Assembly: GCA_002162755.1 (NCBI GenBank)
Contig: MAAS01000026.1
Location: 51,669-115,668, forward strand
DNA: 64,000 nt
From: Gammaproteobacteria bacterium 50_400_T64
GTDB taxonomy: Bacteria; Pseudomonadota; Gammaproteobacteria; Pseudomonadales; Porticoccaceae
Direction of reading: 5' to 3'
Of the stretch, positions 1 through 64,000 are shown piece by piece. The translations under genes were made by a program, and so were the position numbers. Below the pieces are notes generated by a model. It searched no databases, was not told where the DNA came from, and saw only the letters and a program-made list of their open reading frames with translations. The stretch's first letter is position 1, and each line of letters opens with the position of its first letter.

Positions 1-64
1 ATAGAGCCTGGGAGCTGGTGCAAGAAATGGAAGCTTGAATGCAGCGTTAAATTGAAATTTAGTG

Positions 65-101
65 CAAATAAAAAGGGGCTTAATTAGCCCCTTTTTATTT
101 G
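65..101. terminator. Symmetric (bidirectional) intrinsic terminator
   Basis: CAAATAAAAAGGGGCT-TAATT-AGCCCCTTTTTATTTG: perfect 16-bp arms, A-tract/T-tract on either side. Confidence 0.85.
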
Positions 102-121
102 CTTGTACTAACGCGCTGACT

Positions 122-1162
122 TTATAAGATAATGTCAGCCATTAATTCCAGACCTTCTTTGGTGGTTTCACCACCGAGCAACATGGTTGAAACGTGGCCT
201 TTTTTGCCGGCGTCAATCCAGCGCTGTGAACGTTCACGAATGCGTTCGACCGGGCCGACCAGGTGTGCGGCATCAACCAATGCATCGGGCACGGCGGCGG
301 CAGCTTCTGCCTTTTTGCCCTCTAAATACAAATCCTGAATTTTCACAGCGGCGTCTTCAAAACCGAGGCGCTTGGCGTAGTCGTTATAAAAGTTTTTAGC
401 GCGGGCACCCATGCCGCCGATGTACAGCGCCATATTGTCTTTTAATGGTTTCATGCACTCTTCAATATCGTCGCCGATAATGACCCGTAAAAAGGGGGCA
501 ATCTCGAAATCGTCGAGGGTTTTATTACCGACATCGGCAAAACCCTTTTCGATAGGCTCGGCAAACACGTGGTATTGCTCGGGATCCATCCACACCGGGA
601 AAAAGCCATCGGCATGGCTCGCGGCAGCGCGCACGCCCGCCGGAGTAATTGTGGCCGCGAAAATAGGCGGTTGCTCTTGAATGTGCAAAATACTTTTCAG
701 CGGCTTACCCATACCGGTAGCGCCTTCACCTTTATAGGGTAGTTGGTACTGTTTTCCTTCGAAGGTGACGGGCCCTTCGCGATCGAAGATCTGCTTCATA
801 ATGGCAATATATTCTTTCAGACGCGTCACTGGCTTGCCGTAGGGCACGCCGTGCCAGCCTTCAACCACCTGCGGACCTGAGGCACCGAGGCCGACAATAA
901 AACGGTTGCCCGAGAGCTGGCTGAGAGACATTGCTGTCATTGCGGCCATGGCAGGGCTTCGCGCCGGCATTTGCATAATTGCTGTGCCGACTTTGATTTT
1001 GCTGGTATTGGCCAGTATCCAGGTGGCGGTGGTCACCGCGTCAGAACCATAGGCTTCTGCTGTCCACACCGAGTCGTAGCCGAGTTCTTCGGCGAGGCCG
1101 ATAGTATCGAGGGGTATTTTTACTGAGTTGCCGGAATAGCCGGTCATTAAGCCGAGTTTCAT
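122..1162 (-). CDS. LLM-class (luciferase-like) flavin-dependent oxidoreductase
   Basis: 346-aa ORF; MKLGLMTGYSG...AEELGYDSVWTAEAYGSDA...GLGASGPQVVEGWHGVPYGKP typical of the LLM F420/FMN family. Confidence 0.88.
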   Translation of the reverse strand: MKLGLMTGYSGNSVKIPLDTIGLAEELGYDSVWTAEAYGSDAVTTATWILANTSKIKVGTAIMQMPARSPAMAAMTAMSLSQLSGNRFIVGLGASGPQVVEGWHGVPYGKPVTRLKEYIAIMKQIFDREGPVTFEGKQYQLPYKGEGATGMGKPLKSILHIQEQPPIFAATITPAGVRAAASHADGFFPVWMDPEQYHVFAEPIEKGFADVGNKTLDDFEIAPFLRVIIGDDIEECMKPLKDNMALYIGGMGARAKNFYNDYAKRLGFEDAAVKIQDLYLEGKKAEAAAAVPDALVDAAHLVGPVERIRERSQRWIDAGKKGHVSTMLLGGETTKEGLELMADIIL

Positions 1163-1370
1163 AATCCTAGTCCTGATGCTGTGAGTTTTACGCTGTACTA
1201 AGGGCGTATTTTGGGAATGAGTCGTAAGCCTAACGATAACAAACTGCCGTGTGTGGAGCTAGATATGTCTGTTGAACAGTGGTTAATGAATACGCCTTAC
1301 GGGTACTAGCACTTACTCGGGCAAGGGGGTATCTTTGGCTGCAATTACATTCGATACAGGAGAGGCAGCG

Positions 1371-2141
1371 ATGGCCAGGTTTGATAATAAAACAGTCGTA
1401 ATTACAGGTGGTGCTGGAGGCATAGGCTTGGCGGCGGGTAAATTGTTTGCTCGTGAAGGGGCCAACGTCATGCTGGTAGATTTGACAGAAGATGCCTTGC
1501 AGGCAGCTGCGAAAGCAATTGATGCTGGGGATAGAGTCAGTTACCAGCTGGCTGATGTGTCAAAGCCCGAACAAGTTCAGGGCTATGTCACGGCGACATT
1601 GAAATGCTTTGGTGCCATCGACTACTTCTTAAATAATGCCGGTGTCGAGGGCGTGGTGGCGCCGATTATTGATTCACCTGTTGAGGCTTTTGATCAGGTG
1701 ATGGCGGTCAATATTAAGGGTGTGTGGCTGGGTTTGAAATATGTGATTCCCGCCATGCTCGACAATGGCGGTGGCAGTATTGTTATGACTTCATCAATGG
1801 CTGGGCTTAAAGGCACGCCGAATATTTCGCCCTATATTACCAGTAAACACGCCGTGGTCGGCATGATGCGCAGTGTCTCGCAGGAATATGCGACGCAGGG
1901 TATTCGCATTAATACGGTGAACCCGGCACCCATTGAAACGCGAATGATGCGTTCACTGGAAACAGGTTTTGCACCGGGGCAGGAAGAAGCTGCCAAGGCC
2001 CAGCTCAGCCAAATGATGCCCATGGGGCGCTATGGTGAGCCGGAGGAGGTGGCCAATCTAATGGCTTTTTTGTGCAGTGATGACGCCTCGTTTTGCTCCG
2101 GCGGCGTATATTCCGTCGACGGTGGCGGCTCGGCAATGTAG
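1371..2141 (+). CDS. SDR family oxidoreductase
   Basis: VITGGAGGIGLAAGKLF, NNAGVEG, SPYITSKHAV (YxxxK), C-term FCSGGVYSVDGGGSAM; RBS-like AGGAGAGG before ATG 1371 (ORF opens at 1335). Confidence 0.9.
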   Translation: MARFDNKTVVITGGAGGIGLAAGKLFAREGANVMLVDLTEDALQAAAKAIDAGDRVSYQLADVSKPEQVQGYVTATLKCFGAIDYFLNNAGVEGVVAPIIDSPVEAFDQVMAVNIKGVWLGLKYVIPAMLDNGGGSIVMTSSMAGLKGTPNISPYITSKHAVVGMMRSVSQEYATQGIRINTVNPAPIETRMMRSLETGFAPGQEEAAKAQLSQMMPMGRYGEPEEVANLMAFLCSDDASFCSGGVYSVDGGGSAM

Positions 2142-2169
2142 GAGCTAGTCCAGCAATATAAAGTGCTGC

Positions 2170-2655
2170 TTAATCTCTGAAGTTATTAAACTGAAAAGCC
2201 TGGCCCAGGTCTGCTTCGCGCACCAGGGCCATGGCACCTTGTAGGTCATCGCGTTTTTTACCAGTAACTCTGATTTTTTCACCTTGAATAGCAACCTGTA
2301 CTTTGGTCTTTGCGGCTTTAATCAGCTTGACGATTTTTTTCGCCGTTGGCTGGTCTATACCCTGTGCAAACCGTATCGCCAGGGAATAGGTTTTTCCGGT
2401 GTGCGTGCAGTCTTCATCGGCATCGATACTGTTTGGGTCAATTTTTCGTTTGACGATATTGTTACTGACGATATCGAGCATCTGCCGGCATTGGAAATCT
2501 GACTCAGCCGAAACGGTAATTACATCATCCTTTAAATCAATACTGGCTTTGACGCCACGAAAGTCAAAACGGGTGGCGAGTTCACGCTCAGAGTTTTGTG
2601 TCGCGTTGCGGATTTCAGTCGTCTCCACTTCGGAGACCATATCAAAAGAGGGCAT
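2170..2655 (-). CDS. yajQ: YajQ family cyclic-di-GMP-binding protein
   Basis: [34 protein letters not shown]...[10 protein letters not shown]-like family signature. Confidence 0.93.
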
Positions 2656-2841
2656 TGTGTTAATCCTGTTATTTATTGAGGCGTTAGCGGGGTACTAGTC
2701 TACTAAAAGACCACCAGTCCACAAAACAGAAGATTAGAATTTGGCTGTGTGGGATTGGCTTGTATCGCTTGTTCTCGACGACTATATTTAGGCTCGTTGA
2801 TGGTTGTAACCCCTATAACACTGAGGCAGGCAGCAAAAATA

Positions 2842-4971
2842 ATGGCAGACGATACAAGAGCCATAGAGGAATGGAAAACCAAATATTTCGATCAGCTCGA
2901 CCGGCTTGATAAAAAAGAAGCCGACTGGGAGCAATTAGAAACCACTTTAAAGCGAGCTGTTGGGCGTTTGAGCATTGCGGCTGAAGGCCAGAATGAAGCG
3001 CTTGATGGTTGCCTTGGTAGCTTGCGCCGCTCTATTAAGAGCAATGTTAACCATCGTCAGCTTGAGCTAATTATTGACGATATTTCGGCCATACTGGCGC
3101 AGCTAGAAGAAAAAAATACCACCCCGGATCGCCTGATTGTAGATGCATTGCTGCAATTGATAGCAGGTTTAAACTTTTCGGATAGTCAGCAGAAGGCCTG
3201 CAAAAAAATCATCAAAAAGCTCGAGAAGTCAGATGACGGGCAGCGTGATAATTTATTGTCTGATACTGCGAGCTTTTTAAATACAACAATTATCACTACT
3301 GATACAGCTGGTGCTAGTAGTAAGCCATCATTTCTGAGTCGTATGTTATCCAGTGCGCCCGCTGAAAATGAGCAAACGCAATCAAGTAGCGAACAACTTT
3401 TAGGGGCAGCTGAAGCCCCGGACCTTTCCCGCTTACTTCTAAGTCTTAATGATTTTTTTGCAGGGCTGCCCTGGCCAGAAACAGAAAAAAAAGCGCTGGA
3501 TAGCGGTCTGGCCACAATGAAAGCCGCGAAAACATTGGATCAGTTACAGACAGCCATTCACCAACTGGCTGATGCTGTATCTGATTGCACTGTCGAAAAG
3601 GCAGGTGAGGACAATGGCTCCAGGTGCGCTGTTTACAAAGATTGCCTGATTGATCTTATTGATGCCCTGGAAGAAGGTCCGCTGGGGCGTGATCTGGAAT
3701 CTTTGAAAGTCAGTGTTCAGCTTGCAACTGAGGATGATGCGCTGGAGGAACTGACCCATCAGTTGTCTGGCTTACTTCTTAAGCCGGGTGTTGATTCTGG
3801 TACTAGTACTAGCGAAACACAACGGCTCTCTTCTGGTAAGCCCTTTGTAGACCCAATTTCTGAACGTCGTACCGAGACCACGAATGCCTCCTTAAATGAA
3901 GAGGCATCGTTACAGCCGACGATACAAGAGTTATTAATTCGTTTGCTTGAGCAGCTCATTGTGCCAAATAGCCTTCAGGCAGAAGCTGATAAAGTGAAAC
4001 AAAAACTTGAAAATATGGCTGCGCCTGGGGACTGGAGGCAATTGCTGAAAGATGTCGCTAATTTGATTAATTCAATACGACTGAGTATGCAGGCTGAAAA
4101 GCATGAGTTTGAAGATTTCTTGCAGCAGGTAACGGGTCGCTTGAAAGACATGGATCTCTTTCTGCAAAGTGAAACGACGAAGCTGGAAAGTGCTCAGAAT
4201 GATGGCCAGCAATTTGACGAGGAGATCCAAAGCAATGTTAAGACTATTCGAGAAGATGTTAATCAGGCAACGGAATTACCCCAGTTAAAGGTGCTGGTCG
4301 ACGATAAGCTTGCCGTGATTTCTGAGCATATTAATGCTTATCGAGTGGCAGAAGAAAAGAGAGCACAGCAATCCAAAGACGATGTCGAATCCATGCATGA
4401 GCGTATGCAGGCCCTGGAGAATGAAGCTGAGTCTCTTAAAAAAGTGATTGTCGAAAAAAACCAGCAGGCGATGTTTGATGCGTTGACGAATGTTCCCAAC
4501 CGCTTGTCTTATGAGCAGAAAATGGAGGAGGAATTTGCACGTTGGCAACGGACGGATTTACCTTTGGTTCTTGCCGTATGGGATATCGACTTCTTTAAAA
4601 AAATTAATGATAACTTTGGTCATCAAGCTGGCGATAAAGTGCTGGAAACGATAGCCCAGCTACTCAATAAACGTATTCGTAAAAGTGATTTCTTTGCCCG
4701 CTATGGGGGGGAGGAGTTCGTTATGTTACTACCTAATACCGAAGGTCAGGCAGCTCTTAAATTAGCCAATGGTTTACGCGAAAATATTAAAAACTGTAGC
4801 TTTCATTATCGCGGTGAGGATGTGCGTGTCACCGTCTCTTGTGGTCTGAGTAGTTTCAGTCAGGGTGATAGTGCTGACCAGGTGTTTGAGCGGGCAGATA
4901 AATCTTTGTATGAGGCTAAGGAGACAGGGCGTAATCGTTGCGTACTGTCGACCGCGTTGAATGACGCTTGA
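2842..4971 (+). CDS. GGDEF domain diguanylate cyclase with long alpha-helical N-terminal region
   Basis: FDALTNVPNRLSYEQKM...WDIDFFKKINDNFGHQAGDKVL...RKSDFFARYGGEEFVMLLP: GGEEF active site plus RxxD I-site; ORF opens 2749, ATG 2842 preferred. Confidence 0.9.
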   Translation: MADDTRAIEEWKTKYFDQLDRLDKKEADWEQLETTLKRAVGRLSIAAEGQNEALDGCLGSLRRSIKSNVNHRQLELIIDDISAILAQLEEKNTTPDRLIVDALLQLIAGLNFSDSQQKACKKIIKKLEKSDDGQRDNLLSDTASFLNTTIITTDTAGASSKPSFLSRMLSSAPAENEQTQSSSEQLLGAAEAPDLSRLLLSLNDFFAGLPWPETEKKALDSGLATMKAAKTLDQLQTAIHQLADAVSDCTVEKAGEDNGSRCAVYKDCLIDLIDALEEGPLGRDLESLKVSVQLATEDDALEELTHQLSGLLLKPGVDSGTSTSETQRLSSGKPFVDPISERRTETTNASLNEEASLQPTIQELLIRLLEQLIVPNSLQAEADKVKQKLENMAAPGDWRQLLKDVANLINSIRLSMQAEKHEFEDFLQQVTGRLKDMDLFLQSETTKLESAQNDGQQFDEEIQSNVKTIREDVNQATELPQLKVLVDDKLAVISEHINAYRVAEEKRAQQSKDDVESMHERMQALENEAESLKKVIVEKNQQAMFDALTNVPNRLSYEQKMEEEFARWQRTDLPLVLAVWDIDFFKKINDNFGHQAGDKVLETIAQLLNKRIRKSDFFARYGGEEFVMLLPNTEGQAALKLANGLRENIKNCSFHYRGEDVRVTVSCGLSSFSQGDSADQVFERADKSLYEAKETGRNRCVLSTALNDA

Positions 4972-5195
4972 ATGTAAGTACGTTTGCATGCCCGCACATC
5001 GACACCGCGTGTGACGGCTAGTGGGGTGTTGCAGTGGGTCGAGTTATAAGACCGCTGGTCTGCTATACGGCGGCTGAGTGTTAACTGCATCACAAAATAG
5101 TTGGTAAAATCGCGATTCAAGAATTAGCTTGCCTACGGCTCACTTGAGATGACTTGTAGGGCCATTCAAACAGGAAGTTTCGCGGATTTTAAATA

Positions 5196-6596
5196 ATGCA
5201 TTGTATGAACGTGACCTATGGAAAACCCATGAGTAAAAGCCCTGATTGGCTTAGTGATACCCGTAAAAAAGGGGTCCGCACACCGGTAAGTCAGCTTAAA
5301 GTTGGCATGTTTGTCGCTGAACTGGATAGACCCTGGATGGGAACCCCATTTTTTACAGAGGGTGTGTTAATTAAGCATCATGATCAAATTCGACAGTTTT
5401 CAGAGTATTGCCAGCACGTCTATGTTACTGAGACGCCGGCCGGGTTAAGGCAAGGTAAAAAAACGATGGTTAAGCCGATCGAATCACTTGCGCAGAAGGC
5501 TTCCCGCCCCGTGGCATTTACAACTTTATCCGCGATTCAGGAGAAGCAAAAGCAAGGTCGAAAACCTCTTATTAAGAAGAGGCGGGAAATGATTAAAAAA
5601 AATAAAAGTACGGGTTACGAAATACAGCTGTCTGCGGAACAGGAGCATCCCGCTGCACGAGAGGCATATGATCAGGCAAAGTTAATGCTTGAAAATATTG
5701 TCATTGCTGTTGAATATGGGTCTACGCCCGATATCCATAGCGCGGAAGCGGTTGTTAGACTTTGCCGTGAGAGTGTCGTGCGTAACCCGAATGCGCTTGT
5801 CTGGATGAGCCGAATACAGCATGACAATGCCTATATTGTTAAGCACGGTTTGAGTGTTTGTATTTTGGCAATGGTTTTTGGTCGGTATCTTAATTTTACT
5901 GAGTCTGAGCTCGATGTGCTGGGTTTGTGTGGACTGTTGCATGATATCGGCAAGGTTAAAATTCCTACCGATGTACACAATAAGCGCGGTCTTTTAACCA
6001 CTGATGAGCTGCGTTTGATAAAGCAGCACACAGTAGATGGCTATAAACTTTTACGCGACAATAAAACGCAATTCGCGAAACTAACAGACGTCGCCTTAAA
6101 TCATCATGAAAGGCCTGATGGCCTAGGTTATCCGCGTAATTTAAAAGGCCATGAAATATCCGATTACGCGAAGATCATTGCTGTGGTTGAAGCCTATGAT
6201 GCGATGACTTCGGAGCGCTGTTATGCGGAAGCAAAAGGCCCCGCGGAAGCTCATAAAGAAGTTTATGAAAACTTGGGCAAGCAATTTGACGAGGAGTATG
6301 CACTACAGTTTATGCAAGCAATAGGGCCCTATCCTCCAGGTACTGTCGTGGAACTGCGCAATGGTATGGTTGGTATCGTTCTGACAGGCCACACCAAGTT
6401 TAGACATTTACCGACAGTTATATTGTCTCGAGACACCGATAAGAAAGCCATTGACGATAACGTAACGGATTTATCTCTGACCGATAGCGGCCGTTTAGAT
6501 AAAAGCTATTTGATTCAACGTGCGCTGCCGGATGGCTCTTTCGGTGTCTGTCTGGAAAATCACACCTTAGGTTCTAATAAAGATCCGGAAACCTAA
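5196..6596 (+). CDS. HD-GYP domain phosphodiesterase with N-terminal DUF3391-like region
   Basis: LLHDIGKVKIP (HD) and NHHERPDGLGYP (HHExxDGxGYP). Confidence 0.92.
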   Translation: MHCMNVTYGKPMSKSPDWLSDTRKKGVRTPVSQLKVGMFVAELDRPWMGTPFFTEGVLIKHHDQIRQFSEYCQHVYVTETPAGLRQGKKTMVKPIESLAQKASRPVAFTTLSAIQEKQKQGRKPLIKKRREMIKKNKSTGYEIQLSAEQEHPAAREAYDQAKLMLENIVIAVEYGSTPDIHSAEAVVRLCRESVVRNPNALVWMSRIQHDNAYIVKHGLSVCILAMVFGRYLNFTESELDVLGLCGLLHDIGKVKIPTDVHNKRGLLTTDELRLIKQHTVDGYKLLRDNKTQFAKLTDVALNHHERPDGLGYPRNLKGHEISDYAKIIAVVEAYDAMTSERCYAEAKGPAEAHKEVYENLGKQFDEEYALQFMQAIGPYPPGTVVELRNGMVGIVLTGHTKFRHLPTVILSRDTDKKAIDDNVTDLSLTDSGRLDKSYLIQRALPDGSFGVCLENHTLGSNKDPET

Positions 6597-6800
6597 ACTC
6601 TCGCTCCACATCTACGATGATCTTTACGGGCCCACTTTTGGGTGTTTGGTCTGTGATGCTCAATAGCCCCTTCTAATTCTGGCTGGCGTGGCGTTATGGG
6701 ACACTATCTGTTAACTGTAGCACTTTACGACAATCGCAAAGCGATCATACTCATGAGATAAATTAAACGATGCTGCGTCGTCAGCCGAAATTATCAATGG

Positions 6801-8168
6801 ATGGGGTCGATGGAAGATAGTTCTAATGGAGAGAGTCGGGGTGGTGGCCCAGTTCAAAATATAAAGAGAGGTGATTTGGAACGAGTCGATGTGAGTGATA
6901 TCGAGATGGGGATGTTCATTGCCGAGCTAGACCGCCCCTGGTTGGAAACACCATTTTTGTTACAGGGTTTTGAGCTGCGTGATGAGGACGATCTCGAGAA
7001 TCTTAAAAAATATTGCCAGCATATTTATATACCCCGTCAGCCTGAAGTCATAAAAGACAAGCCTCGTGCTCGAACAAGGCGTGGACAAAGACTGCTGAAT
7101 ACCGAAAATAAGGGCACACTGTTGAAGGTCTCGAGTAGTCTAACTACGCAGCCTCAAAAACATCGTATTGTTAGTTCTGATTTAAAATCTAAAGCGAATA
7201 TCATAAAGCAGAATGAGCGTTTGGTCGCTGTGCGTAAAGAGCACAAGATCGCGAAGAAAGCCTATAGCAAGGGCAAAACAAATATTAACCAAATTCTTAG
7301 CTCTGCCAGGTTTGGGCAAATGCTCAATACGGTCACTGCAGAAGGTATTGTGTCTGGTTGTGTTGACAGTATGTTACAAAACCCCGATGCGATGCTCTGG
7401 ATGAGCAAGATGAAGCATGAAGATGAGTACACGGCTGAGCATTGTTTAAACGTCTGTGTTCTTGCCATTGCATTTGGTCGTCATTTGAATTTTTCTAAAG
7501 GTAAGTTACAGATATTAGGGCTTTGTGGGCTGTTGCATGATGTCGGCAAGATGAGAACGCCGGACGAAATTCTCAATAAGCCAAGTTCATTGACGGACGA
7601 AGAATTTGACATCATGAAGGGGCATACTATCGAGGGGTATCAGCTCCTCGTTGAGGAAGGTGGGGCTCCCTATCAGGCAATTGATGTTGCGCTTAATCAC
7701 CATGAAAGGCCGGATGGCAAGGGTTATCCAAATGGTTTGATCGGCAAAGATATATCCGCATACTCGAGGATTATCGCCATTGTTGATGCTTATGACGCGA
7801 TGACCAGTAATCGTTGTTATTCCCGGGCGGTGTCGCCCGTTGAAGCGCAAAGAATTATTTTCCGAAACCGCGGCTCGCAATTTGACGAAAAATACGCACT
7901 TTCATTTTTGCAGGCGATTGGCCCCTACCCACCAGGGACTGTTGTTGAGTTGCATAATGGCATGGTGGGTATTGTGCTTTCGGGGCGGCGAAAAATTCGC
8001 CACTTACCAATGGCTATTCTTGTTCGCAACGCTGAAAAAGAGGAGATCGATGAAAGCGCGGTCGACCTTTCGTTGACCTCTAGTGGAGAGCTGGACAGGG
8101 GTTATCTTATACGTTGTTCTCTGAAGGACGGGGCATTTGGTATCAAACTGGAAGAGCACACAATTTAA
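6801..8168 (+). CDS. HD-GYP domain phosphodiesterase, tandem paralogue of the preceding gene
   Basis: LLHDVGKMRTP, NHHERPDGKGYP; C-term AIGPYPPGTVVELHNGMVGIVLSG nearly identical to upstream gene. Confidence 0.92.
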   Translation: MGSMEDSSNGESRGGGPVQNIKRGDLERVDVSDIEMGMFIAELDRPWLETPFLLQGFELRDEDDLENLKKYCQHIYIPRQPEVIKDKPRARTRRGQRLLNTENKGTLLKVSSSLTTQPQKHRIVSSDLKSKANIIKQNERLVAVRKEHKIAKKAYSKGKTNINQILSSARFGQMLNTVTAEGIVSGCVDSMLQNPDAMLWMSKMKHEDEYTAEHCLNVCVLAIAFGRHLNFSKGKLQILGLCGLLHDVGKMRTPDEILNKPSSLTDEEFDIMKGHTIEGYQLLVEEGGAPYQAIDVALNHHERPDGKGYPNGLIGKDISAYSRIIAIVDAYDAMTSNRCYSRAVSPVEAQRIIFRNRGSQFDEKYALSFLQAIGPYPPGTVVELHNGMVGIVLSGRRKIRHLPMAILVRNAEKEEIDESAVDLSLTSSGELDRGYLIRCSLKDGAFGIKLEEHTI

Positions 8169-8247
8169 TAATAGTGATCCCGTTTTATGTCCTCCCCCTC
8201 TCCCAACGAGAAATATTGCGGTGGGGTTTTTAATGAGTGCTGTCGGC

Positions 8248-8748
8248 TTACTCTGAGTAACGAATCCCAATAATTAGATAATCATGGCTTTCTCCGTTTA
8301 GGGTAAACGCTATTTCATCATCCAGGTTTTTACCGATCAGCGCTTTAGCCAAGGGTGAATCAATACTGATATAACCTTTGCTAGTATCGAGCTCGTCGGC
8401 TCCGACGATGCGATAACAAACGCTTTCAGCATCGTCATCTTCCAGTGTTACCCAGGCACCAAAATAAACCTTGTCGGTGTTGCTCGGTGGGCGATCGACG
8501 ATGGTGAAATCTTCCAGTCGATTTGTGAGATAACGTACGCGGCTATCAATTTCCCGCAAGCGGCGCTTGCCATAAATGTAATCCCCATTTTCTGAGCGGT
8601 CACCATTTTTAGCAGCTTCGTGTACCACGGCGGTCACCTGGGGGCGTTCGACCTTCCACAGCTGTCGTAATTCATCGCGCAACTGTTTCGCGCCCTCACT
8701 GGTAATGTAGGGGCTGGAGGGTTCTCTGGGTGGTCGGTAGCGGCCCAT
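8248..8748 (-). CDS. greB: Transcription elongation factor GreB
   Basis: ITSEGAKQLRDELRQLWKVERPQVTAVVHEAAKNGDRSENGDYIYGKRRLREIDSRVRYL. Confidence 0.94.
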   Translation of the reverse strand: MGRYRPPREPSSPYITSEGAKQLRDELRQLWKVERPQVTAVVHEAAKNGDRSENGDYIYGKRRLREIDSRVRYLTNRLEDFTIVDRPPSNTDKVYFGAWVTLEDDDAESVCYRIVGADELDTSKGYISIDSPLAKALIGKNLDDEIAFTLNGESHDYLIIGIRYSE

Positions 8749-8750
8749 GG

Positions 8751-10709
8751 CTAAGCCGACGTGGAGGGTGAAACAGCAGGCAGATCAAAACCAAAAACCT
8801 CACTGTAAAACTTGAGTTCCTCTAGCATCGCTTTCTCCGTATTTCCTGCCTGCCGAAAACCGTGGCCTTCATCGCTAAAGGGAATGTATTTCACTTTAAG
8901 CCCTTTTTTCTCGAGAGATTCAACCATTGCTTCTGCCTGTTGCGGCGGCACAACTTTATCGTCGAGACCCTGAAAGAAAATTACCGGGCAATTGAGTTTA
9001 TCGATATGGTTAATGGGCGAACGTTGCTTATAGAGTGCTTGCTCAGCGGGGTAGGGGCCGACCAATGTGTCGAGATAGCGCGACTCAAATTTGTGGGTGT
9101 CGCGGGCCAGAGTTTCGAGATCACCAATGCCGTAATAACTGGCACCGGCTTTGAACAAGTCGTGAAAGGCGAGGGCGGCGAGCACGGTATAACCGCCAGC
9201 GCTGCCGCCGCGAATCATGATGCGCTCGGGGTCGACGAGGTTTTGAGCAATAAGATGCTGGGCACCGGCGACCACATCGTCGACATCTTTAATCCCCCAG
9301 GCACCATCCAACGCTTGTCGATAGGGTCTACCGTAGCCGGTACTGCCACGATAATTCACGTCGAGCACCGCAAAGCCACGATTAGTCCAGAACTGTATTT
9401 TTAAATTGAAACCTGTAGAGGTAGCACCGGTTGGCCCGCCGTGGCACAAGACCAGCAGTGGTGGTTTTTCATCGGTGTTTTGTGAATACGCGGCATTACA
9501 GGGCGGATAATAAAAGCCGTGGGCTTGTTCGTTGTCATTAGTTGAAGAGCCGCTGGTAGTAAATGTAATAGCTTGAGGCTGAGCGTAGTTTTCTGCGGCA
9601 ATGGGCAGGGCGGTAAACTGATGAATGATTTTATATTGAGCCGATTGTGTGTCGAGTTCGACAAGGCAGCCACTTTGTGAAGGCGACGCACCTATAAACC
9701 AGACGCAATTTTCTTTGCTGACTAAAGCCGATATTTGAGTGAAGGGCAGGTCAATGGTCGTTAGTTGTTTGGTTTTTTCATCAATGAGGCCGAGCCGCCA
9801 TAAACCCTCTGTGGTGTAGCAGGCGGCCAAATTACCGTCTCTGCAAAAACCATAAGTCGACATGCCCAGTGTCCACAGTGGCGTGGCAAACTCTGCTTTC
9901 TGTGGACATATTGCTACGCTTTTCTCTGTATTTTCATGGCGATAAATATTCCACCACTCGTTGCGATCCGAGACAAAGTACAATTCGCCAGCGGGTGACC
10001 ACTGGGGCTGAAAAATAGCTTCATCACGGCCACCGGCAATATTTTCTGGGCTGGCCAATAAACCACCGTCATTGAAATTCGCCAGCCATAATTCGCTACC
10101 CTGCCAGGGCATTTGTGGGTGCTGCCAGCTTATCCAGCTAAGTTGTGTGCCATCGGGACTGAGGCGAGGGTAGGCGTAAAAATCTGCGCCGCTGTGTAGC
10201 TCACTAAATTCGTAGGGTGAGTTGGTGGAAAGGGCGGCAATAAAGTTGCGGGGCTCATCAAGTTCGTCGCTGCTTTGTTCGGCGACGCAAATTAAGCGTT
10301 GGTGTTGGGTGTCATAACAAAAATCAGCAAAGCGCAGGTTGTGATTGGCCGGACTAATGGCCTCGGGGCTTGCACCTTTTACCCCTGTGTCGATCCGATA
10401 AATACGCTGATCATTTTGTTCGCAAAAATATAAAACACCAGCAATTACAATATACGGTGCGCCACCGTATTCATGCACGCGGCTACGCGCACTAAAAGGT
10501 GCGGGCAGCACATCCGTTTTTTGCCCCGTGGCATCGTGCCTAACAATTGCATTGCGTCCGCGTTCTTCCGGTCGAGCCTCCAGCCAATAAAGGTCATCAC
10601 CATCAATACACAGGTTATCGATTGAGGGTGCTGCACTGGCAACCTGTCGAGCGCTGATCGGTGATTGCCAGCTGCCATATGCGGTGTTGCTTTTCATTTT
10701 GTCTGCCAT
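8751..10709 (-). CDS. S9 family peptidase (prolyl oligopeptidase-like)
   Basis: LCHGGPTGATSTGFN...MIRGGSAGGYTVLAAL (GGSAGG nucleophile elbow)...DDKVVPP...SDEGHGFR. Confidence 0.92.
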   Translation of the reverse strand: MADKMKSNTAYGSWQSPISARQVASAAPSIDNLCIDGDDLYWLEARPEERGRNAIVRHDATGQKTDVLPAPFSARSRVHEYGGAPYIVIAGVLYFCEQNDQRIYRIDTGVKGASPEAISPANHNLRFADFCYDTQHQRLICVAEQSSDELDEPRNFIAALSTNSPYEFSELHSGADFYAYPRLSPDGTQLSWISWQHPQMPWQGSELWLANFNDGGLLASPENIAGGRDEAIFQPQWSPAGELYFVSDRNEWWNIYRHENTEKSVAICPQKAEFATPLWTLGMSTYGFCRDGNLAACYTTEGLWRLGLIDEKTKQLTTIDLPFTQISALVSKENCVWFIGASPSQSGCLVELDTQSAQYKIIHQFTALPIAAENYAQPQAITFTTSGSSTNDNEQAHGFYYPPCNAAYSQNTDEKPPLLVLCHGGPTGATSTGFNLKIQFWTNRGFAVLDVNYRGSTGYGRPYRQALDGAWGIKDVDDVVAGAQHLIAQNLVDPERIMIRGGSAGGYTVLAALAFHDLFKAGASYYGIGDLETLARDTHKFESRYLDTLVGPYPAEQALYKQRSPINHIDKLNCPVIFFQGLDDKVVPPQQAEAMVESLEKKGLKVKYIPFSDEGHGFRQAGNTEKAMLEELKFYSEVFGFDLPAVSPSTSA

Positions 10710-10710
10710 T

Positions 10711-11037
10711 TTAGCCGCCCGCCATCTTTACGTTATAACCTTCTTTTGTCAGCAGCTCGCGTATTTTTTCTCGGTGGTCGCCCTGTATTTCGATAATACC
10801 GTTTTTCACCGAGCCGCCAGAACCGCAAGTTTGTTTTAGCTTTTTTGCCAGGGTTTTTAATTCAGGCTCAGGCAAGGGTACGCCGCTAATCGTCGTCGCC
10901 GCATTGCCTTTGCGACCACTGGTTTCCCGGCGGATACGCACAATTCCATCACCAGCCAGCGTGCTTGCCGTTTCGTTATCCGTGGTTTTAATACGGCCTT
11001 TGTCGGTGGAGTAAACCAGTCGGGAATTCTTTTTCAT
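10711..11037 (-). CDS. yciH: Translation initiation factor Sui1/YciH family
   Basis: VRIRRETSGRKGNAATTISGVPLPEPELKTLAKKLKQTCGSGGSVKNGIIEIQGDHREKI. Confidence 0.92.
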   Translation of the reverse strand: MKKNSRLVYSTDKGRIKTTDNETASTLAGDGIVRIRRETSGRKGNAATTISGVPLPEPELKTLAKKLKQTCGSGGSVKNGIIEIQGDHREKIRELLTKEGYNVKMAGG

Positions 11038-11067
11038 CAGCTTTTAATACAGCCTTATTAGTAGGGT

Positions 11068-12069
11068 TTATGGAATAAGAATGATTTTACCAATATGTGC
11101 ATTACTCTCCATTAACTGGTGGGCTTTACTTGCCTCGTCCAGTTTAAATTCTGAGTGAATGACCGGCTTTATCGTACCGTCATCCAGTAGTGGCCAAACC
11201 TGTTCCTTCAAGCCAGTGGCAATACGAATCTTATTTTCAATCGGCTGGCTGCGCAGGGTAGAACCCGTGAGCACCAACTGTTTAAGCATCACTGCACCGA
11301 AATCAACCTCAGCTTTTGAGCCACGCAAAAAGGCGATAGACACAATGCGTGCCTTCGGTGCCGTGGCTTTAATATTCTTCTGAATGTAATCCCCGCCGAT
11401 CATATCGAGAATCACATTAGCACCTTTGGTGTTTGATTTAATGCCCTTAACGAAGTCTTCGGTGTGATAATTAAAGGCCTTCTCTGCGCCCAGCTCTTCA
11501 CACACACGGCACTTTTCATCGCTGCCCGCCGTGGCAAATACTCTTGCGCCAAAGGCTTTTGCTAATTGAATCGCCGTGGTGCCGATACCGCTAGTGCCGC
11601 CGTGTACCAGGAATGTTTCACCCGGCTGTAGCGCAGCGCGTTCAAACACGTTATGCCAAACGGTGAAAAAAGTTTCCGGCAAGGCCGCAGCCTCGACCAT
11701 CGACAGCCCTTTAGGGATGGGTAAACAAACAGACTGATGAGCCACCGCGTAGTCCGCGTAACCGCCACCATTAAGCAGGGCGCAAACTTTATCGCCAACA
11801 GCCCACTCGCTAACCGCACTGCCGATAGCAACAATTTCGCCAGCGGCTTCAAGTCCCAATAAATCTGATGCGCCGGGCGGTGGCGGGTAAGCACCTTTGC
11901 GCTGGATCACATCGGGGCGATTAACCCCGGCAGCGGCGATTTTGATGAGTACCTCATCGGGGCCACATTCGGGCAGAGGGCGTTCGCCCAGGCTCATGAC
12001 TTCGGGGCCACCGGGGGTGGTGATTTCAATGCATTTCATGGTTGATGGATTCATAGAGGGGCTCGACAT
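11068..12069 (-). CDS. NAD(P)H quinone oxidoreductase (PIG3/zinc-type medium-chain reductase family)
   Basis: AAGVNRPDVIQRKGAYPPPPGASDLLGLEAAGEI...FLVHGGTSGIGTTAIQLAKAFGARV. Confidence 0.93.
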   Translation of the reverse strand: MSSPSMNPSTMKCIEITTPGGPEVMSLGERPLPECGPDEVLIKIAAAGVNRPDVIQRKGAYPPPPGASDLLGLEAAGEIVAIGSAVSEWAVGDKVCALLNGGGYADYAVAHQSVCLPIPKGLSMVEAAALPETFFTVWHNVFERAALQPGETFLVHGGTSGIGTTAIQLAKAFGARVFATAGSDEKCRVCEELGAEKAFNYHTEDFVKGIKSNTKGANVILDMIGGDYIQKNIKATAPKARIVSIAFLRGSKAEVDFGAVMLKQLVLTGSTLRSQPIENKIRIATGLKEQVWPLLDDGTIKPVIHSEFKLDEASKAHQLMESNAHIGKIILIP

Positions 12070-12145
12070 ACTATTGGCTGGTGAGTTTGGGCGTAATTAT
12101 AGAGGGTGTGGCTAGTAATGGGGTGTGGGCTGTGTTTTTCCTGTT

Positions 12146-13360
12146 CTAAATCTGAGGTGCTAAATCCGGGAAATACCAGGGCTCTGCATGTTCTGGAATC
12201 GCCCACCGCAGTGGAGACTTGCTACTCGTTTCACTTAGTAGCCCTTCAGTTTTCAACTGACTCAACAAGCGTCTTGCACTGCGCTCCGGCATGCCGCACA
12301 ACTCCAGAGCTTGCGCCCGATCTATCTCGCCATAGATAAAAGCCGTATGTAATATTAGGCCCGCGACAGGTTTAAGCGGCTTATCCATACCTCTTACTCG
12401 AAAGTCATTCCTGGCCCGAACATAGCCATCAATACGCTTACGCAGCCCCGCCAAATCGAGCAACTCGCTGAGGTAATCCACCTGATCAATGGCGGTGTCT
12501 AGCATATAGCGACAAAATTCCAGTAAGCCTTTTTCCGACAGCTGCCCCCGGCCGTCGTAGTCACCCTGTCGAGGCTGATCAGCCAGGGCTAGTGCCGTCT
12601 TGTAATTATTGTTCCCCCTTGCCAGGCCACGGCTTAAGCACCAGGCACCGTAACTATCGAGCCCGGTCGCCTTCAGGGCGGCATCTGTTGCCAACCGTCC
12701 TACGCGGCCATTGCCGTCCAGAAAAGGGTGAATCCATGCCAAACGGTGATGGGCCGCCATAATGGCAATCAGCTTCCTGTCACCACTAAAGCGAGCGGGT
12801 TGATAAGTTTCGCAAAAGCGCGTCATTAAGGCCTCTACATCTTTTGCTGCGGGGGGAATATGTAAGCCAACGGCAACCGGCTGCGTTCGCCACTCCCCGG
12901 GTACCACCTTGCCCACGACCGCACCTTGCTCATCCTTTAGCACCCATAAACTTTCGGGAATATTAAGATAGAACTGCCGGTGAATCTCTTGAATAAACGC
13001 CGGGCTAAAGACTTTCATCGCATCCGGCGATTGCGCCTGCAGCCAGGCTTGCACCGCCATATGCCCGAGTGATTCCTGCTGTAAATCCCGCTTTGCAGCG
13101 TCTGTGTTGTAATCCCCCCGCTGAGCAGCCCTTATCTCATGGGGCTGTGTCGCATTACCCTCTATCAAATTAGAGTAATAGGAATTAATCACCCGCATAT
13201 ACGTTTCAAGCGTCAGGCGTGTTTGCTCTGCGAGCTGTCCCGATAACTTCGCCGATTTCTGGCTTAAGGTCATCGCCAAATCGGGCAATGACGAATGCGC
13301 GAGTGCTTTATCACTGGGTATAAAGGGCGCAACATTAAGTATGGAGCAGGTCATTCGCAT
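12146..13360 (-). CDS. Fic family protein (class II-like inhibitory motif, C-terminal wHTH-like)
   Basis: HPFLDGNGRVGRL (HPFxxGNGR) and N-terminal SNLIEGN inhibitory-helix motif; C-term MPERSARRLLSQLKTEGLL. Confidence 0.93.
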   Translation of the reverse strand: MRMTCSILNVAPFIPSDKALAHSSLPDLAMTLSQKSAKLSGQLAEQTRLTLETYMRVINSYYSNLIEGNATQPHEIRAAQRGDYNTDAAKRDLQQESLGHMAVQAWLQAQSPDAMKVFSPAFIQEIHRQFYLNIPESLWVLKDEQGAVVGKVVPGEWRTQPVAVGLHIPPAAKDVEALMTRFCETYQPARFSGDRKLIAIMAAHHRLAWIHPFLDGNGRVGRLATDAALKATGLDSYGAWCLSRGLARGNNNYKTALALADQPRQGDYDGRGQLSEKGLLEFCRYMLDTAIDQVDYLSELLDLAGLRKRIDGYVRARNDFRVRGMDKPLKPVAGLILHTAFIYGEIDRAQALELCGMPERSARRLLSQLKTEGLLSETSSKSPLRWAIPEHAEPWYFPDLAPQI

Positions 13361-13398
13361 TCCTCAGCGCGTAACAGAGCAAGAAGTAGAGCTATTTT

Positions 13399-13503
13399 GG
13401 CCGTTTTAATGGCCGCTTTAAAAGCGGTGCAAGTCATTTATATTATTGGATATTTATCAATAAATACAGATATTTGTTGCAATAAACGGCCGCTTTAATA
13501 GCC
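13399..13503. promoter_or_regulatory. Repeat cluster upstream of fic, candidate operator
   Basis: GGCCGCTTTAA twice (13411-13421, 13488-13498), palindrome CCGCTTTAAAAGCGG at 13413-13427, flanked by AT-rich sequence. Confidence 0.4.
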
Positions 13504-13704
13504 GGGTGGTTAAGGGTGGCTGTAGTGCCTGCAATAAATGCTCTCTACTTGACTAAGCGGGGTGGCTAGACTGGAATTTGGCTTCGTCTAATAAGGAAAA
13601 TCACACCGTCCAATAGGGAATATACATGTGTCTGATAGGCAGTTAATGAAATATGAAATAGGTATGTTTGTTGGGGTTCGCAGGCTCACCTTCAGCCTGC
13701 GGCC

Positions 13705-14202
13705 TTACCGATTCTCCTCTGAAACAATTTTTTGCCTCCTGCTTTTGACTTCCCGATAGAGGGTCTCAAAATACCAGGCAGAATCCGCTTGGATAAACTC
13801 ATGCAGTCTCTTGATCGCGTCTTAAAATTCAATATCTCTCCGTGTTGTGCACTCCCGGATAACCGCAACACGCCAGTCTTCTTCTTTTAACTGTGCTATT
13901 ACACGCTGATCTCGCTGTTTATTGTCGGTAAATTTCTTCTTCCATTTATCCGAATAGTTCCTGTCAGAATACGCAAGCTTGCAGCCTTCATGCTGGTGCC
14001 AGTAACAACCATGGGTGAAAACAGCCACCTTATGGCGACGTAGAACAACGTCCGGTTTAATACTTCCAACCTTGCTGCCAAGTCGAAAACGATAACCGAG
14101 CAGGTGCAGGGCTTTCCGGGTAAGAACTTCTGGTTTGGTATTGCTTGAGCGTATGCCCGACATCATCCGGCTGCGGGTTTCTTTATTGACGATGTCTACC
14201 AT
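13705..14202 (-). pseudogene. vsr: Very-short-patch-repair endonuclease (Vsr), truncated by in-frame stop
   Basis: ORF 13822-14202: VNKETRSRMMSGIRSSNTKPEVLTRKAL...KPDVVL...FTHGCYWHQHEGC...WRVAVIREC; in-frame TAA at 13822-13824, then DAIKRLHEFIQADSAWYFETLYREVKSRRQKIVSEENR to next stop at 13705. Confidence 0.8.
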
Positions 14203-14289
14203 TTATTCGGTCCCTCGCAATAGGGCCTGAATTTTAAGACGGCTCCTGGAACACAGGCTTTCAAGATTGCCATCTCAATATAGAAAGAA

Positions 14290-14312
14290 AAAAGTGCCCA
14301 TTGCGCACTTTT
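14290..14312 (-). terminator. Candidate intrinsic terminator after the methyltransferase remnant
   Basis: Minus strand AAAAGTGC-GCAATGG-GCACTTTTTTCTTTC stem plus T-rich tail. Confidence 0.5.
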
Positions 14313-14363
14313 ACGAGGAGTACTATTTCGTCAGTTTGAGCTTTAAAAGTACTTGAGGAATAC

Positions 14364-14997
14364 CTAAGAGCTCAAGCTCAGCGGATATTGGTGGGCATGT
14401 GCGCTAGCATCATTTTTGAGACTTGTTATATGCGGCTTCATAATTCTTGCGATTTCTTCGATAACAGGCACGACAACGGAATTACCAAACTGCTTATATG
14501 ACTGCGTATCAGACGCTGAGATTTTAAAGTTAGCTTCCCGGCTTGTCGTATCCCATCAAACGTGCGCATTCGCGCGGGGTCAATCTTCTTGGATTCCCCG
14601 ACCCTCGAGATACAAGTATTTCAGAGCCATCCTTGTAATACCTAGCAGATAAGGTACGTGCAACACTCTTCTTCGTCACCATGCCATAACCAAAACCATT
14701 GCCTTTGTGTTTAGCCGCATAGTTATACAAATAGGTCCAGAGCTTGTCACTTAGAATGTATTTATCCAGCACCTTACCTTTCCGGCCGGTGATAAAGCGT
14801 GAGTAGTTTTCATGACTTACATCCTCGCTCCCATCATTTGGGTGCAAGATATCTCCCATATTCATTCTGTCAGGTTCCTGCCCACGAAAAGCATCCCATG
14901 AAAAATCTGTATCATCGATAAAACCAACGAGATAAATACGTTCACGGTGTTGTGGCACAAACCCCTTACGATCTACAACCATAGGGAATACCGGGGC
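14364..14997 (-). pseudogene. DNA (cytosine-5) methyltransferase remnant, Dcm-like: 5'-truncated and frameshifted
   Basis: ORF 14530-14982 holds [11 protein letters not shown] (motif VIII), Dcm-like [28 protein letters not shown]...[29 protein letters not shown] (motif IX); after a +1 shift at ~14532 it continues NFKISASDTQSYKQFGNSVVVPVIEEIARIMKPHI (motif X). Motifs I-VI (SAM site, PCQ) absent. Confidence 0.88.
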
Positions 14998-15006
14998 TTA
15001 GGTTGT

Positions 15007-15381
15007 TCATCCCACAGCAGTATGTACTGATAATGAGCAATCCCACAATTGATGGTGAGCCTGTCGGAAGTTGTCTAGCAGATGTTCTGTATTTCCCCAG
15101 ACAGGCATAGATGATATTTCTTCATCCGAGGCGCTTATTAATGAGGAAAATTCATGGTAAGAATGGTCTTCTAGTGTCGGGCCATTACTGTACTTCCAAA
15201 GCTGTGAATATAAAGTGGGTATGTTGACCTGTTCGGCAATAAAACACTCGTCAAATTCAAGGTATGACCTTAATTCGTCAATGTATTTTTCAGAAATTAT
15301 TCCAGTCAGTAACAATTGGCCAAAAGCTTTGAAGTTGCCGGCATCTCGGTAAAGGTATTCAAAAATATGATAGTTATGCAT
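15007..15381 (-). CDS. Hypothetical protein of the R-M islet
   Basis: 124-aa ORF MHNYHIFEYLYRDAGNFKAFGQLLLTG..., co-directional with flanking R-M genes. Confidence 0.65.
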   Translation of the reverse strand: MHNYHIFEYLYRDAGNFKAFGQLLLTGIISEKYIDELRSYLEFDECFIAEQVNIPTLYSQLWKYSNGPTLEDHSYHEFSSLISASDEEISSMPVWGNTEHLLDNFRQAHHQLWDCSLSVHTAVG

Positions 15382-15438
15382 GGGCTTTAAATTCCCCGTC
15401 TGATCTTTAGGTGGCTGAAATCAGAGTCTAGTTGAGTA

Positions 15439-16446
15439 TCAATTTTCATTTATGGAAAGGTCGATTAACTGAGTTTCTTGATACAGGTTTTCTATGGCTT
15501 CCTGCGGTATTCGCCATAGAAAACCATGATCTTTGGTGCGCCCATGTTTTTTAGACAAAGTGAAGTCTAGATAAACATTGCCATCATGTGCCATGCGTAT
15601 AAAGCGGAATAATGAGGGTGTTTTACAATATAAAAGCCGGTCAAAACGACAGCGTGTGTCGCCATTTTTCTGACGATTAATAGACACAGATATATAAGCT
15701 GTTTCGTTGTGTTTAGAAAGTACAGCATCCTCCAAGATGCTGTTGTCATATTCCAGTATTTTAAGTTTCTCTTTGTTAATGGTGATCGTGTTTTTATTGG
15801 GGCTAAGATAGAAGCCTAAAGAGTCTGCTGTATTGTTGAACGAGGTATAGAGTGCCTGCCGTTCTTTTTTCTCATCGTAGTAACCAAATTTTTCAAGCAA
15901 CTCGTTTTTGTCTTTACAAGCTAGATATCGTGATGGCACACGAGAGAACAGCGTCTGAAGAGTTTTACCGTGCTTGGTTTTTAACTCTATTCCCATGAAA
16001 TCTGCTTCTTTTGAACTGTTTTGTGGAATGCTCAGATAGTGCTCTAGCGAGAGCCCATATCGACCGCTTCCCTTGCCCTGTATTGGTAAATAGTCTCGTG
16101 AATATAGTCGCTTGAGCTTGCCAGTAAGCACATCAATAGGCGCTTGTTCCGTAACATTAGTTTGTTTGAGGTGGTTTAGCACTGCCGTCTTTAGTGCGGC
16201 TTGGTATTTGGGCTTTGGACGTAAACCATCAGCATAGGCTAGCTTTTCTTCATAAAGTACCGCGCTGATATTTTGGAATTTGAATTCGAAAGATTTAGCT
16301 GTACGCGAAGGGTGTGCTGCAGAAAGCTTGCGATAGATTGCCGCTTTGTTCGAGGGCTTTGCATTCACCTGAGCTTGCAATAGCTCAAAGTAAGCAAGAA
16401 CAGCTGCGTCTATTTCCGGATTCGACCATGCTATGTTTGTATTCAT
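15439..16446 (-). CDS. MvaI/BcnI-family type II restriction endonuclease
   Basis: 335 aa; GKGSGRYGLSLEHYLSIPQNSSKEADFMGIELKTKHGKTLQTLFSRVPS with D-x4-E-x-K catalytic spacing (DFMGIELK). Confidence 0.8.
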   Translation of the reverse strand: MNTNIAWSNPEIDAAVLAYFELLQAQVNAKPSNKAAIYRKLSAAHPSRTAKSFEFKFQNISAVLYEEKLAYADGLRPKPKYQAALKTAVLNHLKQTNVTEQAPIDVLTGKLKRLYSRDYLPIQGKGSGRYGLSLEHYLSIPQNSSKEADFMGIELKTKHGKTLQTLFSRVPSRYLACKDKNELLEKFGYYDEKKERQALYTSFNNTADSLGFYLSPNKNTITINKEKLKILEYDNSILEDAVLSKHNETAYISVSINRQKNGDTRCRFDRLLYCKTPSLFRFIRMAHDGNVYLDFTLSKKHGRTKDHGFLWRIPQEAIENLYQETQLIDLSINEN

Positions 16447-16606
16447 GAAGGAGGTAAAGCCTCACACCTGTTCTAGTTTAGAATTCATAATGTACAGGCC
16501 CCTTTGTATCAGAATAGTTGTCATTGTGCTTGATACTCCTCAGCTTGCACCTGCCATCAAACTTTTATACTTTGCCGTTCGACACTCTCTATCAAGGTGA
16601 TTACCT

Positions 16607-19330
16607 ATGAACCAGTCAGTATCAACATCAGACAGCCATGCCCCCCTGCGCAATGATATTCGTACCTTGGGCGGGCTGCTGGGCGAGACGATCCGCGAGC
16701 AGGATGGTGAGGCCGTGTTCGCGCTTATCGAGGAAATTCGCCATTTTTCCAAGGCGGCGCTGGCGGGTGATGCTAGCGCGCATCAGCAGCTTGAAAGCGT
16801 AATGGCGGGGCTGGATGACGCTGCCTTAATTCCGGTGGTGCGTTCTTTCGGGCTGATGTTGAATTTGATGAATATCGCGGAGGAGTATCACCGGGTGCGG
16901 CGTTTGAGTGAGGCTAGCCACCGCGAGACGAGCCACCGAAAATCACTGCCACAGTTGCTTATGCATCTGGGTGAGCAGGGCATTTCTAAATCACGCATTG
17001 CTGAAACGATTGAAAACCTGACCATTGAGCTGGTGCTAACAGCTCACCCCACGGAGGTTTCTCGGCGCACGGTGAGCCAAAAATACGACCGTATTGCCGA
17101 TCATCTTGAAACCCTCGACCGGGTTAATCTCACTGGCTACAAACGCAATGCGCTGAAGCAGGAGCTGCGTCGGGAGATCGCTTCTCTGTGGGCCACGGAT
17201 GAAATTCGTCACAACAAGCCGACGCCGGTGGATGAGGCCAAATGGGGCATTGCGACGATTGAACAAACCCTGTGGTCGACGGTGCCAGAGTTGCTGCGCG
17301 AATTCGATTTTAGTCTGCGGGAGCAGTTGGGCGAGGGACTGAGTCTTGACGCGGTGCCGATCAGTTTTGCTTCGTGGATGGGGGGCGATAGGGATGGTAA
17401 TCCGAATGTCACGGCCAAAACTACGGACGAGGTGTGCTGGTTGTCGCGCTGGCAGGCGGCGGAATTGTTGCAGAGGGATATTGAGCAACTGCGTTCGGAG
17501 TTGTCGATGGCGAGCTGCAGCGCTGCCTTGCGCGCAGCGGTGGGTGAGCATCCGGAGCCCTATCGACAATTATTGCGCGGGGTGCGGGATCGGCTGGTGC
17601 TGACGCGGGATAGCTTAAAGGCAAAACTCGATGGCGAGTTAACGGTCGATGACAGCGCGATTTATTTTGATGTGGATGAACTCAAGCAAGCGTTGATGCT
17701 GTGTTATGACTCGCTAGTGGGGCAGGGCATGGCCACCATTGCCGATGGTCGGCTGACGGACATTATTCGCTGCGTGAATTGTTTTGGTTTGAATTTAACG
17801 CCGCTGGATATTCGCCAGGAGTCATCGCGCCATGCCGAGGTGCTGGATGCGGTGACGCGCTACATTGGTGTCGGCCATTATTCGCAATGGAGCGAAACAG
17901 AAAAGCTGGCCTTTTTAAGTGCTGAGTTAAAGCAGCAGCGGCCACTGATTCCCTCGGCTTTTTTGAACCAGACAATCGATCCCGCATGGCTTGAGACCTT
18001 TCACGAGGAGGTCGATTATTCCATCGACAATGTTTACGAGGTTTTACAAACCTGCCAAACCATTTCGAAGCACCCGCGCAGTAGCTTTGCCAATTATATT
18101 ATTTCCATGGCTCACTCGGGTTCTGATGTGTTGGCGGTGATGTTGTTGCAACGGGAGGCGGGCGTGACTGAGCCACTGCCGGTGATGCCTCTATTTGAAA
18201 CCCTGAGTGACCTTGAAAATGCACCGGGGGTTATCGACAACTTATTTAAGATTGAAGGCTATGCGGATTCGATTAATCACTGCCAGCAAATTATGGTGGG
18301 TTATTCGGATTCCGCCAAAGACGCGGGCTTTTTAGCGGCGTCTTGGGCGCAATATCAGGCTCAGGAAAAGTTGGTAGAGATTTGCCAAAATCACAAAATA
18401 CAGCTGCGCCTGTTTCATGGTAGGGGTGGTTCGATGAGTCGCGGCGGTGGTTCTGCCCACGATGCGCTGCTATCTCAACCTCCCGGTGCGGTTGAGGGTT
18501 ATGTGCGCATTACCGAGCAGGGCGAGATGATTCGCTTTAAATTCGGCCTGCCCGGTATCGCCTTTCGCACCCTGGAGCTGTATACCTGCGCAACGCTGGA
18601 GGCGACGCTGTTGCCACCACCCAAGCCCTCGCAGCCATGGCGCGACTTGATGGATAAAATGACGGCTTGTTCACTGCAAAGTTATCGCAATGAAATTCAT
18701 GCGCCGGATTTTCTCGAGTATTTTCACGAGGCAACGCCGGAGCAGGAATTGCAGCGGCTGTCCCTCGGCAGCCGTCCGGCAAAACGCAAAGCCAGTGGCG
18801 GCATCGAAAGTTTGCGCGCCATTCCCTGGGTCTTCGCCTGGACACAAACGCGGCTGTTGATTCCCGCGTGGCTGGGTTCGGACAGTGCGCTGGAAGCTGC
18901 GATTAAAGAGGGCGACCTGCAATTGGTGCAGGAGATGTCGGCAGAGTGGCCTTACTTTGCTTCGATTATCGACATGCTGGAAATGGTGCTGGCGAAGGCC
19001 GAGCCCCAGGTGTCTGAATATTACGAGCAGCGTCTGGTGGGTGAAACTCTGCAGGCAGTGGGCGCGCAGCTGCGCACACGTTTGGCCAGTGTGGTGGACT
19101 CCGTGAATACGGTGCGGGGTTCAGAAAAACTCTTGCAGAGTAGTCCGGTGATACAGCATTCGATACGGGTCAGAAACCCCTACGTGATGCCCCTGCATTT
19201 TTTGCAGGCTGAAATTATGCGCCGTTTGCGGGCAGCGGGGGAGAGTCATTCAGCGGCGAAAGATATTTATGAGCAGGTACTGAAAATATCAATTACCAGT
19301 ATTGCGGCGGGAATGCGTAATACGGGCTAG
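16607..19330 (+). CDS. ppc: Phosphoenolpyruvate carboxylase
   Basis: 907 aa; VLTAHPTEVSRRTV, GGDRDGNPNVT, MVGYSDSAKDAGF, FHGRGGSMSRGGG, C-term MRNTG. Confidence 0.97.
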   Translation: MNQSVSTSDSHAPLRNDIRTLGGLLGETIREQDGEAVFALIEEIRHFSKAALAGDASAHQQLESVMAGLDDAALIPVVRSFGLMLNLMNIAEEYHRVRRLSEASHRETSHRKSLPQLLMHLGEQGISKSRIAETIENLTIELVLTAHPTEVSRRTVSQKYDRIADHLETLDRVNLTGYKRNALKQELRREIASLWATDEIRHNKPTPVDEAKWGIATIEQTLWSTVPELLREFDFSLREQLGEGLSLDAVPISFASWMGGDRDGNPNVTAKTTDEVCWLSRWQAAELLQRDIEQLRSELSMASCSAALRAAVGEHPEPYRQLLRGVRDRLVLTRDSLKAKLDGELTVDDSAIYFDVDELKQALMLCYDSLVGQGMATIADGRLTDIIRCVNCFGLNLTPLDIRQESSRHAEVLDAVTRYIGVGHYSQWSETEKLAFLSAELKQQRPLIPSAFLNQTIDPAWLETFHEEVDYSIDNVYEVLQTCQTISKHPRSSFANYIISMAHSGSDVLAVMLLQREAGVTEPLPVMPLFETLSDLENAPGVIDNLFKIEGYADSINHCQQIMVGYSDSAKDAGFLAASWAQYQAQEKLVEICQNHKIQLRLFHGRGGSMSRGGGSAHDALLSQPPGAVEGYVRITEQGEMIRFKFGLPGIAFRTLELYTCATLEATLLPPPKPSQPWRDLMDKMTACSLQSYRNEIHAPDFLEYFHEATPEQELQRLSLGSRPAKRKASGGIESLRAIPWVFAWTQTRLLIPAWLGSDSALEAAIKEGDLQLVQEMSAEWPYFASIIDMLEMVLAKAEPQVSEYYEQRLVGETLQAVGAQLRTRLASVVDSVNTVRGSEKLLQSSPVIQHSIRVRNPYVMPLHFLQAEIMRRLRAAGESHSAAKDIYEQVLKISITSIAAGMRNTG

Positions 19331-19391
19331 TACGGTGAGTGAACTGGATGGGGTGTTGAGGTGTTCTGTTCTGTTCTGAATGAAAAAGAAC

Positions 19392-19415
19392 AGGCACCCA
19401 GCAAGCTGGGTGCCT
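19392..19415 (-). terminator. Intrinsic terminator of the peroxiredoxin gene
   Basis: AGGCACCCAG-CAAG-CTGGGTGCCT; minus strand followed by GTTCTTTTTC. Confidence 0.75.
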
Positions 19416-19422
19416 AACTGAA

Positions 19423-19947
19423 TTATTTGCTGGTCAAATAATTCAACATGGTATCTGCATCGCTGACTTCAAAAGGGTCGTCAGGGCAGTTGTCCATCAG
19501 GCCGGACTCGGCAAACAATTGCTGAATCTCGCCGTCGACCACATGCATAGAATAGCGCCATGAGCGATCACCAAAGCCGAGGTTCTCTTTTTTCACTAAC
19601 ATACCCATCAAGCGGCTGAAGTCGCCATTGCCATCGGGCAGCATTTTGACCTTGCTGATGTCGAGCTGTTTTGCCCACTGGAACATGCTGAAGGTGTCGT
19701 TGACGCTGAGGCAATAGACTTCATCAACGCCTTGCGCTTTTAGAGCGTCATATTTTGCTTCGTAACCGGGCAGGTGGGTACTGGAGCAGGTGGGGGTGAA
19801 AGCGCCCGGCAGGGCAAGTACAACGATGCTCTTGCCTTTGAAAATGTCAGATGAAGTGACATCTTGCCAGCGGAAGGGGTTGTCACCGCCGATACTTTCA
19901 TCACGTACGCGTGTTTTAAAGGTTATTTCTGGAACAGTGCTTTTCAT
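19423..19947 (-). CDS. Prx5-type peroxiredoxin
   Basis: KSIVVLALPGAFTPTCSSTHLPGYEAKYDALKAQGVDEVYCLSVND. Confidence 0.92.
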   Translation of the reverse strand: MKSTVPEITFKTRVRDESIGGDNPFRWQDVTSSDIFKGKSIVVLALPGAFTPTCSSTHLPGYEAKYDALKAQGVDEVYCLSVNDTFSMFQWAKQLDISKVKMLPDGNGDFSRLMGMLVKKENLGFGDRSWRYSMHVVDGEIQQLFAESGLMDNCPDDPFEVSDADTMLNYLTSK

Positions 19948-20113
19948 ATTGGTCTCTGTGGTTGTTGGATCTTGCCATTTGATGTCGACAAAATTTAGGC
20001 CGCTATTCTACATCAGTAAAACGAGCTGTCTTCGCTTGCGGCCTCAGCTTATTGTGCGAAATGTGAATGAAGTGTCAAGGTCTAAAAGACGCCTGCAGTG
20101 GTGTACCCCACTG

Positions 20114-21328
20114 TTATAGCCAGAACTGCATCAACAAAAAAACCGCACAAATAACAGCGCCGCAAGCGGGTATTGCCAGCGCGAGAAAGTCGCGACGCTG
20201 GTCGCACCAATTAAGCCTTAACAGCGCCAAATTAACCAGTGTAAAAATGCACAAAATAGTGCCGCTGGTGGCTTGGGCGAGTGTTACTAAGGGCGCTAGC
20301 AGTGCGGCACTCAACACCAGTGCGCCGACCAGAAGGGTTGCCGTTAAGGGAGTTCGGGTGCGGGGGTGAACTGTCGCTAAAAAGCGCGGCCCCATGCTTT
20401 TTTTGCCCATGCCATAAAGCACCCGTGAGGCCATAATAATTTGTAGTAGAGCACCGTTAACCACGGCCACGATGCTGATAGCCGTCATCAGTACGACGGG
20501 AATGGCGGTGTTGTGTTCGACAACCAGTACGAGTGGGGCTTTTGACGCGGCGAGTTTTTGCAGGGGCACGGCGGCCAGTGCGCAGAGGGTGACAATGAAA
20601 TAAAGCAGGCAGGCAGTGAGCAATGCCATAAGAATACCGCGCGGCATATTTTTTTCAGGCTGCTTTACTTCTTCAGCCATATTGACCATGTCTTCAAAAC
20701 CGATAAAGGCGTAGAAGGCGAGAAAGGCACCGGCACCAACGCCCTGCCAGGCGCTTAAGTGGGTGGGTATCAGCGGACTGTCGGCGTTAGTAAAAAGAGC
20801 GGGCAGTTTGTCGGCACCGGCGTAAATCACAAAGGCGAGGCCGAGCAGTTCGAGCAAAGTGGTGATGATGGCGACGCTGACAGAAAGTTTTACGCCCCAG
20901 GCGGCAATGGCCGTTAACAAGACAATCAGTAGTGAAATCGTCAGGGTATCGGCCAGCTCGAAAAATACGGCAAAATAGCCACTAAAGCCTCGGGCAATGG
21001 TCGCGGCAGAAACGATGCCGGCAAAGACAATGGCATAACCGACCAGGGTCGACAGCCCTTTCAGGCTAAAGGCCTGTTGTACATAGACGGGTTCGCCAGC
21101 ACTGACCGGATAAAGCCGGGATAAATGTCCGTAGGAATAGGCGCTAAAACTCACCACCAGTGCGGCCAGTACAAAAGCCAGGGGCATAAAGCTGCCAGCG
21201 ATATTGGCAACCTCACCCACCAGTACATAAATACCGGCACCGAGAATAGTCCCTATGCCGTAGAGTGTAATCTGCGTCAGACTAAGGGTGCGCAGCAGAG
21301 GCGTGGGCTTGGCGGTCGGCGCTGTCAT
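20114..21328 (-). CDS. APC family amino-acid permease
   Basis: LRTLSLTQITLYGIGTILGAGIYVLVGEVA...FYAFIGFEDMVNMAEEVKQPEKNMPRGI. Confidence 0.92.
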   Translation of the reverse strand: MTAPTAKPTPLLRTLSLTQITLYGIGTILGAGIYVLVGEVANIAGSFMPLAFVLAALVVSFSAYSYGHLSRLYPVSAGEPVYVQQAFSLKGLSTLVGYAIVFAGIVSAATIARGFSGYFAVFFELADTLTISLLIVLLTAIAAWGVKLSVSVAIITTLLELLGLAFVIYAGADKLPALFTNADSPLIPTHLSAWQGVGAGAFLAFYAFIGFEDMVNMAEEVKQPEKNMPRGILMALLTACLLYFIVTLCALAAVPLQKLAASKAPLVLVVEHNTAIPVVLMTAISIVAVVNGALLQIIMASRVLYGMGKKSMGPRFLATVHPRTRTPLTATLLVGALVLSAALLAPLVTLAQATSGTILCIFTLVNLALLRLNWCDQRRDFLALAIPACGAVICAVFLLMQFWL

Positions 21329-21457
21329 GGCGTGATAGTATCAGCCCGGCAAGGGTGATATTCGGCGCAGGGTCAATTGAGCTGAACTATTTATGACCTC
21401 GGTTTTAATTTTTAATCCGACGGGGCAGGCGTTTTTGAGAGAGACGGTAAGCGATAA

Positions 21458-22288
21458 ATGAGTAGTGTGAGAGACAAAATTGGGCTAGTGATTTTTGGTA
21501 CCAATACACCTGCCGGTAAGCTGTTTGATCTGGTTTTAATCTACGCGATACTACTTAGTGTAGGTGCCGTAGTGCTCGATTCTGTCGTCAGCCTGCACAC
21601 GCGCTTTGGCATTTGGTTCACCTATATTGAATGGTTTTTTACGCTGCTGTTTACCGTTGAATATTTTCTGCGTATTTATATCTCCCACCGGCCCCTGCGT
21701 TATGTCTTCAGTTTTTTTGGTCTGGTGGATTTAATTTCTATTATTCCCTCCTATTTAGCGTTGGTGGTAACCGGGGCAAACTATCTGGTTATTATTCGTA
21801 TGCTGCGGGTACTGCGGGTTTTTCGCGTACTTAAACTGGTGCGCTATATGGATGAGGCCAACGTATTAACGCGCTCACTGTATTTGGCGCGGCGTAAAAT
21901 ACTGGTATTTTTTGTCACCGTCATTGTGCTCAGTTTTATCTTCGGCTGTTTGATGTTTGTGGTGGAAGGCCCCGAGCACGGTTTTACCAGCATTCCGAAA
22001 AGTATTTACTGGACCATCGTCACCATCACTACGGTGGGCTACGGTGATATTACCCCGCAAACAGTGCTCGGCCAGTTTATTTCGACCATTGCTATGCTAT
22101 TGGGCTACTCGATTATTGCCATCCCCACGGGCATTATTACCGCCGAGCTAGCCGGTGAAATGAGCCGCGTTCGCTGCGAAAGAAGTTGCCAAAATTGTGG
22201 TCGGGCGAGTCATGAGGCTGATGCCCATCATTGTCGCCATTGTGGTGCGGGCCTGGTGACGGATGAGCTTTCCGAAAACGCTGATTGA
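21458..22288 (+). CDS. Voltage-gated potassium channel-type ion transporter with C-terminal zinc ribbon
   Basis: IVTITTVGYGDITPQT selectivity filter; S4-like RMLRVLRVFRVLKLVR; CQNCGRASHEADAHHCRHCGAGL. Confidence 0.92.
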   Translation: MSSVRDKIGLVIFGTNTPAGKLFDLVLIYAILLSVGAVVLDSVVSLHTRFGIWFTYIEWFFTLLFTVEYFLRIYISHRPLRYVFSFFGLVDLISIIPSYLALVVTGANYLVIIRMLRVLRVFRVLKLVRYMDEANVLTRSLYLARRKILVFFVTVIVLSFIFGCLMFVVEGPEHGFTSIPKSIYWTIVTITTVGYGDITPQTVLGQFISTIAMLLGYSIIAIPTGIITAELAGEMSRVRCERSCQNCGRASHEADAHHCRHCGAGLVTDELSENAD

Positions 22289-22395
22289 AGCGCTATCGCG
22301 GGCAGTGTTTAATGCGGGCCATCAAATAACTCTGTTGACACCGCGTCGTTATTCTTTGGCGGGGTGTGAAAATACATAAAAATTGGAACATAAAC

Positions 22396-24297
22396 ATGGC
22401 TGAAAATTACGACGCGGTCTATCAGGCCTCACAACAAAACCCTCAGGCCTTTTGGGGCGAAGCGGCCAAGCTGGTGAGCTGGTCTAAAGAGCCGGCGACC
22501 ATTCTTGATGACAGCAAGCCGCCTTTTTTACGGTGGTTCCCCGACGGTGAAACCAACGCCTGTTACAACGCTCTCGACCGACATGTGGCCGATGGCCGGG
22601 CTGATCAGGATGCGCTGATTTACGACAGTCCGGTGACCGACACCAAGTTGCGCTTTAGCTATCGCGAGCTGCTGCAGCGGGTATCGAAATTTGCCGGTGC
22701 ATTGCGGGCAGAGGGAATAGAGAAGGGCGACCGGGTCATCATCTATATGCCCATGGTGCCCGAGGCGGCCATCGCCATGCTCGCCTGTGCGCGCATTGGC
22801 GCTGTGCATTCAGTGGTATTCGGTGGTTTTGCCGCCAATGAATTGGCGGTGCGTATTGATGATGTGCAGGCCAAGATGGTTATCGCCGCTTCCTGCGGCA
22901 TCGAGCCGGGGCGATTGGTGCTCTATAAGCCGTTGCTCGATGAGGCCATTGAGCTCGCGAAAAATAAACCTGAGACCTGCGTTATTTTACAGCGCGAGCA
23001 GTCACCCGGTGAGATGCAGGCCGGTCGCGATAAAGACTGGCACGAACTTGAAGCGGCTGGAGAACCCGTCGATTGCGTGCCCATGTTGTCGACGGATCCG
23101 CTGTACGTGCTCTACACCTCGGGCACGACGGGCGAACCCAAAGGTGTGGTGCGCGATGTTGGCGGCAGTATCGTCTCCCTCAACTGGAGCATGCAAAAAG
23201 TTTACGGTGTAGCGCCGGGCGATGTCTTCTGGGCGGCCTCCGATGTGGGCTGGGTAGTGGGGCACTCCTATATTGTTTACGGCCCGCTGTTTAATGGTGC
23301 CACGACGATTCTGTTTGAAGGTAAGCCCGTCGGCACGCCCGACCCCGGTACTTACTGGCGCATTATTGAAGAGTACGGGGTGAAGGTGTTCTTTACCGCG
23401 CCGACGGCTTTTCGGGCGATTAAGAAAGAAGATCCGAAGGGTGAGTACTTGAGCAAGTACGATCTGTCTAAATTTGAAAGCCTGTTTCTCGCGGGTGAGC
23501 GCTGTGACCCCGACACTCTGCACTGGGCGACGGAAAAACTGCAAATACCGGTGATCGATCACTGGTGGCAAACTGAACTGGGCTGGCCCGCCTGCGCCAA
23601 TTGTCGCGGCATTGAGCTGCTACCCGTGGTGCCCGGTTCGCCCACCAAGCCGGTGCCGGGTTTCGATATTCGCGTGCTCGACGAGCAGGGCGAAGAGGTC
23701 GCTGCCGGTGATATCGGTGCGCTGGCGATCAAGCTACCTTTGCCCCCGGGATCATTTACCACGCTATGGGGCAACGATGAGCGCTTCGTTTCATCCTACT
23801 TTAAGACCTTCCCCGGTTATTACGAAACGGGTGATGCGGGTTACATCGACGAGAATGGTTATGTTTTTGTCATGGCGCGCACCGACGATGTGATTAATGT
23901 CGCCGGTCACCGCCTGTCGACGGGGGCTATGGAAGAAGTACTGGCGGCTCACCCCGATGTTGCCGAGTGTGCCGTGGTGGGTGTCGCCGATGCCATGAAG
24001 GGTCAGGTGCCACTGGGCTTTGTGGTGCTCAATGATGGTGTTGATCGTGCCGATGCCGATATTTGCACTGAAGTAGTGCAGCTGGTGCGGGAAAAGATCG
24101 GCCCTGTAGCAGCCTTTCGCCTTTGCGGTGTGGTTAAGCGCTTGCCAAAGACTCGCTCGGGAAAAATATTGCGTGCCACTATGCGCAAAATTGCCGATGC
24201 GGAGAGCTGGAAAATGCCCGCCACTATTGATGATCCGGCAATTCTCGATGAGATTACGCAAGCGCTTGGGGCGCTGGGTTATCCGGTAAAGGCGTAA
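22396..24297 (+). CDS. prpE: Propionyl-CoA synthetase-like AMP-forming acyl-CoA synthetase
   Basis: YTSGTTGEPKGVVRD, WWQTELGWPACANCRG, YETGDAGYIDENGYVFVMARTDDVINVAGHRLSTGAMEEVL; MAENYDAVYQAS start preferred over upstream ORF extension. Confidence 0.85.
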   Translation: MAENYDAVYQASQQNPQAFWGEAAKLVSWSKEPATILDDSKPPFLRWFPDGETNACYNALDRHVADGRADQDALIYDSPVTDTKLRFSYRELLQRVSKFAGALRAEGIEKGDRVIIYMPMVPEAAIAMLACARIGAVHSVVFGGFAANELAVRIDDVQAKMVIAASCGIEPGRLVLYKPLLDEAIELAKNKPETCVILQREQSPGEMQAGRDKDWHELEAAGEPVDCVPMLSTDPLYVLYTSGTTGEPKGVVRDVGGSIVSLNWSMQKVYGVAPGDVFWAASDVGWVVGHSYIVYGPLFNGATTILFEGKPVGTPDPGTYWRIIEEYGVKVFFTAPTAFRAIKKEDPKGEYLSKYDLSKFESLFLAGERCDPDTLHWATEKLQIPVIDHWWQTELGWPACANCRGIELLPVVPGSPTKPVPGFDIRVLDEQGEEVAAGDIGALAIKLPLPPGSFTTLWGNDERFVSSYFKTFPGYYETGDAGYIDENGYVFVMARTDDVINVAGHRLSTGAMEEVLAAHPDVAECAVVGVADAMKGQVPLGFVVLNDGVDRADADICTEVVQLVREKIGPVAAFRLCGVVKRLPKTRSGKILRATMRKIADAESWKMPATIDDPAILDEITQALGALGYPVKA

Positions 24298-24499
24298 TAT
24301 TTAGAAGTGGTATGTAAATTGCTTTTCATATATCCAATTTGCCGGCCTGTTAATTGCTAGGGCTTTCCCTTATTGTGTAAGCCTGTTTACAGAAGTGCCG
24401 TCAATAACTATTTACATATTGGCAGTATTTCCGGTATAACATCGCCGGTCTTTTGTGTGTCAAAAAACTTGACGGAATTCACTAACGGCCCCGGGAGGG

Positions 24500-26284
24500 T
24501 TGAGGTTGAAGCCTACAAATATAAGTAAACCAGATTATTTCCATAAGGTTGTCGACTGCCAGCATGCCTGTCCAGCGCACACCCCTGTACCTGAATACAT
24601 TCGCCTAATTGCCGCGCAGCGTTATACCGATGCCTACATGGTTAACTGGGAGTCGAACGTGTTTCCCGGTGTGCTGGGTCGGACCTGTGATCGGCCCTGT
24701 GAGCCGGCCTGTCGGCGCGGTCGGGTTGAAGACGAACCTGTTGCCATTTGCCGCCTCAAGCGTGTCGCCGCCGATAACAAAGATGACATTACTCACCTGC
24801 TACCCGCTGCCGGCGCAAAGAACGGTAAAAAGCTGGCATTGATTGGTGCTGGCCCGGCCTCCTTGACCGTGGCTCGCGATTTGTCGCCATTGGGTTATGA
24901 AATTCATGTTTACGATGAAAACGCCAAGGGTGGCGGTTTTATGCGTAGCCAGATTCCCTCCTTCCGCCTGCCCGATGAAGTGCTGGATGAAGAGGTGGGT
25001 TACATCACCGATAACAAGGCCGTAACGACGTTCTACAATACCCGTGTCGACAGTCTTAAGAGCTTGCTCGATAAAGATTACGACGCAGTGTTTGTTGGCT
25101 CCGGCGCACCCAAAGGCCGTGATCTGCCCGACCTGCCGGGCCGCAAAGAAGGCGATGATAATATTCACATTGGTATCGACTGGCTAGCCAGTGTTGCCTT
25201 TGAGCACCGTTCGAGTGTGGGCAAAAAAGTCATCGTTCTCGGTGGCGGTAATACGGCGATGGATTGCTGCCGTACGGCACGACGCATTGGTGGCGCCGAG
25301 GTTAAGGTCATCGTGCGTAGTCCCTTTGCTGATATGAAAGCCTCACCCTGGGAAAAAGACGACGCCGTCGCGGAAGATATTCCGATTGTCGACAATCACA
25401 CGCCGCTAGAATTTGTTATTGAAGACGGCAAGCTGGTCGGTATGCGTTTCGATAAAGTGCGCGCTGAGTATGACAAGAAAGGCCGTCGCAAATTGGTATC
25501 GACCGGTGAAGAGCCAGTGCTCTATCCCTGCGATGAAGTACTGGTCGCGATTGGGCAGGAGAACGCCTTCCCCTGGATTGAAAGTGAAACTGATATCGAA
25601 TTTGATAACTGGGGTCTGCCGACACTGAGCAAAGTGACGTTTCAGTCGACTAACAGCAAAGTCTTCTTCGGTGGTGATTCGGCCTTTGGCCCAGAAAATA
25701 TTATTACCGCTGTTGCTCAGGCCCATCAGGCAGCGATTTCCATCGACCTGTTTTGCCGTGGTGAAGAGCTGACTGTTCGCCCCGCGCCGCAGACCAACTT
25801 GGTCAGCCAGAAAATGGGTATTCACGAGTGGAGCTACAGCAACGCCGTTGGTGATGACCAGCGCTTCAAAGTGCCTCACGCCGATAAGACGGCTGCTCTG
25901 GGCGATCGATTATTGGAAGTGGAGCTGGGCTTTTCGACTGAGACGGGCTTTGAAGAGTCTCAGCGTTGCCTCAACTGCGATGTGCAGACTGTGTTCTCTG
26001 AGGCCCTGTGCATTGAGTGTGATGCCTGCACCGATATTTGCCCCACCGACTGCATTAACTTTATCGAGAATGATAAAGAGCCAGCACTACGTCAAAGTTT
26101 GCGCATGCCTGCAGAGAATCTTACGCAAGATATTTATGTTTCCAGTGATTTGCCGACCGGACGAGTGATGGTCAAGGACGAAGATGTGTGTCTGCACTGC
26201 GGGCTTTGCGCCGAGCGCTGCCCAACATCTGCATGGGACATGCAACAATTTCTCTACCAGGTAACGAAGGCATCTCAACTATGA
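24500..26284 (+). CDS. FAD/NAD(P) oxidoreductase (glutamate synthase small-subunit-like) with N- and C-terminal 4Fe-4S modules
   Basis: CQHACPAHTPVPEYIRL...RTCDRPCEPACRRG; CIECDACTDICPTDCINF and CLHCGLCAERCP; TTG start (24500 or 24506) after GGGAGGG. Confidence 0.88.
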   Translation: MRLKPTNISKPDYFHKVVDCQHACPAHTPVPEYIRLIAAQRYTDAYMVNWESNVFPGVLGRTCDRPCEPACRRGRVEDEPVAICRLKRVAADNKDDITHLLPAAGAKNGKKLALIGAGPASLTVARDLSPLGYEIHVYDENAKGGGFMRSQIPSFRLPDEVLDEEVGYITDNKAVTTFYNTRVDSLKSLLDKDYDAVFVGSGAPKGRDLPDLPGRKEGDDNIHIGIDWLASVAFEHRSSVGKKVIVLGGGNTAMDCCRTARRIGGAEVKVIVRSPFADMKASPWEKDDAVAEDIPIVDNHTPLEFVIEDGKLVGMRFDKVRAEYDKKGRRKLVSTGEEPVLYPCDEVLVAIGQENAFPWIESETDIEFDNWGLPTLSKVTFQSTNSKVFFGGDSAFGPENIITAVAQAHQAAISIDLFCRGEELTVRPAPQTNLVSQKMGIHEWSYSNAVGDDQRFKVPHADKTAALGDRLLEVELGFSTETGFEESQRCLNCDVQTVFSEALCIECDACTDICPTDCINFIENDKEPALRQSLRMPAENLTQDIYVSSDLPTGRVMVKDEDVCLHCGLCAERCPTSAWDMQQFLYQVTKASQL

Positions 26285-28134
26285 AGAGCATAGAGGCAGT
26301 TAACGAATTTGTTATTCGCTTTGCCAACGTCAACGGTACCGGTTCTGCCAGTGCCAATGCGATGTTTGGTAAATCGGTTTTTCGCATGGGTATACCGGTC
26401 AGCCCGAAGAATATTTTTCCCTCCAATATTCAGGGTTTGCCCACCTGGTATGAAGTACGGGTCAGTGAGAAGAACTATCTTGGCCGTCGTGGTGGTGTGG
26501 ATATCGCCGTAGCGATTAACCCGCAAAGCATGGCCCAGGATATGACTGACCTCAATCCCGGTGGCTTTTTCATTTACGACAACACCAAGGCGCTCGATTT
26601 ACGCCTGCATCGTGATGACGTCAACCTGATTGGCTTACCGCTGACGGATATTTGTCGTCGCGAATACAGTCAGGCACGACAGCGCCAGCTGTTTAAAAAT
26701 GTGATTTATATCGGTGCGCTTTCGGCCCTGCTGGATATTGAGTTTTCGGTACTGACAGATCTCGTCGGCGCGCAATTTAAGGGCAAAGAAAAACTGATTG
26801 CCTCTAATATTCACGCCCTTGAGCTGGGTTACCAGTACGCTCAGGACAACTTTTCCTGCCCGCTGAGTATCCGCCTTGAACGCCGTGACTTAATTGGCGA
26901 CAGAGTACTGCTCGAAGGTAATGATGCTCTGGCTCTGGGTGCTGTTTACGGCGGCGCGACTGTCGTGCCCTGGTATCCACTGACGCCTTCCACTTCGGTG
27001 ATTGAAGGTTTTGAAAAATATGCCAACCGCCTGCGTATTGATCCGGGTAGTGGCGATCGCCGCTTCTGTGTCGCACAGGCTGAAGATGAGCTTGCCGCTA
27101 TCGGCATGGTGATTGGTGCTTCTTGGAATGGTGCGCGTTCTTTTACGGCGACATCGGGCCCAGGGTTATCGTTGATGAGTGAGTTTCTTGGCCTGGCTTA
27201 TTTTGCGGAAGTACCGGCGGTTTTGTTTGATATTCAACGCGCTGGCCCCTCCACTGGTATGCCAACGCGCACCCAGCAGTCTGATATCTTCGCAGCGGCT
27301 TACGCTTCCCACGGTGACAGTAAGCATGTGTTGTTAATTCCGGCAGATCCGAAAGAATGCTTTGAAATGTCTGCGGACAGTTTCGATTTGGCCGAACGCC
27401 TGCAAACGCCAGTCATTGTGATGAGCGATCTCGACCTGGGTATGAACGATAATTTATGTGCTCCCTTAGAGTGGGATGACAACCGCGAATACGACAGAGG
27501 CAAAGTCTTGTCGGCAGAAGACCTCGACAATATGACCGAGCGCTACGGGCGCTATCTTGATGTTGATGGCGACGGTATTTGTTACCGCACGTTACCGGGT
27601 ACTCATCCGGAAAAGGGTGCCTTCTTTACCCGTGGCACCTCGCGTAATGAATATGCTGTGTACACCGAGTTTGGCGACGCTTATGTGAAAAACATGGAGC
27701 GCCTCAATGCGAAAATGGAAACCGCAAAAAGCTATGTTCCCGGGCCGGTGACTTATAAAGCCTCTAAAAAGACGCGCGACGGGGTGATTTTTTACGGCAC
27801 TAGCACCGATGCTAGTCTTGAGGCTCTGGATATTCTCGCCGAGCAAGGCTTGCATCTTGATGCCTTGCGTCTGCGTGCTTTCCCCTTCAGCAAAGAGGTG
27901 ACGGACTTTATCGAAAGCCACGACAGGATTTTTGTGATTGAGCAAAACCGCGATGCGCAAATGCGCAAGTTGCTGATTATTGAGTGTGATCTGAATCCGA
28001 AAAAACTGCTGTCTTACGTTCATTACGACGGCATGCCAATGACGGCCCTCGGTGTGTCTGGGCACATTGGCGAAGTACTCGGTAAAAATAATATAACCCC
28101 GATTCGCAAGGGCAAAGCTGGAGCAAAATCATGA
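26281..28134 (+). CDS. 2-oxoacid:acceptor (ferredoxin) oxidoreductase, fused gamma-alpha subunit
   Basis: N-terminal gamma domain (GTGSASANAMFGKSVFRMGIPVSPKNIFPSNIQG) plus TSGPGLSLMSEFLGLAYFAEVPAVLFDIQRAGPSTGMPTRTQQSD; ATGA overlap with upstream stop. Confidence 0.9.
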   Translation: MKSIEAVNEFVIRFANVNGTGSASANAMFGKSVFRMGIPVSPKNIFPSNIQGLPTWYEVRVSEKNYLGRRGGVDIAVAINPQSMAQDMTDLNPGGFFIYDNTKALDLRLHRDDVNLIGLPLTDICRREYSQARQRQLFKNVIYIGALSALLDIEFSVLTDLVGAQFKGKEKLIASNIHALELGYQYAQDNFSCPLSIRLERRDLIGDRVLLEGNDALALGAVYGGATVVPWYPLTPSTSVIEGFEKYANRLRIDPGSGDRRFCVAQAEDELAAIGMVIGASWNGARSFTATSGPGLSLMSEFLGLAYFAEVPAVLFDIQRAGPSTGMPTRTQQSDIFAAAYASHGDSKHVLLIPADPKECFEMSADSFDLAERLQTPVIVMSDLDLGMNDNLCAPLEWDDNREYDRGKVLSAEDLDNMTERYGRYLDVDGDGICYRTLPGTHPEKGAFFTRGTSRNEYAVYTEFGDAYVKNMERLNAKMETAKSYVPGPVTYKASKKTRDGVIFYGTSTDASLEALDILAEQGLHLDALRLRAFPFSKEVTDFIESHDRIFVIEQNRDAQMRKLLIIECDLNPKKLLSYVHYDGMPMTALGVSGHIGEVLGKNNITPIRKGKAGAKS

Positions 28135-29180
28135 GTTATATTCGTCCTTCATTCAGACACCCCAATGCCGAAGCGAATGCCAAAGGCTTTGCTCGCAAAG
28201 ATTACGAGGCGGCGTTGTCGACGCTTTGTGCGGGTTGCGGTCATGACTCGGTGAGTAGTGCGATTATTCAATCGTGCTTTGAACTGGGTGTTGAGCCCCA
28301 TCGGGTCGCAAAAATTTCCGGTATTGGCTGTTCTTCAAAAACACCCACCTATTTTCTCGGCAAGTCCCACGGCTTTAATTCAGTACACGGACGCATGCCC
28401 TCGGTCGCGACAGGTGCCAACATGGCAAACCGTGATCTGCTTTATGTCGGTGTTTCTGGTGATGGTGATACCGCCTCGATTGGCCTGGGTCAGTTTGGCC
28501 ATGTGACCCGTCGTAATCTGAATATGAGCTACATTGTTGAGAACAACGGTTGCTACGGTTTAACCAAAGGGCAGGACTCCGCGACGACCGATATTGGCTC
28601 GAAGAGCAAAAAGGGTGCCCCTAACCCCTTTGAGCCCATTGACCTCTGCGCGCTGGCTCTACAGCTGGGTGCAACTTTTGTCGCGCGCAGCTTTTCTGGC
28701 GATAAAGAGCAGCTCGTACCTTTGCTTAAAGCGGCGATGTCCCACAATGGTTTTGCTTTTATCGACGTGATTTCACCCTGTGTGACGTTTAACAACACGG
28801 CTGCTTCCAGTAAAGGTTATGAGTTCGTTCGCGACCATATGGAAGCCACCGGGAAAATCGACTTTGTACCGGTGCGCTCTGAAATTACTGCTGACTACAA
28901 GCCTGGCTTTAGTGAAGAAATTACCTTGCACGATGGTTCGGTTATCCACTTGTACAAAGATGGCAAGCTGGACTGCACGGATCGTAAGAGTGCTCTGAAT
29001 GCGATTTCAGAATACAGCGAAAAGGGTCAGGTACTGACTGGGCTGCTTTATGTTGATCCTGACAGTCGCGATTTCCACAATATTCAACAGACCGTGGATC
29101 AGCCTTTAAACAGTCTTACTGAGATTGATCTGTGTCCGGGCTCGCGTGCTCTTGCTGCGATTAATGCAAGCCTAAGGTAG
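28131..29180 (+). CDS. 2-oxoacid:acceptor oxidoreductase beta subunit
   Basis: LCAGCGHDSVSSAIIQ, ISGIGCSSKTPTYF, GVSGDGDTASIGLGQFGHVTRRNLNMSYIVENNGCYGLTKGQ (TPP site); ATGA overlap with alpha gene. Confidence 0.93.
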   Translation: MSYIRPSFRHPNAEANAKGFARKDYEAALSTLCAGCGHDSVSSAIIQSCFELGVEPHRVAKISGIGCSSKTPTYFLGKSHGFNSVHGRMPSVATGANMANRDLLYVGVSGDGDTASIGLGQFGHVTRRNLNMSYIVENNGCYGLTKGQDSATTDIGSKSKKGAPNPFEPIDLCALALQLGATFVARSFSGDKEQLVPLLKAAMSHNGFAFIDVISPCVTFNNTAASSKGYEFVRDHMEATGKIDFVPVRSEITADYKPGFSEEITLHDGSVIHLYKDGKLDCTDRKSALNAISEYSEKGQVLTGLLYVDPDSRDFHNIQQTVDQPLNSLTEIDLCPGSRALAAINASLR

Positions 29181-29214
29181 TCATCCTCACGCCATTTCGA
29201 CAAGTATCAAGCCA

Positions 29215-32200
29215 ATGTCGAAATGGCAGTTCTGGGTTGACCGCGGCGGTACCTTTACCGACCTGGTCGCCAGAACGCCGGCTGGCGAGCTACGCAGTCT
29301 AAAACTCCTTTCTGAAAACCCCGAGCGCTACGATGATGCCGTGCTTGAGGGTATTCGACTTTTGTTGGCAGCCCCCAGTGTCGCCACTATCCCCACCGCG
29401 CAAATTGAGAGCATTCGCATCGGTACCACCGTGGCGACCAATGCTTTACTCGAGCGCAAGGGCGTGCCCACCCTGTTGGTTACGACGCGGGGTTTTGCCG
29501 ATGCCTTAAAAATTGGCTATCAAAATCGCCCCGACCTCTTTGCCCTCAATATTCAATTACCCGAGCCACTGTATGAAGATGTGCTGGAAATTGACGAGCG
29601 TCTGGCAGCCGATGGTAGCGTTGTGCGGCCATTGCAGGCCGAGAACTATCTAAGTGAATTGAAGGCCGCTTACCAGCGGGGTTTACGTGCCGTGGCTGTG
29701 GTCTTTATGCACGGCTATAAAAACCCTGCCCACGAACTGGCCATTGGCAAGATTGCTGAGCAGGCCGGGTTTGAGCAGGTTTCTCTTAGTCATGAAGTTA
29801 GCCCGTTAGTGAAATTTGTCGGCCGAGGCGATACAACGGTGGTCGATGCTTACATCTCCCCGGTATTAGCGAAATACGTGCAGCGCCTGTCTGCAGCACT
29901 ACCGGATGTCCCTTTGCTGTTTATGCAGTCGAGTGGCGGATTGACCGATGCGGCGAATTTCCAGGGTCGTAACAGTCTGCTTTCTGGCCCGGCCGGTGGC
30001 GTGGTGGGCGCGGTAATAACTGCTGCTGAAGTCGGCTGTAACAAAGTGCTGGGCTTTGATATGGGCGGTACCTCTACCGACGTTTGGCATTACAAAGGCG
30101 AATACCAGCGGGTTTATGAAACGCAACTCGCCGGGGTGCGGCTGCGAGTGCCGATGATGGATATTCACACCGTGGCTGCTGGTGGTGGCTCGCTGTGCTA
30201 TTGCGACGGCTCGCGTTTTCGCGTGGGGCCGGAGTCAGCCGGTGCTGATCCCGGCCCAGCCTGTTACCGGCGCGGCGGGCCACTGACCGTTACCGATTGT
30301 AATTTGGTGCTGGGCAGGTTGGCGCTGGAGCACTTTCCCGCCGTGTTTGGCCCGGGAGGTGATGAGCCGCTGAGTGTTGATGCCGCACGGGCGAAGTTGC
30401 AGGTAGAGGCGGAGAAAATCCGTCAACATAATCGCGAGCCGCTTTCGTTGGAAGAGGTGGCTTCAGGCTTTATCGGCATTGCTGTGCAGAGCATGGCGGG
30501 TGCGATTAAAACTATTTCCACCCAGCGCGGTTACGACGTTGGCGAATATGCCTTAGCCTGTTTTGGGGGTGCCGGTGGTCAACATGCCTGCGCAGTGGCT
30601 GCGGTGCTGGGGGTGGAGAGGGTACTGATTCATCCGCTGGCTGGCGTGTTATCCGCCTTAGGTATGGGGCTGGCTTCCGTCTCTGCCTTGGCAGATCGAA
30701 CGCTGGGGTGGTCAATGCAATCGCTCAATGAAGACAGTCTGGCCGAGCAGTTTGTGAGTTTGCAGGCGGAGGCACTTGAGTATCTGCCAGAGGAAAAGCA
30801 GGGCCAGCTACGTTTGGTAGAGAAAGCCTACATTCGTTACGAGGGGGCAGACACCGTGCTCGCCGTAGCCCACGACTGTGGTGCGGTAATGCAAGCGGCT
30901 TTTGAGCAGGCTCACCGTGAGCGCTTCTCTTTCCTGCAAAGTGGTAAGGCCTTATTGATTGAAAGTATTTCCCTTGAAGCGGTGCTGGAGCAAGAAGGAC
31001 AGGCCTTCGATGCCAGTACGAGTCCACAGCCCGCTAAATCAGAGAGCACTTCGCCGGTCTACAGTGACGGTGAATATTTGACGACACCGATTACGCAGCG
31101 GGACAGTTTGCAGGCAGGCTCCGTCGTACACGGCCCGGTCATGATTGTTGACAGTAATTCGACCACTATTGTCGACCCCGGTTGGCAGGTTGAGATGCTA
31201 CCCGGCGGCGTGTTGCAGCTCAGTAAAGCGCAGGAGAGGAGTGAGCGGCGCGAGGTGTCTGTTGCGCGCAACCCGGTGCAACTGGAGATTTTCAACTACC
31301 AGTTTATGGCCATCGCCGAACAAATGGGTGCGGTGCTGGCCAATACAGCCCACTCGGTGAATATCAAAGAACGCTTTGATTTCTCCTGCGCCCTGTTTGA
31401 TGCCAATGCCAATTTGATTGCCAATGCCCCCCACGTGCCCGTGCATCTGGGCTCAATGGGTGAAACCGTCGCGTGTTTGATCAAAGCTCGTACTGGTAAT
31501 ATTCAACCGGGTGATGTTTATCTGGTCAACTCGCCCTATGCCGGCGGCACCCATTTACCCGATTTAACCGTGGTGAGTCCTGTTTTTAGTTCAGCGTTTA
31601 ATGCGCAGGATTGTGAGTTGAATCACGAACCAGACTTCTACGTCGCAACCCGTGCTCACCATGCAGATATTGGCGGTATTAGCCCGGGTTCAATGCCTGC
31701 CGAAAGTCGCCACATTGATGAGGAAGGTGTACTGATAGAAAACTTTCTTTTGGTGCAGGCAGGGCAGTTTAGAGAAGACGCGATTCGTGAACTGTTGGCC
31801 AGTGGCTCCTATCCTGCACGCAATATCGAGCAGAATATTGCTGATTTACAGGCCCAGGTGGCAGCCAATAGCTATGGGCTCGCCGAATTAAAAAAGTTGG
31901 TAAAAAACTATGGCCGCGATGTTGTTATCGCCTATATGCAGCATATTCAGGACAATGCCGAAGAGGCGGTGCGCCGGGTAATCACGACATTGCACGATGG
32001 CAGCTTTGAATATGCTATGGACGATGGGGGGCGCGTCAAAGTGGCGGTGAGTATTGATCAGGCTGAGGCGCGGATGTGTATTGATTTTAGTGGCACCTCC
32101 GTGCAATTGCCGGGCAATTTTAATGCCCCCTCTGCAGTGTGTCGGGCGGCCGTGTTGTATGTACTGCGCACTCTGGTGGCAGAGCCCATCCCTCTCAATG

Positions 32201-32820
32201 CGGGTTGCCTGCGTCCGGTCGATATTATTATTCCGTCCGGCAGTCTGTTAAGCCCTCGCTACCCCGCTGCGGTGGTCGCGGGTAATGTTGAAACCTCGCA
32301 ATACGTGGCTGACGTGCTCTATGGCGCTCTGGGCGTGCTGGCAGGTTCTCAGGGCACCATGAATAACCTGACTTTCGGCAACGAAAATTATCAGTACTAC
32401 GAAACTATTTGTGGGGGTGCCGGTGCTGGCGATGGATTTGCCGGAGCCAGTGCTGTGCAGGTGCATATGACCAATTCGCGCCTGACAGATGCGGAGATAC
32501 TCGAATTGCGGTTTCCGGTAATGCTGGAGGAATTTTCCATTCGACGCGGCAGTGGTGGTGCCGGTCAATACCCTGGTGGTGATGGCGTGAAACGAAGTCT
32601 GCGTTTTCTTGAGCCTATGGCGGTGAGTATTTTGAGCGGCCATCGCCGAGTGCCAGCCTTCGGTTTGTTGGGTGGAGGTGAGGGGATGACCGGGAAAAAT
32701 GAGCTTATAAAAAAGGGGGGTAGCGGACGATTATTGTCCCCCACGGCTAGTTTTAGTGTTGAAGCTGGAGATATTTTGACCCTCAGTACACCAGGCGCGG
32801 GTGGTGTTGGAGAGGGCTAG
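29215..32820 (+). CDS. 5-oxoprolinase / fused hydantoinase A-B family protein
   Basis: 1201 aa; WVDRGGTFTDLVARTPAGELRSLKLLSENP, GFDMGGTSTDVWHY, AHHADIGGISPGSMP, NFNAPSAVCRAAVLYVLR. Confidence 0.93.
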   Translation: MSKWQFWVDRGGTFTDLVARTPAGELRSLKLLSENPERYDDAVLEGIRLLLAAPSVATIPTAQIESIRIGTTVATNALLERKGVPTLLVTTRGFADALKIGYQNRPDLFALNIQLPEPLYEDVLEIDERLAADGSVVRPLQAENYLSELKAAYQRGLRAVAVVFMHGYKNPAHELAIGKIAEQAGFEQVSLSHEVSPLVKFVGRGDTTVVDAYISPVLAKYVQRLSAALPDVPLLFMQSSGGLTDAANFQGRNSLLSGPAGGVVGAVITAAEVGCNKVLGFDMGGTSTDVWHYKGEYQRVYETQLAGVRLRVPMMDIHTVAAGGGSLCYCDGSRFRVGPESAGADPGPACYRRGGPLTVTDCNLVLGRLALEHFPAVFGPGGDEPLSVDAARAKLQVEAEKIRQHNREPLSLEEVASGFIGIAVQSMAGAIKTISTQRGYDVGEYALACFGGAGGQHACAVAAVLGVERVLIHPLAGVLSALGMGLASVSALADRTLGWSMQSLNEDSLAEQFVSLQAEALEYLPEEKQGQLRLVEKAYIRYEGADTVLAVAHDCGAVMQAAFEQAHRERFSFLQSGKALLIESISLEAVLEQEGQAFDASTSPQPAKSESTSPVYSDGEYLTTPITQRDSLQAGSVVHGPVMIVDSNSTTIVDPGWQVEMLPGGVLQLSKAQERSERREVSVARNPVQLEIFNYQFMAIAEQMGAVLANTAHSVNIKERFDFSCALFDANANLIANAPHVPVHLGSMGETVACLIKARTGNIQPGDVYLVNSPYAGGTHLPDLTVVSPVFSSAFNAQDCELNHEPDFYVATRAHHADIGGISPGSMPAESRHIDEEGVLIENFLLVQAGQFREDAIRELLASGSYPARNIEQNIADLQAQVAANSYGLAELKKLVKNYGRDVVIAYMQHIQDNAEEAVRRVITTLHDGSFEYAMDDGGRVKVAVSIDQAEARMCIDFSGTSVQLPGNFNAPSAVCRAAVLYVLRTLVAEPIPLNAGCLRPVDIIIPSGSLLSPRYPAAVVAGNVETSQYVADVLYGALGVLAGSQGTMNNLTFGNENYQYYETICGGAGAGDGFAGASAVQVHMTNSRLTDAEILELRFPVMLEEFSIRRGSGGAGQYPGGDGVKRSLRFLEPMAVSILSGHRRVPAFGLLGGGEGMTGKNELIKKGGSGRLLSPTASFSVEAGDILTLSTPGAGGVGEG

Positions 32821-33003
32821 AAGCATTTGATTTTCGAAGACATAGTGATTTTCAGTTATAAATAGTATTATTTTCAGTTATTGGTGTGTGTGAAATCACT
32901 TTCTCATCTCTCTACCGAGAATTATAAAACAGAGTAAAAACAAGCGACTAGGTCGCATTTTTCAATATATGTAAATGAGGTGACGTTTATTCCGGCAAAT
33001 CAC

Positions 33004-33032
33004 TTGACACCCCAACTGCCAAAGATTACCTT
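33004..33032 (+). promoter_or_regulatory. Candidate sigma70-type promoter for the DUF1302 cluster
   Basis: TTGACA (33004-33009) - 17 nt - TACCTT (33027-33032). Confidence 0.4.
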
Positions 33033-33105
33033 TCGCAAACGTTAATAATAAAAATAAAGATTATTTTCGCGTACCTAAATAAGAATCATAAATGGGGGTG
33101 TCATC

Positions 33106-34905
33106 TTGAAGTATTCCAGCTTCAATTCAGAAAGTTTTGTTAAAAATTACACGGCTATTGCCAAAGCGACTACCGCAGCTGCGTTAATACTGGCAGCTAC
33201 TCAGGCGCAGGCATTTCGTTTTGAGGCCGGTGAGTGGGATGGTTATTTCGATACGGTCTTTTCAGCTAGTGCCGCAATGAGAGTGGAGAATTCGTCACAT
33301 ATTGGTGCGGCAAATCCAACCGGTAATGCGACGATTTTTCGCGATGCAGGGGATGTGTATTCCTCTCCGGTTTCCTTATTGACCGATTTTGGTATGAATA
33401 AAGACGGCTTTGGTTTCCTTACCCGTTTTTCTTATACCTATGATTACACCATTATGCATAAGGATTGTAGTAATTGTGAGCGGCCCAATGTTTGGCCAAA
33501 TGCACCAGCTGGCTTCAACCAGGGTACACCAGCAACAGAGTACATAGATGGTATTGACAGCTCAGCGCAGAATTTGGCGGGTAACAAATTTACGCTTTAT
33601 GACGCCTTTGTCTACGGTAGCTGGGATGTCTTTGGTGGGCATCCACTCAATGTGCGTGTCGGTAAACAGGTGATCAACTGGGGTGAAAGTAATATTCAGG
33701 GTGGTGGTATTAGTCAGATGATGAATCCAAAGGATTTATCTAAGGCAACCACACCGGGCACCGATGTTAAAGAAACCTTAATACCGCAAGAATCAGTTTA
33801 CTTAAACTTTGGTTTTACTGACGAAATTAGTCTGGAAGCCTACTACACCTGGAATTGGCGCAATTCGACCTTTATTGGTGCAGGTACTTATTTTAGCCCC
33901 TTCGATTTTTTGGGTAAAGGTTACAACCCTGACCTCTTTGTCCGCGGGATTGAAAAAGCCGGTGAAGAAGAGCCTGAAAGTGGTGGTCAGTACGGTATTA
34001 ATATGCACTTCATCATTCCTTCCTGGAATTATGCAGATCTGGGTATTTACTATGTAAGATCCCATGCATTTAATCCCCGGTTAGGTCTGAATGAGGATTA
34101 TGTGGTTCATCCAGATGCAGCCAGACCTGGTGCGGATACCTTGGCGGGCTACCAGTGGATCTATGCTGAGGATCAGGATACTTTTGCGATATCCCTCAAT
34201 GGTGAAGCCATGTGGGATGGTTCTTTTGCGGTGGAGCTCAACCTCAAGACTGATTTTTACGATACGCGTGAATGTCGTAATCTACACGGTATAAGTGGCG
34301 TTGGTGTGCCCGATTTAGGCGGTATGACTGTTGGAGCGGCTTTTGGTTTAGGGACAGATGCTGACTTTGCTAATAACGACGCGCAAGGCACCATTCCTGG
34401 TTGTGATATTGAGGCCTCTGATGTTTATACCTTCTTAGGTAATTATACTCGCTCTGTGGGTACGGATATATTTGGCGCTGATAAAATGAGCACTATTTTT
34501 GATGTGTCGATGGTCTGGATTGATGGCTTATCCGGGGGTGATCTAACAGATAGAGATAACACCAATACCAATGTTGATACAGGCAGGTTTGATGGCGTTG
34601 ATGCACTTGATCGACCCATTACTGACTTTTCGTGGGGATATACTGCAGTTTTGGCATTAGAGTATAACGATGTCTTTGCCAACGTTAATGTTAGTCCAAC
34701 ACTGATTTTTGTTCACAATGTCGAAGGCTATACACCTTTCAATGCAGGTTCGATGGTGGAAAATCAGCGTGTGATAGTGGCCAAGGTTGGCTTCAGTTAC
34801 TTAACGAGCACGACGGTTGACTTGCAATATACAACCTGGTTGGGAACGGCAGGTACAAGTGAAGACAAGGATAACGTCTCCATCGTATTTAAGCGTAGTT
34901 TCTAG
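33106..34905 (+). CDS. DUF1302 family outer-membrane-type protein
   Basis: Signal-like N-term, then FRFEAGEWDGYFDTVFSASAAMRVE...VRVGKQVINWGES...GGISQMMNPKDLSKA; TTG start. Confidence 0.85.
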   Translation: MKYSSFNSESFVKNYTAIAKATTAAALILAATQAQAFRFEAGEWDGYFDTVFSASAAMRVENSSHIGAANPTGNATIFRDAGDVYSSPVSLLTDFGMNKDGFGFLTRFSYTYDYTIMHKDCSNCERPNVWPNAPAGFNQGTPATEYIDGIDSSAQNLAGNKFTLYDAFVYGSWDVFGGHPLNVRVGKQVINWGESNIQGGGISQMMNPKDLSKATTPGTDVKETLIPQESVYLNFGFTDEISLEAYYTWNWRNSTFIGAGTYFSPFDFLGKGYNPDLFVRGIEKAGEEEPESGGQYGINMHFIIPSWNYADLGIYYVRSHAFNPRLGLNEDYVVHPDAARPGADTLAGYQWIYAEDQDTFAISLNGEAMWDGSFAVELNLKTDFYDTRECRNLHGISGVGVPDLGGMTVGAAFGLGTDADFANNDAQGTIPGCDIEASDVYTFLGNYTRSVGTDIFGADKMSTIFDVSMVWIDGLSGGDLTDRDNTNTNVDTGRFDGVDALDRPITDFSWGYTAVLALEYNDVFANVNVSPTLIFVHNVEGYTPFNAGSMVENQRVIVAKVGFSYLTSTTVDLQYTTWLGTAGTSEDKDNVSIVFKRSF

Positions 34906-34906
34906 A

Positions 34907-34946
34907 GGAGCAAGACTGTAGCTAAGTATAGCTACAGTCTTGCTCC
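34907..34946 (+). other. Perfect intergenic stem-loop between DUF1302 and DUF1329 genes
   Basis: GGAGCAAGACTGTAGCTA-AGTA-TAGCTACAGTCTTGCTCC, 18-bp perfect arms, 4-nt loop, no T-tract. Confidence 0.85.
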
Positions 34947-34996
34947 CAGTAAGAAATAGAAAACCCTATAAAAATAAAGTACAGAAGGTAGTGATT

Positions 34997-36412
34997 ATGT
35001 TGAAAAATACTGAAATAAAAAGAATAGGCAAGGTTCAGGGCCTTGTTGCTGCAGGTGCTTTTGCCCTGTTTGCAGCTGCGCCATTGGCCTTTGCTAAATC
35101 GACACCTGAAGAAATTGCAAAGTTGGGCCTTGAAGGTACGGAGCTAACACCCGTTGGTGCTGTTCGTGCCGGTAATGCCGAAGGCACTATTCCCGAGTGG
35201 AAAAATGAGCGAGTACAGGCACCGTCAGATTTCGTCGTGGGTCAGTATCATACGGATCCGTTTCGTGATGATAAAATCAAGTTTACAATCACGGCTAAGA
35301 ATTACACAGATCACACTGATAAGTTGTCTGAAGGCCAAATCGCGATGTTCAAAACCTATCCCGAATGGTTTATGAATGTCTATGAAACACGGCGCTCAGC
35401 AGTCTATGCTCCTTATATCTACGAGGCTGCTCTGGAAAATGCAGGTACTGCTGAGATTGTTTTGGCACCTGACAAGGGGCAGGGAGTGGTTGGCTTTAAA
35501 GATGCGCATCACTCCTGGGCTTTCCCTATACCCAAAAATGGTAATGAGCTGTTAATCAATCAGGCGACTCGCCCATTGAATGTCTGGGTTGATAGTATGG
35601 AGCAAACCCTGGCGATTACTTCAACGGGTAAATTTACTGTCAATCAGCTTTCTATTCAGCAGCACTATAAATACAGCGATCCTGATATTGAGGACTTCGA
35701 TCCCGAGACAGATCATCTTCATTACTATCAAACTCTTTTAGCGCCGGCGAAGGTTGCGGGTCAGGTTGTACTGGCGAAAGACCCCGTGTCATTTACCAAG
35801 AAGTTCCGTGGTGCCTGGGCTTACAGTCCTGGTCAGCGACGTGTGAAAAGGGCGCCACAGATTGTTTACGACAACCCTTTGACCGCAACAGATGGCCTGG
35901 CAACGACGGATCAGAAGTGGGGTTATAACGGCCCTAATGATAGATTCTCATGGAAGATGCTCGGTAAGAAAGAGATGTATGTTCCCTACAATGCCTACAA
36001 GCTGCACTCAGCTGACGCGACAATCGATAAGGTTATTACCGCAGAAGGTCGCTTGAATCAGGACTACGCTCGTTATGAGCTGCATCGTGTATGGATTCTT
36101 GAGGGGACGCTTAAAGAGGGCACGAGCCACGACTATGCGCGACGAGTGATGTACCTTGATGAAGATTCTTACTTTATTATGGTAGCTGATGGCTATGACC
36201 GCCGTGGTGAAATCTGGCGTTATTGGGAAGACCACGATGTTATGTACTATGACATTGGTTTTCAGGCGCCAGCAGCTGAGTTTCAATACGACATGCAGGC
36301 CGGACGTATGGTTGCGCTACTTTTTGATAAAGCCAATCCACCAGACTTTACGGGCCGTTGGGAGGATAAATATTTTACTCCTGCTTCGATTCGGCGTAAC
36401 GGGGTTAGGTAG
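34997..36412 (+). CDS. DUF1329 family protein
   Basis: Signal-like GLVAAGAFALFAAAPLAFA, then LGLEGTELTPVGAVRAGNAEGTIPEW; ATG 34997 preferred over ORF-track start 34940, which lies in the stem-loop. Confidence 0.87.
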   Translation: MLKNTEIKRIGKVQGLVAAGAFALFAAAPLAFAKSTPEEIAKLGLEGTELTPVGAVRAGNAEGTIPEWKNERVQAPSDFVVGQYHTDPFRDDKIKFTITAKNYTDHTDKLSEGQIAMFKTYPEWFMNVYETRRSAVYAPYIYEAALENAGTAEIVLAPDKGQGVVGFKDAHHSWAFPIPKNGNELLINQATRPLNVWVDSMEQTLAITSTGKFTVNQLSIQQHYKYSDPDIEDFDPETDHLHYYQTLLAPAKVAGQVVLAKDPVSFTKKFRGAWAYSPGQRRVKRAPQIVYDNPLTATDGLATTDQKWGYNGPNDRFSWKMLGKKEMYVPYNAYKLHSADATIDKVITAEGRLNQDYARYELHRVWILEGTLKEGTSHDYARRVMYLDEDSYFIMVADGYDRRGEIWRYWEDHDVMYYDIGFQAPAAEFQYDMQAGRMVALLFDKANPPDFTGRWEDKYFTPASIRRNGVR

Positions 36413-36430
36413 TATTGATATTGGCGATTG

Positions 36431-36465
36431 AAAAAAGGCAGGTGTTAAACACCTGCCTTTTTTTG
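36431..36465 (+). terminator. Intrinsic terminator after DUF1329 gene
   Basis: AAAAAAGGCAGGTGTTAAACACCTGCCTTTTTTT. Confidence 0.9.
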
Positions 36466-36692
36466 TTTTAAATTTAATAATAACTAAATTTAATTAAGGA
36501 TAATTCGACTGAGTTGATTCTATAAGCATTAGGGATTTAAAGAGAAAATAAATAGAGTTTATAAGGTTAATAATTTACACTATGTAAATCAGTTGTCATT
36601 TGCGGGTCTGGCGAAAATAATCTGTATTAATAAAGACTTGAGCTGTAAGTTTTTGATTGCTGAGTATAAATGGATTGAGTGGAATTTAAGGG

Positions 36693-37748
36693 GTGGAGAA
36701 CTTGAAGTATTTCCAGTTGTTGGAGAAAAACACGAGGTCGCAACGATCTGGTGTTGGGTTTCTGGGTCGAATTGTAGTTGGCCTTACGGTGTTGTCTTTA
36801 AACTGTTTAGCTTGGTCGGATCAGTCGCTGCAGCGACCAGTGATGAAGTCGAAAATGGCCAGTCATATATTATTGACCGACTCGGTTCATAGTGGTGAGC
36901 GTTATATTGCGCCGGGTTTGTATGGCAATATTATTTCTTCGGCTGACGGTATCAACTGGACGCAGTCTAATTCACCGACACAAGCCTTGCTGACAACTAT
37001 CTTTTTTATTGATGATAAAGAAGGTTGGGTTGGCGGTCATGATACTTTAATTTTACATACTGTTGACGGCGGCGAAAATTGGGAGATTCAATATGAAGAC
37101 CCAATTACAGGTGGTGATATACCCAAGCCAGTCCTGGATATTGTCTTCAAAGATAAAAATCACGGTTATGCGATTGGCGCTTATGGTTTGATACTAATAA
37201 CCAGTGATGGCGGTAAAAATTGGGATATGATCGAGACCTCCTCCGGTCTTTATGACTTGCTGGAAAGTAAGGAAATGGAGCCTGAGCCAAACTTTAACAG
37301 TATGATTCTCTATCAAGATAAGCTGCTTATAGCGGGGGAGCTTGGCACAATTCTTATTTTCGATGAAACAGCTGAAGGTGATGCTCGCTGGCAAATAATC
37401 GATTCCCCCTACACGGGTTCTTTTTTTGGTATAAAGGAGTTGAGTACTGGTGAGTTATTTATTTATGGCTTGCGGGGGAATTTGTATCGTTCGTCAGACG
37501 GTGCGAAAAGCTGGGATAAAATTGAAACAGGTACGATAGCCAATATTTTTGATTGCTTTGAAACGGCAGATGGAATGCTGGTTTTTACAGGTGCAAGTGG
37601 TACTGTTTTACGCATGGATAAGACCGCAATGGCGGCAGAAAAAATGCCCTACCCCCATTTTGATTCACTGATGTCAATACAAACAATAAGAGACGGTGAG
37701 TTGTTGCTATTTGGTAGCGCTGGTGTAAAGACTATTTCAATACAATAA
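36693..37748 (+). CDS. YCF48-related/BNR-repeat beta-propeller protein
   Basis: Repeats GWVGGHDTLILHTVDGGENWE, GYAIGAYGLILITSDGGKNWD, LRGNLYRSSDGAKSWDKIETG; GTG start. Confidence 0.85.
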   Translation: MENLKYFQLLEKNTRSQRSGVGFLGRIVVGLTVLSLNCLAWSDQSLQRPVMKSKMASHILLTDSVHSGERYIAPGLYGNIISSADGINWTQSNSPTQALLTTIFFIDDKEGWVGGHDTLILHTVDGGENWEIQYEDPITGGDIPKPVLDIVFKDKNHGYAIGAYGLILITSDGGKNWDMIETSSGLYDLLESKEMEPEPNFNSMILYQDKLLIAGELGTILIFDETAEGDARWQIIDSPYTGSFFGIKELSTGELFIYGLRGNLYRSSDGAKSWDKIETGTIANIFDCFETADGMLVFTGASGTVLRMDKTAMAAEKMPYPHFDSLMSIQTIRDGELLLFGSAGVKTISIQ

Positions 37749-37858
37749 TTATTTATTCTTTGTTCAATTGGTGCGCTGGGATGGCAGGGGTATTTTCACC
37801 TCAGATATCTTTGCGCTATCTATATTTCCATTTGGCAGAGTAAAAAAGGGTAGTAGTA

Positions 37859-40288
37859 ATGCTAAAAAATAAAATAACAGCGTGGGTTCAGAGTAAACTT
37901 TTTTCTAATCGTATTTTAATTTTATCGATGTTTTGCCTGGTTACCTTGTTTATGGGCTACCACGCATCTTCATTGCGAATGGAAGCTGGTTTTGAAAAAC
38001 TACTCCCTTTAAAGCATGGATATTTGCAGACGCTTGTCAAGTATAGAGAAGAGTTTGGTAGTGGTAATCAGTTAATTATTGCCCTCACTCAGGATGAAGG
38101 TGATATTTTTAACGCGGAGTTTTTTGCAGCATTAAAAGCGGCGAATGAAGAAGTTTTCTTTTTGCCGGGCGTGGCGCGTCATACTGTGACTTCAATTTTG
38201 ACACCCAATGTACGCTATATCGAATTAGTTGAAGACGGCTTTGCAGGAGGCAATGTTGTGCCTGCGGAATTCCGCCCTACCGATGAGTGGTGGCCGGTAC
38301 TGCGAAATAATATTATTAAGTCGGGCCGTCTTGGCAGTCTAGTCGCCAATGATTTTTCCAGTGCTTTGATTCGAGTTGAATTACTGGATATGGATCCCTC
38401 TACCCGGGAACCCCTGGACTACCAAAAAGTCTCGCAAGACTTAGAAGATAAAATCCGTAATATTGAGACTGACAAGATTAGTGTTCGTATTATTGGTTTC
38501 GCGAAATCTACCGGTGATATCGCTGACGGGGCCAGAGTGGTTATGCTGTTTTTTGGCGCAACCTTTATTTTTACCGGTCTGTTTCTTTATGTGTATACCG
38601 GATCGGTTAAAGCGACTTTATTACCCTTGTTGAGTGGTCTGGTGGCAGTGGTTTGGCAAATGGGTCTGCTGCCTTTGATGGGCTTTAGTCTTGACCCCAT
38701 GAGTATTCTGGTGCCTTTCCTAGTGTTTTCGATTGCAGTTAGCCATGGTATTCAGAAGATTAATGCATGGCTTTGGCAAACTATGTATGGCGGGGTAGAA
38801 GATGACAGGGGTAATCCTGTTGACCCCCCACCAGAAAAAGCCGTTGGTGTCACGGGTATGATTGCTGCCCAGCGGGCATTTCACGCCCTTTTTATTCCCG
38901 GTATTATTGCTTTGATTAGTGATACGGTGGGTTTTTTAACGGTGCTATTAATCGATATCGGTATTATTCAAGAAATGGCGATTGCGGCAACCTTGGGTGT
39001 GGCGTCGATCATCTTTACCAACATGGTGCTGTTGCCTATTCTCCTGTCTTACATTAATCCTAACAATCTTGATAAGTTGCGCGCCAAGCATGAACGGGGT
39101 GAAATTCGCCGTGACAGATGGTGGCGAATGCTAGGTAAGCTGACTCATACCAAGCCTTCGATTATTGTTCTTGTTATATGTGCTTCTCTGACAGTATGGG
39201 GAGGTATTGCCAACAACGATTTGAAGATCGGTGATTCTCAAACGGGTATACCTGAATTGCGGGAGGATGCACGTTACAACGTCGATAGTCGTGTTATCAC
39301 TGAGCGTTTCTCGGTGGGTGTGGATAAACTCAGCCTGGTGATCGAATCACAAGATAATGCCTGTGTCGATTTTGATGTAATGAATGAAATTGATCGTTTT
39401 TCCTGGCATGTGCGCAATTTGCCAGGGGTGAAGTCGGTGAGCTCGTTGGTCGACAACATGAAGGTGATTTTAACGGCGAATAATGAGGGTAGTCCCCGCT
39501 GGTTCGCCCTGTCGCGAAACGCCAGTACCATGTCATCCTCCCTCTATCATATGGGTGCCGGTGGCGATGAGTTTATGGATGCGGCCTGTAAAGCCATGCC
39601 GATGAATATATTTACCATGGATCACAAGGCTGAAACGATAAACTCGATCATTAAGGGTATTGGTACCTTTGAATCGACTCTGCCTCTGGAAAGGTTCAAC
39701 CCGCTATTGGCAACGGGTAATGTTGGTATTATCGCTGCGACGAACGATGCTGTTAAAGACGCACAGCTGCCCATTATGTTTTGGGAATTCTCAGCGATTA
39801 TTGCCTTGACGATTCTTACCTTTAGATCCATTGGCGGTATGCTTTGCATCGTTCTACCGCTAACCATGGTGTCAATACTCTGTTACGCATTAATGGCTAT
39901 TTTGGGTATTGGGCTAAAGGTGAATACTTTGCCAGTTGTTGCTCTCGGTGTGGGAGTGGGTGTCGACTATGCGGTGTATATTTACAGTAAGCTCGGCCAT
40001 TATATTGAGGAGGGTCAAACCATCGAAGAGGCCTTTATCCATGCCATGCACACCACCGGGCGTCCCGTTATTTTCACTGGTGTGGTTCTCGGCGTGGGTG
40101 TTGGTGCGTGGATATTTGCACCCCTCAAGTTCCAGGCCGATATGGGCATTATGTTGACCTTTATGTTTGTCATTAATATGCTGGCGGCAATTATCGTGAT
40201 GCCCGCGCTAGCTCGCTGGTTGCTGGTGCCGAAATACAAGGCTGCCCAGGCGGCTTTAGCCAACGGCGGTGGCTCTAAGGCCCACTAA
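37859..40288 (+). CDS. RND/MMPL family transporter
   Basis: 809 aa, two TM blocks; LPVVALGVGVGVDYAVYIYSKLGHYIEEGQTIEEAFIHAMHTTGRPVIFTG. Confidence 0.92.
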   Translation: MLKNKITAWVQSKLFSNRILILSMFCLVTLFMGYHASSLRMEAGFEKLLPLKHGYLQTLVKYREEFGSGNQLIIALTQDEGDIFNAEFFAALKAANEEVFFLPGVARHTVTSILTPNVRYIELVEDGFAGGNVVPAEFRPTDEWWPVLRNNIIKSGRLGSLVANDFSSALIRVELLDMDPSTREPLDYQKVSQDLEDKIRNIETDKISVRIIGFAKSTGDIADGARVVMLFFGATFIFTGLFLYVYTGSVKATLLPLLSGLVAVVWQMGLLPLMGFSLDPMSILVPFLVFSIAVSHGIQKINAWLWQTMYGGVEDDRGNPVDPPPEKAVGVTGMIAAQRAFHALFIPGIIALISDTVGFLTVLLIDIGIIQEMAIAATLGVASIIFTNMVLLPILLSYINPNNLDKLRAKHERGEIRRDRWWRMLGKLTHTKPSIIVLVICASLTVWGGIANNDLKIGDSQTGIPELREDARYNVDSRVITERFSVGVDKLSLVIESQDNACVDFDVMNEIDRFSWHVRNLPGVKSVSSLVDNMKVILTANNEGSPRWFALSRNASTMSSSLYHMGAGGDEFMDAACKAMPMNIFTMDHKAETINSIIKGIGTFESTLPLERFNPLLATGNVGIIAATNDAVKDAQLPIMFWEFSAIIALTILTFRSIGGMLCIVLPLTMVSILCYALMAILGIGLKVNTLPVVALGVGVGVDYAVYIYSKLGHYIEEGQTIEEAFIHAMHTTGRPVIFTGVVLGVGVGAWIFAPLKFQADMGIMLTFMFVINMLAAIIVMPALARWLLVPKYKAAQAALANGGGSKAH

Positions 40289-40301
40289 CAGTTAGAAGAG
40301 C

Positions 40302-40337
40302 ACAAAAAAGCCCGCTAATTTGGCGGGCTTTTTTGTG
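40302..40337 (+). terminator. Intrinsic terminator after RND gene
   Basis: CACAAAAAAGCCCGC-TAATTTG-GCGGGCTTTTTTGTG. Confidence 0.9.
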
Positions 40338-40487
40338 GGTATTAATGGGGTGTTGTGTTGGTGGCTTTACATGTTGGGTGGCCGAGACGGTATTGCAGGA
40401 ATAAGTCTATGGCGGCTACTGAACTTGTAGCATGCTATTGAGTGTTTTTTTGATACTGAAATAACAGCGTGTTATTTGCAAGAAAGA

Positions 40488-40564
40488 TGGTGCCCCCGGA
40501 GAGATTCGAACTCCCGACCAATCGGTTCGAAGCCGATTACTCTATCCAGCTGAGCTACGGAGGC
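40488..40564 (-). tRNA. tRNA-Arg(TCG), CCA encoded
   Basis: Minus strand GCCTCCGTAGCTCAGCTGGATAGAGTAATCGGCTTCGAACCGATTGGTCGGGAGTTCGAATCTCTCCGGGGGCACCA; anticodon loop CTTCGAA. Confidence 0.95.
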
Positions 40565-40721
40565 GTAGGCGGATCTATAACCCGCCAATCGGCGGGCCGC
40601 TATTGTGCCAGCTTTGGCAGGTAAAAAGCCATCGGATTTTGTCACTTACTGAAAAAGCGCAGGTGTCAATGTACCGCTAAGCTTCTGGTGTTAAGAAGCT
40701 GCCTTATCTGAAATGTTGCGA

Positions 40722-41516
40722 TTATTTACCTTGCCAGTTTGGCTTGCGCTTTTCAGCAAAGGCTGCAGGCCCTTCTTCGAAATCAGCACTGTCTATCAAT
40801 GTTCTTACCGAAGGCAGGCTCATGCAGCCTTGAATGGCCCCCTCCAGTTCTAATTGGTCGAGACTCTGCATAACAGTATTTTTACTGGTGCGGATAGAGA
40901 CGGGCGAGCACTGTAAAATTAATTCGGCCCAGCGTCGAGCTTCAGCCATTAACTCAGACTGGGACACGACAGCATTGACGTAACCGAGAGACATACCCTC
41001 TTCAGCACTTACGTGGCGGCCGGTGAGTATCATGCCCATCGCGGGCTTAAGGCCAATCTGGCGAGGTAGCCGTTGCAGGCCGCCAGCGAGTGCGGCGAGG
41101 CCCACTCGCGGTTCCGGCAGAGCAAACTTGGCATTGTCAGCGGCAATAATTAAGTCGCAGGCCAGGGCGATTTCAAAACCGCCTCCCATGGCGACCCCAT
41201 TAACAGCGGCGATAATGGGTTTGTCGCAATCAAAGCGTGAAGTCAGTCCGGCAAAGCCGGTTTCGGGTGTGCCGCGTTTACTGCCACTGGCATGATATTT
41301 AAGATCATTGCCAGCGCTAAAGGCGCGATTACCGGCACCGGTGAGAATTGCTACCCACTGCTCGGGGTCTTCTGCAAAGTGATTAAAGACCTGTTCCAGC
41401 TCGAAATTGGCGGGTGGGTGGAGGGAGTTCATTACCTCCGGACGATTGATGGTTACGGTGAGTATGTGGCCATCAATTTCGGCACGGCAAAATTCCAAGT
41501 TTTCGTAATTCATCAC
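40722..41516 (-). CDS. Enoyl-CoA hydratase/isomerase family protein
   Basis: AILTGAGNRAFSAGNDLK, AAVNGVAMGGGFEIALACDLIIAADNAKFALPE. Confidence 0.92.
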   Translation of the reverse strand: MMNYENLEFCRAEIDGHILTVTINRPEVMNSLHPPANFELEQVFNHFAEDPEQWVAILTGAGNRAFSAGNDLKYHASGSKRGTPETGFAGLTSRFDCDKPIIAAVNGVAMGGGFEIALACDLIIAADNAKFALPEPRVGLAALAGGLQRLPRQIGLKPAMGMILTGRHVSAEEGMSLGYVNAVVSQSELMAEARRWAELILQCSPVSIRTSKNTVMQSLDQLELEGAIQGCMSLPSVRTLIDSADFEEGPAAFAEKRKPNWQGK

Positions 41517-41617
41517 TCATTTTCCTTATTTATTTATTATTTTTGTGGCGATATATTTTATTGGTGTGTACATGAAACTTGCATCGACGCGATGGGTAGT
41601 GGCCCTTTTAATGCCCG

Positions 41618-42661
41618 TTAAGTAGGAACGGGTGTTGAGCGGTAGTGATACTCGATAACGCCATTTTTTTCGGTCTCAGCCAGATGGCCCGCATCTTCCA
41701 ATAAGTCGCAGTGGCCGATAATTTCCGACATCACCGGTACGATTTGCGTTTTCCAGGCTTTGGGGAAAAGTTCTTTGCCGACGGCCATGGGAGTCATCGG
41801 GCCGTTGGCTTCGAGAATACGGCTGATCTTTAACAGGCGACGATCTGTAGACAGCCCATAAGATTTAATAAGCTCAAGATGGTCTGTAATGGGTGCGCCG
41901 TGGGATGGGTACGTCACACGGGCGGGATAGGGTGCCACTTTGGCCAGGGAGTCCTGATATTGACTCAATACACGGGGTCGTACTTCGCCCTTGTTACGCG
42001 GCATTTGAGAGAGGCAAACAGGGGTAATGTCGGGTAGCAAATGGTCCCCGGAAAAGAACAGCTGCAGCTCTTCCTGCCAATAAACCACCTCGTCAGGGCA
42101 ATGCCCCGGTGTGTGTATGGTTTTCAGATCAAAGCCGGGAATCGCGATGATCTCGTTATCTTTCAACAGGTGATCGGGCTCCATCGGGTGGTAGCCATCG
42201 GCGATTTTAGCCCGACGTAATATGGCTTTGTCGGCCAGTTCCCTGTCGACACCCCACAGGGCGTAGTAATAGAGTTCCAGTTCTTTGCGTTCCGGCGGTG
42301 GGCGCATACGCTCGTTGGTTAGCCACAAGTTTTCGTGGGCCCAGAGTTGGCAGTTGGATAACTCGTGAATGCGCTGGGCCTGGCCGTAATGGTCGGTGTG
42401 GCCGTGAGTGAGCAGGATTCTATCGATGTCCTCTACCTGCAGATCGAGCTCGGCGAGACCGTCATTAAGGGCCTGCCAGGCTTCATCGGTGCAAATTCCG
42501 GTATCGATGAGAATTAATTCATCACCGCTTTGCTCGGGGAAAATAAGGTAGCTATTGATGTCGCCCAGCCCCGGATAGCCGGTAGGCGTGGGGATGCGGC
42601 CAATTCTGCTGGAACTCTCTTTATCACTAAAGCGTTTAACGCCAACTTCTTCTTTGCTCAT
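41618..42661 (-). CDS. MBL-fold metallo-hydrolase
   Basis: ILLTHGHTDHYGQAQ, TIHTPGHCPDEVVYW, FFSGDHLLPDITP. Confidence 0.92.
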   Translation of the reverse strand: MSKEEVGVKRFSDKESSSRIGRIPTPTGYPGLGDINSYLIFPEQSGDELILIDTGICTDEAWQALNDGLAELDLQVEDIDRILLTHGHTDHYGQAQRIHELSNCQLWAHENLWLTNERMRPPPERKELELYYYALWGVDRELADKAILRRAKIADGYHPMEPDHLLKDNEIIAIPGFDLKTIHTPGHCPDEVVYWQEELQLFFSGDHLLPDITPVCLSQMPRNKGEVRPRVLSQYQDSLAKVAPYPARVTYPSHGAPITDHLELIKSYGLSTDRRLLKISRILEANGPMTPMAVGKELFPKAWKTQIVPVMSEIIGHCDLLEDAGHLAETEKNGVIEYHYRSTPVPT

Positions 42662-42781
42662 TTGTTTGTTTTAGCGGCTTACAGGGCCGCTACCCATAAT
42701 TGTCAGCCGACAATGATGACCAAAATTGACGTCAATGGGAAGTCATTCAAAGAGATATCGACGCCCAAAAAGCATTGGGTC

Positions 42782-43525
42782 TTAGATCAGCGAGCGCTGG
42801 CCACCATCGATAACCAGGGTTTCACCGGTTACGAAGCCCGCTTTGGAGGTCGATAAAAAGGCGATCAACTGAGCAATTTCTTCCGCCTCGCCAAAGCGCT
42901 TCATGGGGATGCGCGATATCACTCGTTTTTCCACCTCGGTGCCGCCAAAGTTATCGCCGACCATATCGGTTTTTACAAAGCCCGGGGCTACGCAGATAAC
43001 GCGTATTTGATCCCTTGCCCATTCGCGTGCCAGGGCCCGGGTCAGGCCTTCGATACCGGCTTTTGAGCTGCAATAGGGTGAGTTGTTGGCGACTCCGCTT
43101 GAGCCGTAGGTGGAACCGACATTAATAATGACGCCACCGCCACGGGACTTCATTACCGGCTGTACGGCGCGTGACAGCACCCAGGGGGCGACGAGGTTGA
43201 CGTTGAGCACCTCACGAAAGCGATCGGGGGAGATATCTTTCACCGCTGCGCCCTCGGTAATGCCGGCGTTATTCACCAGTACATCAATACCGCCGTGCAA
43301 GGCGCTGACCTCGTCAACCAATGTTTGCAGGTCGTCATCACTACTGACATCGCCGGTATGCACGCTGGCTTTACCGCCGGCAGTCTCAATCAGTGCTGCT
43401 GTTTCATCGAGCTTGGTTTTATCACGGGCAAAACAAGCGACGCTAAAATCGTATTCAGCCAGGGCGATGGCAATGGCGCGGCCGATGCCTCGGCTGGCAC
43501 CGGTAACGAGTGCAACTTTATTCAT
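42782..43525 (-). CDS. SDR family oxidoreductase (FabG-like)
   Basis: ALVTGASRGIGRAIAIAL, VNNAGITEGA, SPYCSSKAGIEGLTRALA. Confidence 0.92.
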   Translation of the reverse strand: MNKVALVTGASRGIGRAIAIALAEYDFSVACFARDKTKLDETAALIETAGGKASVHTGDVSSDDDLQTLVDEVSALHGGIDVLVNNAGITEGAAVKDISPDRFREVLNVNLVAPWVLSRAVQPVMKSRGGGVIINVGSTYGSSGVANNSPYCSSKAGIEGLTRALAREWARDQIRVICVAPGFVKTDMVGDNFGGTEVEKRVISRIPMKRFGEAEEIAQLIAFLSTSKAGFVTGETLVIDGGQRSLI

Positions 43526-43718
43526 AGTAATTTTCCTTTACAGTAGGTTGTGGGTATCAGTTGATTATTCTTATCGGGGGAAATTTTCGAGGACAATATC
43601 GCACGGCTTAACCAGGCCATAGACAAGCTCGCGGCCCGCGTTGGTTTTTTTCTATTGTTATAGACAATTTTCTTGCCCCGGCTTAGCGGGATAAAATAAA
43701 CACGGCGATCATTAATAT

Positions 43719-43852
43719 TCAGCCCAGCTTGGTGAATTCATTCGCGTTTGATGACTTTAGAACATACTCCGCCATTATTCGGTTGGCGACATCTTGGGGA
43801 AAACCGAGCACACGAATGCCATCGAGAATGTATTCTTTTCCAGGGTTAACCC
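43719..43852 (-). pseudogene. Possible short coding remnant
   Basis: Frame reads RWVNPGKEYILDGIRVLGFPQDVANRIMAEYVLKSSNANEFTKLG* with no start codon; protein-like composition. Confidence 0.25.
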
Positions 43853-43986
43853 ACCTTTATAATAATTAATTGTTTGGGGTTTAGTGCCTTGAGCCAGTCC
43901 TTTAGAATGCTGTGACAGATTTTAAGAGCTATCACCCGTAAGGGATAGCACAAATAACAATATTCTTTTTTCAATAACTAAATAAG

Positions 43987-44937
43987 GTGGAATTAAATAT
44001 GGGTAATTTATTAGCAGGGCAGGTCGCCATCGTCACGGGCGCGGGTCGGGGAATGGGTCGTACACATGCGCTAGCACTAGCAGCAGAGGGCGCAAAAGTT
44101 GTGGTTAATGACCTCGGAGGCTCCGTACTCGGCGCGGGTGATGACGCTAGCCCGGCAGATGATGTGGTGAATGAAATCATCGCCGCTGGTGGCGAGGCTG
44201 TGGCCAATTACGGCAATGTTACCAGCGTGGCCGATGGCGAAAGCATGGTGCAGCAGGCATTGGATGCCTTTGGGCGGCTCGATATTGTGGTCAACAACGC
44301 GGGTAATATCCGCAATCAACTCTTCGTCAAAATGAGTGAGGAAGAGTGGGATAGCGTCATTGCAGTACACCTCAAAGGTTTGTTTTCAGTAACAAGGCAG
44401 GCGGCAGAAATCTTCCGCAAGCAGGGCAGTGGTCGCATTGTGAATACAGCGTCTGAAGCGGGTCTGGGCGGTTATGCCGCCTCGAATTATGCTGCAGCAA
44501 AAGAGGGCATTGTCGGCTTTTCTCGTACCCTGGCTTTAGAGCTTGGGCCCTACAATGTCACTACTAACGCCATTCGCCCTCGTGCCGGTACGCGCATGGC
44601 CGGTGCTGTGGATATGAAAAAGGCGCTGGAAATGGCCCGTGCTGGCAAGTTGCCGCTGCCCGAATTTATGTTTGAAATTGAAGATATGACGGAAGACTCC
44701 GAGACCTTTGCCCCCGAGCAGGTTTCACAATTGGTGGTTTTTCTCTGCACCGAGGCGGCTTCGCATATTAATGGCCGTGACTTTATTGTCGGCGGTGGTG
44801 AAATCACCCTGGTTTCTCTACCCACCAAAGAGCGCAGTATTTTTAGCGATACCCGTTGGACTCAGGAGCAATTACAGGACTTGATGCCGAAGACTTTGGC
44901 TAAAGGGCTGAAAAACCCGGCGGCACCACGCACCTAA
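43987..44937 (+). CDS. SDR family oxidoreductase (multifunctional beta-oxidation/HSD17B4-like)
   Basis: AIVTGAGRGMGRTHALALAAEGAKVVVNDLGGS, VNNAGNIRNQLF, SNYAAAKEGIVGFSRTLALELG. Confidence 0.92.
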   Translation: MELNMGNLLAGQVAIVTGAGRGMGRTHALALAAEGAKVVVNDLGGSVLGAGDDASPADDVVNEIIAAGGEAVANYGNVTSVADGESMVQQALDAFGRLDIVVNNAGNIRNQLFVKMSEEEWDSVIAVHLKGLFSVTRQAAEIFRKQGSGRIVNTASEAGLGGYAASNYAAAKEGIVGFSRTLALELGPYNVTTNAIRPRAGTRMAGAVDMKKALEMARAGKLPLPEFMFEIEDMTEDSETFAPEQVSQLVVFLCTEAASHINGRDFIVGGGEITLVSLPTKERSIFSDTRWTQEQLQDLMPKTLAKGLKNPAAPRT

Positions 44938-44967
44938 TACAGCATTTTTTACAGTTGTCATTATTGA

Positions 44968-44998
44968 AGCGGGTTCAGTGATACTGAGTCCGCTTTTT
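44968..44998 (+). terminator. Probable intrinsic terminator after SDR gene
   Basis: AGCGGGTTCAGT-GAT-ACTGAGTCCGCT followed by TTTT (two G:U wobbles). Confidence 0.55.
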
Positions 44999-47086
44999 AA
45001 TGGACGGCAATTTCTTAAGCGCGGGGTGAACTGCCTCAATTTCGTCGGCGGCTAAACCGGGGCCAGAGGGCGATAGCTGACCGTATTGTGTCAATTGCAC
45101 GGGTGACAGCGGGCCAACAATACTGCCAAGTTCGGATAGCTTGATGCCCGATCGGACGAGGAAGTAGATATAGCTTTGCTGCAGGCAAGTACTGTTGATA
45201 CTTGATGGCTCACTCAGCCCCGCATCAATAGCGGCACAGCTGAGCATGGCATTAAAAAACGTATCGTCAGTTTCTTCATCGGCAGACAGCCATTGGGGTG
45301 CGCCCTGGGTTTTTGCCAGCAATTCTTGTAACGCTGGGGGTATGGCTAGCGCCCTGGGATTAAATGTGTTGAGTTGTATTTGCTGTGGGGTTTGTTGATG
45401 AGAGGTTTGCTCGGGAAGCGTAAAACTCTCGGGCTTCAATGCTCCCAGTTCATCGGGTCTAATGCCCGATAACAGCAGAGCGATGAGTTGTTGTGTTGGC
45501 AGATCTGCTGCAGCGAGTAGCGCTTTGATTTCCCTTTCCTCAAGTTCTCTGACGCTAGTGTCGACAGAGGGCTTGCCTAAAAGTGTGCTCGCACTTTGTT
45601 CCAGGGAGAGGCCCTCATTCCTGGCTTCATCTAATAATTGTGCCTGAGGTATTTGTTTTTCTGGGTTTGCAGCCAGGCGTGAGTCAAGGATGGTGACATA
45701 GTTGGGTGCTGGTGCCTGGTTTTGATTGTCGTCATGAGTACGGCGCAGGAATTCATACAGCCAGACGGCCAGTAAACCCAGTAGCAGCGAGCAGACCGCA
45801 ATAATTCCGGCATCGCGCCAATAGAGGGGGTAAACCGCTGTGTCTGATGCGTAAGCCGGTTCGATAATTTGAATTTGCGGGTATTTTTGCTGCTGCTCAA
45901 TATGCAGATCAGTGATGCGTTGCAGGATGACACGCTTGTGCTCTTCGAGTTGAATCAGCTCTTCTTTCATCGCCTCGTGTGCCGAGAAGCTATTGCTAAA
46001 AGTGAGGGCGGTTTGTTTGTAATCGTCAAGTTGACGTTGCAGTGCAATTTCGGCAATTTTTGCCGCTTGATAGTTACGTGATGCCGTTGCTAGCACGAGG
46101 GATTGACCGGCGGCTTCTTTCTCGGCAAGTGTTTTTTCTATAGCGGCCAATTGCTCGGGAATGGCTTTCATTTCCGGATGCAGGGCCATGTAGTCACGTG
46201 TGTATTTATTATCCAGTTCGGTGAGCTTGTCCTGTAATCGTCTTTGGCGCAGCTGTAAATCAGAGAAGGCGCGTTCATCACTGGGTGCTATCAGCGTTTT
46301 TCCCTGAGCGGCTGCAGCCTGTATGGCGTCAAGTTCGGCTTTCGTGGTGACGCGTTTTTCAAGTGCGGTGTTAAGAGCGTCTGTCAGCCCCTTGAGTTTG
46401 GCGTAAACCTCATTTTCATCTCTGCCTAAAGAGAGGATGTTGTTATTGGCGCGGAACTTTTCGAGTTCTTCGCGCTTGCTGACAACTTCATTTTCTATGC
46501 GGGTTTGCTGCTCTAATAGAGCGCTAGTAGTCTCGGCAACATTTTTTTCAATAGCGTCACGACGCGATTGGGCATAGGTGGCTATGAGGGTGTTGAGCAG
46601 AATTGGGAGTATTTCAGCGTTGTAGCCTTTGGCGCTAATCTCAAGCAAATTGCTTGCGTCGAGTGGCGCAACGCTCAGCATTTTTTGGAATTCGGCACTA
46701 TCGTTTGGTAGTGATCCTGTTGCATATTCTTCGGCACGAAGTTGTGCCAATGTGGTATCTAAGGTCTCTCGGGCGCGCAACAGGTTCTTTTGTATGAGGC
46801 CGTGCTGCAAGCTTGGGTCTGCTATTTCGGCGCCAACCTGGTTGGGCGTAACGGTGAGTAAAACCGCTGAACTCGCATAAATTGCCGGTCGGCTAAAATC
46901 GTAAATTAGGCCCAGGCTGGCACACAATAGGGTGGTGATAAAGAAAATGCGGAAGCGTTGAGATTGATGCCAGGGGATTCTTTTTTTAAAGGGACGAGGG
47001 TAATCAATGTTACCAAACCCTGGGCCTGGCGTGTTGCCGGGATAAGTCCCGGCCGGTTCCGCAAGAGGTAGCTTGTTGCTAGTCAT
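44975..47086 (-). CDS. Wzz/GumC-type chain-length determinant fused to a degenerate tyrosine-recombinase-like C-terminal domain
   Basis: TM1 RIFFITTLLCASLGLIYDF, periplasmic coiled-coil, TM2 GIIAVCSLLLGLLAVWLYEFLRR, then REIKALLAAADLPTQQLIALLLSGIRPDELGALKPESF ... CLQQSYIYFLVRSGIKLSELGSIVGPLSPVQLTQYGQLSP. Confidence 0.75.
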   Translation of the reverse strand: MTSNKLPLAEPAGTYPGNTPGPGFGNIDYPRPFKKRIPWHQSQRFRIFFITTLLCASLGLIYDFSRPAIYASSAVLLTVTPNQVGAEIADPSLQHGLIQKNLLRARETLDTTLAQLRAEEYATGSLPNDSAEFQKMLSVAPLDASNLLEISAKGYNAEILPILLNTLIATYAQSRRDAIEKNVAETTSALLEQQTRIENEVVSKREELEKFRANNNILSLGRDENEVYAKLKGLTDALNTALEKRVTTKAELDAIQAAAAQGKTLIAPSDERAFSDLQLRQRRLQDKLTELDNKYTRDYMALHPEMKAIPEQLAAIEKTLAEKEAAGQSLVLATASRNYQAAKIAEIALQRQLDDYKQTALTFSNSFSAHEAMKEELIQLEEHKRVILQRITDLHIEQQQKYPQIQIIEPAYASDTAVYPLYWRDAGIIAVCSLLLGLLAVWLYEFLRRTHDDNQNQAPAPNYVTILDSRLAANPEKQIPQAQLLDEARNEGLSLEQSASTLLGKPSVDTSVRELEEREIKALLAAADLPTQQLIALLLSGIRPDELGALKPESFTLPEQTSHQQTPQQIQLNTFNPRALAIPPALQELLAKTQGAPQWLSADEETDDTFFNAMLSCAAIDAGLSEPSSINSTCLQQSYIYFLVRSGIKLSELGSIVGPLSPVQLTQYGQLSPSGPGLAADEIEAVHPALKKLPSIKKRTQYH
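45010..45560 (-). other. Integrase-like domain within the Wzz-like protein
   Basis: Arg of GIRPDEL at 45460-45462; degenerate HxxR box STCLQQS near 45195; Tyr of LTQYGQL near 45083; Arg-to-Tyr spacing about 126 aa. Confidence 0.6.
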
Positions 47087-47135
47087 TCCTCATCCCTGTT
47101 GTTCGCATTGCATTGGTTGCTTAATTTTACAGCGT

Positions 47136-48659
47136 TTATTCCAGCAAAATACGCAATTGCGTTTTTAGAATTTTACCGTAATTGTTTTTTGGCAGCTGGG
47201 CCACAAAGTGATAGTGCTTGGGGCGTTTAAAGCGGGCCATATTGTCGATACAAAACGCGTCGAGTTGTGCTTTGTCGAGAGTAGCCGTTTCCCGTTGCAC
47301 GACAAAGGCGACGACTACCTCTCCCCAGTCGGGGTCGGCTTTGCCAATCACCGATACTTCAATAATGTCTGGGTGTTCAAGCAGGATTTCTTCGACTTCC
47401 CGAGGATAAATGTTGGTGCCGCCGCTGATGATTAAATCCTTCGAGCGGTCTTTCAAGGTTAAATAACCCTGAGCATTGAGCATGCCCATATCGCCGGTAA
47501 AGAGCCAGCCATCGACAATGGTCTTTGCCGTTGCTTCGGGGTTTTGCCAATAACCACGCATCACGGTATCGCCGTTAACGAGTATCTCGCCGACTTCGCC
47601 GTCGGGGAGTTTGTTGCCATCCTCGTCGGCAATGCGGATTTCAACCGGCACCTGAGCGCAGCCGACAGAGGCGAGGAGTTCGTCCAGTGGCAGGTCGTCC
47701 CGGCCGAGGTGGTCGGCACGATTGAGGCAGCTGATGGTCATTGGGGTTTCGCCCTGGCCGTAGATTTGTGCAAATTTATTGCCAAAGCGCTCCATCGCGA
47801 CTTTGATGTCGGCGACATACATCGGCCCACCGCCGTAAATCATTACCTTTAAGTTGTCGGTGTTTTCATCTTTTGCCGGGGGTGTTTCGACCATGCGCTT
47901 AATCATGGTCGGCGCGGCAAACATCGACACTTGTGGATAGTGCTTGATGAGCTGGAGGATTTCTTCTGGCTCAAAGCTGCCACTCTGGGAAACAACCTGG
48001 TGGGCACCGGCGGCAATATTAGGAAAGGCGTAAAGACCGGAGCCGTGGGACATGGGTGCGGCGTGAAGCAGGGTAGCACCGGGTTCGATGGTGTCGACAC
48101 TGGCGAAGTAGCTTTGCGTCATCGCCATTAAATTGCGATGGCTGAGCATCGCACCCTTGGGCTGGCCTGTGGTGCCGCTGGTGTAAAACAGCCAGGCAAT
48201 GGCGTCGGGCTCGCATTGTTGCAGGGCTAAAGGGGGCGATTCATAGACTTGTTGAAATGCTGTGGAATTAACGCTGATGAATGATTTTAGCGTGTCGACG
48301 GTGTTGTTTAATTCACCAATCGTATCGTTGAAATCATCGGTAATAAAAGCGTGGGTTGCGCCACTGTTTTCCAGAATATAGGCGAATTCCCGGCGGTGCA
48401 GTTTGGCGTTGACCGGTACAGCGGTGAGCCCCGCATGCAAAACACCAAACAACACTTCTATGTACTGGGGTGAGTTTTTCATCACCAGTGCGATGCGCTC
48501 GCCGGGCTGGCATTGCAGCTCGTTTTTCAAATAGCTGGCAATGGCTGCAGTACGTTGTGCCAATGTGGCGTAGTCGCAGTGGGGCTCAAGCCCGCTGGAC
48601 AGCGCCCTGTGTTGAGGGAAGCGGCAGGCAGATTTTTCAAGTAGGGCGGCAATATTCAT
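47136..48659 (-). CDS. AMP-binding acyl-CoA synthetase (class I adenylate-forming)
   Basis: FYTSGTTGQPKGAMLSHRNL, YGQGETPMT, FTGDMGMLNAQGYLTLKDRSKDLIISGGTNIYPREVEEIL, NNYGKILKTQLR. Confidence 0.93.
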   Translation of the reverse strand: MNIAALLEKSACRFPQHRALSSGLEPHCDYATLAQRTAAIASYLKNELQCQPGERIALVMKNSPQYIEVLFGVLHAGLTAVPVNAKLHRREFAYILENSGATHAFITDDFNDTIGELNNTVDTLKSFISVNSTAFQQVYESPPLALQQCEPDAIAWLFYTSGTTGQPKGAMLSHRNLMAMTQSYFASVDTIEPGATLLHAAPMSHGSGLYAFPNIAAGAHQVVSQSGSFEPEEILQLIKHYPQVSMFAAPTMIKRMVETPPAKDENTDNLKVMIYGGGPMYVADIKVAMERFGNKFAQIYGQGETPMTISCLNRADHLGRDDLPLDELLASVGCAQVPVEIRIADEDGNKLPDGEVGEILVNGDTVMRGYWQNPEATAKTIVDGWLFTGDMGMLNAQGYLTLKDRSKDLIISGGTNIYPREVEEILLEHPDIIEVSVIGKADPDWGEVVVAFVVQRETATLDKAQLDAFCIDNMARFKRPKHYHFVAQLPKNNYGKILKTQLRILLE

Positions 48660-48869
48660 TGGCTTAAATCAGGTTGTTCAAGATGGGGCGATTCTCTGTT
48701 ATTTAACAGGCGCTGGCAAATGCCTGAGCGTCGAAATCGAATATATCTACTTTACGTGTCGAATCGACTGAGGTGATTACTGGTGGTAACGGCCAGGTTA
48801 CACTCTTGTGCTGAGCTGGGTGCTGCTGTTTAATTCGGGGCACGTTGATTTACAGGGAGAGTTCGCCAA

Positions 48870-50261
48870 ATGTTGCACCAGAAAGATTCTGTTAGAGAGC
48901 AGCTCGACGATGATATTTATGCATCGAGAGACGCCGCCTTAAGACTGCCAAAATATAAAATGCCCGAGCAGGAACACAACGCCCAGGTGATCCATGCTTT
49001 GATTACCGATGAATTGATGCTGGATGGTAACTCTCGCCAAAATTTGGCGACTTTTTGCCAAACATGGCTGGAGCCCGAAGTGCTTGATTTGATGGAGCAC
49101 TCCGTCGACAAGAACCTGGTTGATAAAGATGAATACCCGCAAACAGCCGAAATTGAAAGTCGCTGTGTGCATATCCTTGCCGATTTGTGGAACTCCCCTG
49201 ACTCTGCCAATGCCACCGGAACTTCGACCACCGGTTCGAGTGAAGCGGCAATGTTGGGCGGCATGGCTTTGTTGTGGCGCTGGCGAGATGCCCGGAAGGC
49301 GCAGGGAAAGCCCCATGAAAAACCCAATTTGGTCACCGGGCCAGTGCAAGTTTGCTGGCATAAGTTTTGTCGCTACTGGGACGTCGAGTTGCGTGAAATT
49401 CCCATGGCAAGTGACCGCTATATTATGAACGGTGAGGAAGTTGTTTCTCGTTGTGATGAAAATACTATCGGTGTCATCCCAACGCTGGGTGTGACGTTTA
49501 CAGGGCAATTTGAACCGGTTGAAGAAGTCAGTGCGGCGCTGGATCAACTGGAAAAACAAACCGGCCTCAATATTTCTATGCATATCGATGCCGCGAGCGG
49601 TGGCTTTCTGGCACCCTTCCTAGAACCGGAGCTGGTGTGGGACTTTCGTCTGCCACGGGTTAAATCTATCAATACTTCGGGTCATAAGTTTGGTCTCGCA
49701 CCCCTCGGGGTCGGTTGGGTGATTTGGCATAATAAAGAAGACCTGCCCGATGACCTGGTCTTTAAGGTTAATTACCTGGGGGGTGACATGGTTGATTTTG
49801 CCCTTAATTTTTCCAAGCCCGGCAGTCCGGTGGTCGCCCAATATTATAATTTTCTACGTTTGGGCAAAGAGGGTTATCGCAATATTCATTCGGTGTGCCG
49901 AGAGTTGGCGGTATATCTTTCAAAAGCTATTGCAGAGCTAGGGCCTTTTGAGATTATTTATGATGGCAGCGATGGTATCCCGGCGCTGAGCTGGAAGTTA
50001 AAACCTGGTATGAATCACACTTTTAGTTTGTTTGATTTTGCCGATCGTCTGCGCGCGCGTGGCTGGCAAGTGCCGGCTTATGCCTTGCCCGCCGACATTG
50101 AAGATCAGGTGATTCAGCGAGTTTTAGTGCGCCATGGTTTTAGCCGAGATTTGGCGGATTTGTTGTTAGAGGACTGTCAGAGAGCACTCGATCATCTGGC
50201 GAAGCACCCCGCTACCAATCCCATGACAGAAGATGAAGGGGGAGGTTTTAAGCATGGCTGA
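48870..50261 (+). CDS. Glutamate decarboxylase
   Basis: [30 protein letters not shown]-lysine region [20 protein letters not shown]. Confidence 0.93.
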
Positions 50262-50982
50262 GCCTCGTGCACCGCTGTTGTTGCGGGTGTGGAGGCTTGA
50301 TTCCCGGTTTTTGAATGGCTGGATAGCCAGTTTATTTATGGTAGGTGCAGCCCTCTTTGCCTTGGGCTGCGCACTCTATTTGTTGGGTAGTGACGATGCC
50401 TTTGTTCTGGATAGTATTTTTTTTGTTGGCTCAATATTCTTTACGGCAGCGGCTTTTAGTCAACTGCATCAGGTGCTTGGTGGTGAGGCGGGAAGTACGA
50501 AAACCCGACGGGAGATAATACGTCGAGCCTGTAACAGACAGTCCATCGATGTGCCGTTGATGTCTGCATTTTCCCAGTTTGTCGGCACCTTAATGTTCAA
50601 TATCAATACCTTTGATGCCTTCTTCGAGCTGCAGTGGTTTGCCGAGGGATTACTGGTCTGGACGCCAAATATTATGGGCTCCCTGTTATTTCAGCTGTCG
50701 GGGAGTTTGGCTTTGTATGAAATCACCGGCCGCTGGTGGAGCTGGCCTACAATCCGGCGCCGTCAGGGGATACATTGGTGGATAGGCTACATCAATTTTG
50801 TCGGCTGTGTGGCCTTTCTGGTGTCGGCATTACTCGCTTTTTTTGTTGCCGCTTGGGCCGCTAGTGGGTCCGTTATATTCACTCTGTTAGGCGCTTGCTG
50901 CTTTTTCGTCGCTGCTTTATTAATGTGGCCTGAGATGTATAGCCGTAAAGGCGCTAAGCCATCATGTGGTCGCAATGTTTGA
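50254..50982 (+). CDS. YrhK-like multi-TM membrane protein
   Basis: [45 protein letters not shown]...[23 protein letters not shown]. Confidence 0.65.
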
Positions 50983-52429
50983 GGGCATTAATCTGAGTGC
51001 CAATATGTTCTTTATATTGCTCCACTTTGTGATTGTGACCTTGACGCTATTGCGGGTGCTGCTTCGTCCCTACCGTGAGCCCGCTGCTCGAATTGCCTGG
51101 ATAGCGGTTATTGCGACATTACCCTTTATTGGTGTATTGGCTTATCTGTTTTTCGGTGAAGTTAATATTGCTTATAGGCAGAAAATAAAAATTAAAGCTG
51201 TGTTTGAAAATAACCGGCTGTCGGATACCTCTGTGGTGGTTGAGCAGCATAAAGCAGAAATCCCACTCAATTTTGAACAGGTTTTTAAGCTCGGACAATC
51301 CATTAATGGCTTTTCGCCCATGGGCGGTAACAGCGCTGTTTTAATGGCAGATTCAAATGCCATGATTGCGTCTCTAGTGGCTGATATTGAGCGTGCGCAG
51401 CACCGTGTTCACCTGCTGTTTTATATTTGGCTGATCGACAATAATGGCTGTAAAGTCATTGATGCTCTTAAGCGTGCGGCTGCTCGCGGGCTTGAATGTC
51501 GGGTCATCGTCGATAGTGTTGGCTCTAGCACTTTGATACGGTCTAAACACTGGTCTGCAATGAAAAATGCGGGTGTATCTTTGGCTGTGGCATTGCCCGT
51601 TGGCAACCCTTTATTTAAAGTTTTTATGGGTCGAATTGATCTGCGTAATCATAGAAAAATCGTTGTTATAGATGGTGCTACTACCTATTGCGGTAGCCAG
51701 AATTGTACTGATCCCGAGTTTTTACCTGAAGCTAAATTTGCCCCCTGGGTCGATGTCATGCTGCGTGTTGAGGGGCCTGTTGCGCAACAAAACGAGCAGC
51801 TCTTTGTCAGTGACTGGATGGCCTGGGCGCATGAAGATATTCGTGTTTTGCCAGGCTTGCCAGCGGCTGGTTTAGGGCAAGGCTTTACGGCTCAGGTTTT
51901 TGGTACAGGCCCTGGTAATAGGCCCCTGGCCATGTCTCAGATGATCGTTGCCTTGATCACCTCCGCACAGAGAGAGCTGGTCATTACTACACCCTATTTT
52001 ATTCCTAACGAGGCTATTCAAAGTGCATTGCAGGCGGCAGCCTGGCGTGGTGTGAGAACGACAGTTATTTTCCCCGCGAGAAATAATTCCTGGATCGTAC
52101 AGCGGGCGAGCCGTAGTTATTATCAGGAGTTACTAGCAGCAGGTGTTATTATTTATGAGCACACCGAGGGCCTGTTGCATTCAAAGACTTTAACTGTTGA
52201 TCGTAAGTTTACGATGCTGGGTTCGGCCAATTTAGATCGACGAAGTTTTGATCTTAATTATGAAAATAATATGCTTATTTTTAGCGAAGGTGTTACTGCA
52301 GATCTTGTGGCGCGGCAGGAAGAATATGTGCGCCATGCCAAGCTCATTACACTCGACCTTGTCGGTTCGTGGTCGCTATCCAGCAGGCTGGTGAATAATA
52401 CCCTGGCTGTTCTCAGTCCCATTCTTTAA
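50966..52429 (+). CDS. cls: Cardiolipin synthase
   Basis: Two HKD motifs: NHRKIVVIDGATTYCGSQN and LHSKTLTVDRKFTMLGSANLDRRSF. Confidence 0.93.
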   Translation: MVAMFEGINLSANMFFILLHFVIVTLTLLRVLLRPYREPAARIAWIAVIATLPFIGVLAYLFFGEVNIAYRQKIKIKAVFENNRLSDTSVVVEQHKAEIPLNFEQVFKLGQSINGFSPMGGNSAVLMADSNAMIASLVADIERAQHRVHLLFYIWLIDNNGCKVIDALKRAAARGLECRVIVDSVGSSTLIRSKHWSAMKNAGVSLAVALPVGNPLFKVFMGRIDLRNHRKIVVIDGATTYCGSQNCTDPEFLPEAKFAPWVDVMLRVEGPVAQQNEQLFVSDWMAWAHEDIRVLPGLPAAGLGQGFTAQVFGTGPGNRPLAMSQMIVALITSAQRELVITTPYFIPNEAIQSALQAAAWRGVRTTVIFPARNNSWIVQRASRSYYQELLAAGVIIYEHTEGLLHSKTLTVDRKFTMLGSANLDRRSFDLNYENNMLIFSEGVTADLVARQEEYVRHAKLITLDLVGSWSLSSRLVNNTLAVLSPIL

Positions 52430-52486
52430 ATTAAAGGACAAGAGTCGCACTTTGCCCGTGCTAAGTGCGATCCTTATCGTCATAAC

Positions 52487-52909
52487 TTACGGCTCTACTC
52501 GCGTGTCAGTAAACGAATAACCTTCAATTAATTCTGATGTTTTTTCGTTAGTGGTGATTTCCGTAAATTTAATTTTATTGTCACCGATTAATTCGTAAGC
52601 ATATTTGTCGGCTTTGTCATGGACGCCATTTTGCTTTTCGTAAAAGTATTCGCCCTCTAACCACCAGGTACCTTCGTTAGTCTCTGTGCTTTTGATGACG
52701 CTGTATTCATAACTTTTATAAATCAATTGAAAAGTGCCGTCGGCTTTACGGGTTTGTAGCCAGCTGTCTTTACGGTTCTTGTTTTTGTGCGCGTATTCGC
52801 CGACCCACGCACCGACGAATTTTTCTAGTTCGGGTGCTTTGCTTTCGGCGTGGGTGTTGATGCCTGTGCAGCTGAGTAGGATGGCTAATAATAAAGTTCT
52901 GATTTTCAT
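52487..52909 (-). CDS. Secreted hypothetical protein
   Basis: MKIRTLLLAILLSCTGINTHAESKAPELEKFVGAWVGEY; signal peptide; ORF-track extension to 53251 overlaps SDR gene and is rejected. Confidence 0.7.
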   Translation of the reverse strand: MKIRTLLLAILLSCTGINTHAESKAPELEKFVGAWVGEYAHKNKNRKDSWLQTRKADGTFQLIYKSYEYSVIKSTETNEGTWWLEGEYFYEKQNGVHDKADKYAYELIGDNKIKFTEITTNEKTSELIEGYSFTDTRVEP

Positions 52910-52940
52910 AATGGATTCCAGGTGTTTAGTGGATTGTGGG

Positions 52941-53702
52941 TTACTGAGCATCAAAAGACTGGCCGCTAATACCTTTGCTGTCCGGCCCCAGCAGGTAGAG
53001 ATAGGCAGGCATAATTTGTTCGGGAGTGAGCAGCGTGCCGGGGTCTTCTGCGGGGTAGGCAACGGCGCGCATGGGGGTGCGGGTGGCACCCGGGTTGAGG
53101 CAGTTGACGCGAACATTGCTGACTTCTTCAAGCTCACCGGCGAGGACTTGTGCGAGACCTTCGGTGGCAAATTTCGAGACTGCGTAAGCTCCCCAAAAGG
53201 GGCGACCTTTGCGCCCGACACCGGATGAGGTGAAGACAATGGCGGCGTCATCAGCGGTTTTTATTATCGGCAGCAGCGCTTTTGTGAGCAGGAACTGGGC
53301 GTTGAGATTAACCTGCATCACTTGCTGCCAAATTGGTGCTTGATAGTTGGCGATAGTGGTGCGCTGGCCGAGCATCCCCGCATTGTGCAGAAGGCCGTGT
53401 AAGCCGCCAAACTCCTGTTCGATATTGCTGGCCATGGTTTGGTAATCCTGCTCGGTAGCCCCTTCAAGGCAGAGCGGATAAATAGCCGGGGTCGGTGAGC
53501 CTGCGTTCTCTATTTCATCGTAAACCGCTTCGAGTTTTTCGACGGTGCGCCCGAGCAGAATAACCGTTGCACCGTGGGTCGCGAAACTGATCGCCGCCGT
53601 GCGACCAATGCCGCTGCCAGCGCCGGTGACAAGAATCACGCGGTCGTGCAGGCAGTTTTCCGCTGGCTGATAGGTTTTTGGATCTTGAGTGCTCATGGTC
53701 AT
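52941..53702 (-). CDS. yciK: YciK-type SDR family oxidoreductase
   Basis: VILVTGAGSGIGRTAAISFATHGATVILLGR, LHNAGMLGQR, GAYAVSKFATEGL; next to gph/ubiG. Confidence 0.88.
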   Translation of the reverse strand: MTMSTQDPKTYQPAENCLHDRVILVTGAGSGIGRTAAISFATHGATVILLGRTVEKLEAVYDEIENAGSPTPAIYPLCLEGATEQDYQTMASNIEQEFGGLHGLLHNAGMLGQRTTIANYQAPIWQQVMQVNLNAQFLLTKALLPIIKTADDAAIVFTSSGVGRKGRPFWGAYAVSKFATEGLAQVLAGELEEVSNVRVNCLNPGATRTPMRAVAYPAEDPGTLLTPEQIMPAYLYLLGPDSKGISGQSFDAQ

Positions 53703-53755
53703 AGTTTTTACTTAGGTTAGCGGGTTTGTCGTATTGGTGATGATTCTGACGAATC

Positions 53756-54421
53756 TCAGGCAATCAGTAAATCATAGAGTTGCCGGGAGTCGTCGACCAG
53801 GTAATCAGCGGCCCAGTCTTGCGGGTTTTCATCTTCGTCGATATAGCCAAAAGCCGCAGCGATGGTTGCGGTGCCAGCGTTGCGACCGGATTCGATGTCG
53901 CGCAGGTGGTCGCCGATAAATACCGTGTGTTGGGGGGCGACGCCGAGTTGGCTGCAGGCCAGTAGCACGGGCTCAGCGTGGGGCTTGTTGTGCTCAACAT
54001 CGTCGGGGCAGACAACGGATTGCGGTGCGGGCTGCAGGGCGAGGCCTTCGAGTATCGCGTCGGTAAAGCGGCGTGGTTTATTGGTGACAATGCCCCAGGG
54101 GATATTGCGCTGGCCGAGGGCGTCGAGCAGCTGCGCCAGGCCGGGAAAGAGGCAGGTTTTTTGCGCTAGATGCTCAAAATAAATATCGAGGAATTCTGTC
54201 CGCAGTGTTTCGAAGCCGGGGTCACCCTCGTTGCAATTAAAGGCATGGCCGAGCAGCCCGGCAGAGCCGTGGGTGATGGTGGCGCGAATATCGTTTTCCG
54301 CCAATGTCGGCCGTTGGTGGCGCGTTAAAATACTATTTATCGACGTAGTAAAGTCGGGCGCGGTGTCGAGCAGAGTACCGTCGAGGTCAAACAATACGGC
54401 CTGATAGTTTGCGGGTGACAT
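53756..54421 (-). CDS. gph: Phosphoglycolate phosphatase, HAD family
   Basis: VLFDLDGTLLDTAPDF, GIVTNKPRRFT, FIGDHLRDIESGRNAG. Confidence 0.9.
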   Translation of the reverse strand: MSPANYQAVLFDLDGTLLDTAPDFTTSINSILTRHQRPTLAENDIRATITHGSAGLLGHAFNCNEGDPGFETLRTEFLDIYFEHLAQKTCLFPGLAQLLDALGQRNIPWGIVTNKPRRFTDAILEGLALQPAPQSVVCPDDVEHNKPHAEPVLLACSQLGVAPQHTVFIGDHLRDIESGRNAGTATIAAAFGYIDEDENPQDWAADYLVDDSRQLYDLLIA

Positions 54422-54486
54422 GCACGACTTTCCTTTTATATAGCGGGCTTTAAAATTGACGACGGGTGGTTGAAGCCGGCGTTTCG

Positions 54487-55212
54487 CTAAGCCGGTTTGC
54501 GGGCATGCATTAGATAGTTAATGCTGACATCGCGCTCGTTGAGGCTGTATTTTTTACTCAGCGGGTTGTAAACCATGCCGGTCATTTCAGTCACTTCAAG
54601 CCCGGCCTCTCGCGCCCAGCGCGTTAGCTCAGAGGGGCGAATAAAACTGCCGTAGGTGTGGGTGCCTCGGGGCAGCATGTTGAGCACGTATTCGGCGCCG
54701 ACAATCGCAAATAGGAAAGCCTTGGGGTTGCGGTTGATGGTCGAGAAGTAAACATCGCCACCGGGCTTCACCAGCTGCGCGCAGGCTTTAATGATGGATG
54801 AGGGGTCGGGCACGTGTTCGAGCATTTCCATGCAGGTGACCACATCGTAGTTTGCTGGGCTTTGTTCGGCCAGTTGTTCCGCAGTGATTTGTTGGTAGTC
54901 AACATCGACACCCGATTCAAGGCTGTGCAGGCGGGCGATTTGCAGTGGCGTTTTGCCCATGTCGATGCCTTTCACCTGTGCGCCGCGTTGGGCCATTGCT
55001 TCGCAGAGTATGCCGCCACCGCAACCAACGTCGAGTAGGGCTTTTTCGGCCACTGGTGATAGTTGGTCTATCCAGTTGGCGCGCAGGGGGTTGATGTCGT
55101 GCAGGGCTTTGAACTCGCTATTGCGATCCCACCAGCGGCTGGCGAGGGCTTCGAATTTGGCAATTTCCGCCGCATCAACATTGTGTGTGCTGGGTGAATC
55201 GTTGCTGCTCAC
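54487..55212 (-). CDS. ubiG: Bifunctional 2-polyprenyl-6-hydroxyphenol methylase / 3-demethylubiquinol O-methyltransferase
   Basis: [49 protein letters not shown]. Confidence 0.95.
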
Positions 55213-55269
55213 GTCTTTGTTCTCCGGGTGTCTTTTGTTGTGCTGTTTGCTTACAAGTTGGGGGCAGTG

Positions 55270-56595
55270 TTAGCGCTCCGCCTGTATTTTTGCTTGCCAG
55301 GTCTGGGCTTTTTTAACGAGTTCGCTTTGGTCGGTGTGGAGTAGCTGGCCGTCTTCGACCCGCAACTTGCCGTCGACCCAGGTGTGGCTTACTCGGCTTG
55401 CGCTATCGGTATAAATAAGCTGCGAAAACGCATTATACAGAGGCTGGCTGGCGATACCGGAAAGATCAATGGCGACTAGATCGGCGGCTTTGCCGACTTC
55501 GATGCTGCCGGTATCAGTGTCAATACCGAGTGCTCGCGCACCATTAATAGTCGCCAGTTCCAGTGCTTCGTGGGCCGGCAGTAGTTCGGGATTGCCGGAC
55601 ACGCCTTTGGCAATCAGTGCGGCGGTGCGCGCTTCGCCGAGCAGGCTGAGGTCGTTGTTGCTGGCGGCACCGTCGGTGCCCAGCGCGATGTTAATACCGG
55701 CCTTTTGCAGGGCGTCTATCGGGCAAAAGCCATTGCCGAGCTTAAGGTTGGATTCGGGGCAGTGAATAACGTGGCTGCCGCTTTCAACCAGTAGGGCGAT
55801 ATCACTGTCGATCAATTGGGTCATGTGCACGCACTGGGTGAGGGGTGACAGCAGGCCGAGCTTACTGATGCGTTCAATGGGGCGCAGGCCGTGATCGGCA
55901 ATGCTTTGTGCCACTTCATCGGCACTTTCATGCAGATGAATTTGAATCGGCGCGTCGAGTTCACCGGCCAGCGTCGCTATTTTTTCCAGTGCCGGGTCGT
56001 TAACCGTATAGGGCGCATGGGGGCCGAAGGCGATGGAAATGCGCTTGTCGTCGCGGAACTCATCCCGCAGGGCCAGACCTTTGTGGATGTATTCGTCGGC
56101 ATTGCGTGCCCAGGCGCTGGGGAATTCAAGCACGGGAAAGGCCAGCTGGCATTTGATGCCATTGCTGCGGGCGGCGCGGGCTGTTTGGTCGGGGAAAAAA
56201 TACATGTCGCTAAAGCAGGTGGTGCCACCGAGGAGCATTTCGGCGATGGCGATTTCGGCGCCATCGTAAACGAATTCTTCGCTCATCCAGCGGCTCTCCA
56301 CAGGCCAGATCGATTCATTCAGCCAGGTGTGCAGGCTTTGGTCGTCGGCGTAGCCGCGCAATAGCGACATGGCCGCGTGGCCGTGGGCGTTGATTAAGCC
56401 GGGAATTAATAGCGAGTCGGGTAGGTCGTATTGCTGCTCAGCGCTAAAGCGTTGTTGCGCTTCGCCACTGGGTAGAAGAGCGATAATTCTGCCGTCGCGG
56501 ATGGCGATGCTGCAGTCGCGCAGCACGGTGTTGCGCGGTACGACGGGAATTAGCCAGCCGGCGTTGATGAGAATGTCGATGTTTTCTTCAGGCAT
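55270..56595 (-). CDS. Amidohydrolase, MTA/SAH deaminase (TRZ/ATZ) family
   Basis: LLIPGLINAHGHAAMSLLRGYADDQSLHTWLNESIWPVE, ALGTDGAASNNDLSLLGEAR; start MPEENIDILINAGW preferred. Confidence 0.9.
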   Translation of the reverse strand: MPEENIDILINAGWLIPVVPRNTVLRDCSIAIRDGRIIALLPSGEAQQRFSAEQQYDLPDSLLIPGLINAHGHAAMSLLRGYADDQSLHTWLNESIWPVESRWMSEEFVYDGAEIAIAEMLLGGTTCFSDMYFFPDQTARAARSNGIKCQLAFPVLEFPSAWARNADEYIHKGLALRDEFRDDKRISIAFGPHAPYTVNDPALEKIATLAGELDAPIQIHLHESADEVAQSIADHGLRPIERISKLGLLSPLTQCVHMTQLIDSDIALLVESGSHVIHCPESNLKLGNGFCPIDALQKAGINIALGTDGAASNNDLSLLGEARTAALIAKGVSGNPELLPAHEALELATINGARALGIDTDTGSIEVGKAADLVAIDLSGIASQPLYNAFSQLIYTDSASRVSHTWVDGKLRVEDGQLLHTDQSELVKKAQTWQAKIQAER

Positions 56596-56703
56596 GTTTG
56601 TCGGGGGTGCTCGGCGTTGGCAATGGGGCAAAAATGCGGAGTATAGCCTACTGGGCGAGCACCTGACGGGGCCGGTCAAAATAGGCCTGTCGGTGAAGTT
56701 TTA

Positions 56704-56712
56704 TGCTACAAT
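56704..56712 (+). promoter_or_regulatory. Candidate extended -10 element upstream of gyrA
   Basis: TGC-TACAAT (TGn plus TATAAT-like). Confidence 0.4.
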
Positions 56713-56795
56713 TTCGCGCTTATGTGTCGGCAAAAGAGTGCGGTGCCAGTAGAGCGCTGCCCAGGTCGGGCAAGACGGGAATTTCCAGGATATAA

Positions 56796-59423
56796 GTGGG
56801 TATGGTTGAAACAGCCGAACAAGTAGTACCGGTTAATATTGAACATGAACTGAGTAAGTCCTATCTCGATTACGCCATGAGTGTGATTGTTGGACGGGCG
56901 TTACCGGATTTGCGCGATGGTCTCAAGCCTGTGCATCGGCGCGTTCTGTTCGCGATGAGCGAGCTCAATAATGACTGGAATAAACCCTATAAAAAGTCGG
57001 CCCGTGTGGTCGGTGATGTGATTGGTAAATACCATCCTCACGGTGATTCCGCCGTATACGACACCATCGTTCGCATGGCTCAGTCGTTTTCACTGCGCTA
57101 TCCGTTGGTGGATGGTCAGGGCAATTTTGGTTCGGTCGATGGTGACTCCGCTGCGGCAATGCGTTACACCGAAATCCGCATGTCGAAAATCGCCCACTCC
57201 CTGTTGGCGGATCTCGATAAAGAGACCGTCGACTTCGTCCCCAATTACGACGAGTCGGAGTGGATTCCCGACGTGCTGCCGACGCGCGTGCCCAACCTGC
57301 TGGTCAATGGTTCGTCCGGTATTGCTGTGGGCATGGCGACCAATATTCCGCCGCACAATCTGCGTGAAGTTATCTCCGCCTGTCTGGCGTTGATTGAAAA
57401 CAAAGACATTAGTATTGATGAGTTAATGACACTGGTGCCGGGGCCAGACTTTCCCACCGCCGGTATCATTAATGGTCGGGCGGGTATTCTCGAAGCCTAC
57501 CGCACCGGGCGTGGGCGCATTTATATTCGCGCCAGAGCTGAAGTTGAGGTCGACGAAAAAACCCAGCGCGAGACCGTCATTATTAGTGAGATTCCCTATC
57601 AGCTGAACAAAGCCAAGCTGGTTGAGAAGATCGCCGAGCTGGTTAAAGACAAGAAAATTGAAGGCATTTCCGAACTGCGCGATGAGTCTGATAAAGACGG
57701 CTTGCGGGTGGTGATTGAACTGAAGCGTGGCGAGATGGGCGATGTGCTGCTCAACAACCTCTATGCTCAGACCCAGCTTGAAAGTGTGTTCGGCATTAAT
57801 ATCGTCGGCATCGTCGACGGTCAGCCGCAAACGGTTAATCTCAAGCGCTTGCTGGAAATCTTCGTGCGCCACCGCATGGAAGTGGTCACCCGTCGTACCA
57901 CCTTTTTATTACGCAAGGCGCGGGAGCGGGGCCATATTCTTGAAGGCCTGGCCGTGGCTATTGCCAATATCGACCAGGTAATCGCCTTGATTAAAGGTTC
58001 GCCAACGCCTGCCGATGCCCGTCAGGGCTTGCTCGATATGGGCTGGAGCGCGGCGGAAGTACTGCCCTTTTTAGAGCGTGCCGAGGGCGCCTGTCGTCCC
58101 GATGAGTTGAGCGCCCAGTACGGTCTGCGCGACAACAAATACTACCTGTCTGAAGCTCAGGCTCAGGCGATTCTCGAGTTGCGCCTGCACCGTTTAACGG
58201 GCATGGAGCATGAGAAGTTACTGGCGGAGTATCAGGTGAAGCTCGACGAAATCGTTGAGTATCTGGAAATTCTTGGCGATACCGGTCGCTTGATGGCTGT
58301 TATTAAAGAAGAACTTATAGCCATCGACGAAGAGTTCGGCGATGAGCGTAAGACTGAAATTGTTGATTCGCGCCGTGATTTGACCATTGCCGATCTCATT
58401 CCCGAAGAAGATCGCGTGGTAACAATTTCCCACGGCGGTTATGCTAAAACTCAGCCTCTGGCGGACTACCAGGCCCAGCGCCGTGGTGGCACCGGGCGTT
58501 CGGCGACAGCAGTGAAAGACGAAGATTTCGTCGAGCACCTGCTGATTGCCAATACTCACAACACGATTTTGTGTTTCACCAATGCCGGCAAGGTTTATTG
58601 GTTGAAAGTGTTTGAAATCCCCGTCGCTAGCCGCAATGCCCGTGGTCGTCCGATGGTGAATTTACTGCCCCTGGATGAGGGTGAGCGCATTACCTCAATG
58701 CTGCCGGTGGAAGAATACCGTGACGACCAGTATGTGTTTATGGCAACGGCCAATGGCACGGTGAAGAAGACTGAATTGTCTGCTTTTGCCCGTCGCCGTA
58801 GTGTTGGCTTGCGCGCGCTGGCGCTGGAAGAGGGCGATCGTTTGATAGGCACGGCAATTACCGATGGTGATTGCGATGTCATGTTGTTCTGTTCCAGTGG
58901 CAAAGTGACGCGCTTTAACGAGAACGACGTGCGAGCCATGGGTCGCACAGCCAAGGGTGTACGCGGTATGCGTGTGCCGGAAGGTGAAGAGTTGATTTCA
59001 CTGATTATCCCCGCCGAGGACAAAACGATTTTGACCGTTTGCGCCAAGGGCTACGGCAAGCGTACATCGCTGACCGAATTTCCCAATTACAAGCGCGGGG
59101 GCCAGGGCGTGATCGCCATTCAAACCTCCGAGCGCAACGGCCATTTAGTTGGTGCCGTGCAGGTTGATGCCAGTCACGAAATTATGCTGATTTCTGATCA
59201 GGGTACGCTGGTTCGTACTCGTGTCGACGGCATTCCTACTCTGGGTCGTAACACCCAGGGTGTGCGCTTGATTCGTGTGCGTGAGGACGAAACCCTCGTC
59301 GGCGTGGCGGATATTCAGGAAGAAGAAGCTGAAGTCGTTGTAGAAGGTGAGGTTGAAAATGGCGCTGAAGCGGCTTCGCCCGGCTCTGAATCAGATACAG
59401 ATACAGGCAGCAGTGATGACTGA
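56796..59423 (+). CDS. gyrA: DNA gyrase subunit A
   Basis: [46 protein letters not shown]; 875 aa. Confidence 0.97.
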
Positions 59424-60522
59424 TGATAAGAGTGCCGCTGGCACGACTGTCGATCTGCCCGCTTTGCGTGATCAGATTGATAGCATCGACAAGCAATTAC
59501 TGACGCTAATTAGCGAGCGGGCGCGTTGTGCCCAGAGTGTTGCCGAAGTGAAGGTCGCCTGTGGCGATGCCGTTTTTTATCGGCCGGAAAGAGAAGCACA
59601 GGTACTGCGCAAGGTAATGGAGGCTAACGCTGGCCCCCTTGACGATGAAGAAGTCGCCCGCCTGTTCCGTGAAATTATGTCGGCCTGCCTGGCCCTTGAA
59701 CAGCCGGTCACAGTGGCTTTTCTCGGCCCGGAAGGTACCTTTACTCAGGCTGCAGCGTTAAAGCATTTTGGTCATTCAGCCGTGAGCCGGCCAATGACAG
59801 CTATCGATGAGGTGTTTCGTGAAGTCTCGTCGGGGGCAGTGAATTACGGTGTAGTGCCTATTGAGAATTCCACCGAGGGGGTGGTGAATCATACCCTCGA
59901 TAGTTTTGTCGAGTCTTCGCTGAAGATTTGCGGTGAAGTTGAATTGCGTATTCATCATCACTTTATGCTCGGCGACAATACTAAAGCTGAGAATATCACT
60001 CGGGTTTACTCCCACTCCCAATCGTTAGCCCAGTGTCGTAAATGGCTGGATGCGAATTACCCGGGCATTGAGCGCATTCCCGTTAGCAGCAATGCCGAAG
60101 CGGCGCGGCGGGTGCAGGGTGAGTGGAATTCGGCGGCCATAGCCGGTGATATGGCAGTGCAACTTTATTCGCTGGAAAAAATTCACGAAAAAATTGAAGA
60201 CTACCCGGATAATTCGACGCGTTTTCTGGTCATAGGGCGGGATGATATTCCACCCAGTGGCGATGATAAAACCTCGATTATTGTTTCAGTCAACAATGCC
60301 CCGGGTGCTTTGTATTTGTTGCTGGAGCCCTTTCAGACTCACGGTGTCGATTTGACCCGTGTCGAGACTCGGCCAGCGCGCAGCGGCACGTGGAGCTATG
60401 TGTTTTTCATTGATTTTGTCGGTCATCAGGATGATGAGAATGTCATGGCAGCGTTGGCTCAGGTACGGGAAGTAGCGGCAGATTTACGCATTTTAGGCTC
60501 CTACCCCAGCGCGGTACTTTAA
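59416..60522 (+). CDS. pheA: Chorismate mutase / prephenate dehydratase
   Basis: [66 protein letters not shown]; start overlaps gyrA stop. Confidence 0.95.
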
Positions 60523-60617
60523 GCATTCGTTGTTGACCTTTTTATAAGGGGTAAATCCCCCCCCCCATGTTTTAAACGCTGGTTTTTACGTACTGCAAAT
60601 TTCGCGAATACCTTGTT

Positions 60618-62864
60618 ATGACTGATTTATCGACAGTGAATATGACGGCGCCTATGGGTCGACTCTTGGTGGTTGGCCTTGGCTTGATCGGCGGCAGTTT
60701 GGCGCTGGCAGCACGGCAGCGCCATTTATTTCGTGAGGTGATTGGTGCTTCACGCAGTCCGGCGACTTTGCAGAAAGCCTTAGAGTTGGGCATTGTCGAC
60801 CGGGTGGAAAGTGATTTGCCGACGGCACTGGCGGCAATGGAGGCCGGTGATATCGTGGTTGTTGGCGTGCCGACATTAACGGTGCCCAATATCATTACGC
60901 AATTAAAAGAGCACCTAGCGCCAGAGGTGAGTTTCACCGATGTGGCGAGTGTTAAGGGCAGTATTGTTGCCTCGGTTAAAGATATTTACGGTGCGGTGCC
61001 AGCACAATTTGTACCGGGCCATCCTATTGCAGGCTCGGAAAAAAGCGGCGTTGCGGCCTCTTTGCCAGATCTTTACGACGACCATCGTGTCATTCTTACG
61101 CCGTTGTCTGAAACGGGTGAGGCGCACACGGCTCGTGTTGCGGCTATGTGGCGCGGCGTGGGTGCAACCGTGAGTGAAATGCCGGTGGAAGAACACGATG
61201 AGGTCCTGGCGGCGACCAGTCATTTGCCTCACCTGCTGGCGTATTCACTGGTCGATACTCTGGCAGGGATGGAAGAAAACCGCGAAATATTTCGTTATGC
61301 CGCAGGTGGCTTCAGGGACTTTACACGCATAGCGGCGAGCGATCCCATTATGTGGCACGACATTACGTTGGCCAATAGCGAGGCTATTGTCGAGGTGCTG
61401 GATAGTGTTGCCGACCACCTGCAACGCGTACGCACAGCCATTCTCTCAGGTGATAGCGAACACCTGCTCGGCGTTTTTACCCGAGCAAAGGAAGCGCGTC
61501 ATCATTTCCAAATCATGCTCGACAACAAGGCGTATCTGCAAACTATGGGCTCCACAGAAATTAAATACCGTGTAGAGGCGGGTGGCGTATTGCAGGGCAG
61601 GGCCCGGGTGCCCGGCGACAAATCGATTTCCCACCGCTCCATCATGCTGGGTTCGTTGGCTGAGGGCGTAACCGAAGTGTCGGGTTTTCTCGAGGGTGAA
61701 GACAGTCTCGCTACCCTGCAGGCCTTTCGCGATATGGGCGTGGTGATTGAAGGGCCGGATAATGGCCGGGTTGTCGTGCACGGTGTCGGTCTACAGGGCT
61801 TGAAAGCGCCGGCGGGGCCTCTTTATTTGGGCAACTCCGGCACCTCTATGCGCCTGCTGGTAGGCATATTAGCGGGCCAGACTTTCGATAGCGTGCTGAC
61901 GGGTGACGACTCTCTCTCCACGCGTCCGATGAAGCGGGTCGCCGATCCTCTGGCGCTAATGGGTGCTGATATAGAAACCGGTGAGGGTGGTACGCCACCT
62001 TTGCGCATTAAAGGCAATCGCCCCTTGCAGGGCATTGATTACAAATTGCCGATGGCCAGTGCTCAGGTTAAATCCTGCATTTTGCTGGCAGGCCTGTATG
62101 CCAATGGCGAAACCTGTGTCACTGAGCCTGCACCAACTCGTGATCACACTGAGCGCATGCTGAGAGGCTTTGGCTACGGTGTGAAAACTGACGGCGGAGA
62201 AGTCACTCTGAGTGGCGGTGGTACTTTGCAGGGCGGGCTCATTGATGTGCCCTCCGATATTTCGTCTGCGACTTTTTTCATGGTTGCCGCATCAATAGCC
62301 GAGGGTTCGGATATTACCCTCAGCCACGTCGGTATTAACCCGACGCGCATTGGGGTGATCAATGTTTTGCGTTTGATGGGTGGGGATATTACCCTGTTTA
62401 ATGAACGTCTCGCTGGCGGTGAGCCGGTGGCCGATATTCGTGTGCGCTCTGCTGTTTTAAAAGGCATTGCGATTCCTGAGGATCAGGTGCCATTGGCCAT
62501 TGATGAATTCCCTGCCATCTTTGTTGCCGCGGCCTGTGCTGAGGGCACGACGGTGCTAACCGGTGCCGAAGAGCTGCGCGTTAAAGAGAGCGACCGCATT
62601 CAGGCGATGGCCGATGGCCTAAAAATACTCGGCATATCCGCTGAGCCAACCGCCGATGGCATTGTTATTGAAGGTGGCCAGCTACAATCTGGTGAAGTCA
62701 ACAGTCTCGGCGATCACCGTATTGCCATGTCTTTTGCTATCGCTGGCTTAAGAGCTAGCGGATCAATTTCAATTCGCAATTGTAATAACGTGGCGACATC
62801 ATTCCCGGGCTTTGTCGAGTTGGCAAACACGCTGGGCCTGAAGGTGAGTGAGGAAAATCAATGA
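60618..62864 (+). CDS. tyrA-aroA: Bifunctional prephenate dehydrogenase / EPSP synthase
   Basis: [18 protein letters not shown] (TyrA) fused to [37 protein letters not shown] (AroA). Confidence 0.96.
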
Positions 62865-63568
62865 ATAGTATTAAGGCCCCGATCATTACCATCGACGGGC
62901 CAAGTGGCTCTGGTAAGGGCACGATTAGTCAGTTGCTGGCGAGTAAGCTGGGTTTCCACTATCTGGATAGTGGCGCGCTCTATCGGCTCGTCGCCATGGC
63001 AGCAAAGCGCCACGGTGTTGCGCTGGATAATGTTGAGGCCTTGGCCGTATTGGCGGCACATATGGACGTTGTCTTTGAAATGGATGAAGAAGGTGGTTCG
63101 CCCAAAGTGGTACTGGAAACGGAAGATGTTTCCGACTTGATTCGTGGCGAAGAGGTCGGTGCGCAGGCCTCGAGGGTTGCCGCATTTCCCGAGGTACGCA
63201 GTGCTTTATTACAGCGTCAAAAGGCTTTTGCTCGAGAGCCAGGCTTGGTCGCTGATGGCCGCGATATGGGTACGGTAATTTTTCCGGATGCAGAGGTTAA
63301 AGTTTTCCTCACCGCGAGTGCTGAAGCACGGGCTGAAAGGCGACATAAGCAGTTGATTGATAAGGGGGAAAGTGGTAGTCTCCGCGACCTCGTTGAGAAG
63401 GTGGAAAGCCGTGATGAGCGCGACAGAACCCGCGCGGTGGCGCCTCTACTGCCCGCGCAAGATGCAGTCACTGTTGATAGCACGGCGCTGAGTATCACTG
63501 AGGTTCTTGATGCGGTGTTAAATGTCGTTGCTCAGCGACTAAAAATCCAGGTGCTAACTAGGCACTAA
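62861..63568 (+). CDS. cmk: Cytidylate kinase
   Basis: [41 protein letters not shown] overlap with aroA stop. Confidence 0.96.
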
Positions 63569-63741
63569 GTTGAACAAAGAAATTTGAGCGAAAATTTAAC
63601 TGAAGTCGCTGGCGTTCACGCCAGTATTGCACCAGTGGCTTCTTAATGTGAATGACCCGAGAGTCTGGCAACTCGGCTGCGGGCACTGGTTACGCGCATT
63701 AGCGGCGAGCCAACTAGCCCTTTAAATGAGGTATTACCCGG

Positions 63742-64000
63742 ATGAGCGAAAGCTTTGCTGAACTTTTTGAAGAGAGTTTATTAACGGTTGAAATGGCACC
63801 TGGTTCAATAGTAACCGGTGTTGTTATCGATATAGACAAGGACTGGGTAACAGTCCACGCCGGATTGAAATCGGAAGGCGTTATTGCCGTAGAAGAATTT
63901 TTCGATGACAACGGCGAATTGGCTGTAGCGATTGGCGACGAAGTGCAGGTATCGCTGGAGACAGTAGAAGATGGCTTTGGTGCCACTAAATTGTCTCGCG
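63742..64000 (+). CDS. rpsA: 30S ribosomal protein S1, 5' portion (runs off window)
   Basis: [53 protein letters not shown]. Confidence 0.96.

Follow-up and report, generated by a model that had tools for sequence, protein, structure and literature searches.

Polysaccharide co-polymerases (PCPs) set the lengths of surface and biofilm polysaccharides, and Wzc shows that the cytoplasmic domain of a PCP can switch it. The protein described here is encoded in a 64,000-nucleotide stretch of DNA from Gammaproteobacteria bacterium 50_400_T64 (the window, below) and shares with Wzc (PDB 7nhr and 9r64; PMC8285477, PMC11986026) the two transmembrane (TM) helices, the periplasmic coiled-coil PCP region and a C-terminal cytoplasmic domain, and Wzc is the best Foldseek match of its full-length model. 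In contrast to Wzc, its cytoplasmic domain has a recombinase fold that is predicted to be dead, without a P-loop kinase and without a Tyr-rich tail. Another close relative is the chain-length determinant TIGR03007 (and EpsF, TIGR03017) of the XrtA system. TIGR03007 is the top NCBIfam family for the PCP half and occurs in the same genomes, but the fusion scores 35 versus 279 bits (35.1 bits, E 4e-9, for the window protein against a curated cutoff of 278.85 bits), falls in a separate cluster, lies outside the XrtA locus and has an extra domain. The tail shares its fold and sequence profile with the catalytic domain of XerA, XerD and phage integrases (PF00589), and the box I, box II and Tyr regions align, but unlike these enzymes, the tail lacks Arg-I (in most members), the Lys, the His and the core-binding domain, is acidic rather than basic, and is attached to the membrane. 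A tyrosine-recombinase fold that has lost recombination is also found in MrpR (YopR) of the Bacillus phage SPbeta, which keeps the Tyr and the Lys and acts as a repressor (PMC10516654). MrpR is, however, a soluble two-domain DNA-binding protein, while the tail has no core-binding domain, is acidic and is membrane anchored. No model for the whole fusion was found in Pfam or NCBIfam, and our literature search found no paper on, or name for, a PCP-recombinase fusion. The PCP is of a known kind, and its combination with a recombinase domain is new to the resources searched.

The reading-frame check at the predicted position in the window showed one intact open reading frame (ORF) without internal stops, and its parts, together with the gene upstream, are as follows.

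44975 to 47086, minus strand: whole ORF of 703 aa, PCP plus degenerate tyrosine-recombinase catalytic domain (ORF check and homologue searches).
46892 to 46960, minus strand: TM helix 1, aa 43-65 (AlphaFold full-length model; Wzz match at aa 44-96).
45824 to 46891, minus strand: periplasmic PCP region with a long coiled coil, aa 66-421 (AlphaFold; Foldseek matches to Wzc, WzzE and KpsE; TIGR03007 match at 132-444).
45725 to 45823, minus strand: TM helix 2, aa 422-454 (AlphaFold full-length model).
45548 to 45724, minus strand: disordered cytoplasmic linker without a core-binding domain, aa 455-513 (pLDDT <50 at 452-510).
44978 to 45547, minus strand: tail resembling a degenerate tyrosine-recombinase catalytic domain, aa 514-703 (profile, AlphaFold and Foldseek).
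45446 to 45469, minus strand: box I, SGIRPDEL, aa 540-547, with Arg543 at the Arg-I position (residue alignment of tails).
45353 to 45355, minus strand: Arg578, the R of K-G-x-x-x-R in the beta2-beta3 hairpin (profile against the PDB; tail alignment).
45179 to 45190, minus strand: box II HxxR position, here T-C-L-Q, aa 633-636 (residue alignment of tails).
45083 to 45085, minus strand: Tyr668 at the nucleophile position (residue alignment of tails).
47136 to 48659, minus strand: acyl-CoA/AMP ligase gene, 49 bp upstream of the fusion ORF (window ORF list and congener comparison).

The window protein is an inner-membrane PCP of the PCP-2/GumC type. The original prediction, made from the sequence of the window, had described the first ~455 aa as a TM/coiled coil/TM arrangement with the Wzz/GumC layout, and the AlphaFold model agrees, with two TM helices around the periplasmic coiled-coil region and with Wzc, WzzE and KpsE as the closest structures in Foldseek. 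The sequence also matches PCP families. As a single sequence, the window protein matched the Pfam Wzz model at an E value of 2.7e-4, which is under the family cutoff, and TIGR03007 matched all 31 members tested, with a best E value of 2.3e-18. There was no BY-kinase domain among the Pfam and NCBIfam matches of the window protein. We rejected the canonical XrtA chain-length determinant TIGR03007 as an identity for the protein on account of the score under the cutoff and the separate clustering in the tree of the PCP region.

The remainder of the protein is predicted to carry the tyrosine-recombinase catalytic-domain fold, and the original description of a PCP joined to a degenerate domain of this kind was borne out by profile searches, AlphaFold and Foldseek. 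The window tail by itself gave zero matches in a Pfam search. Phage_integrase (PF00589) was found in 28 of the 35 homologous tails taken singly (best E value, 1.4e-10), and the NCBIfam XerA model was found in 21/31 full-length members. When a profile built from the 35 tails was compared with the PDB, XerA came out on top (E value, 1.6e-12), and a staphylococcal integrase, IntI4, an XerC-like protein, XerD and the P2 and HP1 integrases were also matched. Structure prediction of the tail had been suggested at the outset as a check, and the resulting AlphaFold model (mean pLDDT, 92.4; pTM, 0.89) had only tyrosine recombinases as its top PDB structures in Foldseek, namely, XerA, P2 Int, XerH, HP1 Int, XerD, lambda Int and Cre. 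Chance resemblance is ruled out by the profile E value together with the fold match. The homology spans aa 514-690 of the window protein, and the globular domain starts at 517 in the full-length model. A phage-type gene was also considered as an identity for the tail and rejected, as one Nitrosovibrio tail resembles phage sequences only at ~26% identity, with an E value of ~1e-4.

Judged by residue conservation, the tail is CATALYTICALLY dead in all members, and the catalytic set R-K-H-R-H/W-Y of tyrosine recombinases is incomplete throughout. Tabulating the R/HxxR/Y residues across relatives, as the original prediction had proposed, placed Arg-I in only 4/35 tails, all from the window's own genus (Arg543 in the window), the box II His in 0/35, Arg-II in 29/35, with Gln in its place in the window protein, and the nucleophile Tyr in 33/35 (Y668 in the window). 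Neither the catalytic beta-hairpin Lys nor the third-box His/Trp is conserved across the 35 tails. Arg578 is invariant (35/35), and this residue and the Tyr rank among the most conserved of the tail despite the lost chemistry. In the window protein, the alignment puts R543 at the box I Arg, T633-C-L-Q636 at HxxR and Y668 at the nucleophile, at most 1 residue from the positions first estimated for box I Arg, box II and the Tyr (~542, 632 and 668). The comparison adds what could not be seen in the window alone, namely, that Arg-I is confined to the window's genus while most of the tails keep Arg-II.

The fusion is spread widely yet sporadically in the Beta- and Gammaproteobacteria. A search for relatives, also proposed at the outset, showed that three congeners (~65% identity) and members of other genera have the same fusion in one piece, and among 85,488 species genomes scanned, 40 loci were found, 38 of them full-length ORFs. 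The roughly 35 carrier species belong to the Porticoccaceae, other Pseudomonadales, Neptunomonas, Nitrosomonas (including N. europaea and N. eutropha), Nitrosovibrio, Thauera, the Methylococcaceae, Alteromonas (including A. alba), Aliiglaciecola, Paraglaciecola and Colwellia. In an even sample of the phylum, 3/399 genomes had the fusion, all of them within the window's class, and zero plasmid-borne copies were found. The original prediction had named an assembly or frameshift artefact absent from relatives as what would count against it. We reject an artefact joining two genes as having practically no probability, since the fusion is a single ORF in named isolates from several families (Neptunomonas, Nitrosomonas europaea and N. 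eutropha, Alteromonas alba and Colwellia) and also in genomes assembled from metagenomes. One congener, G006 (isolate NORP45), has a copy (L018:7991-9300) that lacks ~aa 267-563 and is in pieces, with an N-terminal part that is 87 to 89% identical; the ambiguous bases scattered in this copy suggest that the assembly is mixed or was poorly resolved.

In the tree of the PCP region, which is a quick tree with several open forks and in which L113 (a wrong-frame row with a long branch) was disregarded, the fused proteins group in a single cluster, separate from the canonical XrtA chain-length proteins and the BY-kinases. Six PCPs without a tail (L059-L064) nest within this cluster, and for this reason, the tail was probably gained once and later lost once. 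Most of these six proteins end soon after a 'YVTLSGVHxYP'-like stretch that resembles the 'NYVTxLDPR' behind TM helix 2 of the fused proteins. The dN/dS of the tail was 0.02 to 0.27 in unsaturated pairs, setting aside a Colwellia pair in which the changes were too few to count, and was usually slightly above that of the PCP part; the linker was the fastest-evolving stretch in many of the compared pairs. By this measure, the tail is under purifying selection.

The genes around the fusion differ from genus to genus. The order of AMP-ligase gene and then fusion gene is common to three congeners and absent elsewhere, and the two genes are probably cotranscribed. The neighbours in the window are acyl-CoA, SDR, MMPL, decarboxylase and phospholipase-D genes, while the fusion lies next to PEP carboxylase in Nitrosomonas, to DTW and hydrolase genes in Alteromonas and to unrelated genes elsewhere, and no neighbour conserved across genera was found around the fusion genes. 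Some individual loci have other features. A 249-aa hydrophobic, membrane-like ORF in the window (50233-50982), without a match in a Pfam search, overlaps where the PLP-decarboxylase gene ends and where the PLD gene starts. Just upstream of one fusion gene (L032:2705-6184) is a 1160-aa protein with VanZ-like and heparinase II/III-like regions, which, in that species, could be a polysaccharide-active partner. An HD-GYP-type protein (HD_5, DUF3391) is encoded two genes downstream of the fusion in L041, L044 and L045, and a large hybrid histidine kinase of the 7TMR-DISM type is encoded close by; a link to c-di-GMP in the Alteromonadaceae is possible.

The gene had been called an orphan, which is correct for the locus itself, where the neighbours are unrelated, but not for the genome, which, in a search of one protein family after another, proved to have a complete XrtA exopolysaccharide locus on a different contig (L110; G000:C25:76000-95500) with a chain-length protein, a tyrosine kinase (TIGR03018), FemAB, the exosortase, three glycosyltransferases and an amidotransferase. 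The XrtA exosortase was above the cutoff in 25/32 fusion genomes (one of which, G006, has the broken copy), compared to 35/399 genomes of the phylum (9%) and 48/397 of the order. Fisher's test, which ignores shared ancestry, gave a P value of 1e-18 against the phylum background, and within the order, with the same disregard of ancestry, P values of 1.5e-8 for all orphan-PCP matches and 0.002 for the fused proteins alone. In the 7/32 genomes with XrtA under the cutoff, 3 were without any exosortase match. The canonical XrtA chain-length determinant was also present in 14/15 genomes tested, a set that includes G005, a congener without the fusion, and all six genomes with a tailless PCP were XrtA positive. 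Most fusion genes are far from the XrtA locus. Partial exceptions are the tailless relative L064, which has EpsB_2, a glycosyltransferase of the XrtA system, and a TPR protein resembling PrsT as neighbours, and the Colwellia fusion, which is ~17 kb from the chain-length gene of its genome and lies next to a gene that weakly matches the XrtA-associated O-ligase family. The PEP-CTERM sigma-54/PrsR promoter was not found in 33 upstream regions, apart from one high match that stood alone. The paper in which phylogenetic profiling first revealed the XrtA/PEP-CTERM system mentions chain-length proteins but not an integrase domain (PMC1569441). The fusion protein seems to belong to this exopolysaccharide system, most likely as a second, dispersed PCP in bacteria that bear XrtA.

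The original prediction left the tail as either a DNA-binding or a protein-interaction module, and our data favor the latter. Over the compared span, the tail domains were acidic in 35/35 cases (pI 4.3 to 5.6; median, 4.7). The pIs of 24 true integrase domains, taken from these and related genomes, were 6.6 to 10.0 (median, 9.3), without overlap (P value, 1e-10), in a comparison of amino-acid composition over the domain span and not of calculated surfaces. Whole tails are acidic in nearly all members; L046, a member with a long C-terminal extension, is basic over its whole tail. The core-binding domain of tyrosine recombinases was not found, as the full-length model has a disordered linker ahead of the catalytic domain, and the low pI does not fit their basic DNA-binding surface. 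Because of the acidic tail, the missing core-binding domain and the loss of the Arg, Lys and His that contact the scissile phosphate, it is unlikely that the tail binds DNA. This bears on the idea of a membrane-tethered regulator in which the dead integrase domain couples the envelope state to transcription or chromosome position. MrpR is a precedent for a dead tyrosine recombinase as a DNA-binding repressor (PMC10516654), and Arg-II and R578 are kept in most tails. However, with a median charge of about -9, a disordered linker where the DNA clamp would have its second half, an unconserved catalytic Lys and a box I Arg that is gone in most members, we find such a regulator distinctly improbable.

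Slightly less improbable is that the tail is a phospho-acceptor, with Y668 as a substrate of the XrtA-associated BY-kinase TIGR03018 in mimicry of the Tyr-rich tail of Wzc. The presence of TIGR03018 in the XrtA locus of the window's genome and the retention of the Tyr in 33/35 tails though Arg-I, Lys and His are lost both fit this idea, but Y668 is within helix 662-669 of a well-folded domain in the model, unlike the flexible Tyr cluster of Wzc, and the temperature sensitivity of MrpR Tyr mutants fits a structural role of the residue (PMC10516654). The least probable of these three explanations is a nonfunctional passenger, fused by chance and drifting. The loss of the tail in one lineage, the internally deleted and broken copy in one congener and the somewhat faster evolution of the tail than of the PCP part in most pairs could be seen in this light, but the fold and the invariant residues are conserved across Beta- and Gammaproteobacteria, dN/dS is well under 1 in most pairs, and the full-length members are free of frameshifts.

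We instead favor, at somewhat better than even chances, that a dead recombinase domain, captured once, is a protein-protein module in the place of the BY-kinase that tunes exopolysaccharide chain length or assembly. An ancestor of this PCP subfamily would have captured the tyrosine-recombinase catalytic domain a single time, and the tail would no longer touch DNA but hang by a flexible linker of ~60 residues beneath the PCP ring. There, it may mediate subunit-subunit contact within the oligomer or dock a cytoplasmic partner, either a glycosyltransferase or the XrtA-associated tyrosine kinase, replacing the BY-kinase domain of Wzc and tuning the length of the chains or the assembly of an exopolysaccharide with biosynthetic genes that would be located elsewhere in the genome. 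The tail would not be indispensable, since six related PCPs do without it. More tentatively, at a little under even chances, the integrase fold could be a membrane-anchored control domain, not acting on DNA, that couples the dispersed PCP to the XrtA machinery, perhaps via the noncatalytic Tyr.

In this family, a DNA recombinase domain appears to have retained its fold while losing catalysis and, very probably, DNA binding. As a conserved PCP subfamily whose cytoplasmic domain is unrelated to the kinase, the family can be compared with the latter as an independent solution. The XrtA/PEP-CTERM system, the accessory parts of which are incompletely known, gains a dispersed candidate component, and the presence of the family in the cultured ammonia oxidizer Nitrosomonas europaea and in Alteromonas makes it experimentally tractable. 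If the proposed role is true, the tail would be a further class of cytoplasmic control domain for PCPs, beside the BY-kinase and the bare tail.
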